Below are positions 1 through 64,000 of a stretch of 64,000 bases of DNA, one piece after another. The number at the start of each line of letters is the position of its first letter. Positions within the stretch are counted from its first letter, which is position 1. The notes below the pieces were generated by a model. It was not told the DNA's origin and did no database searches. It was given only the letters and a program-made list of their open reading frames with translations. The position numbers were made by a program, and so were the translations under genes. The stretch is from contig NZ_LR027880.1 in NCBI RefSeq assembly GCF_900537995.1, forward strand, positions 2,984,001-3,048,000, written 5' to 3'. This DNA is from Roseburia intestinalis L1-82. Lineage in GTDB: Bacteria; Bacillota; Clostridia; Lachnospirales; Lachnospiraceae.

Positions 1-46
1 TTAGAAATGCAGCTTGGGGGGATTTTATGACTCTTTTGGGGTAAAT

Positions 47-745
47 TTAAAATTCTACCGACTTATTATTATTTTTTAATGCATGATACAGTTCTGCGCG
101 TGTCAGATATATGTAAGGTTCTACATAAAAAACAAGAAGAATACCAAATGTGCAGACACCTAACAGCGTCCAGCCGATAAATGAAAGATCTAACACAAAT
201 GCATCCCATTTGTTTCCATCCATCATCTGTTTACTTTCTGCAAAGGCTTCCTGTCTGGTCATCTCCGGATGCTCTGCTAAAAGATATGGGATCATCATAT
301 ACTCATAACTTTTCACGATACCCGGAATGATAAATAATAACATCCAGAGTCCTGTAAACAGCCCCCGCAGGAACATGATCATGCCGATGTGCGCATATCC
401 GTTTTTAAATCCGTATGCAATATCGCCTAATTCCGCGTTACCATACTTACAGTTAATGAAAAATTTCTGACATCCCACTTCAAGCGGATTCCAGATAAAA
501 ATACTGAGCAGGATGCTGATCACCATGGCAACAAATACTGCTGCCAGTATAATCCCAATCACAGTAAATACCATTACCGGATCTATATCCGTCAATCCAT
601 CCGTTGATGACCTTGCCGAATTTTGGGCAGCTGTTGAGCCTGAACCTAAAATAAATGACAGAATCAGTCCCACCAGCACTGCTTTCCAGTAATTCGCCTT
701 CAATGCCAGCTTTGCATTGCTTTTTAACTCACTTCTGTTCCACAT
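47..745 (-). CDS. DUF975 family integral membrane protein
   Basis: About 232 residues from an ATG preceded by AGGAGGAGTTTAAC. The longer open frame (to 793) has no ribosome site, so the inner start MWNRSELK is chosen. The N-terminus (WNRSELKSNAKLALKANYWKA) and the later run VKSYEYMMIPYLLAEHP are the family signature of DUF975 proteins, which are multi-pass membrane proteins of unknown function common in Clostridia. Four to five hydrophobic segments are visible, including one directly after the N-terminal helix and one before the KSYEY motif. It stands alone, with the next gene upstream on the same strand starting more than 100 bp away. Function is unknown. Confidence 0.85.
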   Translation of the reverse strand: MWNRSELKSNAKLALKANYWKAVLVGLILSFILGSGSTAAQNSARSSTDGLTDIDPVMVFTVIGIILAAVFVAMVISILLSIFIWNPLEVGCQKFFINCKYGNAELGDIAYGFKNGYAHIGMIMFLRGLFTGLWMLLFIIPGIVKSYEYMMIPYLLAEHPEMTRQEAFAESKQMMDGNKWDAFVLDLSFIGWTLLGVCTFGILLVFYVEPYIYLTRAELYHALKNNNKSVEF

Positions 746-846
746 GTTAAACTCCTCCTGATAAAAACATTTTACACTTTTGCAGTTTAACACATTAACG
801 TTTTTTTGTCATCCCTCAAACAAAAATTCTCAGAAAATCTTAAGAA

Positions 847-3240
847 TTAGACCTCAATTTTCCCTTCTTTTAACAATTCAATAAATGCCTCTGCCAGTTT
901 TGGATCAAACTGTGTTCCCTTATTGTGTTCTAACTCACTGATTGCATAATCGATCGACATAGCTTCCTTGTAGGTACGCTTTGTTGTCATCGCATCAAAC
1001 GAATCACATACCGCAAGAATACGCCCTAACAGTGGAATATCTTCTCCTTTCAGGCCTCTCGGATATCCCTTTCCGTCATATCTCTCATGATGCGATAATA
1101 CAGCCGGTATCACATAGTTCATATTCGGCAGAAAATGAATCATCTCAATGGAATTCGTGACATGTGTTTTCATGATCTCATATTCCTCATCATTTAACCT
1201 GCCCTGTTTTTTTAAGATACTCTCAGGAATACCAATCTTTCCGATATCGTGAAGCAGTCCTGCCTCCTTTGCAATTTCAATGTCATTCGGCTCAAGACCT
1301 ATTTTTTTTGCGAGAAGAACCGCATAATCCGATACATGGCAGGAATGTTCAAAGGTATAAGAATCCTTTGCATCGATTGCTGCAGTCAGTGCGTAAATCG
1401 TTGGTGCAATCTGTTCATAATGCTTTTGTACCTGCTGATCCTCAAGTTCATCTTCTGTATGTGCTCCATAAATTTTAATACAGTTTTTTCCGTCCCGTTT
1501 TGCATAAAAATTTGCACGTTCTGCCTGACTGAGCAGCTCATCCGCTCCCGAAGCCGTATCCGGATAAAATGCAATTCCGACACTTGCAGTCACCGGTTGT
1601 AGAACATCCGGTTTTTCTTCATCCGCGAGCAGAAAATTCTTCTGTATCTTCGCCGCAATCTGTGCCACCTTTTTCTTTTCATCCGAATTTATCAGCACCA
1701 CATATTCATTTGATCCAAACCGGAACGTATTTCCCTGACATCCTACGGTATTCTCTATGATATGTCCGCACCATTTTAAGATACGATCCCCACATTCTTC
1801 CCCGTACAGCTCATTAAAAAGCTTAAAATCATCCAGATCAAGATACACCAGGGCTATCTTCTGCTCTTCTTTCCAGTTCTCCGCCAGAAACTTTTTAAAA
1901 TATCCCCTGTTATAAAGTCCTGTCAGTTCATCATGGATCGATATCTGATATACTTCCTGATAAGTACGGATATTCTTAAGGCACACACCCGCATACACAC
2001 CAATTCTCCAGTAGTAATCTCTCTCTAAATAATTTAATCTGGTTCTTTTCTCCGATTTTATATAGATAAATCCCTGTATCTCATCATCATACTTCATCAA
2101 TGAAATCTCAGAGCACTCACCTGCCCCCGATCTTTCCAGCATAGCCGTGATTTCATCCTGCTCTGCCTGATCCGGCATCTGTCCACCGGCTGTTTTTACA
2201 ACCGTAAACTTTTCTCCATTTTTGATAAAAACAAAGATGTCCTTTACCGGAAACATCTCATTTACCACACCAATCAGCAGCTTAAACAGATCTTCCTGCC
2301 GCAATATAGACGCCGACTCATTCTGAAAACGACGTAATACCTCGATCTGCTTTCTGTTCTGCCTCTGCATGATTCCCTCTGCCATTTTTCTTGCCAGATA
2401 AAATACAAACAACGACCATCCTGTAAATCCAAGTACGAGCACTATAACTTTTTGCTGTATTTCCGGCAATACACTGCCAAGATACCACTCCGCATTGTGA
2501 TTAAAATTGAACACAGGAAGAAGACTGACCGCCAGTGCAACCGAGTAGATACATCCGATCACGATACGGTTCGAGATATCAAACAGATACTTGTGCCACA
2601 TGATATATAACAGGCACAATGCCATAAAAATACCGCCCAGCATATCATACGGGAAAAAATTACCCGGCAGTGCAACAAAAAGATTGCCTGTCAAAATTGC
2701 AACTGTTCCAAGCAGCAGTGGAAATAATTTCTTTCGTTTTTCAAATTTATTGCCGATTGCCCTGTGCGCCAAAACTGTCGTATAGACGATCACAACTGCC
2801 TCCGCAGCTGCAAATAAATAACTTCCCCAAGATAGATGACAGGCATATCCAATGCTTTCATCTGCATACCGGATAATATCCGGTTCCGGGATAAATACTT
2901 CTGTGACAACATTGATCCCCATTGCCACCACAGTAGCTATGCAATATCCGGTCAGGAAACCATTCTTTTTGATCTCCAACATATAAAATAAAAATGCATA
3001 CATAAAAATCGGTACCGTCAAAAATCCGAATACCGACACATGAAACCAGAACCGCATCCCCGGCATGATCTGCATACGCATCATTACTACACCGCCAGTC
3101 CAGATCAGACAGGATAAAAGAATCTGTCTGAAATACCTGACCGGTTTTGCATCCCCGGCATTCAGGAATGAAAAAAATATAAATAAAAAACAGAAAAACG
3201 CTCCGATTGGAACTCCAATATATAAACTATCCAGCGTCAA
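847..3240 (-). CDS. Membrane GGDEF(degenerate)/HD-GYP signalling protein
   Basis: About 797 residues. The open frame can be read from a TTG at 3282, but a second TTG at 3240 is preceded by GGAGGAAACGGC at ideal spacing, so that start is taken. Order: about eight N-terminal membrane helices, a short coiled segment, a GAF-like region, a GGDEF domain, then HD-GYP. The GGDEF domain keeps DELTGLYNR and LDLDDFK, but its signature loop reads SNEYV instead of GGDEF, so cyclase activity is unlikely. The HD-GYP domain keeps LLHDIGKIGIP, HHERYDGKGYP and ILAVCDSFDAMTT and looks active. By family knowledge it would hydrolyse cyclic-di-GMP, with the degenerate GGDEF perhaps binding GTP as a regulatory site. 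The membrane part is probably a sensor. Confidence 0.85.
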   Translation of the reverse strand: MTLDSLYIGVPIGAFFCFLFIFFSFLNAGDAKPVRYFRQILLSCLIWTGGVVMMRMQIMPGMRFWFHVSVFGFLTVPIFMYAFLFYMLEIKKNGFLTGYCIATVVAMGINVVTEVFIPEPDIIRYADESIGYACHLSWGSYLFAAAEAVVIVYTTVLAHRAIGNKFEKRKKLFPLLLGTVAILTGNLFVALPGNFFPYDMLGGIFMALCLLYIMWHKYLFDISNRIVIGCIYSVALAVSLLPVFNFNHNAEWYLGSVLPEIQQKVIVLVLGFTGWSLFVFYLARKMAEGIMQRQNRKQIEVLRRFQNESASILRQEDLFKLLIGVVNEMFPVKDIFVFIKNGEKFTVVKTAGGQMPDQAEQDEITAMLERSGAGECSEISLMKYDDEIQGFIYIKSEKRTRLNYLERDYYWRIGVYAGVCLKNIRTYQEVYQISIHDELTGLYNRGYFKKFLAENWKEEQKIALVYLDLDDFKLFNELYGEECGDRILKWCGHIIENTVGCQGNTFRFGSNEYVVLINSDEKKKVAQIAAKIQKNFLLADEEKPDVLQPVTASVGIAFYPDTASGADELLSQAERANFYAKRDGKNCIKIYGAHTEDELEDQQVQKHYEQIAPTIYALTAAIDAKDSYTFEHSCHVSDYAVLLAKKIGLEPNDIEIAKEAGLLHDIGKIGIPESILKKQGRLNDEEYEIMKTHVTNSIEMIHFLPNMNYVIPAVLSHHERYDGKGYPRGLKGEDIPLLGRILAVCDSFDAMTTKRTYKEAMSIDYAISELEHNKGTQFDPKLAEAFIELLKEGKIEV

Positions 3241-3407
3241 AGCCGTTTCCTCCAAATTGAATGTAAAATTTTTCAAAATCAATCATTATATTCATGTGCA
3301 AAATCGGCACATGATCCAATTCACAATTCGTCAATCATACAAGCATGTTGACTCTCTCTCGTTCATTATAGCATATTTTAACCTGCAATTCCATTTTTTT
3401 CCATCAT

Positions 3408-3447
3408 CCATCATCTTTTTGATGGGAATCCATCATCTTTTTGATGG
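3408..3447. repeat. Tandem pair of an 18-bp palindromic unit, period 22 bp
   Basis: The 18-mer CCATCATCTTTTTGATGG occurs twice (3408-3425 and 3430-3447) separated by GAAT. Each unit can fold on itself (CCATCA / TGATGG). It lies in the 257-bp gap between the HD-GYP gene and asnB, about 50 bp upstream of the asnB start, so it could be an operator or leader structure for asnB. No known regulator site was recognised. Confidence 0.6.
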
Positions 3448-3497
3448 ATTTGCATACACTAACAGGGATTAAATCTGTTTTTTAATGGAGTGACCTT

Positions 3498-5345
3498 ATG
3501 TGCGGAATTGCAGGATTTTGCAGCCTGAAACGCTGTTATACGGACAGACAGTCCTTTTGGGAAAATATACTGGTGTCCATGCACGAAAAACTCATCCACC
3601 GCGGCGGTGATGCTTCCGGCATTTATCTGACACCTCATGCCGGTCTGTCACATCAGAGACTTTCTATCCGTGATATCACGCACGGTGCACAGCCTATGAT
3701 ACGTCACCGGGACGGGGCAGATTATGCCATCGTCTACAATGGGGAGATCTATAATACCGATGAACTGATCCCGGAGCTTACTGCTGCCGGATATAATTTT
3801 CTCACAACATCCGACACGGAAGTGATCTTATATGCCTACATGCATTTCGGTGCTTCCTTTGTCTCCCGCTTAAATGGAATCTTTTCCTTTGCCATCTGGG
3901 ACGGTGCCGCAAAACAGCTTTTTCTCTACCGCGACAGAGTAGGGACAAAGCCGCTTTTTTATCACGCAAAAGACGGTGAGCTTGTCTTTGCCTCAGAGCC
4001 AAAAGCACTGTTCTGCTTTCCGGATCTTTCACCCGCTATTACCGAAAACAGCCTGAGAGAACTGCTTGCAGTCGGGCCGGCGCGCACCCCCGGATGTGGG
4101 GTTTTTCAGGATATCTATGAAGTTCTACCCGGACATTACCTGTGTTTTGATGCCATGGGGCTCTCCGATACCACCTACTGGGATCTGAAATGTCTGCCCC
4201 ACACGGACTCCTACGAGGACACCGTGGCACATGTATCTTTTCTCATGCGCGATACCGTAAAACGGCAGATGATTTCCGATGTGCCGGTCTGTACCTTTTT
4301 ATCCGGGGGCATCGATTCAAGCATCGTCACAGCCCTTGCTGCCGCTTACCAGAGGGAACACGGTGAAGTCTTAAATACGTTTTCCTTTGACTTTACGGAA
4401 AATGATATTTATTTTCAATCCAATTCCTTTCAGCCGGAACGCGATCTTCCCTATGTAAACTGCATGTTAGAGCACTGTAAAACCAGTCATACTTACCTGG
4501 AATGCACCCAGGAGACGCTCGCCGACATGCTCTATGCTGCCGTGGACGCAAAGGATATGCCTGGCATGACAGATGTCGATGCCTCCTTACTTTACTTTTG
4601 TTCTCTGGTCAAAAAACAAAACAAGGTCACACTGACCGGGGAATGTGCCGATGAAATCTTCGGCGGATACCCGTGGTTTTACCGCCCGGAACTGATGAAC
4701 CGGGATGGTTTTCCGTGGTCTGCGGATATCGATGCCCGTACTGCCTTTCTTGATGATGATGTTATGAAAAGCCTTGATCTCTCTTCTTACTCCCATGCAA
4801 GGTATGAAGAATCCCTGAAAAAAACACCGCATCTTCCGGATGAAACCGCCGAAGAATACAGACGCCGTGAGATCGCCTACCTGAATATCAAATGGTTTAT
4901 GCAGACACTGCTCGACCGCATGGACCGCACCAGCATGTATTCCGGTCTTGAGGCGAGAGTCCCCTTTGCTGACCACCGTATCATCGACTATGTGTACAAT
5001 GTTCCATGGAAAATGAAATACCAGAACGGTGTGGAAAAGGCTCTGCTTCGTGATGCCTTCCGCGATCTTCTGCCGCCGGAACTATTGCACCGCAAAAAAA
5101 GTCCTTACCCGAAAACCTACCATCCGGGTTATGAAAAGATCCTGATCGCGCGGATGACGGATATTTTAGCAGACAGCAATGCTTCTATCCTTCCGCTTAT
5201 CGATAAAAAGAAAGCGAAAAAATTTATGGAAGCACCAAAAGAATACGGAAAGCCGTGGTTCGGGCAGCTTATGGCGGGTCCACAGCTTCTGGCCTATTTT
5301 ATCCAGCTCAATTACTGGATGGAGAAATATCATCTTTCTGTGTGA
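3498..5345 (+). CDS. asnB: Asparagine synthetase (glutamine-hydrolysing)
   Basis: 615 residues, the normal length for AsnB. It makes asparagine from aspartate, ATP and glutamine in the cytosol. The protein begins MCGIAGF, so Cys2 is the glutaminase nucleophile of the class II amidotransferase domain (about residues 2-210, with HRGGDASG and YNGEIYN). The synthetase half carries the PP-loop FLSGGIDSS and the downstream GECADEIFGGYPWF and RMDRTSM(Y)SGLEARVPFAD blocks. The ATG follows GGAGTGACCTT. It is a single-gene unit closed by a strong hairpin terminator. Paralogues that modify peptides or antibiotics exist, but no such genes are next to it. Confidence 0.95.
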   Translation: MCGIAGFCSLKRCYTDRQSFWENILVSMHEKLIHRGGDASGIYLTPHAGLSHQRLSIRDITHGAQPMIRHRDGADYAIVYNGEIYNTDELIPELTAAGYNFLTTSDTEVILYAYMHFGASFVSRLNGIFSFAIWDGAAKQLFLYRDRVGTKPLFYHAKDGELVFASEPKALFCFPDLSPAITENSLRELLAVGPARTPGCGVFQDIYEVLPGHYLCFDAMGLSDTTYWDLKCLPHTDSYEDTVAHVSFLMRDTVKRQMISDVPVCTFLSGGIDSSIVTALAAAYQREHGEVLNTFSFDFTENDIYFQSNSFQPERDLPYVNCMLEHCKTSHTYLECTQETLADMLYAAVDAKDMPGMTDVDASLLYFCSLVKKQNKVTLTGECADEIFGGYPWFYRPELMNRDGFPWSADIDARTAFLDDDVMKSLDLSSYSHARYEESLKKTPHLPDETAEEYRRREIAYLNIKWFMQTLLDRMDRTSMYSGLEARVPFADHRIIDYVYNVPWKMKYQNGVEKALLRDAFRDLLPPELLHRKKSPYPKTYHPGYEKILIARMTDILADSNASILPLIDKKKAKKFMEAPKEYGKPWFGQLMAGPQLLAYFIQLNYWMEKYHLSV

Positions 5346-5354
5346 CAGAAAAAA

Positions 5355-5395
5355 ACACTCCGGCACTTTTACTTTGTCCGGGGTGTTTTTTGTAT
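5355..5395 (+). terminator. Rho-independent terminator of asnB, probably bidirectional
   Basis: Stem ACACTCCGG / CCGGGGTGT (one G-T pair) flanked by an A-run on the left and a T-run on the right. The PAP2 gene converges from the right and ends at its edge, so it can stop both transcripts. Confidence 0.85.
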
Positions 5396-5396
5396 A

Positions 5397-5942
5397 TTAT
5401 GATTCTAAAACTTTTCTGTGTTTTTTCTGATACACCCTGCATACCAGCACTGCGATCAGTGTCCCCGTGATCATTCCGGCAAGAACGTCCGTCGGATAAT
5501 GCACTCCGACATAAAGTCTTGAAAACATGATCAGAAATGCCAGGATCAAAGCCGGCACCCCGATCTTCCCTGGGCATGTCAGAAAGATCACAACAGCCGC
5601 TGCAAAAGAACTGCCGGTATGCCCGGATGGAAATGAAAGATCCCTCTGCGCTTCTATGATACGCTGCAGTCCATCCACAGCCTCATAAGGCCTTGTTCTG
5701 GCGACCAGATTTTTTAAAATGAGATTATTAACGATCAGAGATCCCAACAGGGAACACGTCATGAGCACACCTGTTCTCCGCATCTTTTTTACAAGTAAAA
5801 ATACGATTGCAAGAGCAATCCAGGTCCATCCCGCATCGCCTAAATGCGTAATAAATGTCATGACCGGCGTCAGAACAGCATTCCTCACATGCTCCTGGAT
5901 CCACAATAAAATATTCCCATCTAACTGCAATAAAACATCCAT
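5397..5942 (-). CDS. PAP2-family membrane phosphatase
   Basis: 181 residues, all within the compact bacterial PAP2 size range. The three phosphatase motifs are present in order: K-x6-RP as KNLVARTRP, PSGH as SFPSGHTGSS, and SR-x5-H-x3-D as SRLYVGVHYPTD. Five to six membrane segments surround them. Members dephosphorylate lipid pyrophosphates such as undecaprenyl diphosphate or phosphatidylglycerophosphate at the membrane; the substrate cannot be told from sequence. The stop codon touches the asnB terminator, and spoIIP starts transcription well upstream, so it may be read as the last gene of the gpr-spoIIP direction. Confidence 0.88.
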   Translation of the reverse strand: MDVLLQLDGNILLWIQEHVRNAVLTPVMTFITHLGDAGWTWIALAIVFLLVKKMRRTGVLMTCSLLGSLIVNNLILKNLVARTRPYEAVDGLQRIIEAQRDLSFPSGHTGSSFAAAVVIFLTCPGKIGVPALILAFLIMFSRLYVGVHYPTDVLAGMITGTLIAVLVCRVYQKKHRKVLES

Positions 5943-5990
5943 CTTATGTATTACCCCGTTTTTTTATGTTTTTACATACATTTTATGTTT

Positions 5991-7373
5991 CTACTGCTGC
6001 CCCGTCAATACTTTGTTGAGCAGATCGGCAAGCGGTACCATCGCATTTTTTGCCTCCGCCAGTGTATTTGTCTGCGCCCCCACCTCGATCAGAAGTGTCT
6101 TCGGGCAATAGTGCATATTGTAGCGGTATCCCTTCAGATAAATTCTTCTGGTAAATCCCGGGTAATATTCTGCCGCCTTTAACTGCATCTGGAACGATAT
6201 CGCCAGATTATCTGCAATATAAGGATTATAAAGATATTCGATATCGCCTGTTTTCGTCGTGCGGCTCAATCCATTAAAAAACATGATCTGCGCCATCGGC
6301 ATGCCGTTTTGTTCCGTAACCAGTCTCGTATTGTTTCCGACTCCGTCACGGTGCAGATCGATCACAACCTCAATGCTTTTATTTTCCGCTAAGATCTGTT
6401 CTAACGCAGGGCCTGCTTTTGCATAGGCATGATCGCGGTCTCCGACATCATACTGCCCGGTGTGATGGATTACGGAAAAGCCATATTTTTGTGTCAGAAG
6501 CTCCGTCAGATAATCACCGACACCGACGACCGACATGGATGCATCACCCGGAACGGAATCCGCATACCCTTCCTGTGAATGCGTATGATAGATCAGTATC
6601 TGCGGTGTGGACGCATCATGGCTCAAACGTACATCCTTTCCGAGCAGGGCATCCGCATTGAGCTGTGTGCTCCCGATCGTCGTCGTATTGTCCACCTGAT
6701 AAAAATTCTGGATCAGATAATCAAAATCATTCAGCTTTTCCCTTGCAAATGTCACTGCTTTGATGTCTGCCACAGCGGAAGCTGCCTGACTTTCTGCTGC
6801 ACCTGCCTCTGCAATCTGTGCCTGCTGATTTTCTGCTGCATCTGCCTCTGCCGGCTGCTCTCCGGTGTTCTCCGCCACACCTGGCTCTGCCGGCTGCCCT
6901 CCGGTATTCTCTGCTGCACCTGCATCCGCCGTCTGTCCTCCTGCATCTTTTTCATCTGACAGGCTCGTACCATCTGCGCTTCCGACCGATGGTATCACTT
7001 CCCCCGTCTTTTCATCCACATAATTTTCATCTGCAGCCTCCCGCGCCAGAATTGCCTCATAAGAGAGATCACTCTCGATCTGCGTCTGGTATGATCCACT
7101 TTCAGGTTCATAATTTTCCCCGGAAAAAAGCACATCGATCACTTTCTCCACAAAAGACCACTCCGTCTCATCTTTTACACTGTAAGACAAACCGGGCAGA
7201 TAAAAATCAAGTACTTTTTCGCAGCAGCTTTTTGCCCCCTCTTCTCCAAGCTTTGCAAAGAAAGATCTGTTTGTCTGTAAAAGTATTCCAATGACAGCCA
7301 GCAGCAATCCCCCCAGCCAGACGGCACCATTTATTTTTTTCTTTTTTAAATGTCGATAACGATAAGCATACAT
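5991..7373 (-). CDS. spoIIP: Stage II sporulation protein P
   Basis: 460 residues. SpoIIP is a membrane-anchored peptidoglycan amidase/endopeptidase of the engulfment complex with SpoIID and SpoIIM. A single N-terminal membrane helix lies at about residues 17-32. The catalytic domain holds LIYHTHSQEGYADS, VVIDLHRDGVG and the terminal TLLIEVGAQTNTLAEAKNAM motif. Between them, residues about 144-202 are an Ala/Glu/Gln-rich stretch of four imperfect 13-residue units (pattern AAENTGGQPAEPG), which lengthens the protein relative to Bacillus. No Shine-Dalgarno precedes the ATG, and a SigE-like promoter sits so close that the message may be nearly leaderless. It follows gpr, the classic gene order. 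Confidence 0.93.
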   Translation of the reverse strand: MYAYRYRHLKKKKINGAVWLGGLLLAVIGILLQTNRSFFAKLGEEGAKSCCEKVLDFYLPGLSYSVKDETEWSFVEKVIDVLFSGENYEPESGSYQTQIESDLSYEAILAREAADENYVDEKTGEVIPSVGSADGTSLSDEKDAGGQTADAGAAENTGGQPAEPGVAENTGEQPAEADAAENQQAQIAEAGAAESQAASAVADIKAVTFAREKLNDFDYLIQNFYQVDNTTTIGSTQLNADALLGKDVRLSHDASTPQILIYHTHSQEGYADSVPGDASMSVVGVGDYLTELLTQKYGFSVIHHTGQYDVGDRDHAYAKAGPALEQILAENKSIEVVIDLHRDGVGNNTRLVTEQNGMPMAQIMFFNGLSRTTKTGDIEYLYNPYIADNLAISFQMQLKAAEYYPGFTRRIYLKGYRYNMHYCPKTLLIEVGAQTNTLAEAKNAMVPLADLLNKVLTGQQ

Positions 7374-7378
7374 ACTAC

Positions 7379-7408
7379 ACTGTATGCACTTCTATTTTTC
7401 ATTATACC
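7379..7408 (-). promoter_or_regulatory. Candidate SigE promoter of spoIIP
   Basis: On the minus strand, GTATAAT is followed after the expected spacing (ATA-N16) by CATACAGT, matching the published sporulation SigE -10 pattern CATACAnT and five of seven -35 bases. The predicted start of transcription falls at or next to the spoIIP ATG. SigE control of spoIIP is known in Bacillus; here it is inferred from the match only. Confidence 0.5.
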
Positions 7409-7485
7409 ATGAAGCTCTGCTTCTTGATCGTGATCTGCATGAGTTTCGCCCGGCAGTCTTATTTTACTATAATCCCGCCTGTCTA

Positions 7486-8445
7486 TTATGCCGGCAGTCC
7501 TTCCCCCATAAATGCAATATTGATGCCTTCCGAGATCGTGTAGCTTAATCTTTTGACCGACTCATCAATATCTTTTGGCGTCACAAACATCGCATTTAAA
7601 TTCGGTGAGAGAAGTTCCCGGATCAGTTCATATTTTTCTCCATCGTTTAACTCTTTTAACGAATCCCCAAGCATATCAAATGCCTTGCTCTGGCTCATCG
7701 CAGCGATCAGGTTAAACATTGTGTCATTGACGATCGTTGCAGCATCCACAACTGTCGGTATCCCGATTGATATCACGGGAATCCCAAGGCTTTTTTTATT
7801 CAGTCCGTGTCTATGGTTTCCAACCCCGCTGCCCGGATTGATCCCGGTATCCGTGACCTGAATCGTCCGGTTTAACCGCTTGGTGCTGCGCGCCGCCAAC
7901 GCATCAATGACAATGACCAGATCAGGTTTTGTCTCATCGATGATTCCATGAATGATCTCAAGACTTTCCATTCCCGTCTGCGCCATAACTCCCGGGACAA
8001 TACTGCTGATCCGGTTCACATTTTTTTCTCCGAAAGCATACTTTCCATACTCTTTTACAATGTGTCTTGTGATAAAAAGATTGTCCACCACACGCGGGCC
8101 TAGTGCATCCGGCGTAACTTCACGGTTTCCAAGTCCAACGACCAGCACCGACAGCTCCTCATTTTTTTCCTGGATCAACTGACGGATGATCTTCGCAAGC
8201 TGTACGGATATCTCTCTGTGATAGTCTTCATCCTCCTCATCCATATTTCCCGCCTCGATCGTTATATAGGTTCCCTTGGGTTTTCCCATCGTCTTTGCAC
8301 CGTTTTCCGTCTCAATGACCACTGTGCTGACTGTGATATTTTTGTCAACTTTCTCTTCTAAGAAACGGACTCCCTTCAGATCAACATGATCTTCCTGCAT
8401 TTTTTCCTGCGTTTCAAGCGCTAAATCCGTTCGTATCTGATACAT
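7486..8445 (-). CDS. gpr: Germination protease (spore endopeptidase GPR)
   Basis: About 319 residues from the ATG of MYQIRTDLALET, which is preceded by GGGGGAAAATTT; the longer frame to 8466 starts inside that ribosome site. GPR (peptidase family A25) is made as a zymogen in the forespore and degrades small acid-soluble proteins on germination. Family blocks seen include LVVGLGNREVTPDALGP, GVMAQTGMES and DLVIVIDALAARS, followed by GSGVGNHRHGLN. The RTDLA segment at the N-terminus resembles the propeptide region that copies the SASP cleavage site. spoIIP lies 112 bp downstream on the same strand. Confidence 0.95.
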   Translation of the reverse strand: MYQIRTDLALETQEKMQEDHVDLKGVRFLEEKVDKNITVSTVVIETENGAKTMGKPKGTYITIEAGNMDEEDEDYHREISVQLAKIIRQLIQEKNEELSVLVVGLGNREVTPDALGPRVVDNLFITRHIVKEYGKYAFGEKNVNRISSIVPGVMAQTGMESLEIIHGIIDETKPDLVIVIDALAARSTKRLNRTIQVTDTGINPGSGVGNHRHGLNKKSLGIPVISIGIPTVVDAATIVNDTMFNLIAAMSQSKAFDMLGDSLKELNDGEKYELIRELLSPNLNAMFVTPKDIDESVKRLSYTISEGINIAFMGEGLPA

Positions 8446-8558
8446 AAATTTTCCCCCATATTCCAATGCCCTGCTCCGACATCTGTTATCTTTGCCTATA
8501 TTATTTCTGGTCTGAAAAAAAATTATCCATAATTTCTCATTATTTTACTGTTTTACAC

Positions 8559-8587
8559 TTGACAACCACAAAAACCTGCCCTATAAT
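8559..8587 (+). promoter_or_regulatory. Perfect-consensus SigA promoter of rpsT
   Basis: TTGACA, a 17-bp spacer, then TATAAT. The leader to the rpsT start is about 80 nt and contains a TTACATT/AATGTAA inverted repeat, which may be a fold used in autoregulation, as known for S20 in other bacteria (inference). Confidence 0.9.
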
Positions 8588-8675
8588 ATACCAGTATGTT
8601 TACATTGAACTGTCCGTGTCCGGCTTTAATGTAACAATCATGAACAATAACGATTACAAATTGGAGGTGTACGGA

Positions 8676-8939
8676 TTGGCTAACATTAAATCTGCAAAAA
8701 AAAGAATTTTAGTAACAGAGACAAGAGCTGCTAGAAACAAAGCGATCAGAAGCGAAGTGAAAACTTCTATTAAAAAAGTTGAGGCTGCAGTAGCTGCAAA
8801 CGATAAAGAGGCTGCAAAAGCTGCTTTAACAGTTGCTATCTCAACTATCGAGAGCGCTTCTTCTAAAGGAATTTACCACAAGAACAATTCTGCCAGAAAA
8901 GTTTCCCGTTTAACAAAACTTGTTAACGGTTTAGCTTAA
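8676..8939 (+). CDS. rpsT: 30S ribosomal protein S20
   Basis: 87 residues from a TTG start (8676) with GGAGGTGTACGGA upstream; the longer frame back to 8466 is leader sequence. S20 binds 16S rRNA early in 30S assembly. The N-terminal LANIKSAKKRI and the Lys/Ala-rich helices with NSARKVSRLTKLVN are diagnostic. It is a single-gene unit with its own promoter and terminator. A TTG start is also the rule for S20 in several bacteria and limits its translation. Confidence 0.97.
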   Translation: MANIKSAKKRILVTETRAARNKAIRSEVKTSIKKVEAAVAANDKEAAKAALTVAISTIESASSKGIYHKNNSARKVSRLTKLVNGLA

Positions 8940-8991
8940 TTTTTGAAACATAGATAAAAACATATATGCGGCCTTAACCCAGCCGCATAAT

Positions 8992-9025
8992 AAAAACACC
9001 AGTACCGTCATACTGGTGTTTTTTT
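8992..9025 (+). terminator. Terminator of rpsT
   Basis: ACACCAGTA - CCGTCA - TACTGGTGT followed by a T-run. A second hairpin, TATGCGGC / GCCGCATA at about 8965-8989, precedes it. Confidence 0.9.
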
Positions 9026-9147
9026 GATTCATAGGAATTTACGTCCTATGAATCAAAAAGCCCTCCGGGCGGGATCGCACTGCGTCGGAGATGAATTATG
9101 TCGCAAAGCGACCCGCCGCAGGCGGGGAATCCTGTGAAACAGAATTC
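9026..9147. repeat. REP-like multi-hairpin intergenic element
   Basis: A GC-rich block unlike its surroundings, lying between convergent rpsT and holA. It contains three nested palindromes: an 11-bp stem GATTCATAGGA / TCCTATGAATC (9026-9054), GGCGGGaTCGC pairing with GCGACCCGCC (about 9068-9116), and GAATcCTGT / ACAGaATTC (9127-9147). It looks like an interspersed repeat or MITE. The first stem has a close relative after argG at 24796-24820. Confidence 0.65.
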
Positions 9148-9155
9148 TTTTTATG

Positions 9156-10142
9156 TTATTTTTCTGACCGGCTGTACTTCATAATAAAAAGCTCTACCGC
9201 CATCTGATCATTCATGCGTCCTGTTTTTACGGACTCCTCTAAGTCAGCTCCATCATAAAGCGCCCTCTTTAACTGCGCCATTGTAAATCCTTTTGCCTGT
9301 GAAATATTCCGTTTTACCGCAAACGGCGGGATTCCCGCATTTTTGGCAATCGACTGATTGTCCATTCCACGCCCTGCCATATCACGCACATTTAAAAGGA
9401 TCTGAAACTGTCTGGTAATCAGAAACATAATGCGCATCGGAGGTTCTTTTAATGTCAGAAGATCATAATACAGATCCAGTGCCTTCCGCTGGTTATGCTC
9501 GGCGATTGCATTGACCATCTCAAATATCTTATTGGTCGTCTGTTCCGTCGTGACTGCCATCACATCTTCCGCTGTGATCACATCCCGGTCTAAGGCATAA
9601 CAGATCAGCTTTTCTAACTCCCTGTCAATATTTCCCATATCCGTTCCTGTCCTGCTTAAAAAAAGCTGCATCACGGATCCGGTGATGTTTTTTCCTTCTT
9701 TTTTTAATCTGGTCAAGATCCAGCGCGTCAAAAGTTCCTCGCTCTGTGCTGAAAACTCTACGATCTTCCCATTATTCTTGACCGTTTTATACATCTTCGA
9801 ACGCTTGTCCACTTCCTCTTCCACAAAAATAAAATGTGTCGCCGGTGCCACCTGCGTGAGATATTCAGCAAGATCCTCACAGGAACTTTTAAAAAATCCG
9901 CTGTCCTCGATCAATATCACTCTCCGGTCTGCAAAAAAAGGCAGTGTTTCGGCAAGATCAATCACTTCTTTCGGATTGATATTCTTTCCCTCAAACGTCG
10001 TAAAATTCATGTTGTCATCCGGCGCTGCCATTGCATTTTTCAATTTGTCTTTATACTGCTTTTTTAAATATGCTTCCGTTCCATACAGCAGGTAGATCTG
10101 TTTGAAATTTCCGCTTCTGATATCATCATCGATCGTTTTCAT
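9156..10142 (-). CDS. holA: DNA polymerase III delta subunit
   Basis: About 328 residues from the ATG of MKTIDDDI (AAAAGGAATCAGATAAA upstream); the 53-residue extension of the open frame is Cys-rich and unlike the family. HolA is the clamp-loader wrench that opens the beta sliding clamp. Family features are IYLLYGTEAYLKKQYKD at the start, LPFFADRRVILIEDSGFF, the Gly-x-Asp block SRTGTDMGNIDRELEKL, and the C-terminal collar helices. It is the last gene of the comEA-comEC operon, as comEC-holA pairs are in Bacillus. The 142-bp spacer before it is rich in short palindromes such as GCAGCTT/AAGCTGC and GCAGCGCTGC. Confidence 0.93.
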   Translation of the reverse strand: MKTIDDDIRSGNFKQIYLLYGTEAYLKKQYKDKLKNAMAAPDDNMNFTTFEGKNINPKEVIDLAETLPFFADRRVILIEDSGFFKSSCEDLAEYLTQVAPATHFIFVEEEVDKRSKMYKTVKNNGKIVEFSAQSEELLTRWILTRLKKEGKNITGSVMQLFLSRTGTDMGNIDRELEKLICYALDRDVITAEDVMAVTTEQTTNKIFEMVNAIAEHNQRKALDLYYDLLTLKEPPMRIMFLITRQFQILLNVRDMAGRGMDNQSIAKNAGIPPFAVKRNISQAKGFTMAQLKRALYDGADLEESVKTGRMNDQMAVELFIMKYSRSEK

Positions 10143-10284
10143 TTTATCTGATTCCTTTTTATCACTTATCCAGATACAAAGCACTGATATTGCATTACAC
10201 TTCGCTGCATTTTCGCTACATCGAATTACGCAGCGCTGCACTACGCAGCTTTGTACTAAGCTGCATACCACAGTATAGCATACA

Positions 10285-12750
10285 TTACCTGACAAATACA
10301 AACCGCTTGTCCGGAAGTAAAAATTTTTGTACTGCCAGCTTATTTTTCTTTAACCGGGTCACTGTGATCTGTCCACCCTCCATCGTGTAAAACAGTGCAC
10401 TCCCCGTATCCCGGATATTTTCAACCGCCGCTCTGCCCGGATGTCCGTATCGATTCTTTTCTGCGCAGGAAATGACCGAAATCCGTGGCGAAACCGCATC
10501 CAGAAAACTTTTTGTGTTTGAATATTTTGAACCATGGTGCGCCGCCTTGTAAAAATCTATGTCATTGATTCCACCCCATTTTAGGATCTGTTTTTCCTGC
10601 TCCTCCCCGATATCTCCGGTAAATAATGCTGAAAAACCTTTTTCCTCATACAATAATACCAGTGATTCCCCATTCTTATCAGTACTTATTTCACTTCTCT
10701 GTTCATCTCCCACATGGTACTCCGGCGAAATAGCTGTTATCTTTGCGCTTCCAGAAAAAAGTGTATCTTTCCGGCTCATCATACAGATTTCTGTTCCATG
10801 TTCTTTTGCCAGTGAGACCAGTTTCTCATAGCTCTCATCCCGCATCATCCCCCGGAAGAGCACCAGATTCCTGATCCGGTATCCCTCATCGAAAATCTCC
10901 AACAGACCTGAGATATGATCCAGATCCGTATGGGAAACAAACCAGTAATCGATCTCATTCACACCGTTTGACTTTAAATACGGCAGGATACGGTACTTTC
11001 CCACACTCTGCACATTTGTACTGCCACCATCTATAAAAATATCATAGCCGCTGTCTGTATGCAGATAAATCCCGTCTCCCTGTCCGACATCAAGCACAGT
11101 AAGTTTCATCCCTTGTGAAACTGGTGTAAACAAAAAAACAAGCAGTCCCAACCCACAGGCAAACAAACTCCACTCCATTCCACGGTAACTCTTTCTTCTC
11201 TTTTGCCTTCCGTTTTCTTCTGTCATCTGCTGCATTTCTTTCTGGCGCTTTGTCACATGAGAAAGCAAAAAAAGTCCCACGGCAAGCAGCAGATAGTATA
11301 CGGTAATTTTTACTGCGGATGGTTTTCCGGTAATCAGCAACGCATGAGGCAGACCCGATGCGATCGTACAAATTTTTTCATAACCGCTTAAAATCACATG
11401 GCACGGCAGCAATACGATATGCACGAGTACTGCCTGCGGCATCACCGCACACCCCAGCAGACCCCCGGCAATTCCGGACGCCAGTACAATTCCAACAAAC
11501 GGCAGCACAAGCAGATTCAGCAGCATCGCATATACCGGGATTTCATAAAAATACCATGCCGTAACCGGCAGTATCACAAGCTGAAGCACGAATCCTGTAC
11601 CAATTTTTTGCAGCACCGCATACCCCTGGTATGCGCTCTGCACAATTTTTCCAGCCCATACCACACCAAGCACCGCAATAAAAGAAAGCTGAAATCCCGC
11701 ATCATATAATGCAAACGGCTGCTTCCATAAAATGAGCAGTGCGGTAAAACCCATTGCATTTAGGGAATCATAACTTCGCCCCACCGCCTGCCCAAGCAGA
11801 AGAATGCAAAACATACTGACCGCACGGAACGACGAATATCCCATTCCGGTCATCATGCCATATAAGATCATAAACACTGCCGCAAAAATTCCCGATCCCC
11901 AGAAACCAAAGTTCCCTTTTCGCAGCAATCGGTACAATGTCATGCCGATCACTGCGATATGTAATCCCGATATCGCCAGAATATGTGAGATCCCGGCAGT
12001 GCGGTAAAGCTGTTTTACCTCCGCATCCAGAAGATTTTTTTCTCCGAGCAGCATCGTACTTAAAACTCCACCCTCCCGCACGCCAAGTGCCTGTTCATAC
12101 AACCCTGCCAGATGATATTTCCATTGATACATTTTCTCCGCAATAAGATTCGCTTTTCCGTATGCAGACACTCCATCCACATCACTTACGGCAAATGCGG
12201 TCCCACGCGCCTTATAATAAGCCGCCTGATCAAAGTTTCCCTCATTGCGTGCCCGGTTAAATAATTTTATTTTTCCATGTAAAACAAGCGTTTGTCCGAT
12301 AGAACAGGTGTCGGACTCACCATAGATGATGATGCTTGCAGATATGCGCTGCCATTCACTGATTTTAGAATCCTGTCTGATCTGACAGGATGATAGATTG
12401 TATAAATACTGTTCGTTTTTTTGCTCTTTGCCGGTGAGTTTCCCCTTTAAAAGGATCTCTTCCCCATCTTCCAAATACGGCAGATATTGATTTTGTTCCG
12501 CCTGCACAACCCCGCAGTGATGCCAGCCCAAAAATAATGCTGCGACAGAACATACCGCCATACACCACCGCCGTTTCCGAACCGGATATCTGTCACTCTC
12601 CGGCATCCCTCTGTCATGTCCTGTCACGATTGCAGGCCAGAGCAGAATTCCAGAAAATAAAAGCCAAAGCGTCCATGGCTTTCCATACACGGCAATGGAA
12701 ATACCGCAGATAAACCCTGCTGCCATTTCAAGAAATGGTCTTTTCCCCAA
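10285..12750 (-). CDS. comEC: DNA internalization protein ComEC/Rec2
   Basis: 821 residues, TTG start at 12750 preceded by GGAGGAATAAA that overlaps the stop of the GerMN gene. ComEC forms the membrane channel for single-stranded DNA during natural transformation. Order: N-terminal helices and DUF4131-type OB region, the Competence transmembrane domain (ISHILAISGLHIAVIGMTLY is the signature), then a C-terminal metallo-beta-lactamase-like domain with LDVGQGDGIYLHTD, SHTDLDHISG and AAHHGSKYSN. The full domain set is present, so it is probably functional. Confidence 0.95.
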   Translation of the reverse strand: MGKRPFLEMAAGFICGISIAVYGKPWTLWLLFSGILLWPAIVTGHDRGMPESDRYPVRKRRWCMAVCSVAALFLGWHHCGVVQAEQNQYLPYLEDGEEILLKGKLTGKEQKNEQYLYNLSSCQIRQDSKISEWQRISASIIIYGESDTCSIGQTLVLHGKIKLFNRARNEGNFDQAAYYKARGTAFAVSDVDGVSAYGKANLIAEKMYQWKYHLAGLYEQALGVREGGVLSTMLLGEKNLLDAEVKQLYRTAGISHILAISGLHIAVIGMTLYRLLRKGNFGFWGSGIFAAVFMILYGMMTGMGYSSFRAVSMFCILLLGQAVGRSYDSLNAMGFTALLILWKQPFALYDAGFQLSFIAVLGVVWAGKIVQSAYQGYAVLQKIGTGFVLQLVILPVTAWYFYEIPVYAMLLNLLVLPFVGIVLASGIAGGLLGCAVMPQAVLVHIVLLPCHVILSGYEKICTIASGLPHALLITGKPSAVKITVYYLLLAVGLFLLSHVTKRQKEMQQMTEENGRQKRRKSYRGMEWSLFACGLGLLVFLFTPVSQGMKLTVLDVGQGDGIYLHTDSGYDIFIDGGSTNVQSVGKYRILPYLKSNGVNEIDYWFVSHTDLDHISGLLEIFDEGYRIRNLVLFRGMMRDESYEKLVSLAKEHGTEICMMSRKDTLFSGSAKITAISPEYHVGDEQRSEISTDKNGESLVLLYEEKGFSALFTGDIGEEQEKQILKWGGINDIDFYKAAHHGSKYSNTKSFLDAVSPRISVISCAEKNRYGHPGRAAVENIRDTGSALFYTMEGGQITVTRLKKNKLAVQKFLLPDKRFVFVR

Positions 12751-12751
12751 T

Positions 12752-13699
12752 TTATTCCTCCTCTGTTACTCCTGTCTCTTCCAATGAAACGACGTAATCA
12801 AGATTTCTGTCATACATGTCGCTCAATTTAAAATTATCACGGTAAGTGCCACTGGTATCCCCATTGACCGAGATCTGTACTTTACTGATCGTAGACAATT
12901 CTGTCAGGGAATCCACGATTGAATAGATGACAACCGCCTCATTCACCTGATAATCCTGATTTTTAAAGTTTTCATCCAGACTCACATAGCAGACACCGTC
13001 CACCACGGATACATTGATCAGTTTCGTTCCCGCCGGAATCGCAGATTTTGCCCCCTCTGTCTGCGGTCCCTCCAAAAGCTGTTCCATGATCAATTTTTCC
13101 ATCGACACGTTGCTGCTGTAATAGACATCGCTTCTTGTCTCCTCCACCAGTCCGTCACCGGTTTCATTTGCAAAATAAAGTTTTAATGTCGTACATTGGA
13201 TTGAATTGATCTGTTCTCCCGGATTCTCAATAAAACTGTCCTGATTCATGCTTCCGACAATATTGCCCCTGATATCCGTAAGCGGTGCATCTGCCACATA
13301 AAATGATACACAGTCCACCCCTGGAATCTGTGTCATGGTAAGAACCACCGCAGCACGGCACAATACTTCTTCAACCTCCGTCATACTGCTGTAATCCGCA
13401 TCAAAATGGATCGAGAGCATCACGCCGTCAAGCGAATAATCGGTAACCTCCACCCCGTTTGGTATCGGTTTGCGGTACTCAACATTGTCAGAATCTGAGC
13501 TTAACTTTGCTAAAAATTCTTTGATCATCCCATCCGTATCCGAAGCCTCCGGCTCATAGGGAACATCTACGATCTTTGTTTTGTCCTTATTCAGATATTC
13601 GATATTATATTCGCTGCTCACTTCATCATTTCCGCATCCAGCCAGCAAAAAGACTGCCAGGATACATCCTGACAACAGCACAATGATTTTTTTATCCAT
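12752..13699 (-). CDS. GerMN-domain lipoprotein
   Basis: About 315 residues from the ATG of MDKKIIVLL, chosen because AAAGGTCAGATT precedes it. Signal peptide with lipobox LLAGC, so it is anchored outside the membrane. Two GerMN domains follow (about residues 60-170 and 180-300, with VEEVLCRAAVVLTMTQIPGV and NEAVVIYSIVDSLTEL). GerMN proteins occur in spore germination (GerM) and cell-wall contexts; the biochemical role is unknown. It sits directly downstream of a histidine kinase, 34 bp away, so it may be a sensor partner or a target of that system. Confidence 0.85.
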   Translation of the reverse strand: MDKKIIVLLSGCILAVFLLAGCGNDEVSSEYNIEYLNKDKTKIVDVPYEPEASDTDGMIKEFLAKLSSDSDNVEYRKPIPNGVEVTDYSLDGVMLSIHFDADYSSMTEVEEVLCRAAVVLTMTQIPGVDCVSFYVADAPLTDIRGNIVGSMNQDSFIENPGEQINSIQCTTLKLYFANETGDGLVEETRSDVYYSSNVSMEKLIMEQLLEGPQTEGAKSAIPAGTKLINVSVVDGVCYVSLDENFKNQDYQVNEAVVIYSIVDSLTELSTISKVQISVNGDTSGTYRDNFKLSDMYDRNLDYVVSLEETGVTEEE

Positions 13700-13733
13700 A
13701 ATCTGACCTTTCATTTTCAATAGATCCAATCTG

Positions 13734-15176
13734 TTATGAAATATAATTGAGCGGAATACGAACATTAAAGATCGTTCCCTCTCCCTCTGTACTGAACACC
13801 TTGATCGCACCACGGTGCATCAGTACTGCATTCCGCGTGATGGCAAGACCAAGTCCGGTTCCACCGATCTCCCTGGAGTGTGACTTGTCCACACGGTAAA
13901 AACGTTCATAAATATGTCCTAACGAATCTTCCGGTATTCCGATTCCGGAATCTTCTACTTTCAGGTAAAAATATTGATGATCCGCATTCAGCGAAACATG
14001 TACCCAGCCGTCTTCCTTGTTGTATTTGATCGCATTTTCAATCAAATTGGTAAACGCCAGAGTAATCTTTACCTCGTCAACATCTGCGCTGACCGGGCGG
14101 AAACTTTCAAGCACAAGCTCCACTTTCTGCTTGTCCGCGATCGGACGCAGACGTTTTAAGATCTGCTCTAACAGTTCATTGATATTGATATTTGTGATAT
14201 TCAGATCTCCCGCTGCCTTGTCCATCTTGACTAATGAAAGCAGGTCATTGATGATCTTCGTCTCACGGTCCACCTCATTGCCAATATCTCCCATAAACTC
14301 TTTGTAGAGTTCGATCGGGGCATCCTCCATGCTGTTGATGGAATCCGCCAGCACCTTCATGGAAGTAAGTGGTGTTTTTAATTCATGTGACACATTCGAC
14401 ACAAACTCCTGTCTGGAATCATCTAGCACCTTCATTCTTCCAAGCATTTTATTAAATTTCTCACTGATCAGCTTCGTCTCTGTATAATCATTGACAGAAA
14501 GCGCATCCTCGCCATAACCCGTCTGGATCTCATCAATTGATTTTGACATCTTATGAAACGGTCTTACCATCTGTCCTGCAATGATGACGCTTGCGAAAAT
14601 AACTGTAAAAATGCAGATCAGTTCAATGATCCTCGTGTTCGTTGCAAGATAATCCAGGTTCAGGCTGATACTGTCCGTTGACACGCTCACCATCATGACA
14701 CCTATCACCTGTCTGCTTTCATTTTCCTGATCCGTGCGCACAAGTGGTATTGTCATCTCAATATAACGATATTTTGAATCATATTTCGTAATCTCCTCCC
14801 CGTAAAAGCTTTTGATGACTTCCTCTGAGATGATCGTCTTTTTTTCATCAAGCTTATAAGTATCTTTCACTACCTGAAAGGTGTCACTGATGATCATGAC
14901 ACGCCCGTCATAGATAGTGGAAAGCTGCTCGAGCTGTGCGTTAATGGTAGGAGAACCGGAATTTTCCAGATAATCATTTGACACGATCTGATTCGCTAAA
15001 ATCTTTGCCTGGCTTAAGATTTCGCTGGTTCGAAGTGAAACAGCCCTGTTTTCATAAGAATTGAGCATCCCGATCCGCAAAAGAACACATGGGATCACGC
15101 CTATAAGAATAAGTAAAAGAACCAGCCTGAATCTCAGGCTGTTCATAAAATCTGTAAATTTTTTTAATTTTGTCAT
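13734..15176 (-). CDS. Sensor histidine kinase (PhoR/VicK type)
   Basis: 480 residues. Membrane helices at about 17-37 and 182-202 enclose a roughly 140-residue extracellular sensor domain. HAMP follows (about 200-255), then the HisKA helix with phosphoacceptor His264 in SNVSHELKTPLTSMK, then the ATPase with N-box NLIENAIKYNKE, G1 VEDSGIGIPEDSL and G2 GGTGLGLAIT. The ATG follows AAGGTGCAGCC. It partners the adjacent OmpR-type regulator, 12 bp upstream. Signal unknown; VicK-type kinases respond to wall precursors. Confidence 0.92.
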   Translation of the reverse strand: MTKLKKFTDFMNSLRFRLVLLLILIGVIPCVLLRIGMLNSYENRAVSLRTSEILSQAKILANQIVSNDYLENSGSPTINAQLEQLSTIYDGRVMIISDTFQVVKDTYKLDEKKTIISEEVIKSFYGEEITKYDSKYRYIEMTIPLVRTDQENESRQVIGVMMVSVSTDSISLNLDYLATNTRIIELICIFTVIFASVIIAGQMVRPFHKMSKSIDEIQTGYGEDALSVNDYTETKLISEKFNKMLGRMKVLDDSRQEFVSNVSHELKTPLTSMKVLADSINSMEDAPIELYKEFMGDIGNEVDRETKIINDLLSLVKMDKAAGDLNITNININELLEQILKRLRPIADKQKVELVLESFRPVSADVDEVKITLAFTNLIENAIKYNKEDGWVHVSLNADHQYFYLKVEDSGIGIPEDSLGHIYERFYRVDKSHSREIGGTGLGLAITRNAVLMHRGAIKVFSTEGEGTIFNVRIPLNYIS

Positions 15177-15188
15177 GGCTGCACCTTA

Positions 15189-15881
15189 CTAATTCTGAGA
15201 ATAATAATACCCAACGCCCCATTTGGTATGCACATACTTCGGCTCGCTCGGATTGCTCTCGATCTTTTCTCTCAGACGCCGCACATGAACATCTACCGTA
15301 CGCACATCTCCCGGATATTCGTATCCCCACACAAGATTCAAAAGATTCTCCCTGCCGTAGACTTTGTTCGGGTTGTTGACAAGAAGCTCTAACAGATCAA
15401 ACTCTTTCGCGGTAAGATTCACTTCTTTCCCTAAAATAAAGAGTCTTCTGCTCTCACAGTCTAATTTCAGATCACCTGCTTCTATGACTTTGCTGTCCTC
15501 TTTTTTCGGCTGGCTCGCCGCAGTACGCCGCATGATCGCTTTAATTCTTGCCTTTACCTCAAGGATATTAAACGGTTTTGTGATGTAATCATCTGCACCG
15601 TACTCTAACCCTAAGATCTTATCCATGTCATCTCCCTTTGCGGTGAGCATGACGATCGGCATATTCGAAAACTCCCTGATATGCTGGCATACCTCAAATC
15701 CATCCATCTTCGGAAGCATGATATCAAGAAGCACCATGTCATAGGCATTTTCCGTTGCCATCTTTAATGCTTCCTCCCCGTCATATGCGCAGTCCACTTC
15801 CATTCCGTCCTGCTCAAGACTGAACCGGATTCCCTTTACAATTAACTTTTCATCATCTACAACAAGAACCTTTTTTGCCAT
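15189..15881 (-). CDS. OmpR-family response regulator
   Basis: 230 residues. Receiver domain with acidic pair DDE near residue 10 and phosphoacceptor Asp in MVLLDIMLPKMDG, conserved Thr in MLTAKGDD and Lys in YITKPFN. Winged-helix DNA-binding domain at about 130-228 (LTAKEFDLLELLVNNPNKVY, DVRTVDVHVRRLREKIE). Its start codon lies one base past the comEA stop, implying co-translation. It probably controls genes elsewhere and possibly this operon. Confidence 0.93.
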   Translation of the reverse strand: MAKKVLVVDDEKLIVKGIRFSLEQDGMEVDCAYDGEEALKMATENAYDMVLLDIMLPKMDGFEVCQHIREFSNMPIVMLTAKGDDMDKILGLEYGADDYITKPFNILEVKARIKAIMRRTAASQPKKEDSKVIEAGDLKLDCESRRLFILGKEVNLTAKEFDLLELLVNNPNKVYGRENLLNLVWGYEYPGDVRTVDVHVRRLREKIESNPSEPKYVHTKWGVGYYYSQN

Positions 15882-15882
15882 T

Positions 15883-16524
15883 TTACTTCACCTTTATATG
15901 ATCTTTTATTCGATTATAAACGCCCTCTTTGATCCCCTCTACCTGCTTGATCTCCTCCACAGAAGAAAAAGAACCATTTTTCTCACGGTAACGGATAATA
16001 CTGTCCGCCTTGGTCTGACCGATTCCGGAAAGCGTCATAAGCTCCGCTGCAGTTGCCAGATTAAGATCTATTCTGCCATCTGAATCTTGGGCTGTTTCGC
16101 CATCCACTCCCGTCTCCGTTCGTTCCCCTGCTTCTTCTAAACCATCCTTAGCAGCTTCCTCCTGCGTCAGAATGCGTACCATCTCTCCGTCCACGATCTC
16201 CCGCGCCTGATTGACAGACTCCTCTGCCGCATCCTCCGTCAGACCGCCGGCTGCCTCAATTACCTCATAGAGTCTCGCATTTTGCGTGACCTCATAAACT
16301 CCCGGTGTATTTACCGCCCCGCAGATATATACAAAACATTTTTCAGTCTGTATGCCGTTCTCCTCCGATATCTGCGTGTCATCCGTCTCAGGTACTGCCT
16401 CACTCCGCTGCGTTTCTGCCACGGATGTCTCCGATTGAAAATAGACGTTTTCTTTCTCTCCACATGCAGCTGCCAACAGGCAAATGCATGAAAAACATAG
16501 TACTTTTATAAATTTTTTCGTCAT
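15883..16524 (-). CDS. comEA: ComEA-type DNA receptor, lipoprotein form
   Basis: About 213 residues from the ATG of MTKKFIKVL (AAGAAGGAGACGCTT upstream). A lipobox LLAAAC suggests lipid anchoring, rather than the single membrane helix of Bacillus ComEA. An acidic linker leads to an SLBB domain (VYICGAVNTPGVYEV) and C-terminal helix-hairpin-helix motifs (INLATAAELMTLSGIGQTKADSIIRYR) that bind DNA. By family role it captures transforming DNA and hands it to ComEC. It is the first gene of the operon. Confidence 0.9.
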   Translation of the reverse strand: MTKKFIKVLCFSCICLLAAACGEKENVYFQSETSVAETQRSEAVPETDDTQISEENGIQTEKCFVYICGAVNTPGVYEVTQNARLYEVIEAAGGLTEDAAEESVNQAREIVDGEMVRILTQEEAAKDGLEEAGERTETGVDGETAQDSDGRIDLNLATAAELMTLSGIGQTKADSIIRYREKNGSFSSVEEIKQVEGIKEGVYNRIKDHIKVK

Positions 16525-16577
16525 AAGCGTCTCCTTCTTCATTATTCCAGAAGGAGTCCTCAATGCCCACTCTCTAT

Positions 16578-16606
16578 ATTTTAACGAAATTTTTCATTTA
16601 TTACAA
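16578..16606 (-). promoter_or_regulatory. Promoter of the comEA operon
   Basis: Minus-strand TTGTAA, 17-bp spacer, TAAAAT, located 54 bp upstream of the comEA start. It is the only good promoter found for the six-gene operon. Confidence 0.6.
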
Positions 16607-16643
16607 GAGTGTATAAAATTTATTTCATTTATTTTTACAAAAT

Positions 16644-17849
16644 TTAAAAATATTCGGCAATTTTTTCCTTTAACCCTACCCAGAAATCTTTTGCATCCTG
16701 GGAATCCGGCAGTAAAACGGCATCCTCGTATGCCTGATAAGCGGTTTTTTCCGCATCATCTGCAGTCTGTGATAAAAATACCGAATAATGACCACTCATA
16801 TCATGCAGTCTGTCTGTAAGCCGCACTGTTACAAAATCTGCAAAATCCGCTGCCTGATCCGTATTTTTTGAAAAATCATTGACAACAAACATATCCGTAG
16901 ATGCACATCCGATAGAAGGAAGTTCCTCATTCAGTGCCGGGATCTCCATCACAGAATAAGATATATCGTCTAATTTTTGCAGGGAATCTGTGTTTACAAA
17001 CGCACAGAGTGTTTTTCCGGATTTAAAATGTTCTAAAATGCTGTCCATGGAGACTGAATTGATGTCTAAGGAAAATGATCCTAAAATGGTTTCAAAGTAT
17101 TCAAGATCTTTCTGATACAGATCTTCATCATAGGCCACATTCATCGTTTCCGGCGCCGTTTTCTCAAACGTTACACTGTTTCCAACGAACGGGAAATCGT
17201 AAAATGCATCATTTACATCCCACTCTAACAGGTATTCCACATTTTCTCCCGGTTCATTCTCATTAGAATAATCAATGATCGCCTGCAGTGACTCCGGCTG
17301 GTTTTCAAAATATCCGTTCTGATAAACAAACACATTTGCATCGTAACTGAGCGGATATCCAATCATTTTATCCTCATAGGTGGAAGCTTTCACTGACTTT
17401 TGGGATGCCCCTTCATAAGATCCTCCATCCTCATTTTCCATGGCAAGACCATATAAATATGCCTCCTCAAGCTCATCGCCATTTAACAGATAAACATCCG
17501 GAAAATCCTCTCCCTGCATGGTATTGTCGTAAATCATCCCGATATAATCCAGAGTATCCTGACATTTGAAAGCTGCCTTCACACCCGTCTGTTCAAAATA
17601 CTGTCTGGCTGCATATTCAAAAAAATCTTCATAAGATGGATCTTCATACCACACGGTCAGGTCTGTATCTGCCAGATCGTATGCATCTGTTTTCACATCC
17701 GGCTGTTTTCCTTCTGTGCCCGGTTCTTCTGCCTGCAACGGAAATGTCGTCTCTTTTACAGGCTGTTTTGAAACGACACCAGCCATAATGGCTGCTCCTG
17801 CGCAAACCACTATGGCTGCAATTACACTTCTCTTTTGTATGTTCTTCAT
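16644..17849 (-). CDS. Orphan extracellular solute-binding protein (sugar type)
   Basis: 401 residues. N-terminal signal/anchor helix (about 9-27) without a convincing lipobox. The body has the layout of family 1 sugar-binding proteins: LTVWYEDPSYEDFFEYAARQYFEQTGVKAAFK early, FPDVYLLNGDELEEAYLYG, then YPLSYDANVFVYQNGYF. No permease or ATPase gene is next to it, so either it docks to a transporter encoded elsewhere or it has become a sensor or surface protein. The assignment is by fold pattern only. Confidence 0.7.
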   Translation of the reverse strand: MKNIQKRSVIAAIVVCAGAAIMAGVVSKQPVKETTFPLQAEEPGTEGKQPDVKTDAYDLADTDLTVWYEDPSYEDFFEYAARQYFEQTGVKAAFKCQDTLDYIGMIYDNTMQGEDFPDVYLLNGDELEEAYLYGLAMENEDGGSYEGASQKSVKASTYEDKMIGYPLSYDANVFVYQNGYFENQPESLQAIIDYSNENEPGENVEYLLEWDVNDAFYDFPFVGNSVTFEKTAPETMNVAYDEDLYQKDLEYFETILGSFSLDINSVSMDSILEHFKSGKTLCAFVNTDSLQKLDDISYSVMEIPALNEELPSIGCASTDMFVVNDFSKNTDQAADFADFVTVRLTDRLHDMSGHYSVFLSQTADDAEKTAYQAYEDAVLLPDSQDAKDFWVGLKEKIAEYF

Positions 17850-17917
17850 AATCCCATTTTCCTATCCCTCGTTTTACGACAACAGACTGCACACATCCGC
17901 GTGCAGTCTATGATTCC

Positions 17918-19111
17918 TTACATCTGATCCAATGCTTTTTTCAGTTTTCCGATCATCTCATCCACATGTTGTTTCTCGATGATGAGCGGTGGTACAAAAC
18001 GGAGTACGTCTGAACCTGCCGTGATCACAATCAGTCCTTCCTCCAGTGCCTTTGCAGCGATCTGTCCGACCGGCTTTTCGGATACCACACCCTGCATCAG
18101 TCCAAGTCCCCTGCGTGCTGTCAGAAAATCGTAGGAAGCTACCAGTTCATCTAATTTTTCTTCCAGATATGGTGTGATTTCTTTCACATGGTCTGTGATG
18201 TGGTCGCGCTCCATCATCTCAAGCACCTTATCAACTGCAGCACCGACAAATGGGTTTCCGCCGTAAGTCGTTCCATGATCGCCCGGTTTTAAAGATTTTT
18301 CTGCCACCTTTTCGGTCATCAGGAATGCTCCGACCGGAACACCGCAGCCAAGCGCTTTTGCACTTGTCATGATATCCGGTTTCACACCGTAATGCTGCCA
18401 TGCAAACATCTCACCGGTCCGTCCCATACCGCACTGGATCTCATCTAAGATCAGAAGAATATCATGCTCATCGCAGAGTTTCCGGACACCTTCCATAAAT
18501 TCTTTTGTTGCCGGATAAATACCGCCCTCGCCCTGTACTGTCTCAAACAGGATCGCGCATGTCTTGTCCGTGATCCGTTTTTTCACGCTGTCAAGGTCAT
18601 TGTAGTCTGCAAATTTCACACCCGGCATTAACGGTTCAAACGGTTCCTGATAATGTTTATTTCCGGTGACGGAGAGTGCTCCGATACTTCTTCCATGGAA
18701 AGAATGATTCATTGCAATGATCTCATGTCCTGCATGTCCGTCTCTCGTGTAAGCGTATTTTTTTGCTGCCTTGATTGCACCTTCGATTGCCTCTGTACCA
18801 CTGTTGGTAAAGAACACACGATCCATCCCGCTCGCTTTTTTCACACGCTCTGCTGCATGGATGATTGGCACATTATAATACAGGTTTGATGTATGCATAA
18901 TCTTATCGATCTGTGCTTTTAAGGCATCCCCATACTCTTTGTTGCCGTATCCAAATGCCTGCACTGCGATGCCTGCCGCAAAATCCAGATATTCTTTTCC
19001 GTCTGTATCATACAGATAAACACCCTCACCGTGGTCTAATACCAGTGAAAAACGATTGTATGTGTGGAGGATATTTTCCTCCGCCTCATTGATATATCCT
19101 TCTTTATTCAT
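17918..19111 (-). CDS. argD: Acetylornithine aminotransferase
   Basis: 397 residues, PLP class III aminotransferase that converts N-acetylglutamate semialdehyde to N-acetylornithine. Seen: [47 protein letters not shown], and the PLP lysine in [12 protein letters not shown]. The start codon overlaps the argB stop by 8 bp, so the two are translationally coupled. Last gene of the argC-GNAT-argJ-argB-argD unit. Confidence 0.95.
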
Positions 19112-20003
19112 GATAAAACTTCGTCTCCTTATCTCCTAAAATGGCAGTTCCAATTCCGCGGTTCGTAAAGATTTCAAGAAGCAGGCAGTGTGCGATACGT
19201 CCGTCTAAGATATGTACTCTTGAAACACCGTTCTCGATCGCATCGATACAGTTGTTTAACTTCGGAAGCATGCCGCCGCCGATAAATCCGTCCCCGATCA
19301 GTTCTCTCGCCTCTGATACACGAAGCTCGGAGATCAGTGTATCTTTGTCTTTCGGATCTTTGTAAACGCCCTCGATATCGGTTAAAAATGCAAGTTTTTC
19401 AGCTTTTACCGCTTTTGCGATCGCACATGCCGCATCATCGGCATTGATATTATAGCTGTTGTATTCTGCATCCATTCCTACCGGGCAGATGATCGGGAGA
19501 AAATCTTTTTCCAGCAGATCATATAAAATCTGCGGATTTACCTCTGTGATCTCACCGACAAAACCGATATCCTCACCATTTGAGTATTTCTTTTCTACTT
19601 TTAACAGTCCACCGTCTTTTCCGCTGATGCCGACTGCATTGACGCCAAGCTCCTGTACCAGTGTCACCAGTGATTTATTGACCTTATTTAACACCATCTC
19701 GGCGATCTCCATGGTTGCCTCGTCCGTTTTGCGGAGTCCATTGATAAATACAGGCTCCATGCCGACTTTGCCAACCCATTTACTGATTTCTTTGCCACCG
19801 CCATGCACGATGATCGGCTTGAATCCAACCAGTTTTAACAGGGTGACATCCTGGATGACGTGTTTTTTTAATTCTTCATCTACCATGGCGCTTCCACCAT
19901 ATTTTACCACAATGATCTTACGGTTGAAACGCTGTATGTATGGAAGTGCTTCGATGAGCACTTCGGCTTTCTGCAAAAGTTCCTTCATATTGTTATCTTC
20001 CAT
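19104..20003 (-). CDS. argB: Acetylglutamate kinase
   Basis: 299 residues. Phosphorylates N-acetylglutamate. Amino-acid kinase motifs [22 protein letters not shown], the substrate block [13 protein letters not shown], and the ADP-site [12 protein letters not shown]. The RRF-x-K-type N-terminal extension (YIQRFNRK) resembles arginine-sensitive kinases, so feedback control by arginine is plausible. Ribosome site GAGGAGAACC. argJ ends 125 bp upstream with no terminator seen in the gap. Confidence 0.95.
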
Positions 20004-20128
20004 TAGTTTGGTTCTCCTCTATAAAATCTTGATATTGCCGTACGAAACTCTGATTCAGGTTGTGTTTGCTGTGGCCGCAGCAGCGCCAGTTTTTTGAAGA
20101 GTTTCGCGTTGGCCTCATATCTGCCTGC

Positions 20129-21352
20129 CTATGAGCGGTAATCGGCGTTAATTTTTACATAGTCGTAGGTTAAGTCGCAGCCCCAGGCGGTAGCCTGTGC
20201 AGCACCCATTTTGATGTCGGCGATGGCGGTGACTGCGGGTTCGGATAAGATTTTGGTTGCTTCTTCTTCGCTGTAGTCGACGGCGACTCCGTCTTTGATG
20301 ATCTGCATTTTTCCTGCAGCACTCTCGAAGAATAAGTCTACTTTTTCCGGATCAAACTGTGCGCCGGAGTAGCCCATGGCACAGAGGATTCTGCCCCAGT
20401 TTGCATCGTGTCCGTAGATGGCTGCTTTGGTGAGGCTTGATGTGATGACGGATTTGCTTAAGATCTTTGCCTGCTCTTTTGTCTCGGCACCGATTACTTT
20501 TACCTCAAACAACGCAGTTGCTCCCTCTCCATCTCCTGCCATCTGTTTTGCGAGTGTCTCATTGACAAATCGGAGCGCCTTTGTAAAGGTCTCATAATCC
20601 GCATTTTTCTCAGTAATTTTTGTGTTCTCTGCCATTCCGTTTGCCAACAGGAGACAGGTATCATTTGTGGAGGTATCGCCGTCCACGGAGATCATGTTAT
20701 AGGTATCTTCCACGTCCGCTTTTAATGCCTCTAACAGCAGCTCCTGTGAAATTGCAGCATCGGTTGTCACAAAACTTAACATGGTACACATATTCGGATG
20801 GATCATGCCGGAACCTTTGCACATGCCGCCGATTGTGACGGTTTTGCCGGAAAGCTCAATCTCAACAGCTACTTCTTTTTCATGTGTATCGGTCGTCATA
20901 ATCGCAAGTGCTGCATTATGTCCGCTCTCGATATCGCCATTTAATTGTGGGACCATCGTTTCAACTCCCGCACAGATGCGGTCGATCGGAAGCTGCATAC
21001 CGATGACTCCGGTCGATGCCACAAGCACCTCATCGGTTGGGATCTGAAGCAGTTTGTTTACTTTTTCTGCAGTTGCTTTGCAGTAACCCATCCCCTCTTC
21101 TCCGGTACATGCATTTGCAATACCTGCATTGACAATGACTGCCTGTGCCTTTTTACTGTCATATACTACATGCTGATCCCATTTGACCGGGGCAGCTTTT
21201 ACAATGTTTGTGGTAAATGTTCCTGCCACTGCACATGGTACTTCACTGTAGATCATTGCCATATCTGTTCTGTCTTTATATTTGATTCCTGCTGCTGTAC
21301 TTGCTGCCTTAAATCCTTTTGCTGCGGTCACGCCGCCTTTGATCTGTTTCAT
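20129..21352 (-). CDS. argJ: Glutamate N-acetyltransferase / ornithine acetyltransferase
   Basis: 407 residues from the ATG of MKQIKGGVTAAKG, preceded by GGAGGTTACA; the longer frame to 21406 is not needed. ArgJ recycles the acetyl group from acetylornithine to glutamate and often also uses acetyl-CoA. It is an Ntn-type enzyme that cuts itself before a Thr nucleophile; the site here reads GMIHPNMCTML, giving Cys189-Thr190 instead of the more usual Ala-Thr. Other motifs TGVIGMQLP and DGDTSTNDT are intact, so it is probably active. Confidence 0.94.
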   Translation of the reverse strand: MKQIKGGVTAAKGFKAASTAAGIKYKDRTDMAMIYSEVPCAVAGTFTTNIVKAAPVKWDQHVVYDSKKAQAVIVNAGIANACTGEEGMGYCKATAEKVNKLLQIPTDEVLVASTGVIGMQLPIDRICAGVETMVPQLNGDIESGHNAALAIMTTDTHEKEVAVEIELSGKTVTIGGMCKGSGMIHPNMCTMLSFVTTDAAISQELLLEALKADVEDTYNMISVDGDTSTNDTCLLLANGMAENTKITEKNADYETFTKALRFVNETLAKQMAGDGEGATALFEVKVIGAETKEQAKILSKSVITSSLTKAAIYGHDANWGRILCAMGYSGAQFDPEKVDLFFESAAGKMQIIKDGVAVDYSEEEATKILSEPAVTAIADIKMGAAQATAWGCDLTYDYVKINADYRS

Positions 21353-21475
21353 TGTAACCTCCATTCCTGCACTGCTTTCTAATGTAAACAAAATTTTCAT
21401 TTGCATCTCAAGTTTGTGCGTAACTCAAATCCTTCATGTAAAAATTGTATTTTTCGCACTGTCTGTTCCTGTGTT

Positions 21476-21937
21476 TTACGGATTAAATACGGTCTGGTTT
21501 TCTTCGTTTGTGACATATTCATAATAATTGACATCCTCGCGGAACGTCCATCCCATTCCCTGCCAGAAGTGGTTTCCGATGTCATTTTTCTTAAATGCAA
21601 TCAGATTGACCTTGTTGACATGTTCACGCTTTAAAGCCGCAAGGCACGCTTCCACCATCTTCTGTCCGATGCCCTGCTTTCTGTAATCCTCATGAACGCA
21701 GACATGATATAAACATCCGCGTCTGCCGTCATGACCGCACAGGATTGCACCGATGATTCTGTCGTTTTCACACGCCACCATACTCGTGGTCGGATTTCGT
21801 CTGATAAAGCGTTCCACACCTTCTTTCGAATCATCAATACTCCGGATTCCAAACCCGTGAATCCCCATCCACAGTGCATGTACCTCCTCAAAATCCTCCA
21901 TTGTCATCTCACGGATGTTTACTTTTTTCTCTTCCAT
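21476..21937 (-). CDS. GNAT acetyltransferase inside the arg operon (YpeA-like)
   Basis: 153 residues. Acetyl-CoA site VHEDYRKQGIGQKMVEACL (motif A) and a C-terminal FWQGMGWTFREDVNYYEY (motif B). The CGHDGRRGCLYHVCVHEDYR stretch resembles YpeA-type proteins. The start follows AAAGGAATCAAAGAC. Placed between argC and argJ on the same strand, it could be an N-acetylglutamate synthase supplying the cycle or an unrelated passenger. Position favours a role in arginine synthesis, but that is inference. The short ArgA-type GNAT enzymes known from other bacteria are of similar size. Confidence 0.75.
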   Translation of the reverse strand: MEEKKVNIREMTMEDFEEVHALWMGIHGFGIRSIDDSKEGVERFIRRNPTTSMVACENDRIIGAILCGHDGRRGCLYHVCVHEDYRKQGIGQKMVEACLAALKREHVNKVNLIAFKKNDIGNHFWQGMGWTFREDVNYYEYVTNEENQTVFNP

Positions 21938-22013
21938 GTCTTTGATTCCTTTTCCAGCATAACTGTTTCGTCCAGTTACTTTTTACCTCTTATTAAAAAT
22001 ATAATTCAGTGTA

Positions 22014-22073
22014 TTACTATGTAATCTTTATTACTATGTAATCTTTATTACTATGTAATCTTTAATTACTATG
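22014..22073. repeat. 17-bp tandem repeat, 3.5 copies
   Basis: TTACTATGTAATCTTTA repeats at 22014, 22031 and 22048 without gaps, followed after one base by a partial copy TTACTATG. It fills the gap between argC and the GNAT gene. It may be slippage-prone; no function is apparent. Confidence 0.9.
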
Positions 22074-22089
22074 CATCTATCTATGATGC

Positions 22090-23145
22090 TTACGGGAACA
22101 TCGGAACCATATTTAAGCCCTCTGTCTCATCAAAACCGAATAACAGGTTCATGTTCTGTACCGCCTGTCCTGCTGCACCTTTTACCAGATTGTCAAGTGC
22201 GCCCATCATCACGATACGTCCGGTTCTCTCGTCAATCTTAAAATTAACATCTACATAATTACTGCCCTCTACCCATTTTGTCTCCGGGCAGACATCTTTT
22301 TCCAGCACACGGACAAATTTTTCTTTGCCATAATATTTATCATAGACTGCCTTTACTTCCTCATAAGAAGGAAGGCTGCCATCTGCTTTTTTTACCAGTG
22401 CTGCATACTCGGTTGCGAGGATACCGCGATTCATCGGAACAAGGTGCGGGGTAAAATTAACAACGATCTCTTTGCCTGCCGCATAACCGAGCTGCTCCTC
22501 AATCTCTGGCGTATGACGGTGATTTGTCACTCCGTACGCTTTCATATTTTCATTGACCTCACAGAACAGGTTCGGCAGCTTTGCACCCCGCCCTGCACCG
22601 GAAGTTCCTGATTTTGCATCAATGATCAGCGTATTCGGGTCGATCAGCCCCTCTTTTACCAGCGGATAAGCGGTCAGAATGGAACAGGTCGTATAGCAGC
22701 CCGGATTGGCGATAAGTCTTGCTCCTTTTACTTTATCACGATTGATCTCGCAGAGACCATAGACAGCTTCCTCTATAAACTGCGGACTCTTGTGCTCGAT
22801 CTTGTACCATTTCTCATAGACGGAAACATCTTTGATTCTGAAATCAGCGCTTAAATCTATGATTTTTACCTTATTTAATATATCCTCTGTCAGTACACCT
22901 GCCAAAAATCCCTGCGGGGTTGCTGTAAAGATCACGTCCACCTGGCTTGCAAGCTCATCCATATTATCATCTAAGCATACGTCATCCACGATCTCAAACA
23001 TATTCTGGTAAACTTCTGCATATTTTTTATCTATGTAGCTGCGGGATCCATACCATTTAATCTCCACTTCTTTATGTCCCATTAAAATACGGACCAGTTC
23101 ATTTCCTGCATATCCGGTTGCACCGATGATTCCTGCTTTTATCAT
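22090..23145 (-). CDS. argC: N-acetyl-gamma-glutamyl-phosphate reductase
   Basis: About 351 residues. The inner ATG (MIKAGIIGATGYAG) is preferred because GGATGAGAAAA lies at proper spacing, while the outer ATG sits on the ribosome site. NADPH Rossmann motif GATGYAGNELVRIL, catalytic Cys in NPGCYTTCSIL, and the substrate segment YGVTNHRHTPEIEEQLG. First gene of the minus-strand arginine unit, divergent from argG across a 389-bp regulatory gap. Confidence 0.95.
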   Translation of the reverse strand: MIKAGIIGATGYAGNELVRILMGHKEVEIKWYGSRSYIDKKYAEVYQNMFEIVDDVCLDDNMDELASQVDVIFTATPQGFLAGVLTEDILNKVKIIDLSADFRIKDVSVYEKWYKIEHKSPQFIEEAVYGLCEINRDKVKGARLIANPGCYTTCSILTAYPLVKEGLIDPNTLIIDAKSGTSGAGRGAKLPNLFCEVNENMKAYGVTNHRHTPEIEEQLGYAAGKEIVVNFTPHLVPMNRGILATEYAALVKKADGSLPSYEEVKAVYDKYYGKEKFVRVLEKDVCPETKWVEGSNYVDVNFKIDERTGRIVMMGALDNLVKGAAGQAVQNMNLLFGFDETEGLNMVPMFP

Positions 23146-23243
23146 TTTTCTCATCCTTTCCGCTCATGCTTATCTCACATGATTTCTGCACTTTTCAGCC
23201 CATTATTGTATACAGGCATACCTGCATAAGCATCTTTCTTCCT

Positions 23244-23272
23244 ATATTAATACACCTCATCGCAGTCGTAAA
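23244..23272 (-). promoter_or_regulatory. Candidate argC promoter
   Basis: Minus-strand TTTACG, 17-bp spacer, TAATAT, about 100 bp upstream of argC. Confidence 0.5.
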
Positions 23273-23300
23273 GTATCTTTTTTCGTGCGCTGTTCGATAT

Positions 23301-23318
23301 TGCATAATTATACATTCA
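23301..23318 (-). promoter_or_regulatory. ArgR/AhrC-box-like site, argC side
   Basis: Minus strand TGAATGTATAATTATGCA. It shares the first 13 bases with the site at 23423 on the other strand. The form TGAAT-x-TATAATT-x-CA resembles arginine repressor half-sites. Inference: binding of both sites by an ArgR hexamer could loop the divergent region. Confidence 0.55.
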
Positions 23319-23422
23319 TTTTGTTTTTTATGCAATACTATTTTTTGTCTTTTTCCTATAATATGTATTATACTTAACTATTTTCTCCATTTTGTATAAT
23401 CTTTATGTATTTTTATGAATAA

Positions 23423-23440
23423 TGAATGTATAATTTTTCA
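23423..23440 (+). promoter_or_regulatory. ArgR/AhrC-box-like site, argG side
   Basis: TGAATGTATAATTTTTCA, abutting the argG -35 region. It is the inverted counterpart of the site at 23301-23318. Between them lies TATAATATGTATTATA, a near-palindrome at about 23354-23369. Confidence 0.6.
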
Positions 23441-23441
23441 C

Positions 23442-23470
23442 TTGCGTTTCTACATTTTTTGTTGTATATT
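23442..23470 (+). promoter_or_regulatory. Candidate argG promoter
   Basis: TTGCGT, 17-bp spacer, TATATT, about 65 bp upstream of the argG start and directly after the putative ArgR box. Confidence 0.55.
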
Positions 23471-23534
23471 GTCTTTAGTTAATGATCCGGCATACAAATG
23501 GGTCAAATATACATAACAGAAAGGGCTGTATCAC

Positions 23535-24767
23535 ATGAAGGAAAAAGTTATTTTAGCGTACTCCGGCGGACTTGATACCACCGCCATTATTCCATGGTTA
23601 AAGGAAAATTATGATTATGAAGTTATCTGCTGCTGTATCGACTGCGGTCAGGAAGAAGAGTTAGACGGTCTTGAAGAAAGAGCTATCTCCTGTGGAGCTT
23701 CCAAATTATACATCGTAGATATCATCGATGAATTCTGTGACGATTACATCATGCCATGTGTTCAGGCAAATGCCATTTATGAAAACAAATACTTACTCGG
23801 AACCTCTATGGCACGTCCTCTGATCGCTAAGAAATTAGTTGAAATTGCAAGAAAAGAAGGCGCTACTGCAATCTGCCACGGTGCTACCGGTAAAGGAAAC
23901 GACCAGATCCGTTTCGAGCTCGGCATCAAAGCACTTGCCCCTGACTTAAAGATCATCGCTGCATGGAGAGATTCAAAATGGACCATGGATTCCCGTGAGT
24001 CAGAAATCGAATACTGCAAAGCACATGGTATTCATCTTCCATTCTCCGCTGACACAAGCTACAGCCGTGACCGTAACATCTGGCACATCAGCCATGAAGG
24101 CCTTGAGTTAGAGGATCCTGCATGTGAGCCAAACTATGATCACCTGTTAGTTCTCGGTGTTTCCCCGGAAAAAGCTCCGGAAGAAGGCGAATATGTAACC
24201 ATGACATTTGAGAAAGGTGTTCCGACTTCCGTAAACGGAAAAGAAATGAAAGTTTCCGATATCATCCGTGAGTTAAACCGTCTTGGCGGTAAACATGGTG
24301 TTGGCATCATCGATATCGTAGAGAACCGTGTTGTTGGTATGAAATCCCGCGGTGTATATGAGACTCCTGGCGGAACGATCTTAATGGAAGCTCACCAGCA
24401 GTTAGAGGAGCTCGTTTTAGACCGTGCAACCATGGAAGTGAAGAAAGATATGGGTAACAAACTTGCCCAGATCGTTTACGAAGGAAAATGGTTCACACCT
24501 TTATGTGATGCAGTCAGAGCTTTCGTTACCTCCACGCAGGAATATGTAACCGGTGAAGTTAAATTCAAATTATACAAAGGCAACATCATCAAAGCCGGAA
24601 CAACTTCTAAATACTCTCTGTACAGTGAGTCACTCGCAAGCTTTACAACCGGTGATCTTTACGATCATCACGATGCTTCCGGATTCATCACACTGTTCGG
24701 ACTTCCATTAAAAGTTCGCGCTATGAAGATGCAGGAGATCGGTGAGAAAAATAAATATGAGGACTAA
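23535..24767 (+). CDS. argG: Argininosuccinate synthase
   Basis: 410 residues. Joins citrulline and aspartate with ATP. N-type PP-loop [18 protein letters not shown] at the start, then [14 protein letters not shown] and [15 protein letters not shown]. The ATG follows GAAAGGGCTGTATCAC. argH does not follow; the gene is closed by a hairpin terminator, so argH and argF must lie elsewhere. Codon use looks like that of a well-expressed gene (many TTA/GTT/AAA codons and regular wobble choice). Confidence 0.97.
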
Positions 24768-24795
24768 TCACAGGATGTGATTATGGTTCTATTAA

Positions 24796-24820
24796 TTCAT
24801 AGCGGACAATTTCCTATGAA
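24796..24820. repeat. Hairpin related to the 9026 element
   Basis: TTCATAGcGGA - CAATT - TCCTATGAA, matching the outer stem of the element at 9026-9054 apart from one bulged base. It lies just before the argG terminator. Confidence 0.5.
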
Positions 24821-24821
24821 G

Positions 24822-24855
24822 TAAAAAAACAGGAGCTTATGCCCCTGTTTTTTTA
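24822..24855 (+). terminator. Terminator of argG, bidirectional
   Basis: A-run plus ACAGG, loop, CCTGT plus T-run. The M20 gene converges from the right, so it may serve both directions. Confidence 0.85.
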
Positions 24856-24925
24856 CTTTATACTGCCTTGTTCTACCATCCATGAAAGGACCTGATTGTG
24901 ACTGTGCCTCTGACATCTATGATTC

Positions 24926-26059
24926 TCACTGTCTCAGTGCTTCTACCAACAATTTTTCAAGATACTCTGCTGCCGGTGTAAGTGCCGCCTCATCCGCATA
25001 AAACTTTGGATGATGGTTCGGATAACCGACTCCCGTTCCCACGTTGATAAAACAGCCCGGAATCTTTTCGAGATAAAAAGCAAAATCCTCTCCACCTGTC
25101 GAATTACGCTGTGGAACAACCTCAAAGCCACTCTCTTCTGCCACTTTTTGTGCAAACGCACTCCACGCTTTCTCATTGACGGTTGCAGGCGGCCCCGGAT
25201 ACCACAACAATTCCGCATTTGCGCCATATGCCGCTGCTGTGTGTTCCGCAATCTCACGCATGCGTCTTTCTATAAAGATACGATCGTCTTTTTCCATGGA
25301 ACGCACGGTACCCTCCAGTTCCACCTTATCCGGGATCACATTCCAGGTATTGCCGCCATTAATCCTCGTCACACTGACAACACCTGTATGGAACGGATTT
25401 AAGTTTCTGCCGACAATACTCTGGAACGCCTGTATCACAGATGCAGCTACCAGGATCGTGTCCACGCCCTCATTCGGGTGTCCTCCATGGCAGCCTGTTC
25501 CCGTGATATTTAACTCAAACCGGTCTACTGCAGCCATGACACTGCCCGCGCGGATTCCCAGCGTTCCAACCGGAAGATATGCCGCCGTATGCAGTCCAAA
25601 GATTGCTGTTACATCCGAGAGCACACCGGTTTCAAGAACTGTCTCCGCACCATGGGAAGATTCCTCTGCCGGCTGGAACAGAATTTTTACAGTTCCCTGT
25701 AACTCCTCTTTCCTCTCCTGTAACAGCAATGCTGCTCCAAACACCGCCGCCGTATGAAAATCATGTCCGCAGGCATGCATTTTCCCCGGAGTTTTTGATT
25801 TATAGGGAAGATCGGTTTCCTCCTCGATCGGCAGTGCATCAATGTCACAGCGCAGTCCATAAGTTTTTCCCGGTTTTGCGCCGCGCACGATGGCGGTCAC
25901 ACCGGTCTTTAGCGGTATCTGCAAAATCTCAATGCCTGCCGCCGCAAGTTCCCGTTTGATCCGCTCTGTCGTCTCATATTCCTCATAAGACAGCTCCGGA
26001 TGCATATGAAGTTCCTCAAAAAAACCGGTAAGTTTCTGTTCTAATGCCTTTCGTTCCAT
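24926..26059 (-). CDS. M20D-family amidohydrolase / metallopeptidase
   Basis: About 377 residues from the inner ATG (MERKALEQ) with GGAGAAGAGT upstream. Metal-ligand motif MHACGHDFHTAAVFGAA, catalytic block FQPAEESSHGAETVLE and the C-terminal STGGEDFAFYLEKIPGCF. Members remove acyl groups from amino acids (hippurate, IAA-amino acids, N-acetyl-diaminopimelate). It lies 148 bp downstream of the last ABC importer gene on the same strand, suggesting that it processes what the importer brings in (inference). Confidence 0.88.
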   Translation of the reverse strand: MERKALEQKLTGFFEELHMHPELSYEEYETTERIKRELAAAGIEILQIPLKTGVTAIVRGAKPGKTYGLRCDIDALPIEEETDLPYKSKTPGKMHACGHDFHTAAVFGAALLLQERKEELQGTVKILFQPAEESSHGAETVLETGVLSDVTAIFGLHTAAYLPVGTLGIRAGSVMAAVDRFELNITGTGCHGGHPNEGVDTILVAASVIQAFQSIVGRNLNPFHTGVVSVTRINGGNTWNVIPDKVELEGTVRSMEKDDRIFIERRMREIAEHTAAAYGANAELLWYPGPPATVNEKAWSAFAQKVAEESGFEVVPQRNSTGGEDFAFYLEKIPGCFINVGTGVGYPNHHPKFYADEAALTPAAEYLEKLLVEALRQ

Positions 26060-26207
26060 ACTCTTCTCCATTTCTACACATTCTCACGTTCTGCCCGCAA
26101 CGCCGTCTATTATAACAAACGATCGCCTGCATGCTCCGCAAACGTTCTATCTGTTATCCCTCTCATCATTTCTGTGGTTTAAATTTTTATTCGCTTTCAT
26201 CCGCCGC

Positions 26208-27083
26208 CTACCTGCGTCCACCGGATGGATCAAATGCATCACGCAATGCATCGCCGACAAAGTTGATGGAAACTACCAGCACAACGATCATAATTCCCGG
26301 TGGAAGCCACAGCCACGGCTGTGAAGTCAATACCGTGATAGACTGCGCCCCGTTTAACATATTTCCAAGGCTTGCCATCGGCGGCTGTACACCCATGCCA
26401 AGGAAACTTAAAGCCGCCTCATCCAGCATGGAGATCGCCATAACAGATGTTGCATATACGAGGATCGGTGCAACTGTGTTTGGTAAAATTTCTGAAAATA
26501 AGATATGACGAAGCGGCATCCCTGCCACCACATTTCCCTTGACAAAATTTGTTTCACGCAGACTTAAAACATTTCCACGCACCAGTCTCGCCACACCCGG
26601 CCAGTCTACAAATCCAAGGATCAGGATAATGCTCCACAAACCCGGTTTAAAGATTGCAGCCGCAACGAGCACAAGAAGGATATAAGGAAATGACATCACC
26701 ATATCCGTAAAACGCATCAGGATCATATCCGCCACACCGCCAAAATATCCCGCGATCAGACCGAGTACCACTCCGATTACCGTGGAGATCACTGTTGCAA
26801 GGATTCCTACAAGCAGAGAAATTCTGGTTGCGTATAAAAGTCTGCTGAACACATCCCTGCCGATCTGATCCGTTCCAAGGATAAATTCCTTACACGGTGC
26901 ACCGCTGAAAGTTCCGACGATCGCATCCGGATCATAAGGCGCAACAACCGGCGCAAACAGAGCAGCCAGACCGACAACCACCAGTATCACAAGGCTGATC
27001 TTTGCAAGATGATGTGCACGGAAACGCCGCATCACAGTCTGCATGTATGTTTCATTTGCATTAACTTTTTTCTTTTTTCTCAT
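26208..27083 (-). CDS. Peptide/nickel-type ABC permease, DppC/OppC family
   Basis: 291 residues. Inner-membrane half of the importer. A long N-terminal region with one helix (KISLVILVVVGLAALFAPVVAPY) and the periplasmic-type loop ILGTDQIGRDVFSRLLYATRISL are typical of the C-subunit. The cytoplasmic EAA loop is at about KGNVVAGMPLRHILFSEILPNTVAPIL. Last transporter gene of the five-gene set. Confidence 0.92.
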   Translation of the reverse strand: MRKKKKVNANETYMQTVMRRFRAHHLAKISLVILVVVGLAALFAPVVAPYDPDAIVGTFSGAPCKEFILGTDQIGRDVFSRLLYATRISLLVGILATVISTVIGVVLGLIAGYFGGVADMILMRFTDMVMSFPYILLVLVAAAIFKPGLWSIILILGFVDWPGVARLVRGNVLSLRETNFVKGNVVAGMPLRHILFSEILPNTVAPILVYATSVMAISMLDEAALSFLGMGVQPPMASLGNMLNGAQSITVLTSQPWLWLPPGIMIVVLVVSINFVGDALRDAFDPSGGRR

Positions 27084-27098
27084 ATAAGTTCAACCTCT

Positions 27099-28046
27099 TT
27101 ACTGAAGTTTTATCGTCGGATCTACCACCGCATATAAAATATCCGTCAGAAGATTGCCGAGCAGTACCACGATCGCCGAGAGCAGACAGACGCCCATGAT
27201 GACCGGATAATCACGGTTTGTGATCGCACTCATTGTCATAAGTCCAAGACCCGGCCAGGAAAAGACCTGCTCCACGATGATCGATCCGCCAAACAGTACC
27301 GGTATCTCCATTCCAATGACTGTCACGATCGGAACTAAAGCGTTGCGCAGCGCATGTTTATTGATGACCAGGAAATGACCGATTCCCTTTGCCCGCGCTG
27401 TGCGCAGATAATCCTGCTGTAAAATTTCAAGCACCGCGCTGCGGATATATCGGATATTGGTTCCTGCCATGGAAACTGCAAGCACAATGACCGGCATAAC
27501 CATGTGTACCGCCACGTCCGCCGCTCCCCCGGATGTTCCAAGTGTCGTCATTCCTCCGGAAGGCAGCCAGCCCAATTTTACCGTAAACAGATAAATAAGG
27601 AGCATGGCAAGGAAAAATCCCGGAATACTGCTGCCAAGGAACGATAATGTTACCACCGTATAATCGCCTTTCGAATACTGATGGATTGCGCTGTAGATCC
27701 CTGCCGGAACCGCAAGCAGGATGCTGACAAGCAGTGACACTCCCATCAGAAGCAGGGTCGGTCCAAGATGACTCGTGATCATAGCAGCAACCGGCTGGTA
27801 ATTTTTAATGGAATATCCCATATTTCCATGCAGAAGCTGCCCCAGCCATACAAAATACTGTACATAAAATGGTTTGTCGAGCCCTAATGCTATCGCTTTT
27901 GCCTGTACAGCAGCCTCCGAGACGCGTGGTCCCTGCAGCATTTCAAGCGGACTCCCCGCCATGCACATAATCGCATAATCGATCACGGTAATGCCGAGCA
28001 AAACCGGAATTGCGATCAGGATACGTTTGATAATATATTTCGTCAT
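27099..28046 (-). CDS. Peptide/nickel-type ABC permease, DppB/OppB family
   Basis: About 315 residues from the ATG of MTKYIIKRI, preceded by GAGGAATATT. The N-terminal helix IKRILIAIPVLLGITVIDY and the EAA motif region YLRTARAKGIGHFLVINKHALRNALVP are the B-subunit signatures, followed by PVLFGGSIIVEQVFSWPGLG. It pairs with the DppC-type permease 15 bp downstream. Confidence 0.92.
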   Translation of the reverse strand: MTKYIIKRILIAIPVLLGITVIDYAIMCMAGSPLEMLQGPRVSEAAVQAKAIALGLDKPFYVQYFVWLGQLLHGNMGYSIKNYQPVAAMITSHLGPTLLLMGVSLLVSILLAVPAGIYSAIHQYSKGDYTVVTLSFLGSSIPGFFLAMLLIYLFTVKLGWLPSGGMTTLGTSGGAADVAVHMVMPVIVLAVSMAGTNIRYIRSAVLEILQQDYLRTARAKGIGHFLVINKHALRNALVPIVTVIGMEIPVLFGGSIIVEQVFSWPGLGLMTMSAITNRDYPVIMGVCLLSAIVVLLGNLLTDILYAVVDPTIKLQ

Positions 28047-28079
28047 AATATTCCTCATTCCTGGATGAAAAAATGTATG

Positions 28080-29087
28080 TTACGCAGTTTCTGTCCCCTC
28101 GTAATAAGGACACGCCACCAGATGATCCGGTTTTTCCGCCATCGGCAGAAGCATCGGCTCACTCACACTGCAGTCTTCTCTCGCATACGGGCATCTCGGA
28201 TGAAACCTGCATCCCTTCGGCGGATGTACTGCAGAGGCAACCTCACCTGTCAAAACGGCTGACTTTTCTTCCCGCCGTCCCGGATCTGCAACCGGTGCTG
28301 CCTGTGTCAGTGCTTTTGTATACGGATGTACCGGATGCATAAATACCTCTCCGGCATCTGCAATCTCAACGATCTTTCCCAGATACATGACTGCGATCCG
28401 GTCACTGACATAACGGACTGCACCAAGCCCATGACCGACGAACAGACTCGTCAGTCCCAGTTCGTTCTGCAGGTCGCGGATCAGGTTTAATATCTGTGCC
28501 TGGATCGACACATCAAGCGCACTGACCGGTTCGTCACACACGATAAACTCCGGCTTTAAGGACAACGCTTTTGCAATTCCGATACGCTGTCTCTGACCAC
28601 CTGAAAATTCATGCGGGTATTTTAGAAGTGCACTTTGAGGCAGACCAACCATATCCAGAAGCTGTTTTAAGTCTGTATCGATCGTTTTCTTATCGGATAC
28701 ACCATGATATAGCATCGGCTGTGCTAAAATATCATAAATATGTTTTCGTGGATTGAGTGAAGAATAGGAATCCTGAAAGATCATCTGAAGATTGGTTCCC
28801 GCCTGTTTTCGTGCCTTTTTTTCACCGCGTGTGAGAGATTTTCCACCTATTTTTTCCCCATGATAATAAATCGCACCGTCAGTCGGCGAGAGCAGTCCCA
28901 CCAAAAGCTGGCCGATCGTGGACTTTCCACAGCCTGATTCTCCAACCAGTCCAAGGGTCTCGCCCTTTTTTATTGAAAAATCAATGCCGTCCACGGCCTG
29001 TATCTGACTGACGGTATGGGTAATGATACCGCCCTTGATATCATAATATTTTTTTAAATTCTCTACTCTGATCAGTTCTTTATCCAT
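28080..29087 (-). CDS. Peptide ABC importer ATPase, OppF/DppF family
   Basis: 335 residues. Walker A GESGCGKSTIGQ, signature FSGGQRQRIGIAKAL, Walker B EFIVCDEPVSALDVS. The C-terminal oligopeptide extension has four cysteines (C-x-FHPRC-x5-C-x-ACPYYEG pattern) of the kind that bind a Fe-S cluster or metal in this family. The motif HGLGAVRYVSDRIAVMY replaces the usual switch His context (HDL), a mild deviation. It overlaps neither neighbour; oppD lies 7 bp upstream. Confidence 0.92.
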   Translation of the reverse strand: MDKELIRVENLKKYYDIKGGIITHTVSQIQAVDGIDFSIKKGETLGLVGESGCGKSTIGQLLVGLLSPTDGAIYYHGEKIGGKSLTRGEKKARKQAGTNLQMIFQDSYSSLNPRKHIYDILAQPMLYHGVSDKKTIDTDLKQLLDMVGLPQSALLKYPHEFSGGQRQRIGIAKALSLKPEFIVCDEPVSALDVSIQAQILNLIRDLQNELGLTSLFVGHGLGAVRYVSDRIAVMYLGKIVEIADAGEVFMHPVHPYTKALTQAAPVADPGRREEKSAVLTGEVASAVHPPKGCRFHPRCPYAREDCSVSEPMLLPMAEKPDHLVACPYYEGTETA

Positions 29088-29094
29088 TCCTGTT

Positions 29095-30063
29095 TTAACT
29101 CCTGTCAGCCTTATGGCAGCGCACGAAATGATCCTTTTCTATCTCCCTCATCTCCTGCTTCTTTTCACAGCCTTCCCCGGCAAATGCACAGCGGTCCGCA
29201 AACCTGCATCCCGGAATCTGGTCATAATTTTCCGGTACGATTCCCGGAATCGATGCAAGCGTCCTTCCGCTCTCATCGTAAATGCCCGGAACCGTATCAA
29301 GCAGTGCTTTCGTATACGGATGTGCCGGATGATAAAAAAGATCCTTCACAGATGCCATCTCGATGATCTGTCCCGCATACATGACAAACACACGGTCCGC
29401 CATCTGCGCCACAAGTCCGATATCGTGTGTGATCAGGATCACAGACATCCCAATCTCTTTTTGCAGATCCCGTATCAGTTCCATGATCTGCGCCTGGATC
29501 GTCACGTCAAGTGCCGTCGTCGGCTCATCTGCGATCAAAAGTTTTGGATTACAGCAAAGTGCCATCGCGATCATCACTCGCTGACGCATTCCGCCGGAAA
29601 GCATATGCGGATATTTTTTCATTGCAGCACGCGCATCCGGCATACCGACTTTCTCTAAGATCGTGACCGCACGCTCTCCTGCTTCTTTTTTTGGCAGATG
29701 CATATGAATCCGGATGCTCTCCGTGATCTGGCTTCCGATCGTAAACACCGGGTTTAACGATGTTAAAGGATCCTGAAAAATCATCGTCATCTGATTTCCG
29801 CGGATCGTATCTAACTGTTTTTCATCCATATCCAGCAGATTTTTGTTTGCAAAGAGGACAGAGCCGTCAACGACAGCTCCGCCCCTTCCTAATAATCCCA
29901 TAATAGACAGTGATGTCACACTCTTGCCACAGCCGGACTCACCAACGATACAAACCGTCTCTCCTTCTGCGACATCAAAACTGACATGATCCACACTGAT
30001 TTTTTTCCCAAAATCCCCGGTAAACTCTGTGGTCAGATCATTTACCTGTAATAATTTTGACAT
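29095..30063 (-). CDS. Peptide ABC importer ATPase, OppD/DppD family
   Basis: 322 residues. Walker A GESGCGKSVTSLSIMG, signature LSGGMRQRVMIAMAL, Walker B LLIADEPTTALDVT, switch ILITHDIG. C-terminal Cys cluster in IPGCRFADRCAFAGEGCEKK. It forms the heterodimeric motor with the OppF-type subunit. Confidence 0.93.
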   Translation of the reverse strand: MSKLLQVNDLTTEFTGDFGKKISVDHVSFDVAEGETVCIVGESGCGKSVTSLSIMGLLGRGGAVVDGSVLFANKNLLDMDEKQLDTIRGNQMTMIFQDPLTSLNPVFTIGSQITESIRIHMHLPKKEAGERAVTILEKVGMPDARAAMKKYPHMLSGGMRQRVMIAMALCCNPKLLIADEPTTALDVTIQAQIMELIRDLQKEIGMSVILITHDIGLVAQMADRVFVMYAGQIIEMASVKDLFYHPAHPYTKALLDTVPGIYDESGRTLASIPGIVPENYDQIPGCRFADRCAFAGEGCEKKQEMREIEKDHFVRCHKADRS

Positions 30064-30078
30064 TGATTTTCCCGTTCC

Positions 30079-31740
30079 TTATTTCGTAATTTCCCACTGT
30101 TCCACATTGTTAAAGAAACCGTACACACTTGGTGTGGCATTTGAAAGACGTTTGTTGACAGCAGCCTGTGCGCTGACAATATAAGCAGAGAACATCGGAA
30201 CATCTTCCTGTACCTTCTGATCCACAACGGAGTAAAGCCCTTTGATCTCATCCATATCACTTGTTGTCTGTGTCTTTGCAAGTGCTTCATTGACGCTGTC
30301 ATCCCCGTATCCGGTCCAGCTGTCCTCGCCGCCTAACAGCCATGCCACATCCGGATATGGATCAACCGGTGCATAGGTGTACTGTACTGCTAAAATATCA
30401 TAGTCATTGGTGCCTGCGACGGACATCAGTGTTGCAAAATCTACAGTCTGCACTTCCACTTTAATGCCGACTGCAGCCCACTGTGCCACAAATACATTCG
30501 CAGCATTTACAAATGCACTGTCACCAGAGTTCACATAAAAGCGTAAGGTCTGTGATCCGTCCCATCCGGCTTCCGCTAACAGTTCTTTTGCTTTCTCTAC
30601 ATCCTGCTCTACCGGAACGATACTGTCATCATAGAAAGGACTTGCAGAAGACAGAAATCCATCTGCAACTTCCCCTTTTCCTTTTAAAAGCTGTTCTAAT
30701 ACCATCTTACGGTCGATTGCATATAACATTGCCTGACGCACACGCACATCCGGAACATTTTTTGTCTGGATAAATACGGACTGGTTGGTCACCGGTTCTC
30801 CGTATACAACATTTACATTGGAAAGTGCCTCAACACTATCATAATCTTCCTCCGGGATGACACTCATTGTCGGCTGTGTAATATCAATCTCGCCGGACTG
30901 TAATCCTGCATAAAGCTGGCTGCCGCTCACGATCTTGATATTGAGTTTTGCGATCTTCGGTGCACCTTTCCAATAATTTTCATTTGCTTTATAAGAAATA
31001 TAATGGTCGACATCGAAATCTGTTACCATATATGGTCCGCTGACGACATCCGGGTGATTGAACCATTCTGCAGTCTTTAACTCTTCTTCCGTGTACTGCT
31101 CGATCACATGTTTTGGAAGTGTCATCAGATAACGCGCATAAGAATTCTCAAATGTGGTCAGAGACATCTCCTCTTTTGTGGTGAACTGTACGGTCGCATC
31201 ATCGATCGCTTTGATACCATCAATGCTCTCTGCTCCCTCCTCGGTAAAGCCGTCATCGCCCACACCCTCAAATACATAATACATCATGGAAGTATTGCCA
31301 ATGACTGGCGATGTCAGGCGCAGTGCCGTGTATACGACATCATCCGCCGTGATCTTCTCGCCATCCGACCAGGATGCTTTCTCATCGATATGCACGATAA
31401 AATTTTTGTTATCTTCCGTCGTAACAGAATCCGCGATTTCTCCCTCAAATTCCAGATTCGAATTTAATTCTACCAGTGGAAGAAACATCAGGCTGGTCGC
31501 ATATTTATTGGTCTCTCCGCCATCCATCAAAAGCGGATTTAACGTTCCAAGTGTATTGGTCACACCGATATTTACAATATCATCCGAAACCTCTGCTGTC
31601 TCTGTTGCCGCCGCATTTTCCCCCTGCGGCTGACTGCCTGTATTGCCGCCGGAAGTTCCACATCCAACAGCCGTAACTCCCATCGCAGCTGCGAGCACCA
31701 GTGCTGACAGGACCTTTTTCCATCTTCTTTCTTTTCTCAT
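30079..31740 (-). CDS. Peptide/nickel-type ABC substrate-binding lipoprotein
   Basis: About 553 residues from the ATG of MRKERRWKKVL (GTGAGGAAATT upstream). Signal peptide with lipobox VTAVGC, a Gly/Asn/Gln-rich spacer, then family 5 solute-binding fold: NPLLMDGGETNKYATSLMF, NFIVHIDEKASWSDGEKITADDVVYT and the conserved RQAMLYAIDRKMV. Ligand probably a short peptide or acylated amino acid, in view of the linked M20 enzyme (inference). First gene of the operon. Confidence 0.92.
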   Translation of the reverse strand: MRKERRWKKVLSALVLAAAMGVTAVGCGTSGGNTGSQPQGENAAATETAEVSDDIVNIGVTNTLGTLNPLLMDGGETNKYATSLMFLPLVELNSNLEFEGEIADSVTTEDNKNFIVHIDEKASWSDGEKITADDVVYTALRLTSPVIGNTSMMYYVFEGVGDDGFTEEGAESIDGIKAIDDATVQFTTKEEMSLTTFENSYARYLMTLPKHVIEQYTEEELKTAEWFNHPDVVSGPYMVTDFDVDHYISYKANENYWKGAPKIAKLNIKIVSGSQLYAGLQSGEIDITQPTMSVIPEEDYDSVEALSNVNVVYGEPVTNQSVFIQTKNVPDVRVRQAMLYAIDRKMVLEQLLKGKGEVADGFLSSASPFYDDSIVPVEQDVEKAKELLAEAGWDGSQTLRFYVNSGDSAFVNAANVFVAQWAAVGIKVEVQTVDFATLMSVAGTNDYDILAVQYTYAPVDPYPDVAWLLGGEDSWTGYGDDSVNEALAKTQTTSDMDEIKGLYSVVDQKVQEDVPMFSAYIVSAQAAVNKRLSNATPSVYGFFNNVEQWEITK

Positions 31741-31842
31741 AATTTCCTCACTTTCTGCGAAAAACTCCCGTATGCCCGCTTTTAGCATATATAATAGTAC
31801 TTTTCGCATATTATTTCTAGTAATCCACTAGGAATTAGGTAA

Positions 31843-31871
31843 ATTATATTTTCTATGTTTTAAATTGTCAA
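31843..31871 (-). promoter_or_regulatory. Perfect-consensus promoter of the peptide importer operon
   Basis: Minus-strand TTGACA, 17-bp spacer, TATAAT. About 10 bp downstream of the -10 is CTAGT-AATCC-ACTAG (31818-31832), a small inverted repeat placed where a repressor could act. Confidence 0.85.
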
Positions 31872-31889
31872 TCCTTTTTTGTTGAAAGA

Positions 31890-31918
31890 TTGACAAAAAA
31901 TTCATGGCTGATTATAGT
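31890..31918 (+). promoter_or_regulatory. Promoter of the C39-like gene
   Basis: TTGACA, 17-bp spacer, TATAGT, 32 bp upstream of the start. It is back to back with the importer promoter, the two -35 boxes being 18 bp apart. Confidence 0.8.
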
Positions 31919-31950
31919 ATTGCTTAGAATAAAGAAAAGAGGCAATACAC

Positions 31951-32592
31951 ATGAAGAATCTGCTAATTTACCAATCCACCGAATATGACTGCGGTCCGAC
32001 CACACTGACAAATGCCATCCGCTATCTCTTTGACCGCGAAGAAATTTACCCGGATATCGTCAAATATATTATGCTCTATTGTCTTGATTCTTATAATGAA
32101 GCAGGCGAAGTTGGAAAACGCGGTACATCCGCATCTGCCATGATGTTTTTGAGCAACTGGCTCACACAGTTCGGACAGGTAAAAAACTTCCCGATCTCCT
32201 GCAATTTTCTCGCTAAGGACGAGGTTGTACTCTCTGAAAACAGCCGCATTATCGGTGCCTTACAGCAGGGCGGTGCCGTTTTGCTGCGTGTTTACCTGGA
32301 AGTTCCTCATTATATTCTTCTGACCGGTATTTCGGGCAGTGATATCTATGTGTTCGATCCTTATTATGAAGAACCGGATGATCCGGAACTCGACAAAGAA
32401 TTCTTTGAGGAAGGCATCACCTTTATCACAGATCAGCCAAAACGTGCCAACCGCCTGATCTCCATCACACGGCTTTCCGGCACCGGCGTCGGTTTTTATG
32501 AAATGGGACCATATAAGGAACGAGAAGCAGTGATCCTGTTCAATACAAACACCCGAAAAACACCGGAAAACAGTATTGAATATATCATATAA
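31951..32592 (+). CDS. C39-like peptidase-fold protein
   Basis: 213 residues, no signal peptide or membrane helix, so probably cytosolic. Cys14 in STEYDCGPTTLTNAIRY, His in VPHYILLTGISG and Asp in VFDPYYEE form the papain-like triad pattern of the C39 family. Canonical C39 domains cut leader peptides at double-Gly sites within ABC exporters; this one is free-standing. Divergent from a peptide importer, it could act on imported peptides, but that is inference. Its last 8 bp overlap the MocR gene from the other strand. Confidence 0.75.
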   Translation: MKNLLIYQSTEYDCGPTTLTNAIRYLFDREEIYPDIVKYIMLYCLDSYNEAGEVGKRGTSASAMMFLSNWLTQFGQVKNFPISCNFLAKDEVVLSENSRIIGALQQGGAVLLRVYLEVPHYILLTGISGSDIYVFDPYYEEPDDPELDKEFFEEGITFITDQPKRANRLISITRLSGTGVGFYEMGPYKEREAVILFNTNTRKTPENSIEYII

Positions 32593-34075
32593 TAGTATCT
32601 AATATCAAAAGACCTTTCTGGATCTCATCTTCACCCAGTCTTCCATAGCCAAGTAAAAGAATCGGTTTATGTGGTACAGTTCCGGCAAAATTGTTTTTTT
32701 CACTTTCTATGGAAGCATTTTTATTTCTCACAGTTTCATTACAGCTCTGCTCCGATTTCCGTACAACATATTCACTGATTCCATAGATACGGATTCCTTG
32801 TTTTTCCGCCAGATCACATATCTCTGTTTCTTTTTTTTCAGTATTTACCTGTACTAAAACATGCAGTCCTGCATGATCTCCGTAAATTTTTTCTACCCAG
32901 CTTCTCTTTTTTAACTCTGCAAGCAGGAAATCATGTTTTGCACGGTAGATCCCCCTCATCTTATTCAAATGACGTTCAAAATGTCCCTCTTCAATAAAGG
33001 CACGCAGTATCTCCTGCTGAATTTTGGGAACGGTCGTAGAATAAAATCCACATTTTTCATGATAACGTTTTAACAATTCCGGTGGAAGCACCATATAACT
33101 GATTCGAAGTGACGGCGCAATGCTCTTAGAAAAAGTTCCAATATAAATCACTTTTTCAAAATGATCCACGCTTTGCAGCGACGGGATCGGCTTTCCACGG
33201 TAACGGTACTCACTGTCGTGATCGTCCTCGATCAGATAGCGTTCCTCTTTCTCCAATGCCCATTTCAACAATTCCAGCCTTTGTTTTAACGGCATGACCG
33301 TTCCAAGAGGGAACTGATGGGAAGGCATGATATAGACAACATCCGGATCATAATTTCTGACCTTTTGTGGATCTATTCCATCTTCTTCCACCGAAACAAG
33401 CGTCATCTGATATCCCATATTTAAAAATGTATGATATGCCTGCAAATAAGTTGGATTTTCCATGAGAACCCGCTTATTTCTTCCTAAAATCTGTGTCAGT
33501 AAAATCTCAAGATATTCATTTCCTGCTCCGATGATCAGCTGATCGGGCTGACAGTTCACACCTCGCGCCTGATGCAGATATGCTGCAATCGCCTTTCGAA
33601 GCCCATAGTCCCCCTGTCCATCCCCGGATAACAGCAATTCTTCCCTGTCATCTAACAGTGCATTTTTGTTTAATTTTCTCCACACATTATATGGGAAATG
33701 CATGGTATCGATTGCATATGGGGAAAAATCAATAACATGGCTGCAAGCTGTCTCTTCCTGCTCTTTTTTTCCAAATGTAAATGTATGTTTGAAATCTTTT
33801 TCTATATGCCCAAACTCATACAGCTCTGTAATATCACACACAAAAAAACCCCTGCAAGGTTCTGCTTTGATGTATCCCTCTGCAAGGAGCTGTTCATATG
33901 CCATTTCGACGGTACTTCTGCTTACCGACAAATGCTTTGCCAAAAGTCTTGTCGACGGAAGCTTTTCCCCAACAGGAATTTTTCCCTCAATGACATCCCG
34001 TTTGATATATTCGTATATTTTTTCATAGAGGGGAGCTTTCGCTCCCCCCTGTAAATCAATCATTATTTCAATCAT
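32585..34075 (-). CDS. MocR/PdxR-type GntR regulator with aminotransferase domain
   Basis: 496 residues. N-terminal GntR winged helix (YEYIKRDVIEGKIPVGEKLPSTRLLAKHLSVSRSTVEMAYEQL in parts), then a fold-type I aminotransferase domain with the PLP lysine in YIGTFSKSIAPSLR and NPTYLQAYHTF. Members regulate vitamin B6, GABA, taurine or similar genes by sensing PLP plus an amino compound. A polar stretch near the C-terminus (about 440-465) is an insertion. Target unknown; no pdxST nearby. It converges on the C39-like gene with overlapping ends. Confidence 0.9.
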   Translation of the reverse strand: MIEIMIDLQGGAKAPLYEKIYEYIKRDVIEGKIPVGEKLPSTRLLAKHLSVSRSTVEMAYEQLLAEGYIKAEPCRGFFVCDITELYEFGHIEKDFKHTFTFGKKEQEETACSHVIDFSPYAIDTMHFPYNVWRKLNKNALLDDREELLLSGDGQGDYGLRKAIAAYLHQARGVNCQPDQLIIGAGNEYLEILLTQILGRNKRVLMENPTYLQAYHTFLNMGYQMTLVSVEEDGIDPQKVRNYDPDVVYIMPSHQFPLGTVMPLKQRLELLKWALEKEERYLIEDDHDSEYRYRGKPIPSLQSVDHFEKVIYIGTFSKSIAPSLRISYMVLPPELLKRYHEKCGFYSTTVPKIQQEILRAFIEEGHFERHLNKMRGIYRAKHDFLLAELKKRSWVEKIYGDHAGLHVLVQVNTEKKETEICDLAEKQGIRIYGISEYVVRKSEQSCNETVRNKNASIESEKNNFAGTVPHKPILLLGYGRLGEDEIQKGLLILDTII

Positions 34076-34086
34076 AATAATTTTGC

Positions 34087-34938
34087 CTATTTGCTGTTTT
34101 TGATCTCTGCCACGATCTTTTCTTTTAAATCATATGCACGGTCTTTCATCTTTTTCGATGCAGAAGGTGTAGCCTGGATTCTTGAAATACACTTAGAAGC
34201 CACATCATATTTTTTGAAATGATATGCCATTGCCGCAAGAAGATAATCTACGGTACACTGATCCATTCCACACATTGGAAACATCTCTGTAGACATTGCT
34301 TTCATAAATCCCTCATATGCCTGCTGGTAAAATGCCTCTTCCTGCTCTTTTGCCTCTTTTTTCTTCTCTAAGGTCTCCGGATCTGTTCCTTTTAACTCCT
34401 CTGCCTTCCCACGATACAGCCAGGAAAGTTTTAAACATGAATAGGCCTTCTCACTGGTCTTTCCTTTTTTGACGATCGTATTGAAAAGTGCAAGCTTATA
34501 ACGCTCGATTGCCTGATCATAGTCTAAGACGGCAGGTTCATCGGAACCTGTTGGTTTGAAATTGGCACAAACCTGTTCCTTGATCAGTTTGATCTGTCCT
34601 GATGTCACATGCTCGAAATAACGGTTCATCGCTGTATATCCGCAATACGGGCAGGATGCCACATCATATTTTAAAGTGTCAATGTATTCGAAACGCGGAC
34701 GCAGATCCAGATCCGGCTCTAAACGTTTGATTCGTCCGTTCTTGATCATTTTTGTCTTAAATACCTTGTCACAGACAGTACAACGGATTGCCTTGTCTAA
34801 CAGAAAACTGTCCTCTGTCGGAGCAGCCTCTGTTTTTCCACCATCAGCGGATGCTGCCGGCTTTTTTTCATCCTCAAACAGATCCGTTGTGTTATCTGCT
34901 TTAATACCAAATTTTTCCAATCCTGCAAATAAATTCAT
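34087..34938 (-). CDS. DUF2225 protein with two CxxC zinc motifs
   Basis: 283 residues. C53-x2-C56 (RCTVCDKVF) and C96-x2-C99 (SCPYCGYTA) look like a treble-clef zinc site, followed by helical repeats (YKLALFNTIVKKGKTSEKAYSCLKLSWLYRG) resembling TPR. The family is widespread in Clostridia and Bacilli, and its function is unknown. It lies between glnS and the MocR gene on the same strand. Confidence 0.85.
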   Translation of the reverse strand: MNLFAGLEKFGIKADNTTDLFEDEKKPAASADGGKTEAAPTEDSFLLDKAIRCTVCDKVFKTKMIKNGRIKRLEPDLDLRPRFEYIDTLKYDVASCPYCGYTAMNRYFEHVTSGQIKLIKEQVCANFKPTGSDEPAVLDYDQAIERYKLALFNTIVKKGKTSEKAYSCLKLSWLYRGKAEELKGTDPETLEKKKEAKEQEEAFYQQAYEGFMKAMSTEMFPMCGMDQCTVDYLLAAMAYHFKKYDVASKCISRIQATPSASKKMKDRAYDLKEKIVAEIKNSK

Positions 34939-35000
34939 TTGTATTTCATATCCTTTCCTGTTACGCCCGTTTCAGGGCAAAAATGCAAATCATTACAATG

Positions 35001-36689
35001 CTATGCATTAGGCAGTTTAAATGAGCTCTTAAGTGAAACGATCCGGTTAAATACCAGATGATCTGCGGTCGAATCTTTCGCATCCACACAGAAAAATCCC
35101 TGTCTTACGAACTGGAAACTGTCATATGCTTTTGCATCTTTTAAATTTTCCTCAACAACACAGTTTTTTAAAACAGTGAGGGAATTTGGATTCAGATTCA
35201 GACTTCCGTCCTCATTATACACTCCTTTTTCCTCATCTACAATGTTTTCATAGAGACGAATTTCAGCCGGAACTGCCTGTGCTGCAGATACCCACTGGAT
35301 GGTTCCTTTTACTTTTCGTCCGTCCGGGCTGTTTCCACCTTTAGATGCCGGATCATAAGTACAGTGGATCTCCGTCACCACGCCATTTTCATCTTTTACG
35401 AAACTGTTGCAGGTCACAAAGTATGCGTTCATCAGACGTACTTCGTTGCCCGGAAACATACGGAAATATTTCTTTGGCGGCTCTTCCATAAAGTCTTCAC
35501 GGTCAATATAAAGTTCGCGTGAAAATGGAACTTTACGCACACCAAGTTCCTCATTTTCAAGGTTATTGACTACCTCAAGATACTCTGTCTCTCCCTCCGG
35601 ATAGTTGTCGATCACAACTTTGACCGGATCTAAGATCGCCATCATACGGGGACGTTTCATCTTTAAATCTTCACGGATACAGTACTCTAACATGGCATAA
35701 TCCACAGAGCTGTTTGCCTTGGAAATACCGCAGAGTTCCACAAACATTTTTAAAGATTCCGGTGTAAATCCTCTTCTGCGGAGTGCAGCAATCGATACAA
35801 GGCGTGGATCATCCCATCCGTCTACGATACCTTCCTCCACAAGACGCTTGATATATCTTTTTCCTGTCACTACGTTTGTTAAATATAATTTTGCAAACTC
35901 GATCTGTCTCGGCGGCATCTCATCCTTATCCGGAATCATATCTTTGCCAACCTCATCGATCACCCAGTTGTACAGCGGTCTGTGATCCTCAAACTCGAGT
36001 GTACAGATCGAATGGGTAATTCCCTCAATGGCATCCTCTAATGGATGTGCAAAATCGTACATCGGATAAATGCACCATTTGTCTCCGGTTCTGTGGTGTG
36101 TCATATGCGCCACACGGTAAATAACCGGATCTCTCATATTGATGTTTGAAGATGTCATATCGATTCTTGCGCGGAGCACTTTCTCTCCGTCGGCAAATTT
36201 ACCGTTTTTCATATCTTCAAATAAAGCAAGATTCTCTTCCACACTTCTGCTGCCCGCAGGATCTTCTTTTCCCGGTTCTGTCAGTGTACCGCGGTACTCA
36301 CGGATCTCATCTGCACTCAGATCAGAAACGTATGCTTTTCCTTTTTTGATCAGCTTTACTGCTGCTTCATACATCTGATCAAAATAGTCGGACGCGAAGA
36401 ACAGTCTGTCCTCCCAGTCAGCACCAAGCCATTTGATATCCTCTTTGATTGCCTCAACAAACTCTGTCTTCTCTTTTGTCGGGTTCGTATCGTCAAATCT
36501 TAAATTAAATTTTCCATTGTATTTCTGCGCAAGACCTGAATTTAAAAGTATGGACTTGGCATGTCCGATATGAAGATATCCGTTTGGCTCCGGTGGAAAT
36601 CTTGTATGGACGGTTTTGCAATGTCCTTCCTCTATATCCTGATCAATAAACTGTTCAATAAAATTCTTTGAGACATTCTCGTTTTCCAT
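35001..36689 (-). CDS. glnS: Glutaminyl-tRNA synthetase
   Basis: 562 residues, class I synthetase. [21 protein letters not shown] contains HIGH, with [12 protein letters not shown] following. The two C-terminal anticodon-binding beta-barrels start near residue 340 ([23 protein letters not shown]). Ribosome site AGGAGGACAGACATC. Many Clostridia lack GlnRS and use the amidotransferase route; here the direct enzyme is present, as in several Lachnospiraceae. Confidence 0.96.
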
Positions 36690-36728
36690 GATGTCTGTCC
36701 TCCTCTTAAATAAAGCAACTCATGCTAT

Positions 36729-36757
36729 ATCATACATGATACACCGTCTGGGTGCAA
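36729..36757 (-). promoter_or_regulatory. Promoter of glnS within a long inverted repeat
   Basis: Minus-strand TTGCAC, 17-bp spacer, TATGAT, 40 bp upstream of glnS. It is embedded in a 15-bp inverted repeat, CATGCTATATcATAC (36721-36735) and GTATaATATAGCATG (36758-36772), with one mismatch, so the promoter sits in the loop and its -10 in the left arm. No T-box leader is present. Confidence 0.75.
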
Positions 36758-36840
36758 GTATAATATAGCATGAATTAGCGGTTTTGGGTAAGAAAATATT
36801 TTTTCGTTCGATTTGTTCCCCTGATATAAACTTTTCTGTA

Positions 36841-38277
36841 TCATTTATTTATTTTCCAATAACCTTTTCTGTCTGATCCCACTCGTTCTATCACATTTTT
36901 TTCCTTCAATGACTTCAACCGCACCGCTATTGTTTTTCTGCTTATCTTTAATTTTTCTGCAAGTTGAGGCATGGTATAATTTGCATTCTCTAATAGCAAT
37001 GCAAGAACCTCCTGCTCTTTTTCAGTCACCTTTTCAGTCACCTTTTCAGTCACCTTTTCAGTCACCTTTTTAACGTTGTCTGGTCCAACTTGCAAATCAG
37101 CAACGGATTCCATCGGTATCACTATTTGAAAAATATTGTCTTCCAAAAAAATGGGGGTTCCACCAGAGTATAATTTCGTATATTTATTCGTATTTCTCAT
37201 CCCAGAGCCCAATTCATCCGCATATCCAATTTCCCGAAACACTTTCGAAATCGGCGGGTTCTTTGGAAATGGCTCAAACTGATTCAATTTCAGTTCTCCA
37301 TGACCATGTGGAAGATTACTGTTTTTCGTATAGATTCGGTTACTTTCAATCACAAATTGTGCCGTATATGCATTGGAATAATCCCGATGTGCCAGAATAT
37401 TTGATATAATTTCACGCAAAATCTTATCTCTAGCACTCACGCTCTGATCTCCATCCAACACAAAAGTATCATTCAAATGTTTTTTTCCAAAATCCATCAA
37501 TCTGCGGTAGCTATCTATTAAATTCGTGATAATAACTTCGCGGTCATCATAGCGGTCCAGATTTTTCACACGATAAATAGCGTCTGTCTTATATTGTGGC
37601 AACACAGACATAATCGTATTATCTTTTCCAAATAATAGAATCGCAGCAAGTGTTATTCCTTCCTTTCCCGTATCCGGGTCAGTCAGAATAAGTCCTGTGC
37701 TTCTAAGTATTTCTTTCTCATCCATATTTGCCCATGGGTGATTGTCTACTCTTGAAAGTGCCATCTGCTTCGCTCTTCGGATCACGTCAAGATCAAGATA
37801 CTCCAGTCCAAGTCTTGGATAAACTTTATTCACAAAATAAGTGCTCTGCTTTCTCGCATACATCTTATACACTAATTCTGCATTGTCTGTTATATCAATA
37901 TCACCTTCATGTGTTCTATCCCAGATTCTGCCATTCAAACGTCTAAGCTGTGTTCCCTCAGGCACCCAGATATAGACAAGTATCTTTCCATCTATCTCAA
38001 AAACCTCTGGTGTAAGATACATCGGTGGATTCAGCTTATTTGCATTATTAATAGATGTCGTAAAATCTTTGAGTATCTTATCTACTTTTTGGAAATTAAC
38101 ACCCCGAATCTCTTTTGTCTTATCAACTACACCAAGAACAATATGTCCTCCATTGCGGTTATTAAACGAACAGACCGATTGATACACATCCTTTGTCAGA
38201 TCATTTTCTGACTGTTTGAATTCCACATCTATTTTTTCGCCGGACTGAATTATCTTTTTCAACTCGTCTGCTGTCAT
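36841..38277 (-). CDS. AlbA_2 (Schlafen-like) ATP-binding transcriptional regulator
   Basis: About 478 residues; start MTADELKK preferred (GGTGG 7 nt upstream), with an ATG two codons earlier also possible. N-terminal AlbA_2 domain with EFKQSENDLTKDVYQSVCSFNNRNGGHIVLGV, a middle HATPase_c_4-type region (REIISNILAHRDYS, ELGSGMRNTNKY), then a linker of four VTEK units encoded by a 12-bp tandem repeat, and a C-terminal winged helix (YTMPQLAEKLKISRKTIAVRLKSL). Such proteins occur in defence-like and regulatory settings; the role here is unknown. No restriction or phage genes are adjacent. Confidence 0.82.
   Translation of the reverse strand: MTADELKKIIQSGEKIDVEFKQSENDLTKDVYQSVCSFNNRNGGHIVLGVVDKTKEIRGVNFQKVDKILKDFTTSINNANKLNPPMYLTPEVFEIDGKILVYIWVPEGTQLRRLNGRIWDRTHEGDIDITDNAELVYKMYARKQSTYFVNKVYPRLGLEYLDLDVIRRAKQMALSRVDNHPWANMDEKEILRSTGLILTDPDTGKEGITLAAILLFGKDNTIMSVLPQYKTDAIYRVKNLDRYDDREVIITNLIDSYRRLMDFGKKHLNDTFVLDGDQSVSARDKILREIISNILAHRDYSNAYTAQFVIESNRIYTKNSNLPHGHGELKLNQFEPFPKNPPISKVFREIGYADELGSGMRNTNKYTKLYSGGTPIFLEDNIFQIVIPMESVADLQVGPDNVKKVTEKVTEKVTEKVTEKEQEVLALLLENANYTMPQLAEKLKISRKTIAVRLKSLKEKNVIERVGSDRKGYWKINK
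37019..37066. repeat. 12-bp tandem repeat, four copies, inside the AlbA_2 gene
   Basis: Unit TTTTCAGTCACC repeated exactly four times, encoding (VTEK)4 between the ATPase-like part and the winged helix. Copy-number change would keep the frame and only alter linker length. Confidence 0.95.
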
Positions 38278-38423
38278 ACGCATACCACCTTTCCAAGACA
38301 AAATCCATTACACTGACTTTCCTTAAATCATTTAGCTAATAGTATCATAACTTCTCCTAATATATCTGATATCTCTACATAGTCTATATCATTCAATTTC
38401 ACTATGTTTTTGTTACCATTCTA

Positions 38424-38771
38424 TTATTCATGCTCTTCTACTTTTTCAATAATATACTCTATTTTCTCAATTCTTTCTTCTGCTATCTGTACTCTTTTCT
38501 TCTCAACTTCATTTTTATCTGTAATCCTTATAAAATAATACTTTCCTCTTTTTACTGGTTCAAATAATGTTTTATATGTTTCTTTTTGTGTTATAACTAT
38601 ATACTTTACATTCCGTACTTTTTCAGCCTTAATATTTGCCAAAACTTGAAGAATAATGCAACTAATAACTACAAAATAAATATCTCTATCATACTGTTTG
38701 TTATATAAATTTTTTAAGATTGCTAAACCTTGCATTGAAATTACAAAGTAAACCACTATTCCAAAAAACAT
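38424..38771 (-). CDS. Small hypothetical membrane protein
   Basis: 115 residues. Two hydrophobic helices (about 3-18 and 30-47) and a charged C-terminal coiled region rich in Glu, Lys and Ile. The coding sequence is markedly AT-rich, unlike neighbours. It overlaps the end of the upstream small membrane gene by 16 bp, so the pair is probably co-translated. Not recognised. Confidence 0.6.
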   Translation of the reverse strand: MFFGIVVYFVISMQGLAILKNLYNKQYDRDIYFVVISCIILQVLANIKAEKVRNVKYIVITQKETYKTLFEPVKRGKYYFIRITDKNEVEKKRVQIAEERIEKIEYIIEKVEEHE

Positions 38772-39133
38772 ATTGACGACATATTTCTTTTTTTGTTTTT
38801 TTGTTTTTTTGTTTTTAATTTTACAATTAAACTTATACCAAAACTATATATTAATCCAATGACACTTAAAGCAAAAAAATATTCATTTATTATAATATTA
38901 GACCACGTCGATTTTCCAAATGCTACAATTAAAAATATAACCAATACCTGTGCTACAATAGTTCCTACTAATTCGTATTCCATCAAAAAAAATGATTCTT
39001 CAAAATTATGATATTCATTTATAAAAATTTTTGTTTTCATATATGGAATAAATTTGTAAATAAAAAAACCATAAATTGCAATAGCAATTGGCCAAAACAC
39101 TTCTAACATTTTCATAATGTTTTCAATTTTCAT
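38756..39133 (-). CDS. Small hypothetical membrane protein, partner of the next gene
   Basis: About 125 residues from the ATG of MKIENIMKM, preceded by GGGGGAAGATA. Three membrane helices (about 12-28, 58-78, 85-105) and a Lys-rich tail encoded by runs of seven A separated by C. The runs could be slippage sites close to the stop. AT-rich like its neighbour, which suggests acquisition from elsewhere. Not recognised. Confidence 0.6.
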   Translation of the reverse strand: MKIENIMKMLEVFWPIAIAIYGFFIYKFIPYMKTKIFINEYHNFEESFFLMEYELVGTIVAQVLVIFLIVAFGKSTWSNIIINEYFFALSVIGLIYSFGISLIVKLKTKKQKNKKRNMSSICFLE

Positions 39134-39327
39134 TATCTTCCCCCACTCGTCAATTATGTTTCCCCTATTCTCGAACACGAACGCACGTTCTATTTATAAA
39201 ATATCATACTCCAGTTCTCATATCAAGAACATTTTTACATTTTCCATTTAAACATCAGAAACAATGAAATCTTCGTAGAAAGTTACATAAACTACACCGT
39301 TATTCACACCAGTCTGCAAAAAAGGGC

Positions 39328-39357
39328 AAAAATCAGAGCCAGCCTTCCGACTGACTC
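39328..39357 (-). terminator. Terminator of the rho-prfA cluster
   Basis: Minus strand AGAGTCAG - TCGGAAGG - CTGGCTCT (one G-T pair) followed by GATTTTT and, further on, a T-run. Nothing else was recognised in the 307-bp gap from 39134 to 39440. Confidence 0.75.
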
Positions 39358-39440
39358 TGCTCCACTCTAATCATATTATAATTTACTCTGATAATTCTCT
39401 AACTGGCGGAAAATACCAACTATATTTACAACATCTATCC

Positions 39441-40514
39441 TTAATTCTCATTCATCTTCGCCAGCTTCGCTGCCTGGTCTGCTGCGATACATGCGTCAAT
39501 GATCTCCTGGATATCTCCGTTCATGATCTTATCGAGTTTGTACAGTGTAAGATTGATTCTGTGATCCGTCACACGTCCCTGTGGGAAGTTGTAGGTACGG
39601 ATCTTCTCAGAACGGTCTCCTGTTCCGACCTGACTCTTACGAAGCTCTGCTTCCGCATCGTGGGCTTTCTGCTGCTCTAAGTCGTATAATTTGGTACGCA
39701 GCAGGGCGAACGCTTTTGCCTTATTCTGGATCTGTGATTTTTCCGTCTGGCTGTAGATCACGATTCCGGTCGGGATATGTGTCAGACGCACGGCAGAGTC
39801 TGTCGTATTGACACACTGGCCACCGGCACCGGATGCACGGCAGACATCGATACGGATATCTTTGTCATCGATCTGCACATCCACTTCCTCAGCCTCCGGC
39901 ATCACTGCAACTGTGATAGTGGAAGTATGGATACGTCCGCCGGACTCTGTCTCCGGGACACGCTGTACACGGTGTACACCGGACTCATATTTCATAACGG
40001 AGTAGGCTCCCTGTCCGCTCAGCATAAAAGTAACACTCTTCATACCGCCGATGCCGGTTTCATCTGCTTCCATGATCTCCGTCTTCCAGTTTCTGCTTTC
40101 TGCATAATGCAGATACATACGATAAATTTCAGCAGCAAATAAAGCAGCCTCGTCACCGCCGGCGCCTGCGCGGATCTCAACGATAACGTTCTTGTCATCG
40201 TTCGGGTCTTTCGGAAGTAATAAGATCTTTAACTCTTTTTCCAACTCTTCCACTCTTGCCTTAGAATCGTTTAACTCTTCTTTCGCAAGTTCACGCATCT
40301 CCTCATCAGACTCTTCCTCAAGCAAAGCAAGGGAATCCTCGATGTTCTGTTTGCACTGTTTATATTCCTTATATGCATTTACGATCGGAGTCAGGTCACT
40401 CTGCTCTTTCATCAGCTTACGGAAACGCACCGGATCATTTGCCACATCCGGCTCACTTAATTCACTCATTAATTCCTCAAAACGGATCAGTAAATCCTCT
40501 AATTTATCAAACAT
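39441..40514 (-). CDS. prfA: Peptide chain release factor 1
   Basis: 357 residues. Recognises UAA and UAG and triggers peptide release. GGQ motif in [18 protein letters not shown], methylated by the product of the upstream gene in other bacteria. Start follows GGAGGATAT and overlaps the end of prmC by 16 bp, a conserved coupling of enzyme and substrate. Confidence 0.97.
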
Positions 40515-41344
40515 ATATCCTCCATTCCTGTCACAACACGATCATTGTGTGCCAAATCTTTGATAACCGTCACATTTTTAAATCCAGCTTCTTTTAAAAG
40601 CCCGGACACTGCTTCGCCCTGATCGTAACCGATTTCAAACAAAATGTGTCCTCCCGGTTTCAGATATGCCTTACATTCTTTGATAATCTTTCTATAAAAA
40701 TATAAACCGTCCTCTTTGCCGTCTAAAGCCTCCATCGGTTCAAACTCCTGCACCTCCGGCATGAGTTTTACCACTTCCCCGGTTCTTATATAAGGCGGGT
40801 TTGAAACGATCACATCATATGTCCCTGTCACATTGTCAAACAGATCACTGCGCTCAAACGTGACCGAAACCTGGTTCAGCTTTGCATTTTCCTTTGCCAC
40901 AAGAAGTGCCTGTTTGGAAATATCCGTCGCTGTCCCTTCCACCTCCGGTACATTATGCACAATACTGACAATAATACAGCCGGAACCGGTGCACAAATCA
41001 AGTACTTTCATTCCCGGTTTTACGACTTTTAATGCTTCTTCCACCAGAGTCTCCGTATCCTGTCTCGGAATCAGCACATTGGAATTGACCTTAAATTTCA
41101 ATCCCATAAACTCTGCTTCACCGACAATATATTGTAACGGCACATGTTCTGCACGTTTGCGCAATGCAATCTCATATTCACTTAACTGTTCCTCAGCGAC
41201 CTCATCCTCCATATGCAGATAATAAAAGCTGCGGTCGATCTTGCAGACCATCTCCAAAAGCAGCCATGCATCAATTTTTGCATCTGCCACATCTGCCATA
41301 TTTAAAACCTTTTCGCCGAGATTAATTGCTTCCCGATATGTCAT
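40499..41344 (-). CDS. prmC: Release factor glutamine methyltransferase
   Basis: 281 residues. SAM-binding [16 protein letters not shown] and catalytic NPPYIR in [17 protein letters not shown]-terminal helical domain ([34 protein letters not shown] region) contacts the release factor. Methylates the GGQ glutamine of RF1 and RF2. It overlaps the DUF1385 gene upstream by 23 bp. Confidence 0.95.
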
Positions 41345-42302
41345 GTTCTCTACTGTCCTCTTGTCTTATTTCTTCCACATAAGTCTTCCAGTCAAACACA
41401 GCTTCCACAGATGCAATCCCCACCTCGATCATATCATCCTCCGGCTCCTTCGTCGTGATATGCTGCAGCAGAAGTCCCGGTTTACTGAGCAGATTAATAA
41501 GCGCATTATCGCTGCGTCCTGCAAGTCTTATAAATTCAAAAGACACACCCGCGATCACCGGGATCAGCACAAGACGAAGTACCAGTCTTAACACTCTTGA
41601 ATCCACATGGATGAACATAAAAAAGAAAATACTGATGATCATAACGATCAGCAGGAAACTGGTTCCACAACGCTTATGTAATCTGGAACTCTTTCTCACG
41701 TTCTCCACCGTAAGATCCATCCCATGTTCAATACAGTTAATGCACTTATGCTCCGCACCATGATACATGTAAACCCGTTTAATATCAGGCATCAGCGAAA
41801 TCGCTGCCACATACCCGATAAAAATTGCCAGACGGATCAGCCCCTCTAAAACAGCGATCAGCATATAGGAATCTGTAAACTTCTGAAAAAATACAGATAT
41901 ATAATATGGAAGAATCATAAATATCGCGACAGCAAGAACAATGGAAAATGCAACCGTCCCCCCCATCATCAGGCTGTCCTGTCTTTTCTGCTGCTCTTCT
42001 GTCAATACTTTTTTCTCACGCTGTTTCTTTGTCTTTTCTTTCTGGTCCGTTTCTTCTTCCTCAAAAAAAGAAGCGGAAAACGTCAACGTTGCAACACCCA
42101 GGTACAACGACTCTATAAAACTGAACACACCGCGTAAGATCGGCATGTTTCTGATTTTCTTATTTTTTATAATACCTTTATATTCGGAAACCTCAAGTGC
42201 AATTTCCCCATCTGGCTTTCTGACAGCTACGGCGTATTTTTCCTGATTTTTCATCATCACACCTTCCATGACTGCCTGTCCGCCAATCCCGGAATATCTC
42301 AT
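41322..42302 (-). CDS. DUF1385 family membrane protein (YqhQ-like)
   Basis: About 326 residues from the ATG of MRYSGIGGQAVMEGVMM (GGAGATTAAC upstream). The N-terminal IGGQAVMEGVMM and the later MYHGAEHKCINCIEHG are family hallmarks, the latter looking like a metal or catalytic motif. Three to four membrane helices. Conserved neighbour of rpmE, prfA and prmC in Firmicutes; function unknown. Confidence 0.9.
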   Translation of the reverse strand: MRYSGIGGQAVMEGVMMKNQEKYAVAVRKPDGEIALEVSEYKGIIKNKKIRNMPILRGVFSFIESLYLGVATLTFSASFFEEEETDQKEKTKKQREKKVLTEEQQKRQDSLMMGGTVAFSIVLAVAIFMILPYYISVFFQKFTDSYMLIAVLEGLIRLAIFIGYVAAISLMPDIKRVYMYHGAEHKCINCIEHGMDLTVENVRKSSRLHKRCGTSFLLIVMIISIFFFMFIHVDSRVLRLVLRLVLIPVIAGVSFEFIRLAGRSDNALINLLSKPGLLLQHITTKEPEDDMIEVGIASVEAVFDWKTYVEEIRQEDSREHDISGSN

Positions 42303-42401
42303 GTTAATCTCCATTCTTATGTGTGAAAAAGAAGATTTTCACACTGTTTTCCATTCCTGTCGGTTTTCACGAAATTAACGAATAAAATCATCCGACGCTC
42401 T

Positions 42402-42436
42402 AAAAAAAGGTTGAGATTAAATAAACCTCAACCTTA
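42402..42436 (-). terminator. Terminator of rpmE
   Basis: Minus strand GGTTGAG - loop - CTCAACC followed by seven T. It separates rpmE from the DUF1385 unit. Confidence 0.88.
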
Positions 42437-42460
42437 TCTTTAACCATGTTCACTTGCGTA

Positions 42461-42664
42461 CTATTTGTTAATGCCGTACTTCTTGTTGAACTTATCGATA
42501 CGTCCGTCAGTTCTTGCAGATTTCTGCTGTCCTGTGTAGAACGGATGGCATTTGGAACAAATTTCTACGTGGATATCCTCTTTTGTAGAACCTGTTACGA
42601 ATGTGTTACCGCAGTTACATGTAACTGTTGCCTGATAATAATCTGGATGGATTCCTTCTCTCAT
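42461..42664 (-). CDS. rpmE: 50S ribosomal protein L31, zinc form
   Basis: 67 residues. The ATG with GAGGTGAAAATC upstream is used; the in-frame GTG three codons earlier is part of the ribosome site. Four cysteines (CNCGN and [10 protein letters not shown]) show the zinc-binding C+ type, as opposed to the zinc-independent paralogue made under zinc starvation. Own promoter and terminator. Confidence 0.96.
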
Positions 42665-42786
42665 GATTTTCACCTCTTTATGTTCTTATCGTTATTTAGT
42701 TTCGCCTGTTCAATCCTTTTATACCCGTATGCCCGATCCGCATATGGTACTTACTCCAAAGGAAAGTCCCGATAAACAGCTTAATC

Positions 42787-42815
42787 AGTGTAACATACGA
42801 TTTCAAAAAAATCAA
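42787..42815 (-). promoter_or_regulatory. Candidate rpmE promoter
   Basis: Minus-strand TTGATT, 17-bp spacer, TACACT, just after the rho stop codon. Confidence 0.6.
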
Positions 42816-42822
42816 GATATTT

Positions 42823-44328
42823 TTAAATAATTCTGTTCTTTTTTACCATATTAATATATTCGCGATTATTTTTGGTGCGTGCAAACATATTCAAAATATT
42901 CTCCACGGCATCATCTTTGCGCATTCCATTGATTGCTTTTCGCATGATGTCAACTGCTTCCTGTTCTTCGGAATCAAGCAGCAGATCTTCTCTTCTGGTT
43001 CCCGATTTCACGATATCGATTGCCGGGAATACACGCTTTTCCGAAAGTTTTCTGTCGAGCACGAGTTCCATGTTACCGGTTCCCTTAAATTCCTCAAATA
43101 CAACATCATCCATCTTGCTTCCGGTATCAACCAGCGCTGTCGCAAGGATTGTAAGGCTTCCTCCCTCACGCATATTTCTCGCTGCACCAAAGAATCTTTT
43201 TGGCATATGGAGTGCCGCCGGATCAAGACCTCCGGATAAGGTACGTCCACTTGGTGGAACCGTAAGGTTATATGCCCTTGCAAGTCTTGTGATACTGTCA
43301 AGAAGGATCATGACATCTTTGCCGTGCTCTACCAGACGTTTTGCACGGCCAAGCACCATCTCCGATACACGTTTGTGATGTTCCGGGAGTTCATCAAAAG
43401 TAGAGTAAATTACCTCAACATTATCGCCCGCAATGGCTTCCTTGATATCTGTAACCTCCTCCGGTCTCTCATCGATCAGAAGGATGATCAGGTGCATATT
43501 CGGATTTCCTGATGTTACTGATTTGGCGATTTCTTTTAAAAGTGTTGTTTTTCCTGCCTTAGGCTGGGAAACGATCATACCACGCTGTCCCTTACCGATT
43601 GGGGAAACAAGATCTACAATACGCATCGCAACACTGCATCCCGGGCGTTCTAAACGTATCCTCTCATTCGGAAAAATCGGTGTCAGATCTTCAAAACTTT
43701 TTCTCTTCTGGGCTACACTCGGGTGATAGCCGTTAATTGTAGTCACATATAAAAGTGCCGAAAACTTTTCCTGCTGTGTCTTGATTCTTGTATTACCACA
43801 GACAATATCTCCCGTTTTTAAATTAAACTTTCGGATCTGTGATGGTGAAACATACACATCATGCTCACCCGGAAGATAATTCTCACAGCGGATAAATCCG
43901 TATCCATCCGGCATAACCTCTAAAATACCATTTGCCGTAATTCCACTGTCAAGACTCATCATGGTATCATCTGCCGCTGCAGATGCCGTCTGATTTTCCT
44001 GTGTTTCTACCGGCTCTTCTGCCTTTTCTTTTGTCTGACGATCTGCATCTGTTCCGCGTTCCCTTGGTACATATTCCGTCCTTTTTCTGGAATATTCTTT
44101 CGGCTGTGCATGATCTTTCGAACGCTCTGTGCCCTCTTTTGCTTTCACACGCTCCCCGCGCTCTTCCTGCGTCTGCATACTCTCCGTCTCTTTTTGTTTG
44201 CGTGCATCTTCTTCAAGCATACGATTGACCAAATCGCTCTTCTTCATGGAAGAAATATTCTTCAGTCCCCGTGCCTTTGCCAGATCACGCAAAACGACTA
44301 ATGATAAACTCTCATATTTTTCTCTCAT
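42823..44328 (-). CDS. rho: Transcription termination factor Rho
   Basis: 501 residues. Rho N-terminal SAP-like helices (LVVLRDLAKARGLKNISSMKKSDLVNRML), then a highly charged, Glu/Lys/Arg-rich insertion at about 40-130, the cold-shock RNA-binding domain (ILEVMPDGYGFIRCENYLPGEHDVYVS in parts), and the ATPase with Walker A VSQPKAGKTTLLKEIA and Walker B MILLDSITRLARAYN. The insertion is of the kind common in high- and mid-GC lineages and could bind RNA or phase-separate; that is inference. Start after GGAGTTTATGA. Confidence 0.96.
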   Translation of the reverse strand: MREKYESLSLVVLRDLAKARGLKNISSMKKSDLVNRMLEEDARKQKETESMQTQEERGERVKAKEGTERSKDHAQPKEYSRKRTEYVPRERGTDADRQTKEKAEEPVETQENQTASAAADDTMMSLDSGITANGILEVMPDGYGFIRCENYLPGEHDVYVSPSQIRKFNLKTGDIVCGNTRIKTQQEKFSALLYVTTINGYHPSVAQKRKSFEDLTPIFPNERIRLERPGCSVAMRIVDLVSPIGKGQRGMIVSQPKAGKTTLLKEIAKSVTSGNPNMHLIILLIDERPEEVTDIKEAIAGDNVEVIYSTFDELPEHHKRVSEMVLGRAKRLVEHGKDVMILLDSITRLARAYNLTVPPSGRTLSGGLDPAALHMPKRFFGAARNMREGGSLTILATALVDTGSKMDDVVFEEFKGTGNMELVLDRKLSEKRVFPAIDIVKSGTRREDLLLDSEEQEAVDIMRKAINGMRKDDAVENILNMFARTKNNREYINMVKKNRII

Positions 44329-44430
44329 TCATAAACTCCTTACTTTTTTCACCTGTTGGAATCGTCTGCGGAAATGATGTCTGATGTGACAATTGAATTT
44401 TTCGATGTGGCTATTATACTACATCTTTTT

Positions 44431-44710
44431 CTAAATAGGAAGTCCTAATTCTTGATTTTTCTCCCTAATCGCAAAAAAGCAGATACTACGAAAATGTTCA
44501 AATCCCTGTTCCTGCATATAATAATATACACTGTAATAACCGGAAACAGTAAAATCTGCCTTTAATGCCCAGAAACTCATCGATCAATTTCGGCGTGTCT
44601 GTAAAACCGGCTTTGTCAAATACCTCTTTATTGTAGATTAATCCATTTACACAGGCAGATGACATCAGAATGAAAACTGCAAGAAATAAAGCCCTGTATC
44701 CGTATTTCAT
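44431..44710 (-). pseudogene. Decayed solute-binding protein, coupled to the XRE gene
   Basis: A signal-peptide-like start (MKYGYRALFLAVFILMSSAC) runs directly into NGLIYNKEVFDKAGFTDTPK, a segment found well inside family 1 sugar-binding proteins, so about 100 residues are missing. After DEFLGIKG the original frame continues in another register as ALKADFTVSGYYSVYYYM, matching the next part of such proteins, so there is also a frameshift. The open 70-residue frame ends at 44498; the shifted frame ends at 44431. Its ATG overlaps the TGA of the XRE gene (ATGA). Confidence 0.65.
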
Positions 44711-45711
44711 TCTATTTTTTTCTTTTCATTTTGCATAACTGCACGAAAAATGCCTGATACCGCAGCAAAAAGTACCCCTGCCACCGGCCAGATGATCCAT
44801 GTAAAATCCCAACGCATTGTCCAGAAACTCCATCCCAGATAAATTGCAGTGGCAATACACCAGTAAGCTCCGCTAAATGCATCTAACTTCTTTTTCAGTT
44901 TCTTTTCTGAAATAGTATAATCTCCCTCCTGCAAAAGAATATCATAACTTCCTTTTATCATACCGACACGGATTATCATATACACGCCACATGCTACCAG
45001 AATTAAAAGCAGCGATACAAAGCTGGTACATACAACATCCGGCGCATCCATACAGGCTGCCACCAAAAGCGGGATTGCCGCAACGATGCAGAGCACCACG
45101 CCAACGGCGATTCCTCCGGTAAAGGTTCCCTCATAATTTTTTAATTTTTCCTTTGCAAGCCCTTCTACCCCATAGGCGGTTTCAAAACATTCGTTTTCCA
45201 GAAACTCGAATCTTTTTGTCTGCATACCGCAGAAAATAAATGTAAATACCGCTGCAGCCACAAATCCAAACAGGCATACCAGTCCAACCGATACAGCCAC
45301 ACCCTCGGAAATATTTCCAATCTGCGTCTCCGATAATCCTGCCAAAAATATCAGAACTGACGGACTGACGATGCAGGCTGCAACTGCAGCCGCGATCTTC
45401 GGTGCATTTTTCTTCCGGATTTCCATAAAATCATTTGCCTCTTCCATTGAAACCTTTTTTAACGGAAAATCTTTGTTGGAAGGTTCCACTCCCTCAATGA
45501 GCTGCGGTGTCTCACATTCATCTTTTAAAAGGTAGTCTGTACTCACCCCCAAAATCTCTGACAGCTGGATCACCCTCTGAAGATCCGGTATTGACTGGGC
45601 ACTCTCCCATTTTGACACCGCCTGTCTGGAGACGGAAAGTTTCTCTGCCAGTTCTTCCTGCGACCATCCGTTCTTTTTTCGCTCTTCCATAATTTTTTCA
45701 GCTAAAATCAT
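44707..45711 (-). CDS. XRE-family HTH protein with membrane domain
   Basis: 334 residues. N-terminal HTH (WSQEELAEKLSVSRQAVSKWESAQSIPDL, about 15-45) followed by about six membrane helices. Such HTH-membrane fusions are common in Lachnospiraceae and probably regulate from the membrane. Start after AAGAGGATGAGTT. Upstream are two TTGACAG direct repeats (about 45806-45825) that could be its operator. Confidence 0.85.
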   Translation of the reverse strand: MILAEKIMEERKKNGWSQEELAEKLSVSRQAVSKWESAQSIPDLQRVIQLSEILGVSTDYLLKDECETPQLIEGVEPSNKDFPLKKVSMEEANDFMEIRKKNAPKIAAAVAACIVSPSVLIFLAGLSETQIGNISEGVAVSVGLVCLFGFVAAAVFTFIFCGMQTKRFEFLENECFETAYGVEGLAKEKLKNYEGTFTGGIAVGVVLCIVAAIPLLVAACMDAPDVVCTSFVSLLLILVACGVYMIIRVGMIKGSYDILLQEGDYTISEKKLKKKLDAFSGAYWCIATAIYLGWSFWTMRWDFTWIIWPVAGVLFAAVSGIFRAVMQNEKKKIE

Positions 45712-45883
45712 AACTCATCCTCTTTTCTTTTTCAATGATGTGATCTTTGTTACGCCTCCATCATACCCATTTTGACCGGTTGCAGGCTACCAAATGTGCC
45801 TGTCAATCTGTCAACTGATGGTTGCAATTCCCGCAATTTAGGCATTTTCCTGTATTTTTTGATTCAGGAACTTTTTATCACTC

Positions 45884-48634
45884 TCACAAACGACCGCCCA
45901 CTGCAAATTTAGAAAAGCTCTTTGTTGTAAAGTTCACTGTCTGTTTCTTAGAATCATAATAAGATTTTGAAATCTTTTTGACATTTCCTTTTTTGCTGAT
46001 GGTGTATGCAAAAAGATCTTTCTTTTTTTCTTTCTTAGAAATCTTATAATGGATCTTTACGGTAACCTTTCCCTTTTTCAATTTTCCTAACGTTTTTTTC
46101 TTTGCACCTGTAACCGAAATTTCATACATTGGACGTTTTTTGACAATTTTACCTGCCTTTGAAGAAAGAATGCGTTTATCTAATTTCTTAACATGAAAAT
46201 ACACATCTGAATTCATCTGTTTTTTTATTTCTTTTAAGGCATTGCGGTCCATGATAACTGCAACATTTCCAAATTCCAATTGCAGTGCTTTTGCCTCTTT
46301 TTTGATAAGGTAATTAATCGTTGATTTATCAAGTTTTAAAACCTGTTTTTTCCCTTTCCTGGATTTACATTTTATTGTGACGGTCTTATTCTTTATTGTT
46401 TTATCTGTCTTGCTTTCAAGTTCTGGCACAGGTGTTACATTTGGAACCACTTCTGTTTCTCCCGGATTCGGCTTCTCTGGTGCCGGTTTTTCTGGTGTTG
46501 GTTTCTCCGGTGCCGGTTTCTCCGGGGTCGGTTCTTCTGGTGCCGGTTTCTCCGGGGTTGGTTCTTCTGGTGTCGGTTTTTCCGGGGGAATCAATGTCCC
46601 TCCCCCAGTTTGTGACTTCTTTTCTTTCACAGTAACCTGACAGGCAGCTTTACTCCCCGCATAGTTTGCATTACCGTTATATCTGGCAGTAAATAGATAC
46701 GTCTTTGTCTTGTTCGGAAGCGATACCGTCCACTGATCATTTTCCTTCTTAACCAGTGTAATGCTGGAATCATTGCAAGTAATATCCACCGGTTCATCTG
46801 CGCTGATTCCCTGTTTTAAAACTTTAAGTGTTACGCTGCCAGCGCCCTCTAATCCCTCTGGTGTTGCAAGAAGATTTAATTCTGTAACCGCTTTTGTAAT
46901 TTCCAAAGTTGCCTCTCCATAACAGGATTTTGCAGAATCAGAAGATGCCTCAAAATAAATGGTATATTTTCCTGCATCCGTATAGGCAGGAAGTTCTTCG
47001 ATCGTATAAGGACCGTCCGCATTCATACTATAACGAAGCTCCACACCTTTTCCTGGCGTAATATCAAATGTATGGGGATTCGAATCATAAGGTACTATAA
47101 CCGGGTTTACCGTACACTCTGCAGGATCCTTATCCTCCATGGAATCATTTTTCTCCTGATAATAATAAGTAATATCCATGCTGCTTTCCGTGATCTTTAC
47201 CTTATCCTGATCCAGACTGTTTCCAATACAGGTATAACCGGCTAATTCCGGATTTCTTAAGGTATATGTAGAGTTTTGCGGTACATATACAATGGATGTT
47301 TCTGTATTCGGAATATTTTGTTTTGTTCCATCTTCTGACTTTAACTGGTAATGAATATTTACCGTGCTCCATGCCTGATTCGCTGTTTTATCGGTAGCTA
47401 AAACTTCCTGCGTATCCATGTCCACAATTTTTCCATCCAGTCTGTCACCTTTTGTCAGACCATACACATCATGAAGTACAATGGAAAGAGACTCTCTTGC
47501 AGCATCCGGGTTATATGAATTTGTAAGGGCAGGAATGGTAAATTCTTGTTCTTCACTATATTTTACAGTTATGCCATCTGCACCAATAATGCGAAAACTC
47601 ATCTTAAGATGTTGTTCTTTATTTACCATATTTTGCACTACCGTGCGAAATTCTAAATCATCATCATTGGCTTTCGTAATGTTAGACTCGGTAATCCTGT
47701 ATTTCTCACTATCCCTGTCAAGTGTCGCCGTTTTGCTGTGAGCAATGGAAACTTCCGGATCACTGATATAAAGAGCTGCCGGTCTGCTGACATAATCCGT
47801 ATTATTGAGTTTTCTTGCCAGTTCCATCTTGCAGACCTCGCAAAACGGCTGTCCAAGCCTTCTCATCATACATTCACGGCTGGGCGCAAATGCGGTATCC
47901 GTTCCGGCGGTAGTGATTCCGATTCCACGAAATCCTAACATTTTACTCCACTTGATCGTATCTGGATTCGCTGTATCGGAAGTATTTGGTTTATTGGTGT
48001 ATCTCTCATATTCATCTCCCAGTCTACCTATACTATGGGCGATTTCATGAGCCATGGCTGTTCCATCACTATTATCCTCAGAATTTGTAGAAAAAGAAAA
48101 TAATGGATTTACTGATGCACCATAGCTTCCTGTATCATTACAAAGTATATGAATCGTTCCAACATTTGCACCTTCATCCAGATAATTTTCTTCCAGTTCC
48201 GTTCTTAACGCTTTCGCCCTTTCATCCCCGCCATTGGTAAATCCGGCTGCCTTTCCATATACTTTGACATGAAAATATGTATCCGGACTCTTACCGCCAT
48301 ACACTCCAATGCCTGGCTCGTTAGAAACTGCCTGCACAGCGTAAATATTAATACGGTCAGAATATTCCCTATATGGTGACCATGTCAGCATTCCACGCGC
48401 CTTTTGGGTGGCATCTTCCAAAAACTGATCCTGCTGACCGGCGGTATAGCCATCTCCCATGATCACGATCACAAAGTTTTCTTTATCATCACCAGTCTTA
48501 TGAATTACCTGAACCGGAAATGTGGTTTTGGATTTTTCTGTATTTTTTGCCATTGCTGTTTGTGGCAAAAGCAACAATAATAATAACATCATATAGATAC
48601 ATACTGCTTGTATTCGTTTTATTTTTCTTTTCAT
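45884..48634 (-). CDS. Secreted M64-family metallopeptidase (IgA peptidase family)
   Basis: About 916 residues from the ATG of MKRKIKRIQ (AAAGGTGAAGTAT upstream). Signal peptide to about residue 29 (PQTAMA). Peptidase domain with zinc motif HEIAHSIGRLGDEY at His196-His200. Then a MucBP-like stretch (YQLKSEDGTKQNIPNT), two Ig/MBG-like domains (about 500-690), a Pro/Glu/Lys linker of about nine EPTPEKPAP-type units, and a Lys-rich basic C-terminal domain ending in the surface-protein-like KSFSKFAVGGRL. No LPxTG. M64 founders cleave human IgA; whether this one does is unproven. The basic tail could bind wall polymers (inference). Confidence 0.85.
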   Translation of the reverse strand: MKRKIKRIQAVCIYMMLLLLLLLPQTAMAKNTEKSKTTFPVQVIHKTGDDKENFVIVIMGDGYTAGQQDQFLEDATQKARGMLTWSPYREYSDRINIYAVQAVSNEPGIGVYGGKSPDTYFHVKVYGKAAGFTNGGDERAKALRTELEENYLDEGANVGTIHILCNDTGSYGASVNPLFSFSTNSEDNSDGTAMAHEIAHSIGRLGDEYERYTNKPNTSDTANPDTIKWSKMLGFRGIGITTAGTDTAFAPSRECMMRRLGQPFCEVCKMELARKLNNTDYVSRPAALYISDPEVSIAHSKTATLDRDSEKYRITESNITKANDDDLEFRTVVQNMVNKEQHLKMSFRIIGADGITVKYSEEQEFTIPALTNSYNPDAARESLSIVLHDVYGLTKGDRLDGKIVDMDTQEVLATDKTANQAWSTVNIHYQLKSEDGTKQNIPNTETSIVYVPQNSTYTLRNPELAGYTCIGNSLDQDKVKITESSMDITYYYQEKNDSMEDKDPAECTVNPVIVPYDSNPHTFDITPGKGVELRYSMNADGPYTIEELPAYTDAGKYTIYFEASSDSAKSCYGEATLEITKAVTELNLLATPEGLEGAGSVTLKVLKQGISADEPVDITCNDSSITLVKKENDQWTVSLPNKTKTYLFTARYNGNANYAGSKAACQVTVKEKKSQTGGGTLIPPEKPTPEEPTPEKPAPEEPTPEKPAPEKPTPEKPAPEKPNPGETEVVPNVTPVPELESKTDKTIKNKTVTIKCKSRKGKKQVLKLDKSTINYLIKKEAKALQLEFGNVAVIMDRNALKEIKKQMNSDVYFHVKKLDKRILSSKAGKIVKKRPMYEISVTGAKKKTLGKLKKGKVTVKIHYKISKKEKKKDLFAYTISKKGNVKKISKSYYDSKKQTVNFTTKSFSKFAVGGRL

Positions 48635-48777
48635 ATACTTCACCTTTTGTTGAATGAGATTTTTCTTCGCTATCAGATTTTTCACGCAGTTTCCTCGGAA
48701 TTGCGCTTGATGCCGTCCACAATACTCATAATCCTTCTTGCCGAATCCATATTAATCTGCAAAAGGAGGATTTTCTT

Positions 48778-48882
48778 ATGCTTACAACGGAACTTTTTAT
48801 AGCCATTATCAGCTTATGCATTACCTGTTTTAATCTTGGTTATACCGTTGGTTCTAAGAGCAATGACAAAACACAAAAATAA
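48778..48882 (+). CDS. 34-residue hydrophobic peptide, candidate type I toxin
   Basis: MLTTELFIAIISLCITCF begins the peptide, followed by a short Gly/Thr turn and a polar Lys-containing tail. It is preceded by a very strong ribosome site AAAGGAGGATTTTCTT. One membrane helix of about 17 residues plus a charged C-terminus is the architecture of holin-like type I toxins (Hol_Tox, TxpA, BsrG class). The gene ends inside a terminator hairpin shared with a convergent antisense transcript. The toxin role is inferred from layout, not shown. Confidence 0.75.
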   Translation: MLTTELFIAIISLCITCFNLGYTVGSKSNDKTQK

Positions 48883-48918
48883 CCGCCCCATGTCCTGCCA
48901 GACCAAGCGGTTATTTTT
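48875..48918 (+). terminator. Bidirectional terminator shared by peptide mRNA and antisense RNA
   Basis: AAAAATAACCGC pairs perfectly with GCGGTTATTTTT across a 20-nt loop, overlapping the stop codon of the peptide gene. Confidence 0.9.
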
Positions 48919-48962
48919 TACCAATTATCTACTGGGCTAACCGTCTATCGGCAGCACCTTTT
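48875..48962 (-). ncRNA. Candidate antisense antitoxin RNA
   Basis: A consensus promoter on the minus strand (48969-48997) would start a transcript near 48962 that ends at the shared hairpin, giving about 85-90 nt. It is complementary to the 3' end of the peptide mRNA, the arrangement known for txpA/RatA and bsrG/SR4. No open frame of note lies in it. Confidence 0.65.
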
Positions 48963-48968
48963 GATATT

Positions 48969-48997
48969 ATATTAACATTCCACCGCTTTTATGTCAA
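48969..48997 (-). promoter_or_regulatory. Promoter of the candidate antisense RNA
   Basis: TTGACA, 17-bp spacer, TAATAT on the minus strand, pointing at the shared terminator with no gene between. Confidence 0.8.
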
Positions 48998-49304
48998 ACA
49001 TATATTCTATTTTTAATTATGCTCATTTCGTCGATAAACTTGAATTTGAAAACCACAATTTTATAAGTGGTTATTAACCCTCACAGGGTTTTAATAAAAT
49101 CCTCCAAAAGCCTTGAAAATAAAGGGTTTATCGCAAAATGCTCACCTTAACTTATTATACGGTTTCACACTGTTTTATTCTTCCCTTGGAAGCTGATAAG
49201 GGCAAACACAAGGGCAAGAAAATCTGATAACAAGATATAACAGAATGTGGCAATCTGAGAACTGTGGCATATGTGCGAATATATTATACTGGAGGATTTA
49301 TTAT
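48998..49304. other. Gene-free mobile-element border with two motifs repeated at 52.7-52.8 kb
   Basis: No coding signal. ATAAGGGCAAACACAAGGG (49197-49215) recurs in direct orientation at 52733-52751 with one mismatch, and AATCCTCCAAAAGCCTTG (49098-49115) recurs inverted at 52800-52817 with two mismatches. The second set lies directly after the truncated integrase, where attachment cores usually are. Confidence 0.5.
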
Positions 49305-49682
49305 ATGGACAAGTACATTTTTGATGAAATCAACGGCTTATGGTATGAATTGCAGGAAGATTATTATATCCCTTGTCTGATACTTTCCGAAGAAGAAACA
49401 CAGCCTATCGGCTTATGGGGGCAACACCACAAGCAGTACCTAAAAGAGCATAGGCACATCGTTTACACCACAATGTTGATTGAGGGAACACTGAACCGCT
49501 ATCTTGCAGATATTAACCAACAGGCGGAGCAAATGTTCCACAGATTGATTGAAGAAATGGCTCAAAAGCAGGGTGTGACAGAACAGTTAAAAGCAAAACA
49601 GCCTATGGAATGGATAGGATTGATGAATAACATACAGGCTTGTGCAAGAGAGATTGTGAATAACGAAATAATTTTTTCATAG
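49305..49682 (+). CDS. tnpV: TnpV-type transposon-encoded protein
   Basis: 125 residues from the ATG of MDKYIFDEINGLWYEL, with GGAGGATTTATTAT upstream. The sequence (GLWYELQEDYYIPCL, IGLWGQHHKQYLKEHR, LNRYLADINQQAEQMF) matches the small TnpV proteins of Tn4451-type mobilisable elements, whose function is unclear. It is closed by a strong terminator. The rest of such an element (resolvase, mobilisation genes) is absent. Confidence 0.85.
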   Translation: MDKYIFDEINGLWYELQEDYYIPCLILSEEETQPIGLWGQHHKQYLKEHRHIVYTTMLIEGTLNRYLADINQQAEQMFHRLIEEMAQKQGVTEQLKAKQPMEWIGLMNNIQACAREIVNNEIIFS

Positions 49683-49695
49683 GATTAATGATACG

Positions 49696-49736
49696 AGGGC
49701 GAAGATGCTTCTACACATCTTCGCCCTTGTTTTTTT
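49696..49736 (+). terminator. Terminator of tnpV
   Basis: Perfect 12-bp stem AGGGCGAAGATG / CATCTTCGCCCT followed by a T-run; the A-rich left side also lets it serve the convergent methyltransferase gene poorly at best. Confidence 0.92.
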
Positions 49737-49747
49737 ATAGTCAATTT

Positions 49748-50512
49748 TTATTTCGCCTTGCGTAGTACCAATAAAAAACGATGAATTTTTCCTTCAATAC
49801 AACCATTTTTCTCTAAAATTTGTTGTGCATACAGTAATCTGTTCTTGCAATTATCTACAGAGAAATTAGGAAATTCCCACTCTATAATATGCGCAAACCA
49901 AACAAGTGCACCTATATCAAAAAATTTGATTGGTCTGAAGCATTCCTGTCCATCCAAAATGTCAAAACCTACATCACAAAATCGTTTTTTAACTATATCA
50001 AGATACTGTTCTGGAAATGGAAGTTCAGTTTTCCCTAAGAGAAGTTCCACTAATTCACGGTCATTTTCAGCCCCAACCTGTTCAGTGATAAAAATTCCTC
50101 CACATTTCAAAACACGATGTATTTCTTTGGTATTAAAATCACCGTGACGATTAATGACAATATCAAATTCATAATCATCAAATGGCAACATATCCTTTCC
50201 ATCACCTGCACGAAAATCAATTCCGAGAGGGAGCAAGGTTTCTTTGCACAGCTGAATATTTGGGGGATAGGCTTCGGTTGCACTTGTTTTTACATAAGGA
50301 TGGCGGAGAGATAACAAGAATTCACCACCACCAGTATCTATATCCAGCAGTTTCATTTCTGGTTTTAAGTAATCCAGTATGATGTTTTGATAATTCCAAG
50401 GCAAGTCCGTTTCTTCCGTATATTTTCCCTCGATGTGAGAAAAATCCCATCCGTGGATATGTGCAACACTTTCTTCTCTTTTCCAAATGTCTATCAATTC
50501 TTTTTCTTTCAT
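49748..50512 (-). CDS. Class I SAM-dependent methyltransferase
   Basis: 254 residues from the ATG of MKEKELIDIWK (AGGAGTAGTTACG upstream); the longer frame starts with TTG and lacks a site. SAM motif I is LLDIDTGGGEFLLSL, with acidic residue in ATEAYPPN and motif II/III in DIVINRHGDFN and LKCGGIFITEQVG. Substrate unknown. Probably cargo of the former mobile element. A palindrome TTTGTTCA/TGAACAAA (50684-50707) upstream could be an operator, and the IS ends just beyond it. Confidence 0.8.
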   Translation of the reverse strand: MKEKELIDIWKREESVAHIHGWDFSHIEGKYTEETDLPWNYQNIILDYLKPEMKLLDIDTGGGEFLLSLRHPYVKTSATEAYPPNIQLCKETLLPLGIDFRAGDGKDMLPFDDYEFDIVINRHGDFNTKEIHRVLKCGGIFITEQVGAENDRELVELLLGKTELPFPEQYLDIVKKRFCDVGFDILDGQECFRPIKFFDIGALVWFAHIIEWEFPNFSVDNCKNRLLYAQQILEKNGCIEGKIHRFLLVLRKAK

Positions 50513-50734
50513 CGTAACTACTCCTATTTTGAATATTTTTGTTTTGTACATCAATTATAGGCGCAGCCAACTGACAACATCATAAAATAAGCTCGATACA
50601 ATCTGTTGCCAGATTTACAACTGCACCGAGTAGTTACCTCGAATAAGTCTCATTGTGTGAGTTCACCGCCTTTCGAATTGCTTTGTTCAGTATATCACTT
50701 TTTGAACAAAAAAGAAAGTATCCTTAAAGTGATA

Positions 50735-52286
50735 CAGGGATTTCGCTTTTAACTTTTTTATCTATGCATTTTTATAAATAATCCAGTTATCAGCATTCCA
50801 TCTGCGGTTACCCTTCGTTCCTGGTCAATACGCGCAAAATTCCCCCTGCTTTTTCCCTATATATTTTTTCTGCTGATTTTCTATCCGCCTTTTTCACATA
50901 AAATCTGTTTCACTTTTTCTGTTAGCAGCTCATCGCAAAAAATCCGGTTTATGCTCTTTCGGCTTATACCACTTCCTGCAAAGTTCCGGCTTCTTCGGTA
51001 CAAATATAACTCTCTTACATTAAAGCCTATGATTATCAGATTAAATATGGTTTCAACCGCATCTCGACAGTAACAGTGCTTTGCGTGGTAATACGTTTTC
51101 AATTGATGGAAACCATTCTCCTCAATGTCCCACCTGCGGTGCATCATTTCCCATAAGACTCGGTAGTCTGCCGCTTCCAGAGTCGTTACAAGCCACATGA
51201 AACGCTCTGTTTCTTTTCCATTTTCTTCCCACTGCTCATGATACCGCACCACACGCAGTTTATATGGACACCCTTCCATCTTAAAACCAGAAAGATCCCA
51301 TACTTCAATCTTCTTTTTCCCTTTCCAGAAAGATGCCTTTTTTCCCTCATCCTGTTTGAACAGACGCTCTGCATCCTGAAAAATCATTCTTCTTTCGTCT
51401 TTCAGGCGTATCACCCCTTCCAGACCATTTTCCTTCAGAGTGTTGATAAATGGAGCATTCAGATATAACGCATCCGCCACAATCACATCCGCAAAATGTC
51501 CATGCCGTTTCTTCAGCCGCTCAATCAACCTTTTTCCGCCTGTCAGTTCTCCTTCGTCTTTCCCAGAACCATCCCTTGGTTTTAACATTTCCTGCCCCAG
51601 AATTACGTGTGGCGATTTACCTATAATCATGCACACCACACTCCGGTAAAAGTATTCGGTTTCCCCTGTGTGTTTTTTTCGGCTCAGACAGTTCGGACAG
51701 GATTTTTTTGTACTGCTGAATAATTCCACACCATCGAGACCTGCCACAACATATCCGCCTATCGTTCCTTCCCGGAATACCCGGTTACGTTTTATGATAT
51801 CAATCATTTCTTCATGTATGCTGCGTATTTCATCCGGGTTTATTCTGGAGAGAAGGTCGCGGACTGCATCAACTTTTGGAATCCTTCCACTGATACAGTT
51901 TTTCAGTCTTTTCGACATGCTTTCAGGGGCTGAAAAAATGGTATGGAAACTTTCATACTGCAGCATCAGAAAAAGCAGTACCGGCATGACAATGTTAAAC
52001 AATGGAATAGATTTTCTTTTTCTTTCGTCCGTTAAACACTTGATTTTTTGCGGGATTTTATATACACTCTTCATATAAGTTAGCAGTTTCTTCAATGCTA
52101 ATTTTTCATTCAGGACACCTTCTTTCGTATGTTTTGTTCCATAACATAATTATACAATAAAAGGTGTCCTTTTTGAGTGATTATACAGAAAAAAACAGTA
52201 ATTTGATACCCAAAATTGATATCCCCTGCTTTGCCTGGAATTCACAGGCAGAACAGGGGCTTTTATTTTTTAAAGCGAAATCTCTG
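50735..52286 (-). mobile_element. Complete insertion sequence, IS4-like, 9-bp target duplication
   Basis: Terminal inverted repeats CAGGGATTTCGCTTT (50735-50749) and its near complement AAAGCGAAATCTCTG (52272-52286), 14 of 15 matching. The element is flanked on both sides by AAAGTGATA (50726-50734 and 52287-52295), a perfect 9-bp direct duplication. Length about 1552 bp with one transposase gene. A hairpin CCCCTG...CAGGGG at about 52219-52258 lies between the outer end and the transposase start, placed like the folds that shield IS10/IS50 transposase from outside transcripts. Confidence 0.92.
50881..52095 (-). CDS. DDE transposase (IS4-like)
   Basis: 404 residues, apparently intact. DDE residues in VVAGLDGVELF, VIVADALYLNAPFI and RRWDIEENGFHQLK, the last being the Y/W-x2-E-x6-K-type motif of IS4-like enzymes. 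A zinc-ribbon-like CPNCLSRKKH loop follows the first Asp. The exact IS family cannot be assigned without a search; the 9-bp duplication fits IS4-group elements. Confidence 0.88.
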   Translation of the reverse strand: MKKLLTYMKSVYKIPQKIKCLTDERKRKSIPLFNIVMPVLLFLMLQYESFHTIFSAPESMSKRLKNCISGRIPKVDAVRDLLSRINPDEIRSIHEEMIDIIKRNRVFREGTIGGYVVAGLDGVELFSSTKKSCPNCLSRKKHTGETEYFYRSVVCMIIGKSPHVILGQEMLKPRDGSGKDEGELTGGKRLIERLKKRHGHFADVIVADALYLNAPFINTLKENGLEGVIRLKDERRMIFQDAERLFKQDEGKKASFWKGKKKIEVWDLSGFKMEGCPYKLRVVRYHEQWEENGKETERFMWLVTTLEAADYRVLWEMMHRRWDIEENGFHQLKTYYHAKHCYCRDAVETIFNLIIIGFNVRELYLYRRSRNFAGSGISRKSINRIFCDELLTEKVKQILCEKGG

Positions 52287-52382
52287 AAAGTGATATATTT
52301 CAAAACATAATTCTTGCCATTGGTTTTCAGTCAAATTTGTCTATGTAAGACCGCAAGGCAGGTTGCCCTGCGGTGCATTCCG

Positions 52383-52706
52383 AGAACAGAGGAAGTACCC
52401 GACGGGTACAAGGAAATATCCTTTGTCTGCCTGAGATCTGACGGAGCATACGAGTCACCGAGTACAGTTGGTGTTATGACAAGGTCGGCAAAAAAGAAGC
52501 TGGAAGGATTTGAAGATTTCCATTTTCATATGCCGAGACACACATTCACCAGTAATCTGCTCTCCAATGGTGCAGCACCAAAGGATGTGCAGGAACTGCT
52601 TGGACACGCTGACGTAAGTACCACAATGAACATCTACGCTCACTCTAAAAGGGAAGCGAAACGAACTTCCGCAAGACTGCTTGATAAGGTGGTCGGGGAA
52701 GCCTAA
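52383..52706 (+). pseudogene. Tyrosine recombinase, C-terminal fragment
   Basis: Only the last roughly 105 residues remain. The catalytic HMPRHTFTS (H-x2-R), [16 protein letters not shown] (second His and Tyr nucleophile) survive, but the N-terminal arm, core-binding domain and first catalytic Arg are missing. The break lies just inside the right flank of the IS, though the IS itself inserted about 90 bp upstream. Matches phage/ICE integrases of Firmicutes. Confidence 0.85.
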
Positions 52707-52877
52707 ACAAAAAATTTCCCTTGTTTCGGCTCATAAGGGCAAAAACAAGGGAAAATACATAAGGAACGAGTATTAAATTGCTGATTTTCCTTGAAAATAC
52801 AAGGGTTTCGGAGGATTGATTAGATAAATCCGAATTTATGGGATCAGATTGTAAGATAAAAAGCCTTATTTATTCCC

Positions 52878-53156
52878 TTAAAACCCACCCTTTTGATATG
52901 CTCTGGCAATAATATAGGATGGTTCATAATATGCGCTACAATTATAATTATCTATTATATCACAAATATCACTATTATAAACCCTATATATTTCATCAAC
53001 ATAATTTTCATTCCAAAGAGCCGTATCAACAATCAATCGCTGATATACTTTCCCCATCTGTATTACTGACGGGATCTGGCTCACTAATTCTTTATTCACA
53101 TCCGAAATATCAAAATCGCCATTTTCTAATTGGTAAGTTTCAATCCAGTTTTTCAT
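52878..53156 (-). CDS. Hypothetical 92-residue protein, paralogue of the 54.0-kb gene
   Basis: Its body (IPSVIQMGKVYQRLI, VYNSDICDIIDNYN, YYEPSYIIARAY) aligns with the C-terminal half of the product at 54000-54437 (IPSHWDIAKVYKRLI, VYNSFLSAKIDDYN, YYENPSYLLECY). It lacks the DUF3791-like N-terminal part of that protein, so it may be a fragment or a short form. Function unknown; the domain keeps company with DUF3990 toxin-like genes. Confidence 0.6.
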   Translation of the reverse strand: MKNWIETYQLENGDFDISDVNKELVSQIPSVIQMGKVYQRLIVDTALWNENYVDEIYRVYNSDICDIIDNYNCSAYYEPSYIIARAYQKGGF

Positions 53157-53180
53157 CTAAACTTTCCTTCATTCACAAGT

Positions 53181-53624
53181 CTATGCAATATACTTTCGAT
53201 GCGACGCTTTCACATTATTCTGGTTTACGATTGCATACTGCATTGTCGTGTCTATCTGAGAATGTCCCAAAATTTTCTGTACCTGTTCTATCGGCATTCC
53301 CTTATCAATCGCCCTCGTTGCCATCGTTCGCCGGAACTTGTGCGGATGTATTCTCTCCATGCTTATTTTTCTGCCAAGCTCACGAACCCGGATTTCCACA
53401 CCGCTGATTTTTAATCTGTCATATGGAGCATCTAAAGTTGTAAATAATGCAGGATTATCGTCATGACAGCTATTAATATTTAAATATGTTTCATTAGATG
53501 TCTGCTCTCTCTGCGGTGCTTCACTGGATAAATTTTTAAGCAGCACTTCCTGTAATTTTTTCGTCTGTGCAATGCTCAAAAAATCTGCCATTTCATTTAA
53601 TATGCATACTAATTTTTCATCCAT
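53181..53624 (-). pseudogene. Tyrosine recombinase with large internal deletion
   Basis: 147 residues in one frame. The first 50 (MDEKLVCILNEMADFLSIAQ...NETYL) look like the N-terminus of a Lachnospiraceae integrase, while the remainder is the C-terminal catalytic half (IHPHKFRRTMATRAI, ILGHSQIDTTMQYA). A full-length enzyme is over 300 residues, so roughly 180-200 residues of core-binding and early catalytic domain, including the first Arg, are gone in frame. Probably inactive. Confidence 0.8.
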
Positions 53625-53747
53625 GTTGGTACTCTATTCCTTTCATACCAACATCCTGCCCCAACATAACTGTCAAAATTTTATTTTTTCGTTTTACAAT
53701 TTTATAAAACAAACCTATGCAATTTTAAAAATCACATAGGTTCTACA

Positions 53748-53935
53748 TCATTTTAAGCCAACTAATTTTTTTATTGCTTCTTCATCCCAATTATCATTTG
53801 CCCATACAAAATATTCTGTTTTTCTCTTCTTAAAAATTCTATATGGAACAGACGTATTATCATAGATATGCATTACATCTGCTATCTCAACTAATTCAGG
53901 AATAAGTTTTAATGCTAACGAATAAAATATCCTTT
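53748..53935 (-). pseudogene. Zeta-toxin-like kinase, C-terminal fragment
   Basis: About 60 residues readable: LKLIPELVEIADVMHIYDNT, then SVPYRIFKKRKTEYFVWAND and NWDEEAIKKLVGLK before a stop. The pattern IADVMHIYDNT..P.RIF.K is that of the C-terminus of zeta-family P-loop kinases. No ATP-binding part precedes it; a stop codon closes the frame near 53940. A short hairpin AACCTATG/CATAGGTT follows the stop. Confidence 0.55.
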
Positions 53936-53999
53936 ATATATAATTTGCTCATTTTATTCTAGCGTTTTCTTCAGATCGACGTTACTATCCAAATTTAAT

Positions 54000-54437
54000 T
54001 TATAGAATTGTATTTTCCAAGTAGCACTCCAGCAAATAAGATGGATTTTCATAATAAAGGCTGCTGTTATAATCATCAATCTTTGCACTGAGAAAAGAAT
54101 TATATACTTTTATCAGCGCATCCACGATACCAATTTGTTTTTCCTGTGCCACCTGTTTGATCAAACGTTTGTATACTTTTGCAATATCCCAATGCGAAGG
54201 AATCGCATATCTGCAATCCGCTACATTATCAAATGTTCCATCCGGGATTTTCGCTTCTTCTATAAAATCTTCGCATACCCTGTCAATATTGTCACAATGA
54301 TAAACATCTGCCAGATCATAGATTTTCTGCAGCCAGTCTTTACCAAGCCAGTTTACAATATCAGCTCTCTTATTTTTTGTTTTTCTTGCAATATAATCAA
54401 TCAGACCACATACAAAAAATAAAATCCAGCCATTCAT
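54000..54437 (-). CDS. Hypothetical protein: DUF3791-like N-terminus plus shared C-terminal domain
   Basis: 145 residues as open frame. FFVCGLIDYIARKTKNKRAD followed by VYHCDNIDRVCEDF resembles DUF3791, a small domain often encoded beside DUF3990 in toxin-antitoxin-like pairs. The second half is the domain shared with the gene at 52878. Its first codons overlap the upstream DUF3990 frame by 41 bp in another register, so the true N-terminus is uncertain; no good ribosome site is seen. Confidence 0.6.
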   Translation of the reverse strand: MNGWILFFVCGLIDYIARKTKNKRADIVNWLGKDWLQKIYDLADVYHCDNIDRVCEDFIEEAKIPDGTFDNVADCRYAIPSHWDIAKVYKRLIKQVAQEKQIGIVDALIKVYNSFLSAKIDDYNSSLYYENPSYLLECYLENTIL

Positions 54438-54657
54438 CTGTCATCTCGCGAAATTCTTTGATGTTTAAATCCTGATTTAAACGCACGTCATAAATCGACA
54501 CAATTTTTGCATCATAGCGTCTTGCCCATCTCTGCGCCTGTTCTTTTATGATCGTGCAATAAAAACCAACGCCAAAATCTTTTATGTTGCGTCCTACGCA
54601 GATTTCCGGGTCTTCAACGGGTGTATAACCACCATGATAAACTGTCCTTTTCGCCAT
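54397..54657 (-). pseudogene. Truncated DUF3990 (ADP-ribosyltransferase-fold) gene
   Basis: 86 residues. VYHGGYTPVEDPEI, GRNIKDFGVGFYCTIIKEQA and RWARRYDAKIVSIYDVRL are the N-terminal half of DUF3990, which has an ART-like fold and is suspected to be a toxin. After MTDEWLDFI the frame leaves the family and stops within six codons, while full-length members continue for about 70 more residues. The following sequence belongs to the next gene in another frame, so a deletion seems to have fused the two loci out of frame across a T-rich run. Confidence 0.65.
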
Positions 54658-54674
54658 AATGTCTACTCTTTCTT

Positions 54675-55505
54675 CTACTCCGCCTCATGCATCTCCACTC
54701 CCGGCTTTGCCTCCACCGTATGTGTTGCCTCATAGAGTGACGCCGTCGGTGCGACCGGGCTCATGAGCACTTTTCCGGTTCCGCGGTACACATTGACGAA
54801 TCCTTCACCGCTGACTGCCGAACCCACAAGCGTTTTCGTCGATCTCTCCACAGTAAATTCCAGACCAGAGGACCAGCAGACTGCAAGATTTCCGTCAATT
54901 TTTAATTCATCATTGTCAAGTTCCACCTCAATCAGTTCTTCATACGGCACGTTACTCTCCAATGCTGCGACACCTTCCCCGACCAGACTTAAGTTGAAAA
55001 ATCCTTCTTTGCCAAGCACGGTCGATGAGATTGTTTTCCGCGCCGTCAGCTTATTTTTTACGGTTCCGGAACAGGCATAAAATATGCCATCCTCAATCGT
55101 CATGCCCTTTTCACCCCAGGATCCGACATCCACTAAGATCAGATATTTATAGGTAGGTTCTAACACCAGAATGCCGTTGCCGACGTATTCCGGTTTGACT
55201 GCTGTCTCCTTTGTGATCGCACCTTTGACCATCTTGCCGACAAAATCACCGACTCCCTTGATCCCTGTGGTTGCTTTCACATGACCTGCCATCCACTGCA
55301 TGCTGCCCGCCTGGATAATGGCAGACTCTTTTCCGTTTAGTTCAATAACGATCTGGCGTCTGCGGACACCCATTTTACTCATAAAGTACTCATTTCTCGC
55401 ATTTTCCGGCGCAACGGAGGCGTCTGACTGATACTCTAATACATGAAAATTTCCAAGACTGCTCACATATTTTCTTGCGTTGTTTTCTAAATTTTTTATA
55501 TTCAT
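54675..55505 (-). CDS. AIM24 family protein
   Basis: 276 residues. The layout QIVIELNGKESAIIQAGSMQ, GEGFVNVYRGTGKVLMSP and the paired beta-strand pattern are those of the AIM24 (TIGR00266-like) double beta-helix family. Bacterial members have no proven function; the yeast relative affects mitochondrial membrane organisation. Start after AAGGGAGTTTAA. The DUF3990 fragment lies 17 bp downstream. Confidence 0.85.
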   Translation of the reverse strand: MNIKNLENNARKYVSSLGNFHVLEYQSDASVAPENARNEYFMSKMGVRRRQIVIELNGKESAIIQAGSMQWMAGHVKATTGIKGVGDFVGKMVKGAITKETAVKPEYVGNGILVLEPTYKYLILVDVGSWGEKGMTIEDGIFYACSGTVKNKLTARKTISSTVLGKEGFFNLSLVGEGVAALESNVPYEELIEVELDNDELKIDGNLAVCWSSGLEFTVERSTKTLVGSAVSGEGFVNVYRGTGKVLMSPVAPTASLYEATHTVEAKPGVEMHEAE

Positions 55506-55583
55506 TTAAACTCCCTTTCCTGCGCTGCTTTCTAATGAAAACAAGTTTTGCACACTGATCTCCTATTCTTTCTTATCCGCTCC

Positions 55584-55613
55584 ATTATAAAACAAACCGC
55601 TTTTCTGATTCAA
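55584..55613 (-). promoter_or_regulatory. Candidate promoter of the AIM24 gene
   Basis: Minus-strand TTGAAT, 18-bp spacer, TATAAT, about 80 bp upstream of the start. Confidence 0.6.
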
Positions 55614-55653
55614 TCAATATCCGTATCATGTTTAAATCTTCAGTTGTAAAGTC

Positions 55654-55787
55654 GTTACTGTTCACTCGTACCTCGTTCCAGTAACGGATTTTGCCGATGC
55701 TTCGCATTCCAAATCGGCAAAATCTGCTGCCACCACTGTATCATACGGCATTTTCAGTTCAGAAAATGCCTGCCTGTGAACAGTAGC
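55654..55787. mobile_element. MITE-like element with terminal inverted repeats and target duplication
   Basis: 134 bp bounded by GTTACTGTTCAC (55654-55665) and GTGAACAGTAGC (55776-55787), inverted repeats matching at 11 of 12 positions. GTAAAGTC flanks both sides (55646-55653 and 55788-55795), consistent with an 8-bp target duplication. Inside are two strong hairpins: GATTTTGCCGAT/ATCGGCAAAATC and GGCATTTTC/GAAAATGCC. No coding capacity. It inserted across the last codons of the HelD-fusion gene and supplies its present stop. Confidence 0.8.
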
Positions 55788-58700
55788 GTAAAGTCAATGT
55801 TCTCTGGTAGATCTCAACCAATTTTTCACGGTTCTTTTCGCTGATAAAATAATAATCGCTCTGACTCCCCTCTGCCATGATATAAGGTCCAAAAGTCCGT
55901 ATCCCACAAAACAGCACGGTTCCTTTTGATGCTACGGCAAGCCCGTATCCCTTTTCCGATATTACAAGCGGCATTCTTAACTTTTTTCCTCCATGGGAAA
56001 TATATTTTGCTTTTGCTGTCACATCCATAAAATCAGCAGCAAGCAGTCCCTTTGCTTTCAAATGTTCGGACTTTTCCCAGTCAAAAAATATCCAGTTACA
56101 TCTGCCTTCCTGAAACCTTGGCTCCTCCGCTTTTTCCGCAAGCAACAGTTGCTTTTTCTCATTGTAAAAACAGACCGCTCCATTATTTTTTGCAATGCGC
56201 ACGGTAACTTTTTCCGTTGCAATTTCCACCAGCGTTTTGGATTCCTTTGCACTCCATGAAAATGCTGTATCCGCCTTTCCTTTCCATGCTGTATCGCCAA
56301 TTTTTTCCGTGACACCCTTCACGAAACTGACCCGGATCACCTCCGGTGTGATCGGTGTGATGCGTAAAAGTCCGTACATACTGGAAAGTTCCACATAGCT
56401 TTTTGTCTTTTTGATCCATTTGATGGCAAAATTGTTTCGGGAATGGCCTTTAACACGGAGGATCGCATTGTCCGGGATCGCGCCAAATTCGTACGGAGAC
56501 AGGATGATTTCCTCCGTATGGTTTTCTTCGTTTTTTCCAGCGCTGTCTGCTGCTTTTCTGACTGGCGCTGCCACAGCTCTCTTATAGGCAGATGCCATTT
56601 TCTGCCCTGTCAATGTTTTTCCTCTTGCCTCAGCCTCATTTTCTTTCCCCTGCGGTTTAATGACAATGCGCTTCGGACCGATATACTCGCGCTCTGCCAT
56701 ATCCTTTGCGCCCTCGATCCTGCGCTGCTGTTCGATCTCTTTTTCCGTGTGCTGCACCCGTTCAAATTCCGCTGCTTTTGTCAAGGTTTCTGCCGCAAAC
56801 TCTTTCATATGTTTTCCTTCCTGGACTTTGTCGGCAAGGATCCCGGTCAGTTTTCCACGGTACAAAACCACAAGTTCATGCAGTGCGCGGGTCGCAGCCA
56901 CATACAGAAGTTTGACATGCCCGTTATCCGACGGGTATTTTTCCTGCGTCGGATCAAACAGCAGCACAGCATCAAATTCAAGTCCTTTCGTGTAGGAGAC
57001 AGGAAGCACCATGACGCCATCCCCGAACTCGGCTTTTTCCAGATCTGTTTCTACAATTTTTACATATTTCTTTAGTTCTTCCGCAACCTGTGCCGCTTCC
57101 GCCTCATCACGACAGATCACAGCGATCGTCTCATAACCGTCCTGCTGCCATTTTTTGATCGTGGTGACGGTATCTGCCAGCAATTTATTTTCATCCGGAC
57201 ATGCCACCGTCTGCACCGGATTTCCGTGACGGATAATCGGCTCTACCGGATAAATGGAAAAGTCTCCATGGCGCAGGATCTCGTTTGCATACTCTGAAAT
57301 CTCCACCGTGTTGCGGTAACTTTTCCTAAGAAGTCCAAACGCATCGAAGATCCCGGTCAAAATCAGTTTTTTCAACTCTTCCCAGTCGTTTAAACCATAC
57401 TCAAAATGAATATTCTGGGATGTATCACCCATGATCGTGTAAGTACAGCCATACAGACAGTAATGCAGGCATCTGTATGACATCATGCCAAAGTCCTGCG
57501 CCTCATCAATCACTACATGGCTCGCCTCACGCACCGGATCCGTCTCTTTGATCCTCTTGTAAATATATGCAAGCGCCGCAAGATCATAGACATCAAACGA
57601 GTTTTCCGGCACATCGACTTCTTTTCCTGCCTCCTGCTGCGCAAGTAAAAATTCTCTGTAAAAAGTAAATACAGATTCTCTCCATTTTCCATCCCCAAAA
57701 TAAGACGCGTATTTTTTGTCTAAAATCTTTTTCTCTTTTGGCGGAAAAGTCACGGACTTCCCGGAAACCTCATTTTCATATTTTGCATACAAAATCTCAT
57801 TTAACATGAGTATCTTGCTCTGCATGGAAACTTTCGGATTATTTTTTAAATAACGTCCGATCTGCTCCTTTGATAACAGGAGATTTCCAGTCTTTTCCAT
57901 ATAAATGTCTTCTTTTGCGATCGACTGATTCTCATAGTTCTGGCAGAATTTTTCTAAATCCAGAAACCACGCCGTGCCGCCCTTGATGCTGTTTTTTGCA
58001 TCTGTCTTGTCGATATTGTGGTAAGAAAACCGCGTCTCGTCCCAATCCTCATACAAAAGGCGGATGAAAAGCTGCTCCATCGTCATCTGACGGATTCCAT
58101 ACACATCAAGTTCCGGCAGAACACTTGTGATATAATTCAAAAGAATCCGGTTGCTTCCTATAATATAAAAGTCCTCCGGGCGGAAATCATCTTTATAATT
58201 ATATAGAATATAGGAAATACGGTGCATCGCCACTGTCGTTTTTCCGGAACCGGCGACACCCTGCACAATGATGTTCGTTTTCGGCGAACGGCGGATAATG
58301 AGGTTCTGCTCTTTCTGGATCGTCGCAATGATCTCGCCCAAAACTGCCTTTTTATTTTTGGCAAGGTATTTTGTCAGCAGTTCATCGTTGGCGACCACAT
58401 CCGAATCAAAGAAATCTTTTAACCGGTCATTTTCAATCTCGTAAGTGCGCTTGCGTTTCAGATCAATCTCAAATGTCCCCTCAGAGCTCACGGTATACTG
58501 GCATGTTCCCATCCTGCTCTCATAGTATACTGATGCAATCGGTGCCCGCCAGTCGAGCACGACCGGATCAGAGCTGCTGTCCGTGATGCCGACTCTTCCA
58601 ATATAATAAGCCTCATCCGCTTTCGCCTTTGGATCCCTGAAATCAATGCGCCCAAAATACGGCTTCTTACGCGCCTTTTCATAGCGCACCAGTTCCCGTT

Positions 58701-59559
58701 CATCCTCCTTTAACCGCGCGGTTGCATTGTTCCAGAGTGCCAGTCCTTCCTTATCCTTTGCATCGTAGACTTCGAGGAGATCGGCAAGATCTTCATTGAT
58801 CTTCCGGATATCTTCTTTCGCATGATCTAAATTATCCTGCGCAATCTCTATGATTTTACTGAGCTGATGCTCCTCGTCTTCCTTTGTCAGACCAGGGAAT
58901 TTCTTAAACAGCTTTATGATCTCATCTAACGAATCCACCCTCGCTGCCAGCTTCCCACGCAATGCCTCATCCGGTTCGGTCTGATCCGGCACCATCACAA
59001 CATTACAGCCTGCACCATAAGCACTGCATACACCGTTTGGGGAATCCTCAACTGCGATACATTCCTCCGGCAAAAGCGCAAGCTGTCTGCATGCATACTG
59101 ATAGATATCCGGTGAAGGCTTTCCATGTTCCACCATCGTTGCACAGATGATCTGATCAAAATAACCGTAAAGACCAAGCTGCTTTAAATACTGTTCCGTA
59201 CGCACCTGATCTGTCGCCGTCGCGATTGCACGGCGAATACCCTGTGCCTTTAAATAATCAAGAAGTTCGATTGCACCTTTTTTGATTTCAATTCCGTTTT
59301 TCTCCAGATATTCTCCCATAATCTGTTTGCGGTAGTTTCGGATCGCAATATAATCCAGATCCGGATCATGAAACATTTCTTTTAAATGCTGTGGTGCATA
59401 CGGCTGTCCGAGTGACCGCATGGTAAGTGCCTGCTCGTCCGTCATCTCATATCCAAAATGCGCTAATGCCTTTGGCCAGAACATGCGGTAATATTTTTCC
59501 GTATCGATCAATGTGCCGTCCATGTCAAAAATTACTGCTTTTATCTTTTTTATATTCAT
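55759..59559 (-). CDS. HAD phosphatase - HelD helicase - GH31 N-domain fusion protein
   Basis: 1266 residues in one uninterrupted frame. Residues 1-217: HAD hydrolase of the beta-phosphoglucomutase type, with DMDGT (12-16), TATD (114-117), HGKPSPD (145-151) and VEDSPNG (170-176). Residues about 222-955: HelD-type superfamily 1 helicase, with an N-terminal coiled coil (231-265), DWRAPIASVYYES (336-348), Walker A GVAGSGKT (434-441), DEAQ (685-688), GDTSQ (711-715), KSYRN (746-750) and VAATRA (887-892). HelD recycles RNA polymerase. After a basic linker, residues about 1055-1255 resemble the N-terminal beta-sandwich of GH31 glycosidases (KAKYISHG, LVISEKGYGLAV, SDYYFIS), but no catalytic barrel follows. 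The last residues RYCSQAGIF are encoded by the MITE. Confidence 0.88.
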   Translation of the reverse strand: MNIKKIKAVIFDMDGTLIDTEKYYRMFWPKALAHFGYEMTDEQALTMRSLGQPYAPQHLKEMFHDPDLDYIAIRNYRKQIMGEYLEKNGIEIKKGAIELLDYLKAQGIRRAIATATDQVRTEQYLKQLGLYGYFDQIICATMVEHGKPSPDIYQYACRQLALLPEECIAVEDSPNGVCSAYGAGCNVVMVPDQTEPDEALRGKLAARVDSLDEIIKLFKKFPGLTKEDEEHQLSKIIEIAQDNLDHAKEDIRKINEDLADLLEVYDAKDKEGLALWNNATARLKEDERELVRYEKARKKPYFGRIDFRDPKAKADEAYYIGRVGITDSSSDPVVLDWRAPIASVYYESRMGTCQYTVSSEGTFEIDLKRKRTYEIENDRLKDFFDSDVVANDELLTKYLAKNKKAVLGEIIATIQKEQNLIIRRSPKTNIIVQGVAGSGKTTVAMHRISYILYNYKDDFRPEDFYIIGSNRILLNYITSVLPELDVYGIRQMTMEQLFIRLLYEDWDETRFSYHNIDKTDAKNSIKGGTAWFLDLEKFCQNYENQSIAKEDIYMEKTGNLLLSKEQIGRYLKNNPKVSMQSKILMLNEILYAKYENEVSGKSVTFPPKEKKILDKKYASYFGDGKWRESVFTFYREFLLAQQEAGKEVDVPENSFDVYDLAALAYIYKRIKETDPVREASHVVIDEAQDFGMMSYRCLHYCLYGCTYTIMGDTSQNIHFEYGLNDWEELKKLILTGIFDAFGLLRKSYRNTVEISEYANEILRHGDFSIYPVEPIIRHGNPVQTVACPDENKLLADTVTTIKKWQQDGYETIAVICRDEAEAAQVAEELKKYVKIVETDLEKAEFGDGVMVLPVSYTKGLEFDAVLLFDPTQEKYPSDNGHVKLLYVAATRALHELVVLYRGKLTGILADKVQEGKHMKEFAAETLTKAAEFERVQHTEKEIEQQRRIEGAKDMAEREYIGPKRIVIKPQGKENEAEARGKTLTGQKMASAYKRAVAAPVRKAADSAGKNEENHTEEIILSPYEFGAIPDNAILRVKGHSRNNFAIKWIKKTKSYVELSSMYGLLRITPITPEVIRVSFVKGVTEKIGDTAWKGKADTAFSWSAKESKTLVEIATEKVTVRIAKNNGAVCFYNEKKQLLLAEKAEEPRFQEGRCNWIFFDWEKSEHLKAKGLLAADFMDVTAKAKYISHGGKKLRMPLVISEKGYGLAVASKGTVLFCGIRTFGPYIMAEGSQSDYYFISEKNREKLVEIYQRTLTLRYCSQAGIF

Positions 59560-59819
59560 GTTTTTCCTCTTCTATCCCGAACCATTACCTCAATTATACA
59601 ACAACCGGCTACATAAATCCCAGACAGAACTATTGTCGTGAATTAGAATATTTTAACACATTTATTTTCACACGACAACGCTATTTCGAATGGCTGATAC
59701 ATTCTGACGGATGGCAGAGCCAAAATCTTTTGAAAATGATTCTTTTCGCATACGAAACTGTCACAGAGGAAGCAAAAGACTATGTATCTTTATGACCTGC
59801 ATACAAGACAAACTATATT
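59560..59819. other. Intergenic region with an inverted repeat and a possible coding scrap
   Basis: TTGTCGTG (about 59633) is repeated inverted as CACGACAA at about 59672, a 31-nt loop apart. On the plus strand 59688-59795 an open stretch reads FEWLIHSDGWQSQNLLKMIL and ends in a stop. It looks like the tail of a lost gene, not identified. Confidence 0.35.
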
Positions 59820-60086
59820 TCAGACGTTCCATCGTGGCTCTTTTGCATACCCCATAAACAGATCAAAGATCGCACGGTAGCCTTCTTCCTTGATATGCAT
59901 TCCCTCAATCGTATACTCTGCTTTTAGATTTCCATCCCGGTCTTTTAACGGATCATTGATATCTATATATTTTGCATGATGTCTTTCCGCAAGCTCCTGC
60001 ACTGCCTTATTTGCCATCGCATTTTTCCCCGGTACCACTTCCTGATTCAATTTACTGTAACGTGCAATTTTTTCTTCTTTCGTCAT
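59820..60086 (-). pseudogene. SGNH/GDSL hydrolase, C-terminal remnant
   Basis: 88 residues: HHAKYIDINDPLKDRDGN followed by YTIEGMHIKEEGYRAIFD is the end of SGNH hydrolases, holding the catalytic His. The usual Asp three residues before it reads Glu, and the GDS serine block is absent. Translation is still well set up: its ATG follows GAGGAGGATTAAC, in which the TAA is the LysR stop, so the two are coupled. Either a shortened gene still made or an inactive leftover. Confidence 0.65.
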
Positions 60087-60087
60087 G

Positions 60088-60957
60088 TTAATCCTCCTCG
60101 AATTCCATTTCCTTAATAAATGCTTCCACTTCTGCCGGCAAACGTTCCTCGCGCCATGCTAACAATATCTCGGTTGTAAGATCAGCGTCCGTAATGCCAT
60201 AAACACTCATCGAGTCAGACACACGCATGGACTCTGGCAAAATTGCCACTCCAATCCCTTTTTCTGCAATTGTCATCGCTGTTCTTGCATCCTCACATTC
60301 ATAATAGATATCGCAGGTCAGTCCAACAGCCTCAAACGCTGAAATAATATAATTCCGATACCGGTGTGATAATATCAGATGTTCCTTTGACAATTCTCTC
60401 AAACTAATCTGTGATCCATCCTTTTTCCTGAATCCCTCTATTCCCTCATATCCATCTGCTGCCACGGCAGCCAGTTTTTCCCGAATCAGCCTCTTTGTCT
60501 TACAACCGTTCAGCGTGATCGGCGTACGCAGTGTTGTGATATCTATCATGTGCTTTTCTAATTGTTCTTTTAAATTGAATGTCGATCCCTCATGAATATC
60601 AAAATGAATCCCCGGATATTGTTTTGAAAACCTCTCAATATATTCTGACATCATCAGAACCGTAGATGGTGTAATACCAATATGTATCGTTGCAGACTGG
60701 CTTGCCTTGACCACCTCACGCTTTGTAACATCTAACATTTTTAAAATGCTGCCAGACCTTGCATACAACACCTTTCCAGCTTCTGTCAATGTAATTTTCT
60801 TTGTTCCACGAAAAAAAAGCTGTACATTAAGTTCTTCTTCAAGCATTTTCATCTGATAACTGACCGGTGGCTGTGTCATTTTAAGAACTTTCGCAGCACC
60901 ACTCACCGTTCCCTCTTCCACCACTGCACGAAAATATTCCAACTGTCTGATTTCCAT
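60088..60957 (-). CDS. LysR-type transcriptional regulator
   Basis: 289 residues. N-terminal winged helix (MEIRQLEYFRAVVEEGTVSG, PPVSYQMKMLEEELNVQLF) and periplasmic-binding-fold effector domain (IHIGITPSTVLMMSEYIERF, ARTAMTIAEKGIGVAILPES). Divergent from the MATE gene across a 137-bp AT-rich region with a perfect palindrome, the usual arrangement in which LysR regulates the neighbouring gene and itself. Confidence 0.92.
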   Translation of the reverse strand: MEIRQLEYFRAVVEEGTVSGAAKVLKMTQPPVSYQMKMLEEELNVQLFFRGTKKITLTEAGKVLYARSGSILKMLDVTKREVVKASQSATIHIGITPSTVLMMSEYIERFSKQYPGIHFDIHEGSTFNLKEQLEKHMIDITTLRTPITLNGCKTKRLIREKLAAVAADGYEGIEGFRKKDGSQISLRELSKEHLILSHRYRNYIISAFEAVGLTCDIYYECEDARTAMTIAEKGIGVAILPESMRVSDSMSVYGITDADLTTEILLAWREERLPAEVEAFIKEMEFEED

Positions 60958-60986
60958 GTTTCCCTCTTCTCCTGTTTTTGTCAGTA

Positions 60987-61034
60987 TATATAAAAAATAT
61001 TGTTTTATGATATAAAATAAATATTTTTTATATA
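60987..61034. promoter_or_regulatory. Palindrome between LysR and MATE genes, putative operator
   Basis: TATATAAAAAATATT (60987-61001) and its exact inverse AATATTTTTTATATA (61020-61034), with 18 bp between. The region is almost pure A/T, so chance palindromes are more likely than usual. Confidence 0.45.
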
Positions 61035-61094
61035 TTATAATTTATGCTATACTGGTTTTCAAGAATTAAATTTTTCACAAAAATGAGGATTACC

Positions 61095-62459
61095 ATGAAA
61101 CGCATTGATTTTGAAAACGGAACCGTAACTGAAAATATATTAAGCGCTGCCCTCCCTATGCTTGCAGCTCAGATTTTAAGTCTGCTCTATAACATTGTAG
61201 ACCGCATTTATATTGGTCGTATCCCGAATATCGGGACCACAGCGCTTGGTGCTGTCGGACTTTGTTTTCCGCTTATTATGATCATCACGGCTTGCAGCAA
61301 TCTGTTCGGGAGCGGCGGCGCACCGCTTTTTTCGATCAACCGTGGAAAAGGTGATAAAGAACAGGCAAACAGGATCTTAAATACCTCTTTTTCCATGGTA
61401 TGTGCCAGTGCACTCCTCCTGATGGGAACCGGTCTTCTCTTTGCAAAACCGCTTCTCATTCTTTTTGGTGCCTCAAAAAATGCTCTGACTTTTGCCAGAC
61501 CTTATATGATGCTGTATCTGCTCGGTACACTTCCATCCATGATTGCTACCGGCATGAACCCTTTTATCAATGCACAGGGTTATTCCACAACCGGGATGTT
61601 TTCCGTGGCAATCGGTGCAATCGCAAACATTCTCCTGGATCCGCTCTTTATTTTTACCTTCCATCTGGGCGTAAACGGTGCAGCGGCCGCCACTGTATTG
61701 TCACAGATTTTATCTGCACTGTTTGTGTTTCATTTTCTGCGCCGCAAAGCGGAGATCAAAGTCCGCCTGCTTCGAAAAAATGAACTTTCCTCCTGCATTC
61801 CTCTCGCGAAAAGTATCATCAGCCTCGGTACATCCGGTTTTATCATGCAGCTCGCCAACAGTCTCGTCTCCATCTGCTGCAATCATGTACTCTCCGTCAC
61901 CGGTGGCGATGTGTACGTCTCTGTCATGACAATTGTCTCAAGTGTCCGCCAGATGGTGGAAACTCCGATCTATGCGATCACGGAAGGTTCCTCCCCAATC
62001 ATAAGCTACAACTATGGTGCCCTCCGCCCCGCGCGCGTCAAAAAAGCCGGCATCACGATGGCTCTTATGGCGCTCGTCTATACCGGCCTCATGTGGAGCG
62101 TGATCATTCTCGCCCCGGAATATTTAATTAGTGTTTTCAGTTCGGATACAGCACTGTCAGCAGATGCCGTTCCCGCATTAAAACTGTATTTTGCTGCATT
62201 TATCTTTATGGATCTGCAGTATATCGGTCAGACTGTTTTCAAATCTTTAAACAAACGGAAACAGGCGATCTTCTTTTCCCTGCTGCGCAAGGTGTTTATC
62301 GTTGTACCGCTGACCTATCTTCTGCCATACACTTTCCACATGGGAACGGACGGCGTATTTCTTGCAGAACCCGTATCAAATGTGATCGGTGGCAGTCTGT
62401 GTTTTATCACAATGCTGTTTACGGTTCTGCCGGAACTGAACCGGATGGAAAATCAGTAA
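61095..62459 (+). CDS. MATE family efflux transporter
   Basis: 454 residues from the ATG of MKRIDFENGTVTENIL, with GAGGATTACC upstream; the longer frame from 61044 lacks a site. Twelve membrane helices in two related halves (PMLAAQILSLLYNIVDRIYIG near the start, and TSGFIMQLANSLVSICCNHV at the second half). Expels drugs or toxic metabolites against Na+ or H+. Probably controlled by the divergent LysR protein. The 3' end overlaps recQ by 41 bp. Confidence 0.93.
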   Translation: MKRIDFENGTVTENILSAALPMLAAQILSLLYNIVDRIYIGRIPNIGTTALGAVGLCFPLIMIITACSNLFGSGGAPLFSINRGKGDKEQANRILNTSFSMVCASALLLMGTGLLFAKPLLILFGASKNALTFARPYMMLYLLGTLPSMIATGMNPFINAQGYSTTGMFSVAIGAIANILLDPLFIFTFHLGVNGAAAATVLSQILSALFVFHFLRRKAEIKVRLLRKNELSSCIPLAKSIISLGTSGFIMQLANSLVSICCNHVLSVTGGDVYVSVMTIVSSVRQMVETPIYAITEGSSPIISYNYGALRPARVKKAGITMALMALVYTGLMWSVIILAPEYLISVFSSDTALSADAVPALKLYFAAFIFMDLQYIGQTVFKSLNKRKQAIFFSLLRKVFIVVPLTYLLPYTFHMGTDGVFLAEPVSNVIGGSLCFITMLFTVLPELNRMENQ

Positions 62460-64000
62460 AATATGCTTTCAGCTCCGCCACGATCATTTCCTGACTCTCC
62501 CTCGTGTGGATCAGTGCATAATAATGCCCGCCGCCAAATTTTGACCGTCTTTCCTCTTCGCATATTCCCGCTGCAATGCCTTTTTCGGTCACACGTCTGA
62601 TGCGGGTTTCGTCCTGTTCCTCTTCCTTCAAATAGCCTTTTTGTACGAGCAGATCATTGACAAAAGCAGCCGTCAGCTTTTTGCGGTCTTTTTCCTCACA
62701 GAGCGCATTGATCCGGTCGGTCAGTTCCGATACCATGCAGGCATCGGATAACGTTACCTGATCTAGTTTTTCCGGTGCAATATAAAACGGCTGTTTCTTT
62801 TTTCTCGCCGGAGCTTTCGACACAGTCTCTACTGTCGCAGCTCCTTCTGTCTTTCCTGTCGTCATATTTTTTACTTCATGTGTCTGTAAAAACATCCGGA
62901 TGATCTCTGTAAAACTTTCCCCGTAGCTTGCAATCTTCTGTGCACCCATTCCGTATACATCCGCCATCTGTGTTTTATCTGCCGGACATCTGGCACACAT
63001 ATCTTTCAACGTCTTATCGGAACAGATGATAAACGGCGGCACACCCTGTTTTGCAGCAAGTTCTGACCGGCATTTGCGCAGTTTCTCAAACAGCTCCTGC
63101 CCTTCTTCCGTTAAATCTGCAAGTTCTGCTGTCTTTTTCTTTGCACGTCCGGTCTCGATATAATTTTCCTCCGCCTCGTCCTCTGTCACAACACAGTTAC
63201 TGCATTTTTCACAGATGCACGGACTGTGATCCCCAAAATAGTTCAGGATATACTGGCGCAGACACTCATCTGTCTCACAGTAGTGAATCATCTGATTCAG
63301 TTTCCGCTGTTCATTTGCCCGGACTGCCGGATCTCCTGCCGTATAACCGCCCTCTGATGCCTTATAGTCAAGCAGCCGTTTGTTGATCATGATATCCTGT
63401 TTGGAAAAGAAAAGCACACACTCCGCTTCCTCCCCGTCGCGCCCGGCTCTTCCCGCCTCCTGGTAATAATATTCAAGGCTTTGCGGCATATTATAATGGA
63501 GAACATAACGCACATTGGATTTGTCGATCCCCATTCCAAATGCGTTGGTTGCAACCATCACACGGATCCTGTCATAGGTAAAATCATCCTGACTCTCTTT
63601 CCGTTCTTCCAAAGAAAGCCCCGCATGGTACCGCCCTGCCAGAATGCCGTGCTGCAATAAAAGTTCACAGACACTATCCACATTCTTTTTTGTCGCACAG
63701 TAGATGATCCCGCTCTCATCCTCATGCCTTTTGACATAATTTAAAATACTGTTGTCCGTCTCTTTTCCACCTTTTCGCTTTACGACACGGAAGAAAAGAT
63801 TCGGCCGGTCAAATCCGGTCACGACAGTCACCGGATTCTGCAGGTGCAGACTTCCCGTGATATCCTGTTTGACACGCTCGGTCGCTGTCGCTGTAAATGC
63901 GCTGACCACAGGGCGTCTCGGCAGTCTTGCAAGAAAATCTGCAATCTCTAAATAGCTTGGCCTGAAATCCTGTCCCCACTGGGAAATACAGTGTGCCTCA
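62419..64000 (-). CDS. recQ: ATP-dependent DNA helicase RecQ, 5' end beyond the window
   Basis: At least 527 residues. The frame continues past the first in-window ATG (63909) to the edge, where EAHCISQWGQDFRPSYLE gives helicase motif II-III, so the N-terminal ATP-binding part lies outside. Motifs IV-VI include GIIYCATKKNVD, VMVATNAFGMGIDKSNVR and YYQEAGRAGRDGE. The zinc-binding RQC cysteines (CETDECLRQYILNYFGDHSPC, CEKCSNC) and an HRDC domain (CARCPADKTQMADVYGMGAQK) follow, then an extra roughly 100-residue C-terminal domain. Repairs stalled forks. Convergent with and overlapping MATE. Confidence 0.95.
   Translation of the reverse strand, partial: EAHCISQWGQDFRPSYLEIADFLARLPRRPVVSAFTATATERVKQDITGSLHLQNPVTVVTGFDRPNLFFRVVKRKGGKETDNSILNYVKRHEDESGIIYCATKKNVDSVCELLLQHGILAGRYHAGLSLEERKESQDDFTYDRIRVMVATNAFGMGIDKSNVRYVLHYNMPQSLEYYYQEAGRAGRDGEEAECVLFFSKQDIMINKRLLDYKASEGGYTAGDPAVRANEQRKLNQMIHYCETDECLRQYILNYFGDHSPCICEKCSNCVVTEDEAEENYIETGRAKKKTAELADLTEEGQELFEKLRKCRSELAAKQGVPPFIICSDKTLKDMCARCPADKTQMADVYGMGAQKIASYGESFTEIIRMFLQTHEVKNMTTGKTEGAATVETVSKAPARKKKQPFYIAPEKLDQVTLSDACMVSELTDRINALCEEKDRKKLTAAFVNDLLVQKGYLKEEEQDETRIRRVTEKGIAAGICEEERRSKFGGGHYYALIHTRESQEMIVAELKAYFTDFPSGSVPAEP

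Follow-up and report, generated by a model that had tools for sequence, protein, structure and literature searches.

The locus lies within a window of 64,000 nucleotides of the Roseburia intestinalis L1-82 genome (contig NZ_LR027880.1, positions 2,984,001 to 3,048,000), where one open reading frame of 1266 amino acids encodes, in this order, a HAD phosphatase, a HelD motor, a linker and a C-terminal domain (CTD) with the fold of a GH31 glycosidase N-domain. A sequence-only reading had proposed this triple fusion within a single frame, and domain and profile searches confirmed it, including the domain identities and boundaries. The features are as follows.

55759..59559, minus strand: whole frame, with stop codon at 55759-55761; architecture repeated in homologue clusters P0002-P0005
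58909..59559, minus strand: HAD-IA phosphatase domain, residues 1-217, from motifs and profile matches; a separate gene in relatives
58894..58917, minus strand: fusion joint, about residues 215-222 (..KLFKKFPGL..), from DNA comparison with loci L008, L010 and L016
58666..58884, minus strand: predicted secondary-channel arm ("pike"), residues 226-298, from the structural model and the homologous position in the available part of Pei 2020
56695..58902, minus strand: HelD motor, residues 220-955, from SF1 motifs and profile and PDB matches
56440..56694, minus strand: linker, residues 956-1040, from charge counts and the structural model
55762..56439, minus strand: GH31 N-terminal beta-sandwich, residues 1041-1266 (domain proper to about 1257), from fold and profile matches

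The motifs of both enzymes are intact, as the earlier reading had stated. All four HAD motifs could be located (I, DMDGT at 12; II, ATATD at 113; III, GKPSPD at 146; IV, VEDSPNG at 170), and the motor retains the SF1 set including Walker A, DEAQ and III-VI (Q motif at 413, Walker A at 437, Ia at 470, IDEAQ at 684, III at 711, IV at 746, V at 857 and VI at 888). Matches to solved structures point to a class I motor, with homology to PDB 6wvk over arm and motor at E 1.2e-70, compared to E 2.8e-32 for the class II structure 6yxu. The N-terminal helical hairpin expected of class I is seen in the predicted structure, as two long helices (226-264 and 270-298) around the tip EVYDAKDKEG at 263 (block pLDDT about 64-88); the pike comprises residues 4-96 in the available part of Pei 2020. 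Because the match to NCBIfam HelD_BACSU (E 1.7e-104, 350.4 bits) is under the equivalog cut-off of 419, we call the protein class I-like and not a B. subtilis equivalog. At E up to 0.001, the host genome contains no other HelD match. B. subtilis HelD (PDB 6wvk, 6zca, 6zfb) shares the N-terminal helical arm and the SF1 motifs, and both motor halves align, but it is a 774-residue protein without extra domains, whereas here a HAD precedes the motor and a linker and GH31 N-domain follow it. According to the available part of the review PMC10719064, HelD factors act to clear RNA polymerase that has stalled, and the HelR forms of actinobacteria dissociate polymerase stalled by rifampicin. By homology, the R. 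intestinalis protein would likewise act in polymerase recycling, as an ATP-driven class I-like HelD that strips nucleic acids from the stalled enzyme.

The CTD is a GH31 N-terminal beta-sandwich of the kind named Gal_mutarotas_2 in Pfam, formerly DUF4968. The beta-sandwich fold expected for this part of the protein was borne out, and the CTD shares with the GH31 glycosidases FjDex31A (6jr8) and BoGH31A (5jou) the N-terminal beta-sandwich including the DYYF..Y..L stretch that lies just before their barrel. In contrast to those enzymes, the CTD has lost GLGQ, QAN, the DG hairpin and the catalytic (beta/alpha)8 barrel; the frame stops right after the N-domain, and no barrel family is among its Pfam matches. 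The profile score is 21.1 bits against a Gal_mutarotas_2 (PF13802) cut-off of 27; at E up to 0.1 the profile matches 11 of 19 alignment members, this one included. We compared the CTDs with 20 GH31 N-domains found with the CTD profile (with matches that start before position 40 and end after 190), which are therefore the GH31s nearest the CTD rather than a random sample. GLGQ, 95-100% conserved per position in these 20 frames, is replaced by A-K-G-I in the CTDs, which also lack the N of the QAN stretch and a hairpin, spanning about 35 columns, that contains an invariant DG.

The charge of the domain is also inverted. Mean charge over the 215 shared columns is +7.2 for 33 CTDs (range 2 to 12) and -6.7 for the 20 GH31 N-domains (-17 to 1), with a Mann-Whitney p of 1.4e-9 that is descriptive since the rows are related. 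The 33 rows, used for both this comparison and the CTD tree, represent every third unique CTD above 200 residues, plus that of the window, from a total of 97. The charge comparison omitted CTD pieces whose frame held fewer than 200 aligned HelD residues (L087, L088, L089), as well as L197, a GH31-length frame failing the coverage rule. In L088, HelD and CTD sit in different frames. The CTDs gained 14 conserved basic positions and lost two, and the window protein has a basic residue at 13 of the 14 gained; by whole-domain net charge, one of the 97 CTDs is at -9. Within these proteins the HelD core is acidic, with a mean of -23 over 19 CTD-bearing HelDs (-17 over 10 plain HelDs), and the basic charge is therefore specific to the CTD. 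The linker carries a net charge of +2 here and +5.1 on average over 95 family linkers, and its predicted structure has pLDDT below 50 across residues 956-1015. The CTD is less conserved than the motor, at 57% versus 78% identity to Roseburia porci.

The HelD tree contains a single split between the 19 CTD-bearing and 10 plain HelDs (support 100/100; the truncated L026 left out, and the plain HelDs being the top scorers against the window protein), although the split falls on a long branch, a situation in which the tree tool cautions that long branches may be joined. The CTD tree likewise separates CTDs from GH31 N-domains in a single split with 100/100 support. The scan of named genomes retained 80 of 281 loci and may miss records near the host. 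In a sample of 392 genomes of the order (E up to 1e-15) and 291 of the class (E up to 1e-20), the CTD matches from outside the family lie in frames of 784-825 residues, the length of GH31 enzymes. A profile search for the RNA polymerase delta subunit found no match in any of 60 genomes including the host, with B. subtilis and L. lactis matched among 14 controls. Genomes with no delta match can also encode plain HelDs (G006, G019, G020, G096), so absence of delta alone does not explain the CTD. A conserved operon partner was rejected as an explanation: across 40 neighbourhoods (39 fetched regions plus the window; families clustered at 35% identity and 60% length), no family besides HelD-CTD occurs in more than five, and the only one to reach five is the HAD.

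Our proposed reading, to which we assign a probability of about 0.5, is a class I-like HelD carrying an exapted, basic, GH31-derived CTD and a recently fused passenger HAD. The CTD derives from a GH31 glycosidase N-domain and has since lost its signatures and acquired positive charge; on its long, disordered linker it would take hold, while polymerase is being recycled, of DNA, of RNA or of an acidic surface of the polymerase, in bacteria without a delta match. Its motif loss and basic charge favour contact with nucleic acid or protein over a sugar sensor. The same charge could have a role in binding some other protein or the acidic core of HelD, which counts against such a grip. It is indeed possible, if less favoured, that the CTD is a clamp docking on RNA polymerase, the HelD core or a partner without touching nucleic acid. 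The acidity of the core fits such a clamp, as do the large protein contacts between HelD and polymerase described in the available parts of published accounts, and the conserved non-basic CTD positions (G92, E107, A149, I152, C183 and G189 in domain numbering) suggest a specific interface or core. Against it, structure prediction gave no confident position for the CTD on HelD (pTM 0.39, with pLDDT also low in places within the motor), limited by a shallow alignment of 18 rows.

The sequence-only reading had instead suggested metabolite-sensing control of transcription, in which the HAD and GH31-type domains detect sugars or their phosphates and modulate HelD, placing polymerase rescue under metabolic control. 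Both added domains do originate in sugar-related families, the fusion exists in the host, and HAD and helD are adjacent in five other genomes. Our results do not support this suggestion, and we consider it unlikely: motifs invariant or nearly so in the 20 GH31 N-domains are lost from a domain that has become basic, the HAD is separate in relatives, and the other 61 genomes of the 62 from this genus contain no match spanning the joint. The HAD gene context offered no clear clue to a substrate either, with mixed genes around it in relatives. Nine neighbour families of HAD/helD were scanned there, and the eight with a Pfam match include no sugar gene (low-molecular-weight phosphatase, integrase, tRNA-editing domain, Y-family DNA polymerase, class II tRNA synthetase, GNAT/GatC protein, amidase and histidine kinase).

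The HAD itself is a HAD-IA phosphatase, scoring 72.4 bits for TIGR01509 (cut-off 29.4) and 133.6 bits for Pfam HAD_2 (cut-off 23.8). Its earlier description as beta-phosphoglucomutase-like holds as a superfamily label and fails at the level of the enzyme, with 88.8 bits against a cut-off of 189.4 for the bPGM equivalog TIGR01990. The closest solved relative by sequence is the HAD domain of MtlD (PDB 7ocn, E 2e-31), a bifunctional mannitol-1-phosphate dehydrogenase/phosphatase in which the HAD is also N-terminal in a fusion, joined there to a dehydrogenase and here to a motor. The HAD has retained its active-site motifs, and its substrate is probably still a small phosphorylated metabolite. The secondary-channel arm has the HelD N-terminus at its base, which would leave the HAD hanging at the channel rim, most likely as a tolerated passenger. 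Two observations count against passenger status: several sister clusters retain the fusion, slightly more than a neutral passenger would require, and a functional link could lie behind the side-by-side position of HAD and helD in five genomes. A HAD coupled by location, hydrolysing pyrophosphate or odd nucleotides near the entrance to the polymerase active site, seems rather improbable. The position of the N-terminus (the available part of Pei 2020 and our model) would allow it, and the same HAD branch includes a pyrophosphatase and nucleotide-type phosphatases (InDiPhoBT2121, 74.5 bits; pseudouridine-5'-phosphatase 9m7l, E 6e-17). Such scores, however, are far under family cut-offs (245 for InDiPhoBT2121) and under that of the MtlD phosphatase domain, and one lineage only has the fusion. 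We give similarly little credence to a bolder combination, in which a glycosidase-derived "hand" of HelD, gripping nucleic acid or polymerase, takes on across the Lachnospiraceae the work of delta in Bacillus and a one-lineage HAD processes pyrophosphate or nucleotides at the secondary channel during rescue.

The architecture records two events of different age: the pairing of HelD motor and charged domain is an old family trait, and the HAD joined on recently. Scoring 7996 candidate homologues, we found the full fusion order in at least four further clusters (P0002-P0005) among the best 120 of 4631 matches, while clusters P0006-P0012 lack the HAD despite 84-88% identity; in relatives the HAD is a separate gene. 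In five genomes it lies directly upstream of helD on the same strand, unfused, and at the position of the joint R. porci has a stop, AGGAGG and ATG. The HAD gene was separate at first, came to adjoin helD upstream, and became fused by loss of about 40 bases containing the stop, ribosome-binding site and start. The earlier reading had foreseen that separate genes in relatives, with joins at assembly or frameshift errors, would undo the fusion; the genes are separate in relatives, but the joins are not at such errors. Separate genes and the HAD-less clusters notwithstanding, we reject an assembly or sequencing artefact given the single-contig genome, the four further full-fusion clusters and the clean removal of stop, ribosome-binding site and start.

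In open-licence PMC literature, to which our search was confined, neither a HAD-HelD nor a GH31-HelD fusion is the subject of any paper we found. In their methods, Newing et al. 2020 (PMC7749167) name "DUF4968 domain-containing" proteins with HelD-like sequences, which probably have the same HelD and GH31 N-domain architecture; the R. porci protein P0014 is named "DUF4968 domain-containing protein". The available part of that paper does not describe the domain, its origin, charge or distribution, or the HAD fusion.

Together our results indicate that many Lachnospiraceae carry a form of HelD with a glycosidase-derived domain whose enzyme signatures are lost and whose charge is inverted, and the locus in the window species displays the steps of a gene fusion, from separate to adjacent to fused. 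Should the CTD grip nucleic acid or polymerase, it would clearly exemplify the recruitment of a former enzyme domain to the transcription machinery, and would be a candidate explanation for how HelD is assisted in dislodging DNA where delta is absent.

The fusion gene in the window is the product of two joins of unequal age, an earlier one between the HelD helicase and the GH31 N-domain and a recent one that added the HAD phosphatase.

55759-59559, minus strand, fusion gene of 1266 codons, ATG at 59559

AGAGGAAAAAC immediately precedes the ATG, and the gene is the sole HelD match (E up to 0.001) in the host genome, a single contig of 4,493,348 bases. Between a LysR gene and the fusion gene lies an 88-aa frame (59823-60086, minus strand) that is probably a gene remnant, its similarity confined to the C-terminus of a GDSL lipase (positions 125-178 of the 178 in the Pfam profile). 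Downstream of the fusion gene, a DDE transposase and two short C-terminal tyrosine-recombinase pieces on opposite strands (50884-52095 and 52314-53624), with an AIM24-family gene nearby (54675-55505), suggest mobile-element remains. The window also encodes a 933-aa protein (45884-48685, minus strand) that combines an M64 (IgA peptidase family) domain with a proline-rich stretch of EKP/EEP repeats.

The older join occurs in many Lachnospiraceae. We found the C-terminal GH31-derived beta-sandwich (CTD) at E < 1e-30 in 33 of 397 genomes of the family, and 35 of the 39 regions fetched for HelD or CTD matches carry HelD and CTD in a single frame; of the remaining four, L085 is a GH31-length frame, L087 and L089 are truncated at contig ends, and L088 has HelD and CTD in separate frames. 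In a scan of named genomes, the 80 loci kept of 281 include Roseburia, Blautia, Mediterraneibacter, Fusicatenibacter, Oliverpabstia, Hungatella and Kineothrix. Outside the family, no HelD-length CTD frame was seen among 392 genomes of the order and 291 of the class. Of 29 HelD cores placed in a tree, the 19 that come with a CTD form one branch (100/100), a long one of which the tree tool warns. Among the GH31-length frames of the family search, the 762-aa one of L085 (G433:C18) has the N-domain with the best score against the CTD profile (102.6 bits), yet in the tree of CTDs and GH31 N-domains this domain falls among the latter; the same genome also carries a HelD-CTD protein (L086).

The HAD join is the younger one. 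Of 62 genomes of the genus, only the host has a match running through the HAD/HelD joint. In 77 of the 80 kept loci (of 281) the match starts at or beyond residue 181 of the window protein; in the other three it starts at residues 4-6, with HAD separate and adjacent each time. The HAD gene is separate, directly upstream of helD and on the same strand, in five genomes (G014, G016, G051 = R. porci, G218 and G509 = Oliverpabstia intestinalis), and is sited elsewhere in others. At the point where the window sequence, about 40 bases shorter, reads through uninterrupted, R. porci has the stop codon of HAD, AGGAGG and the ATG of helD. Among the 120 of 4631 homologues listed, clusters P0002-P0005 (3626, 3, 11 and 30 members) cover the fusion protein at full length, and P0006-P0012 (84-88% identity) are without HAD.

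In P0004, HAD and HelD are 98 and 99% identical to the window protein and linker and CTD 68 and 86%, as distant as in the unfused P0008 type; in P0006 the HelD N-terminus differs. Recombination seems to shuffle the gene between close lineages, unless P0004 and P0006 are assembly chimeras. In two genomes (L067, L069), HAD and HelD-CTD have a tRNA-editing-domain gene on one side and, on the other, a cluster that includes a tRNA synthetase, GatC and an amidase. Relatives carrying HAD without HelD there partly share this neighbourhood, so helD probably moved in beside HAD.

We compared the CTD with 20 N-domains from GH31-length frames of the same order, picked by the CTD profile itself. Over the whole domain, 97 unique CTDs have a mean charge of +7.7 (range -9 to 13; pI 9.2) and the comparison set -6.3 (-13 to 2; pI 5.7). 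On the 215 columns common to both sets, the mean is +7.2 (2 to 12) for 33 CTDs and -6.7 (-17 to 1) for the 20 GH31 domains (p 1.4e-9, descriptive only, as related sequences are treated as independent), with conserved K/R gained at 14 CTD positions (13 K/R in the window) and lost at 2. GLGQ of GH31 N-domains becomes A-K-G-I, the QAN stretch no longer has its N, and CTDs lack a hairpin of roughly 35 columns that contains an invariant DG; these motifs probably lie near the GH31 active site. The HelD core of CTD-bearing proteins is acidic (-23). These changes are consistent with the domain having been recruited to contact nucleic acid or an acidic protein surface, and they speak against the sugar site being kept.

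Among the accessible papers, Newing 2020 (PMC7749167) alone mentions DUF4968, the old Pfam name of the GH31 N-domain, alongside HelD, in its methods, where DUF4968-containing matches (74 and 37) were selected to inspect their HelD-like sequences. Larsen 2021 (PMC8655204) gives HelD lengths of ~680-850 aa and lists R. intestinalis in the legend of a tree; its main text contains DUF4968, fusion, extension and glycosyl zero times each. The HelD-CTD architecture is mentioned without description in the literature as far as accessible.

HelD opens the polymerase and expels nucleic acids (Newing 2020, PMC7749167; Pei 2020), and in B. subtilis the delta subunit, which has an acidic tail, assists DNA dislodgement (Pei 2020); Clostridia are given as lacking delta (Newing 2020, PMC7749167). 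The delta model matched 0 of 60 genomes, host included, and matched B. subtilis and L. lactis among its 14 controls. The tethered basic CTD would help retain or pull off released nucleic acid, or would anchor HelD to the polymerase; plain HelDs also occur in genomes without a delta match, so this role is not forced. The predicted HelD-CTD structure has a pTM of 0.39, too low to set the mutual arrangement of the two. HAD, joined at the foot of the N-terminal helical arm, would be placed at the rim of the secondary channel; because its neighbourhood is not telling and the fusion is not conserved, we regard it as a passenger that would keep its own activity.
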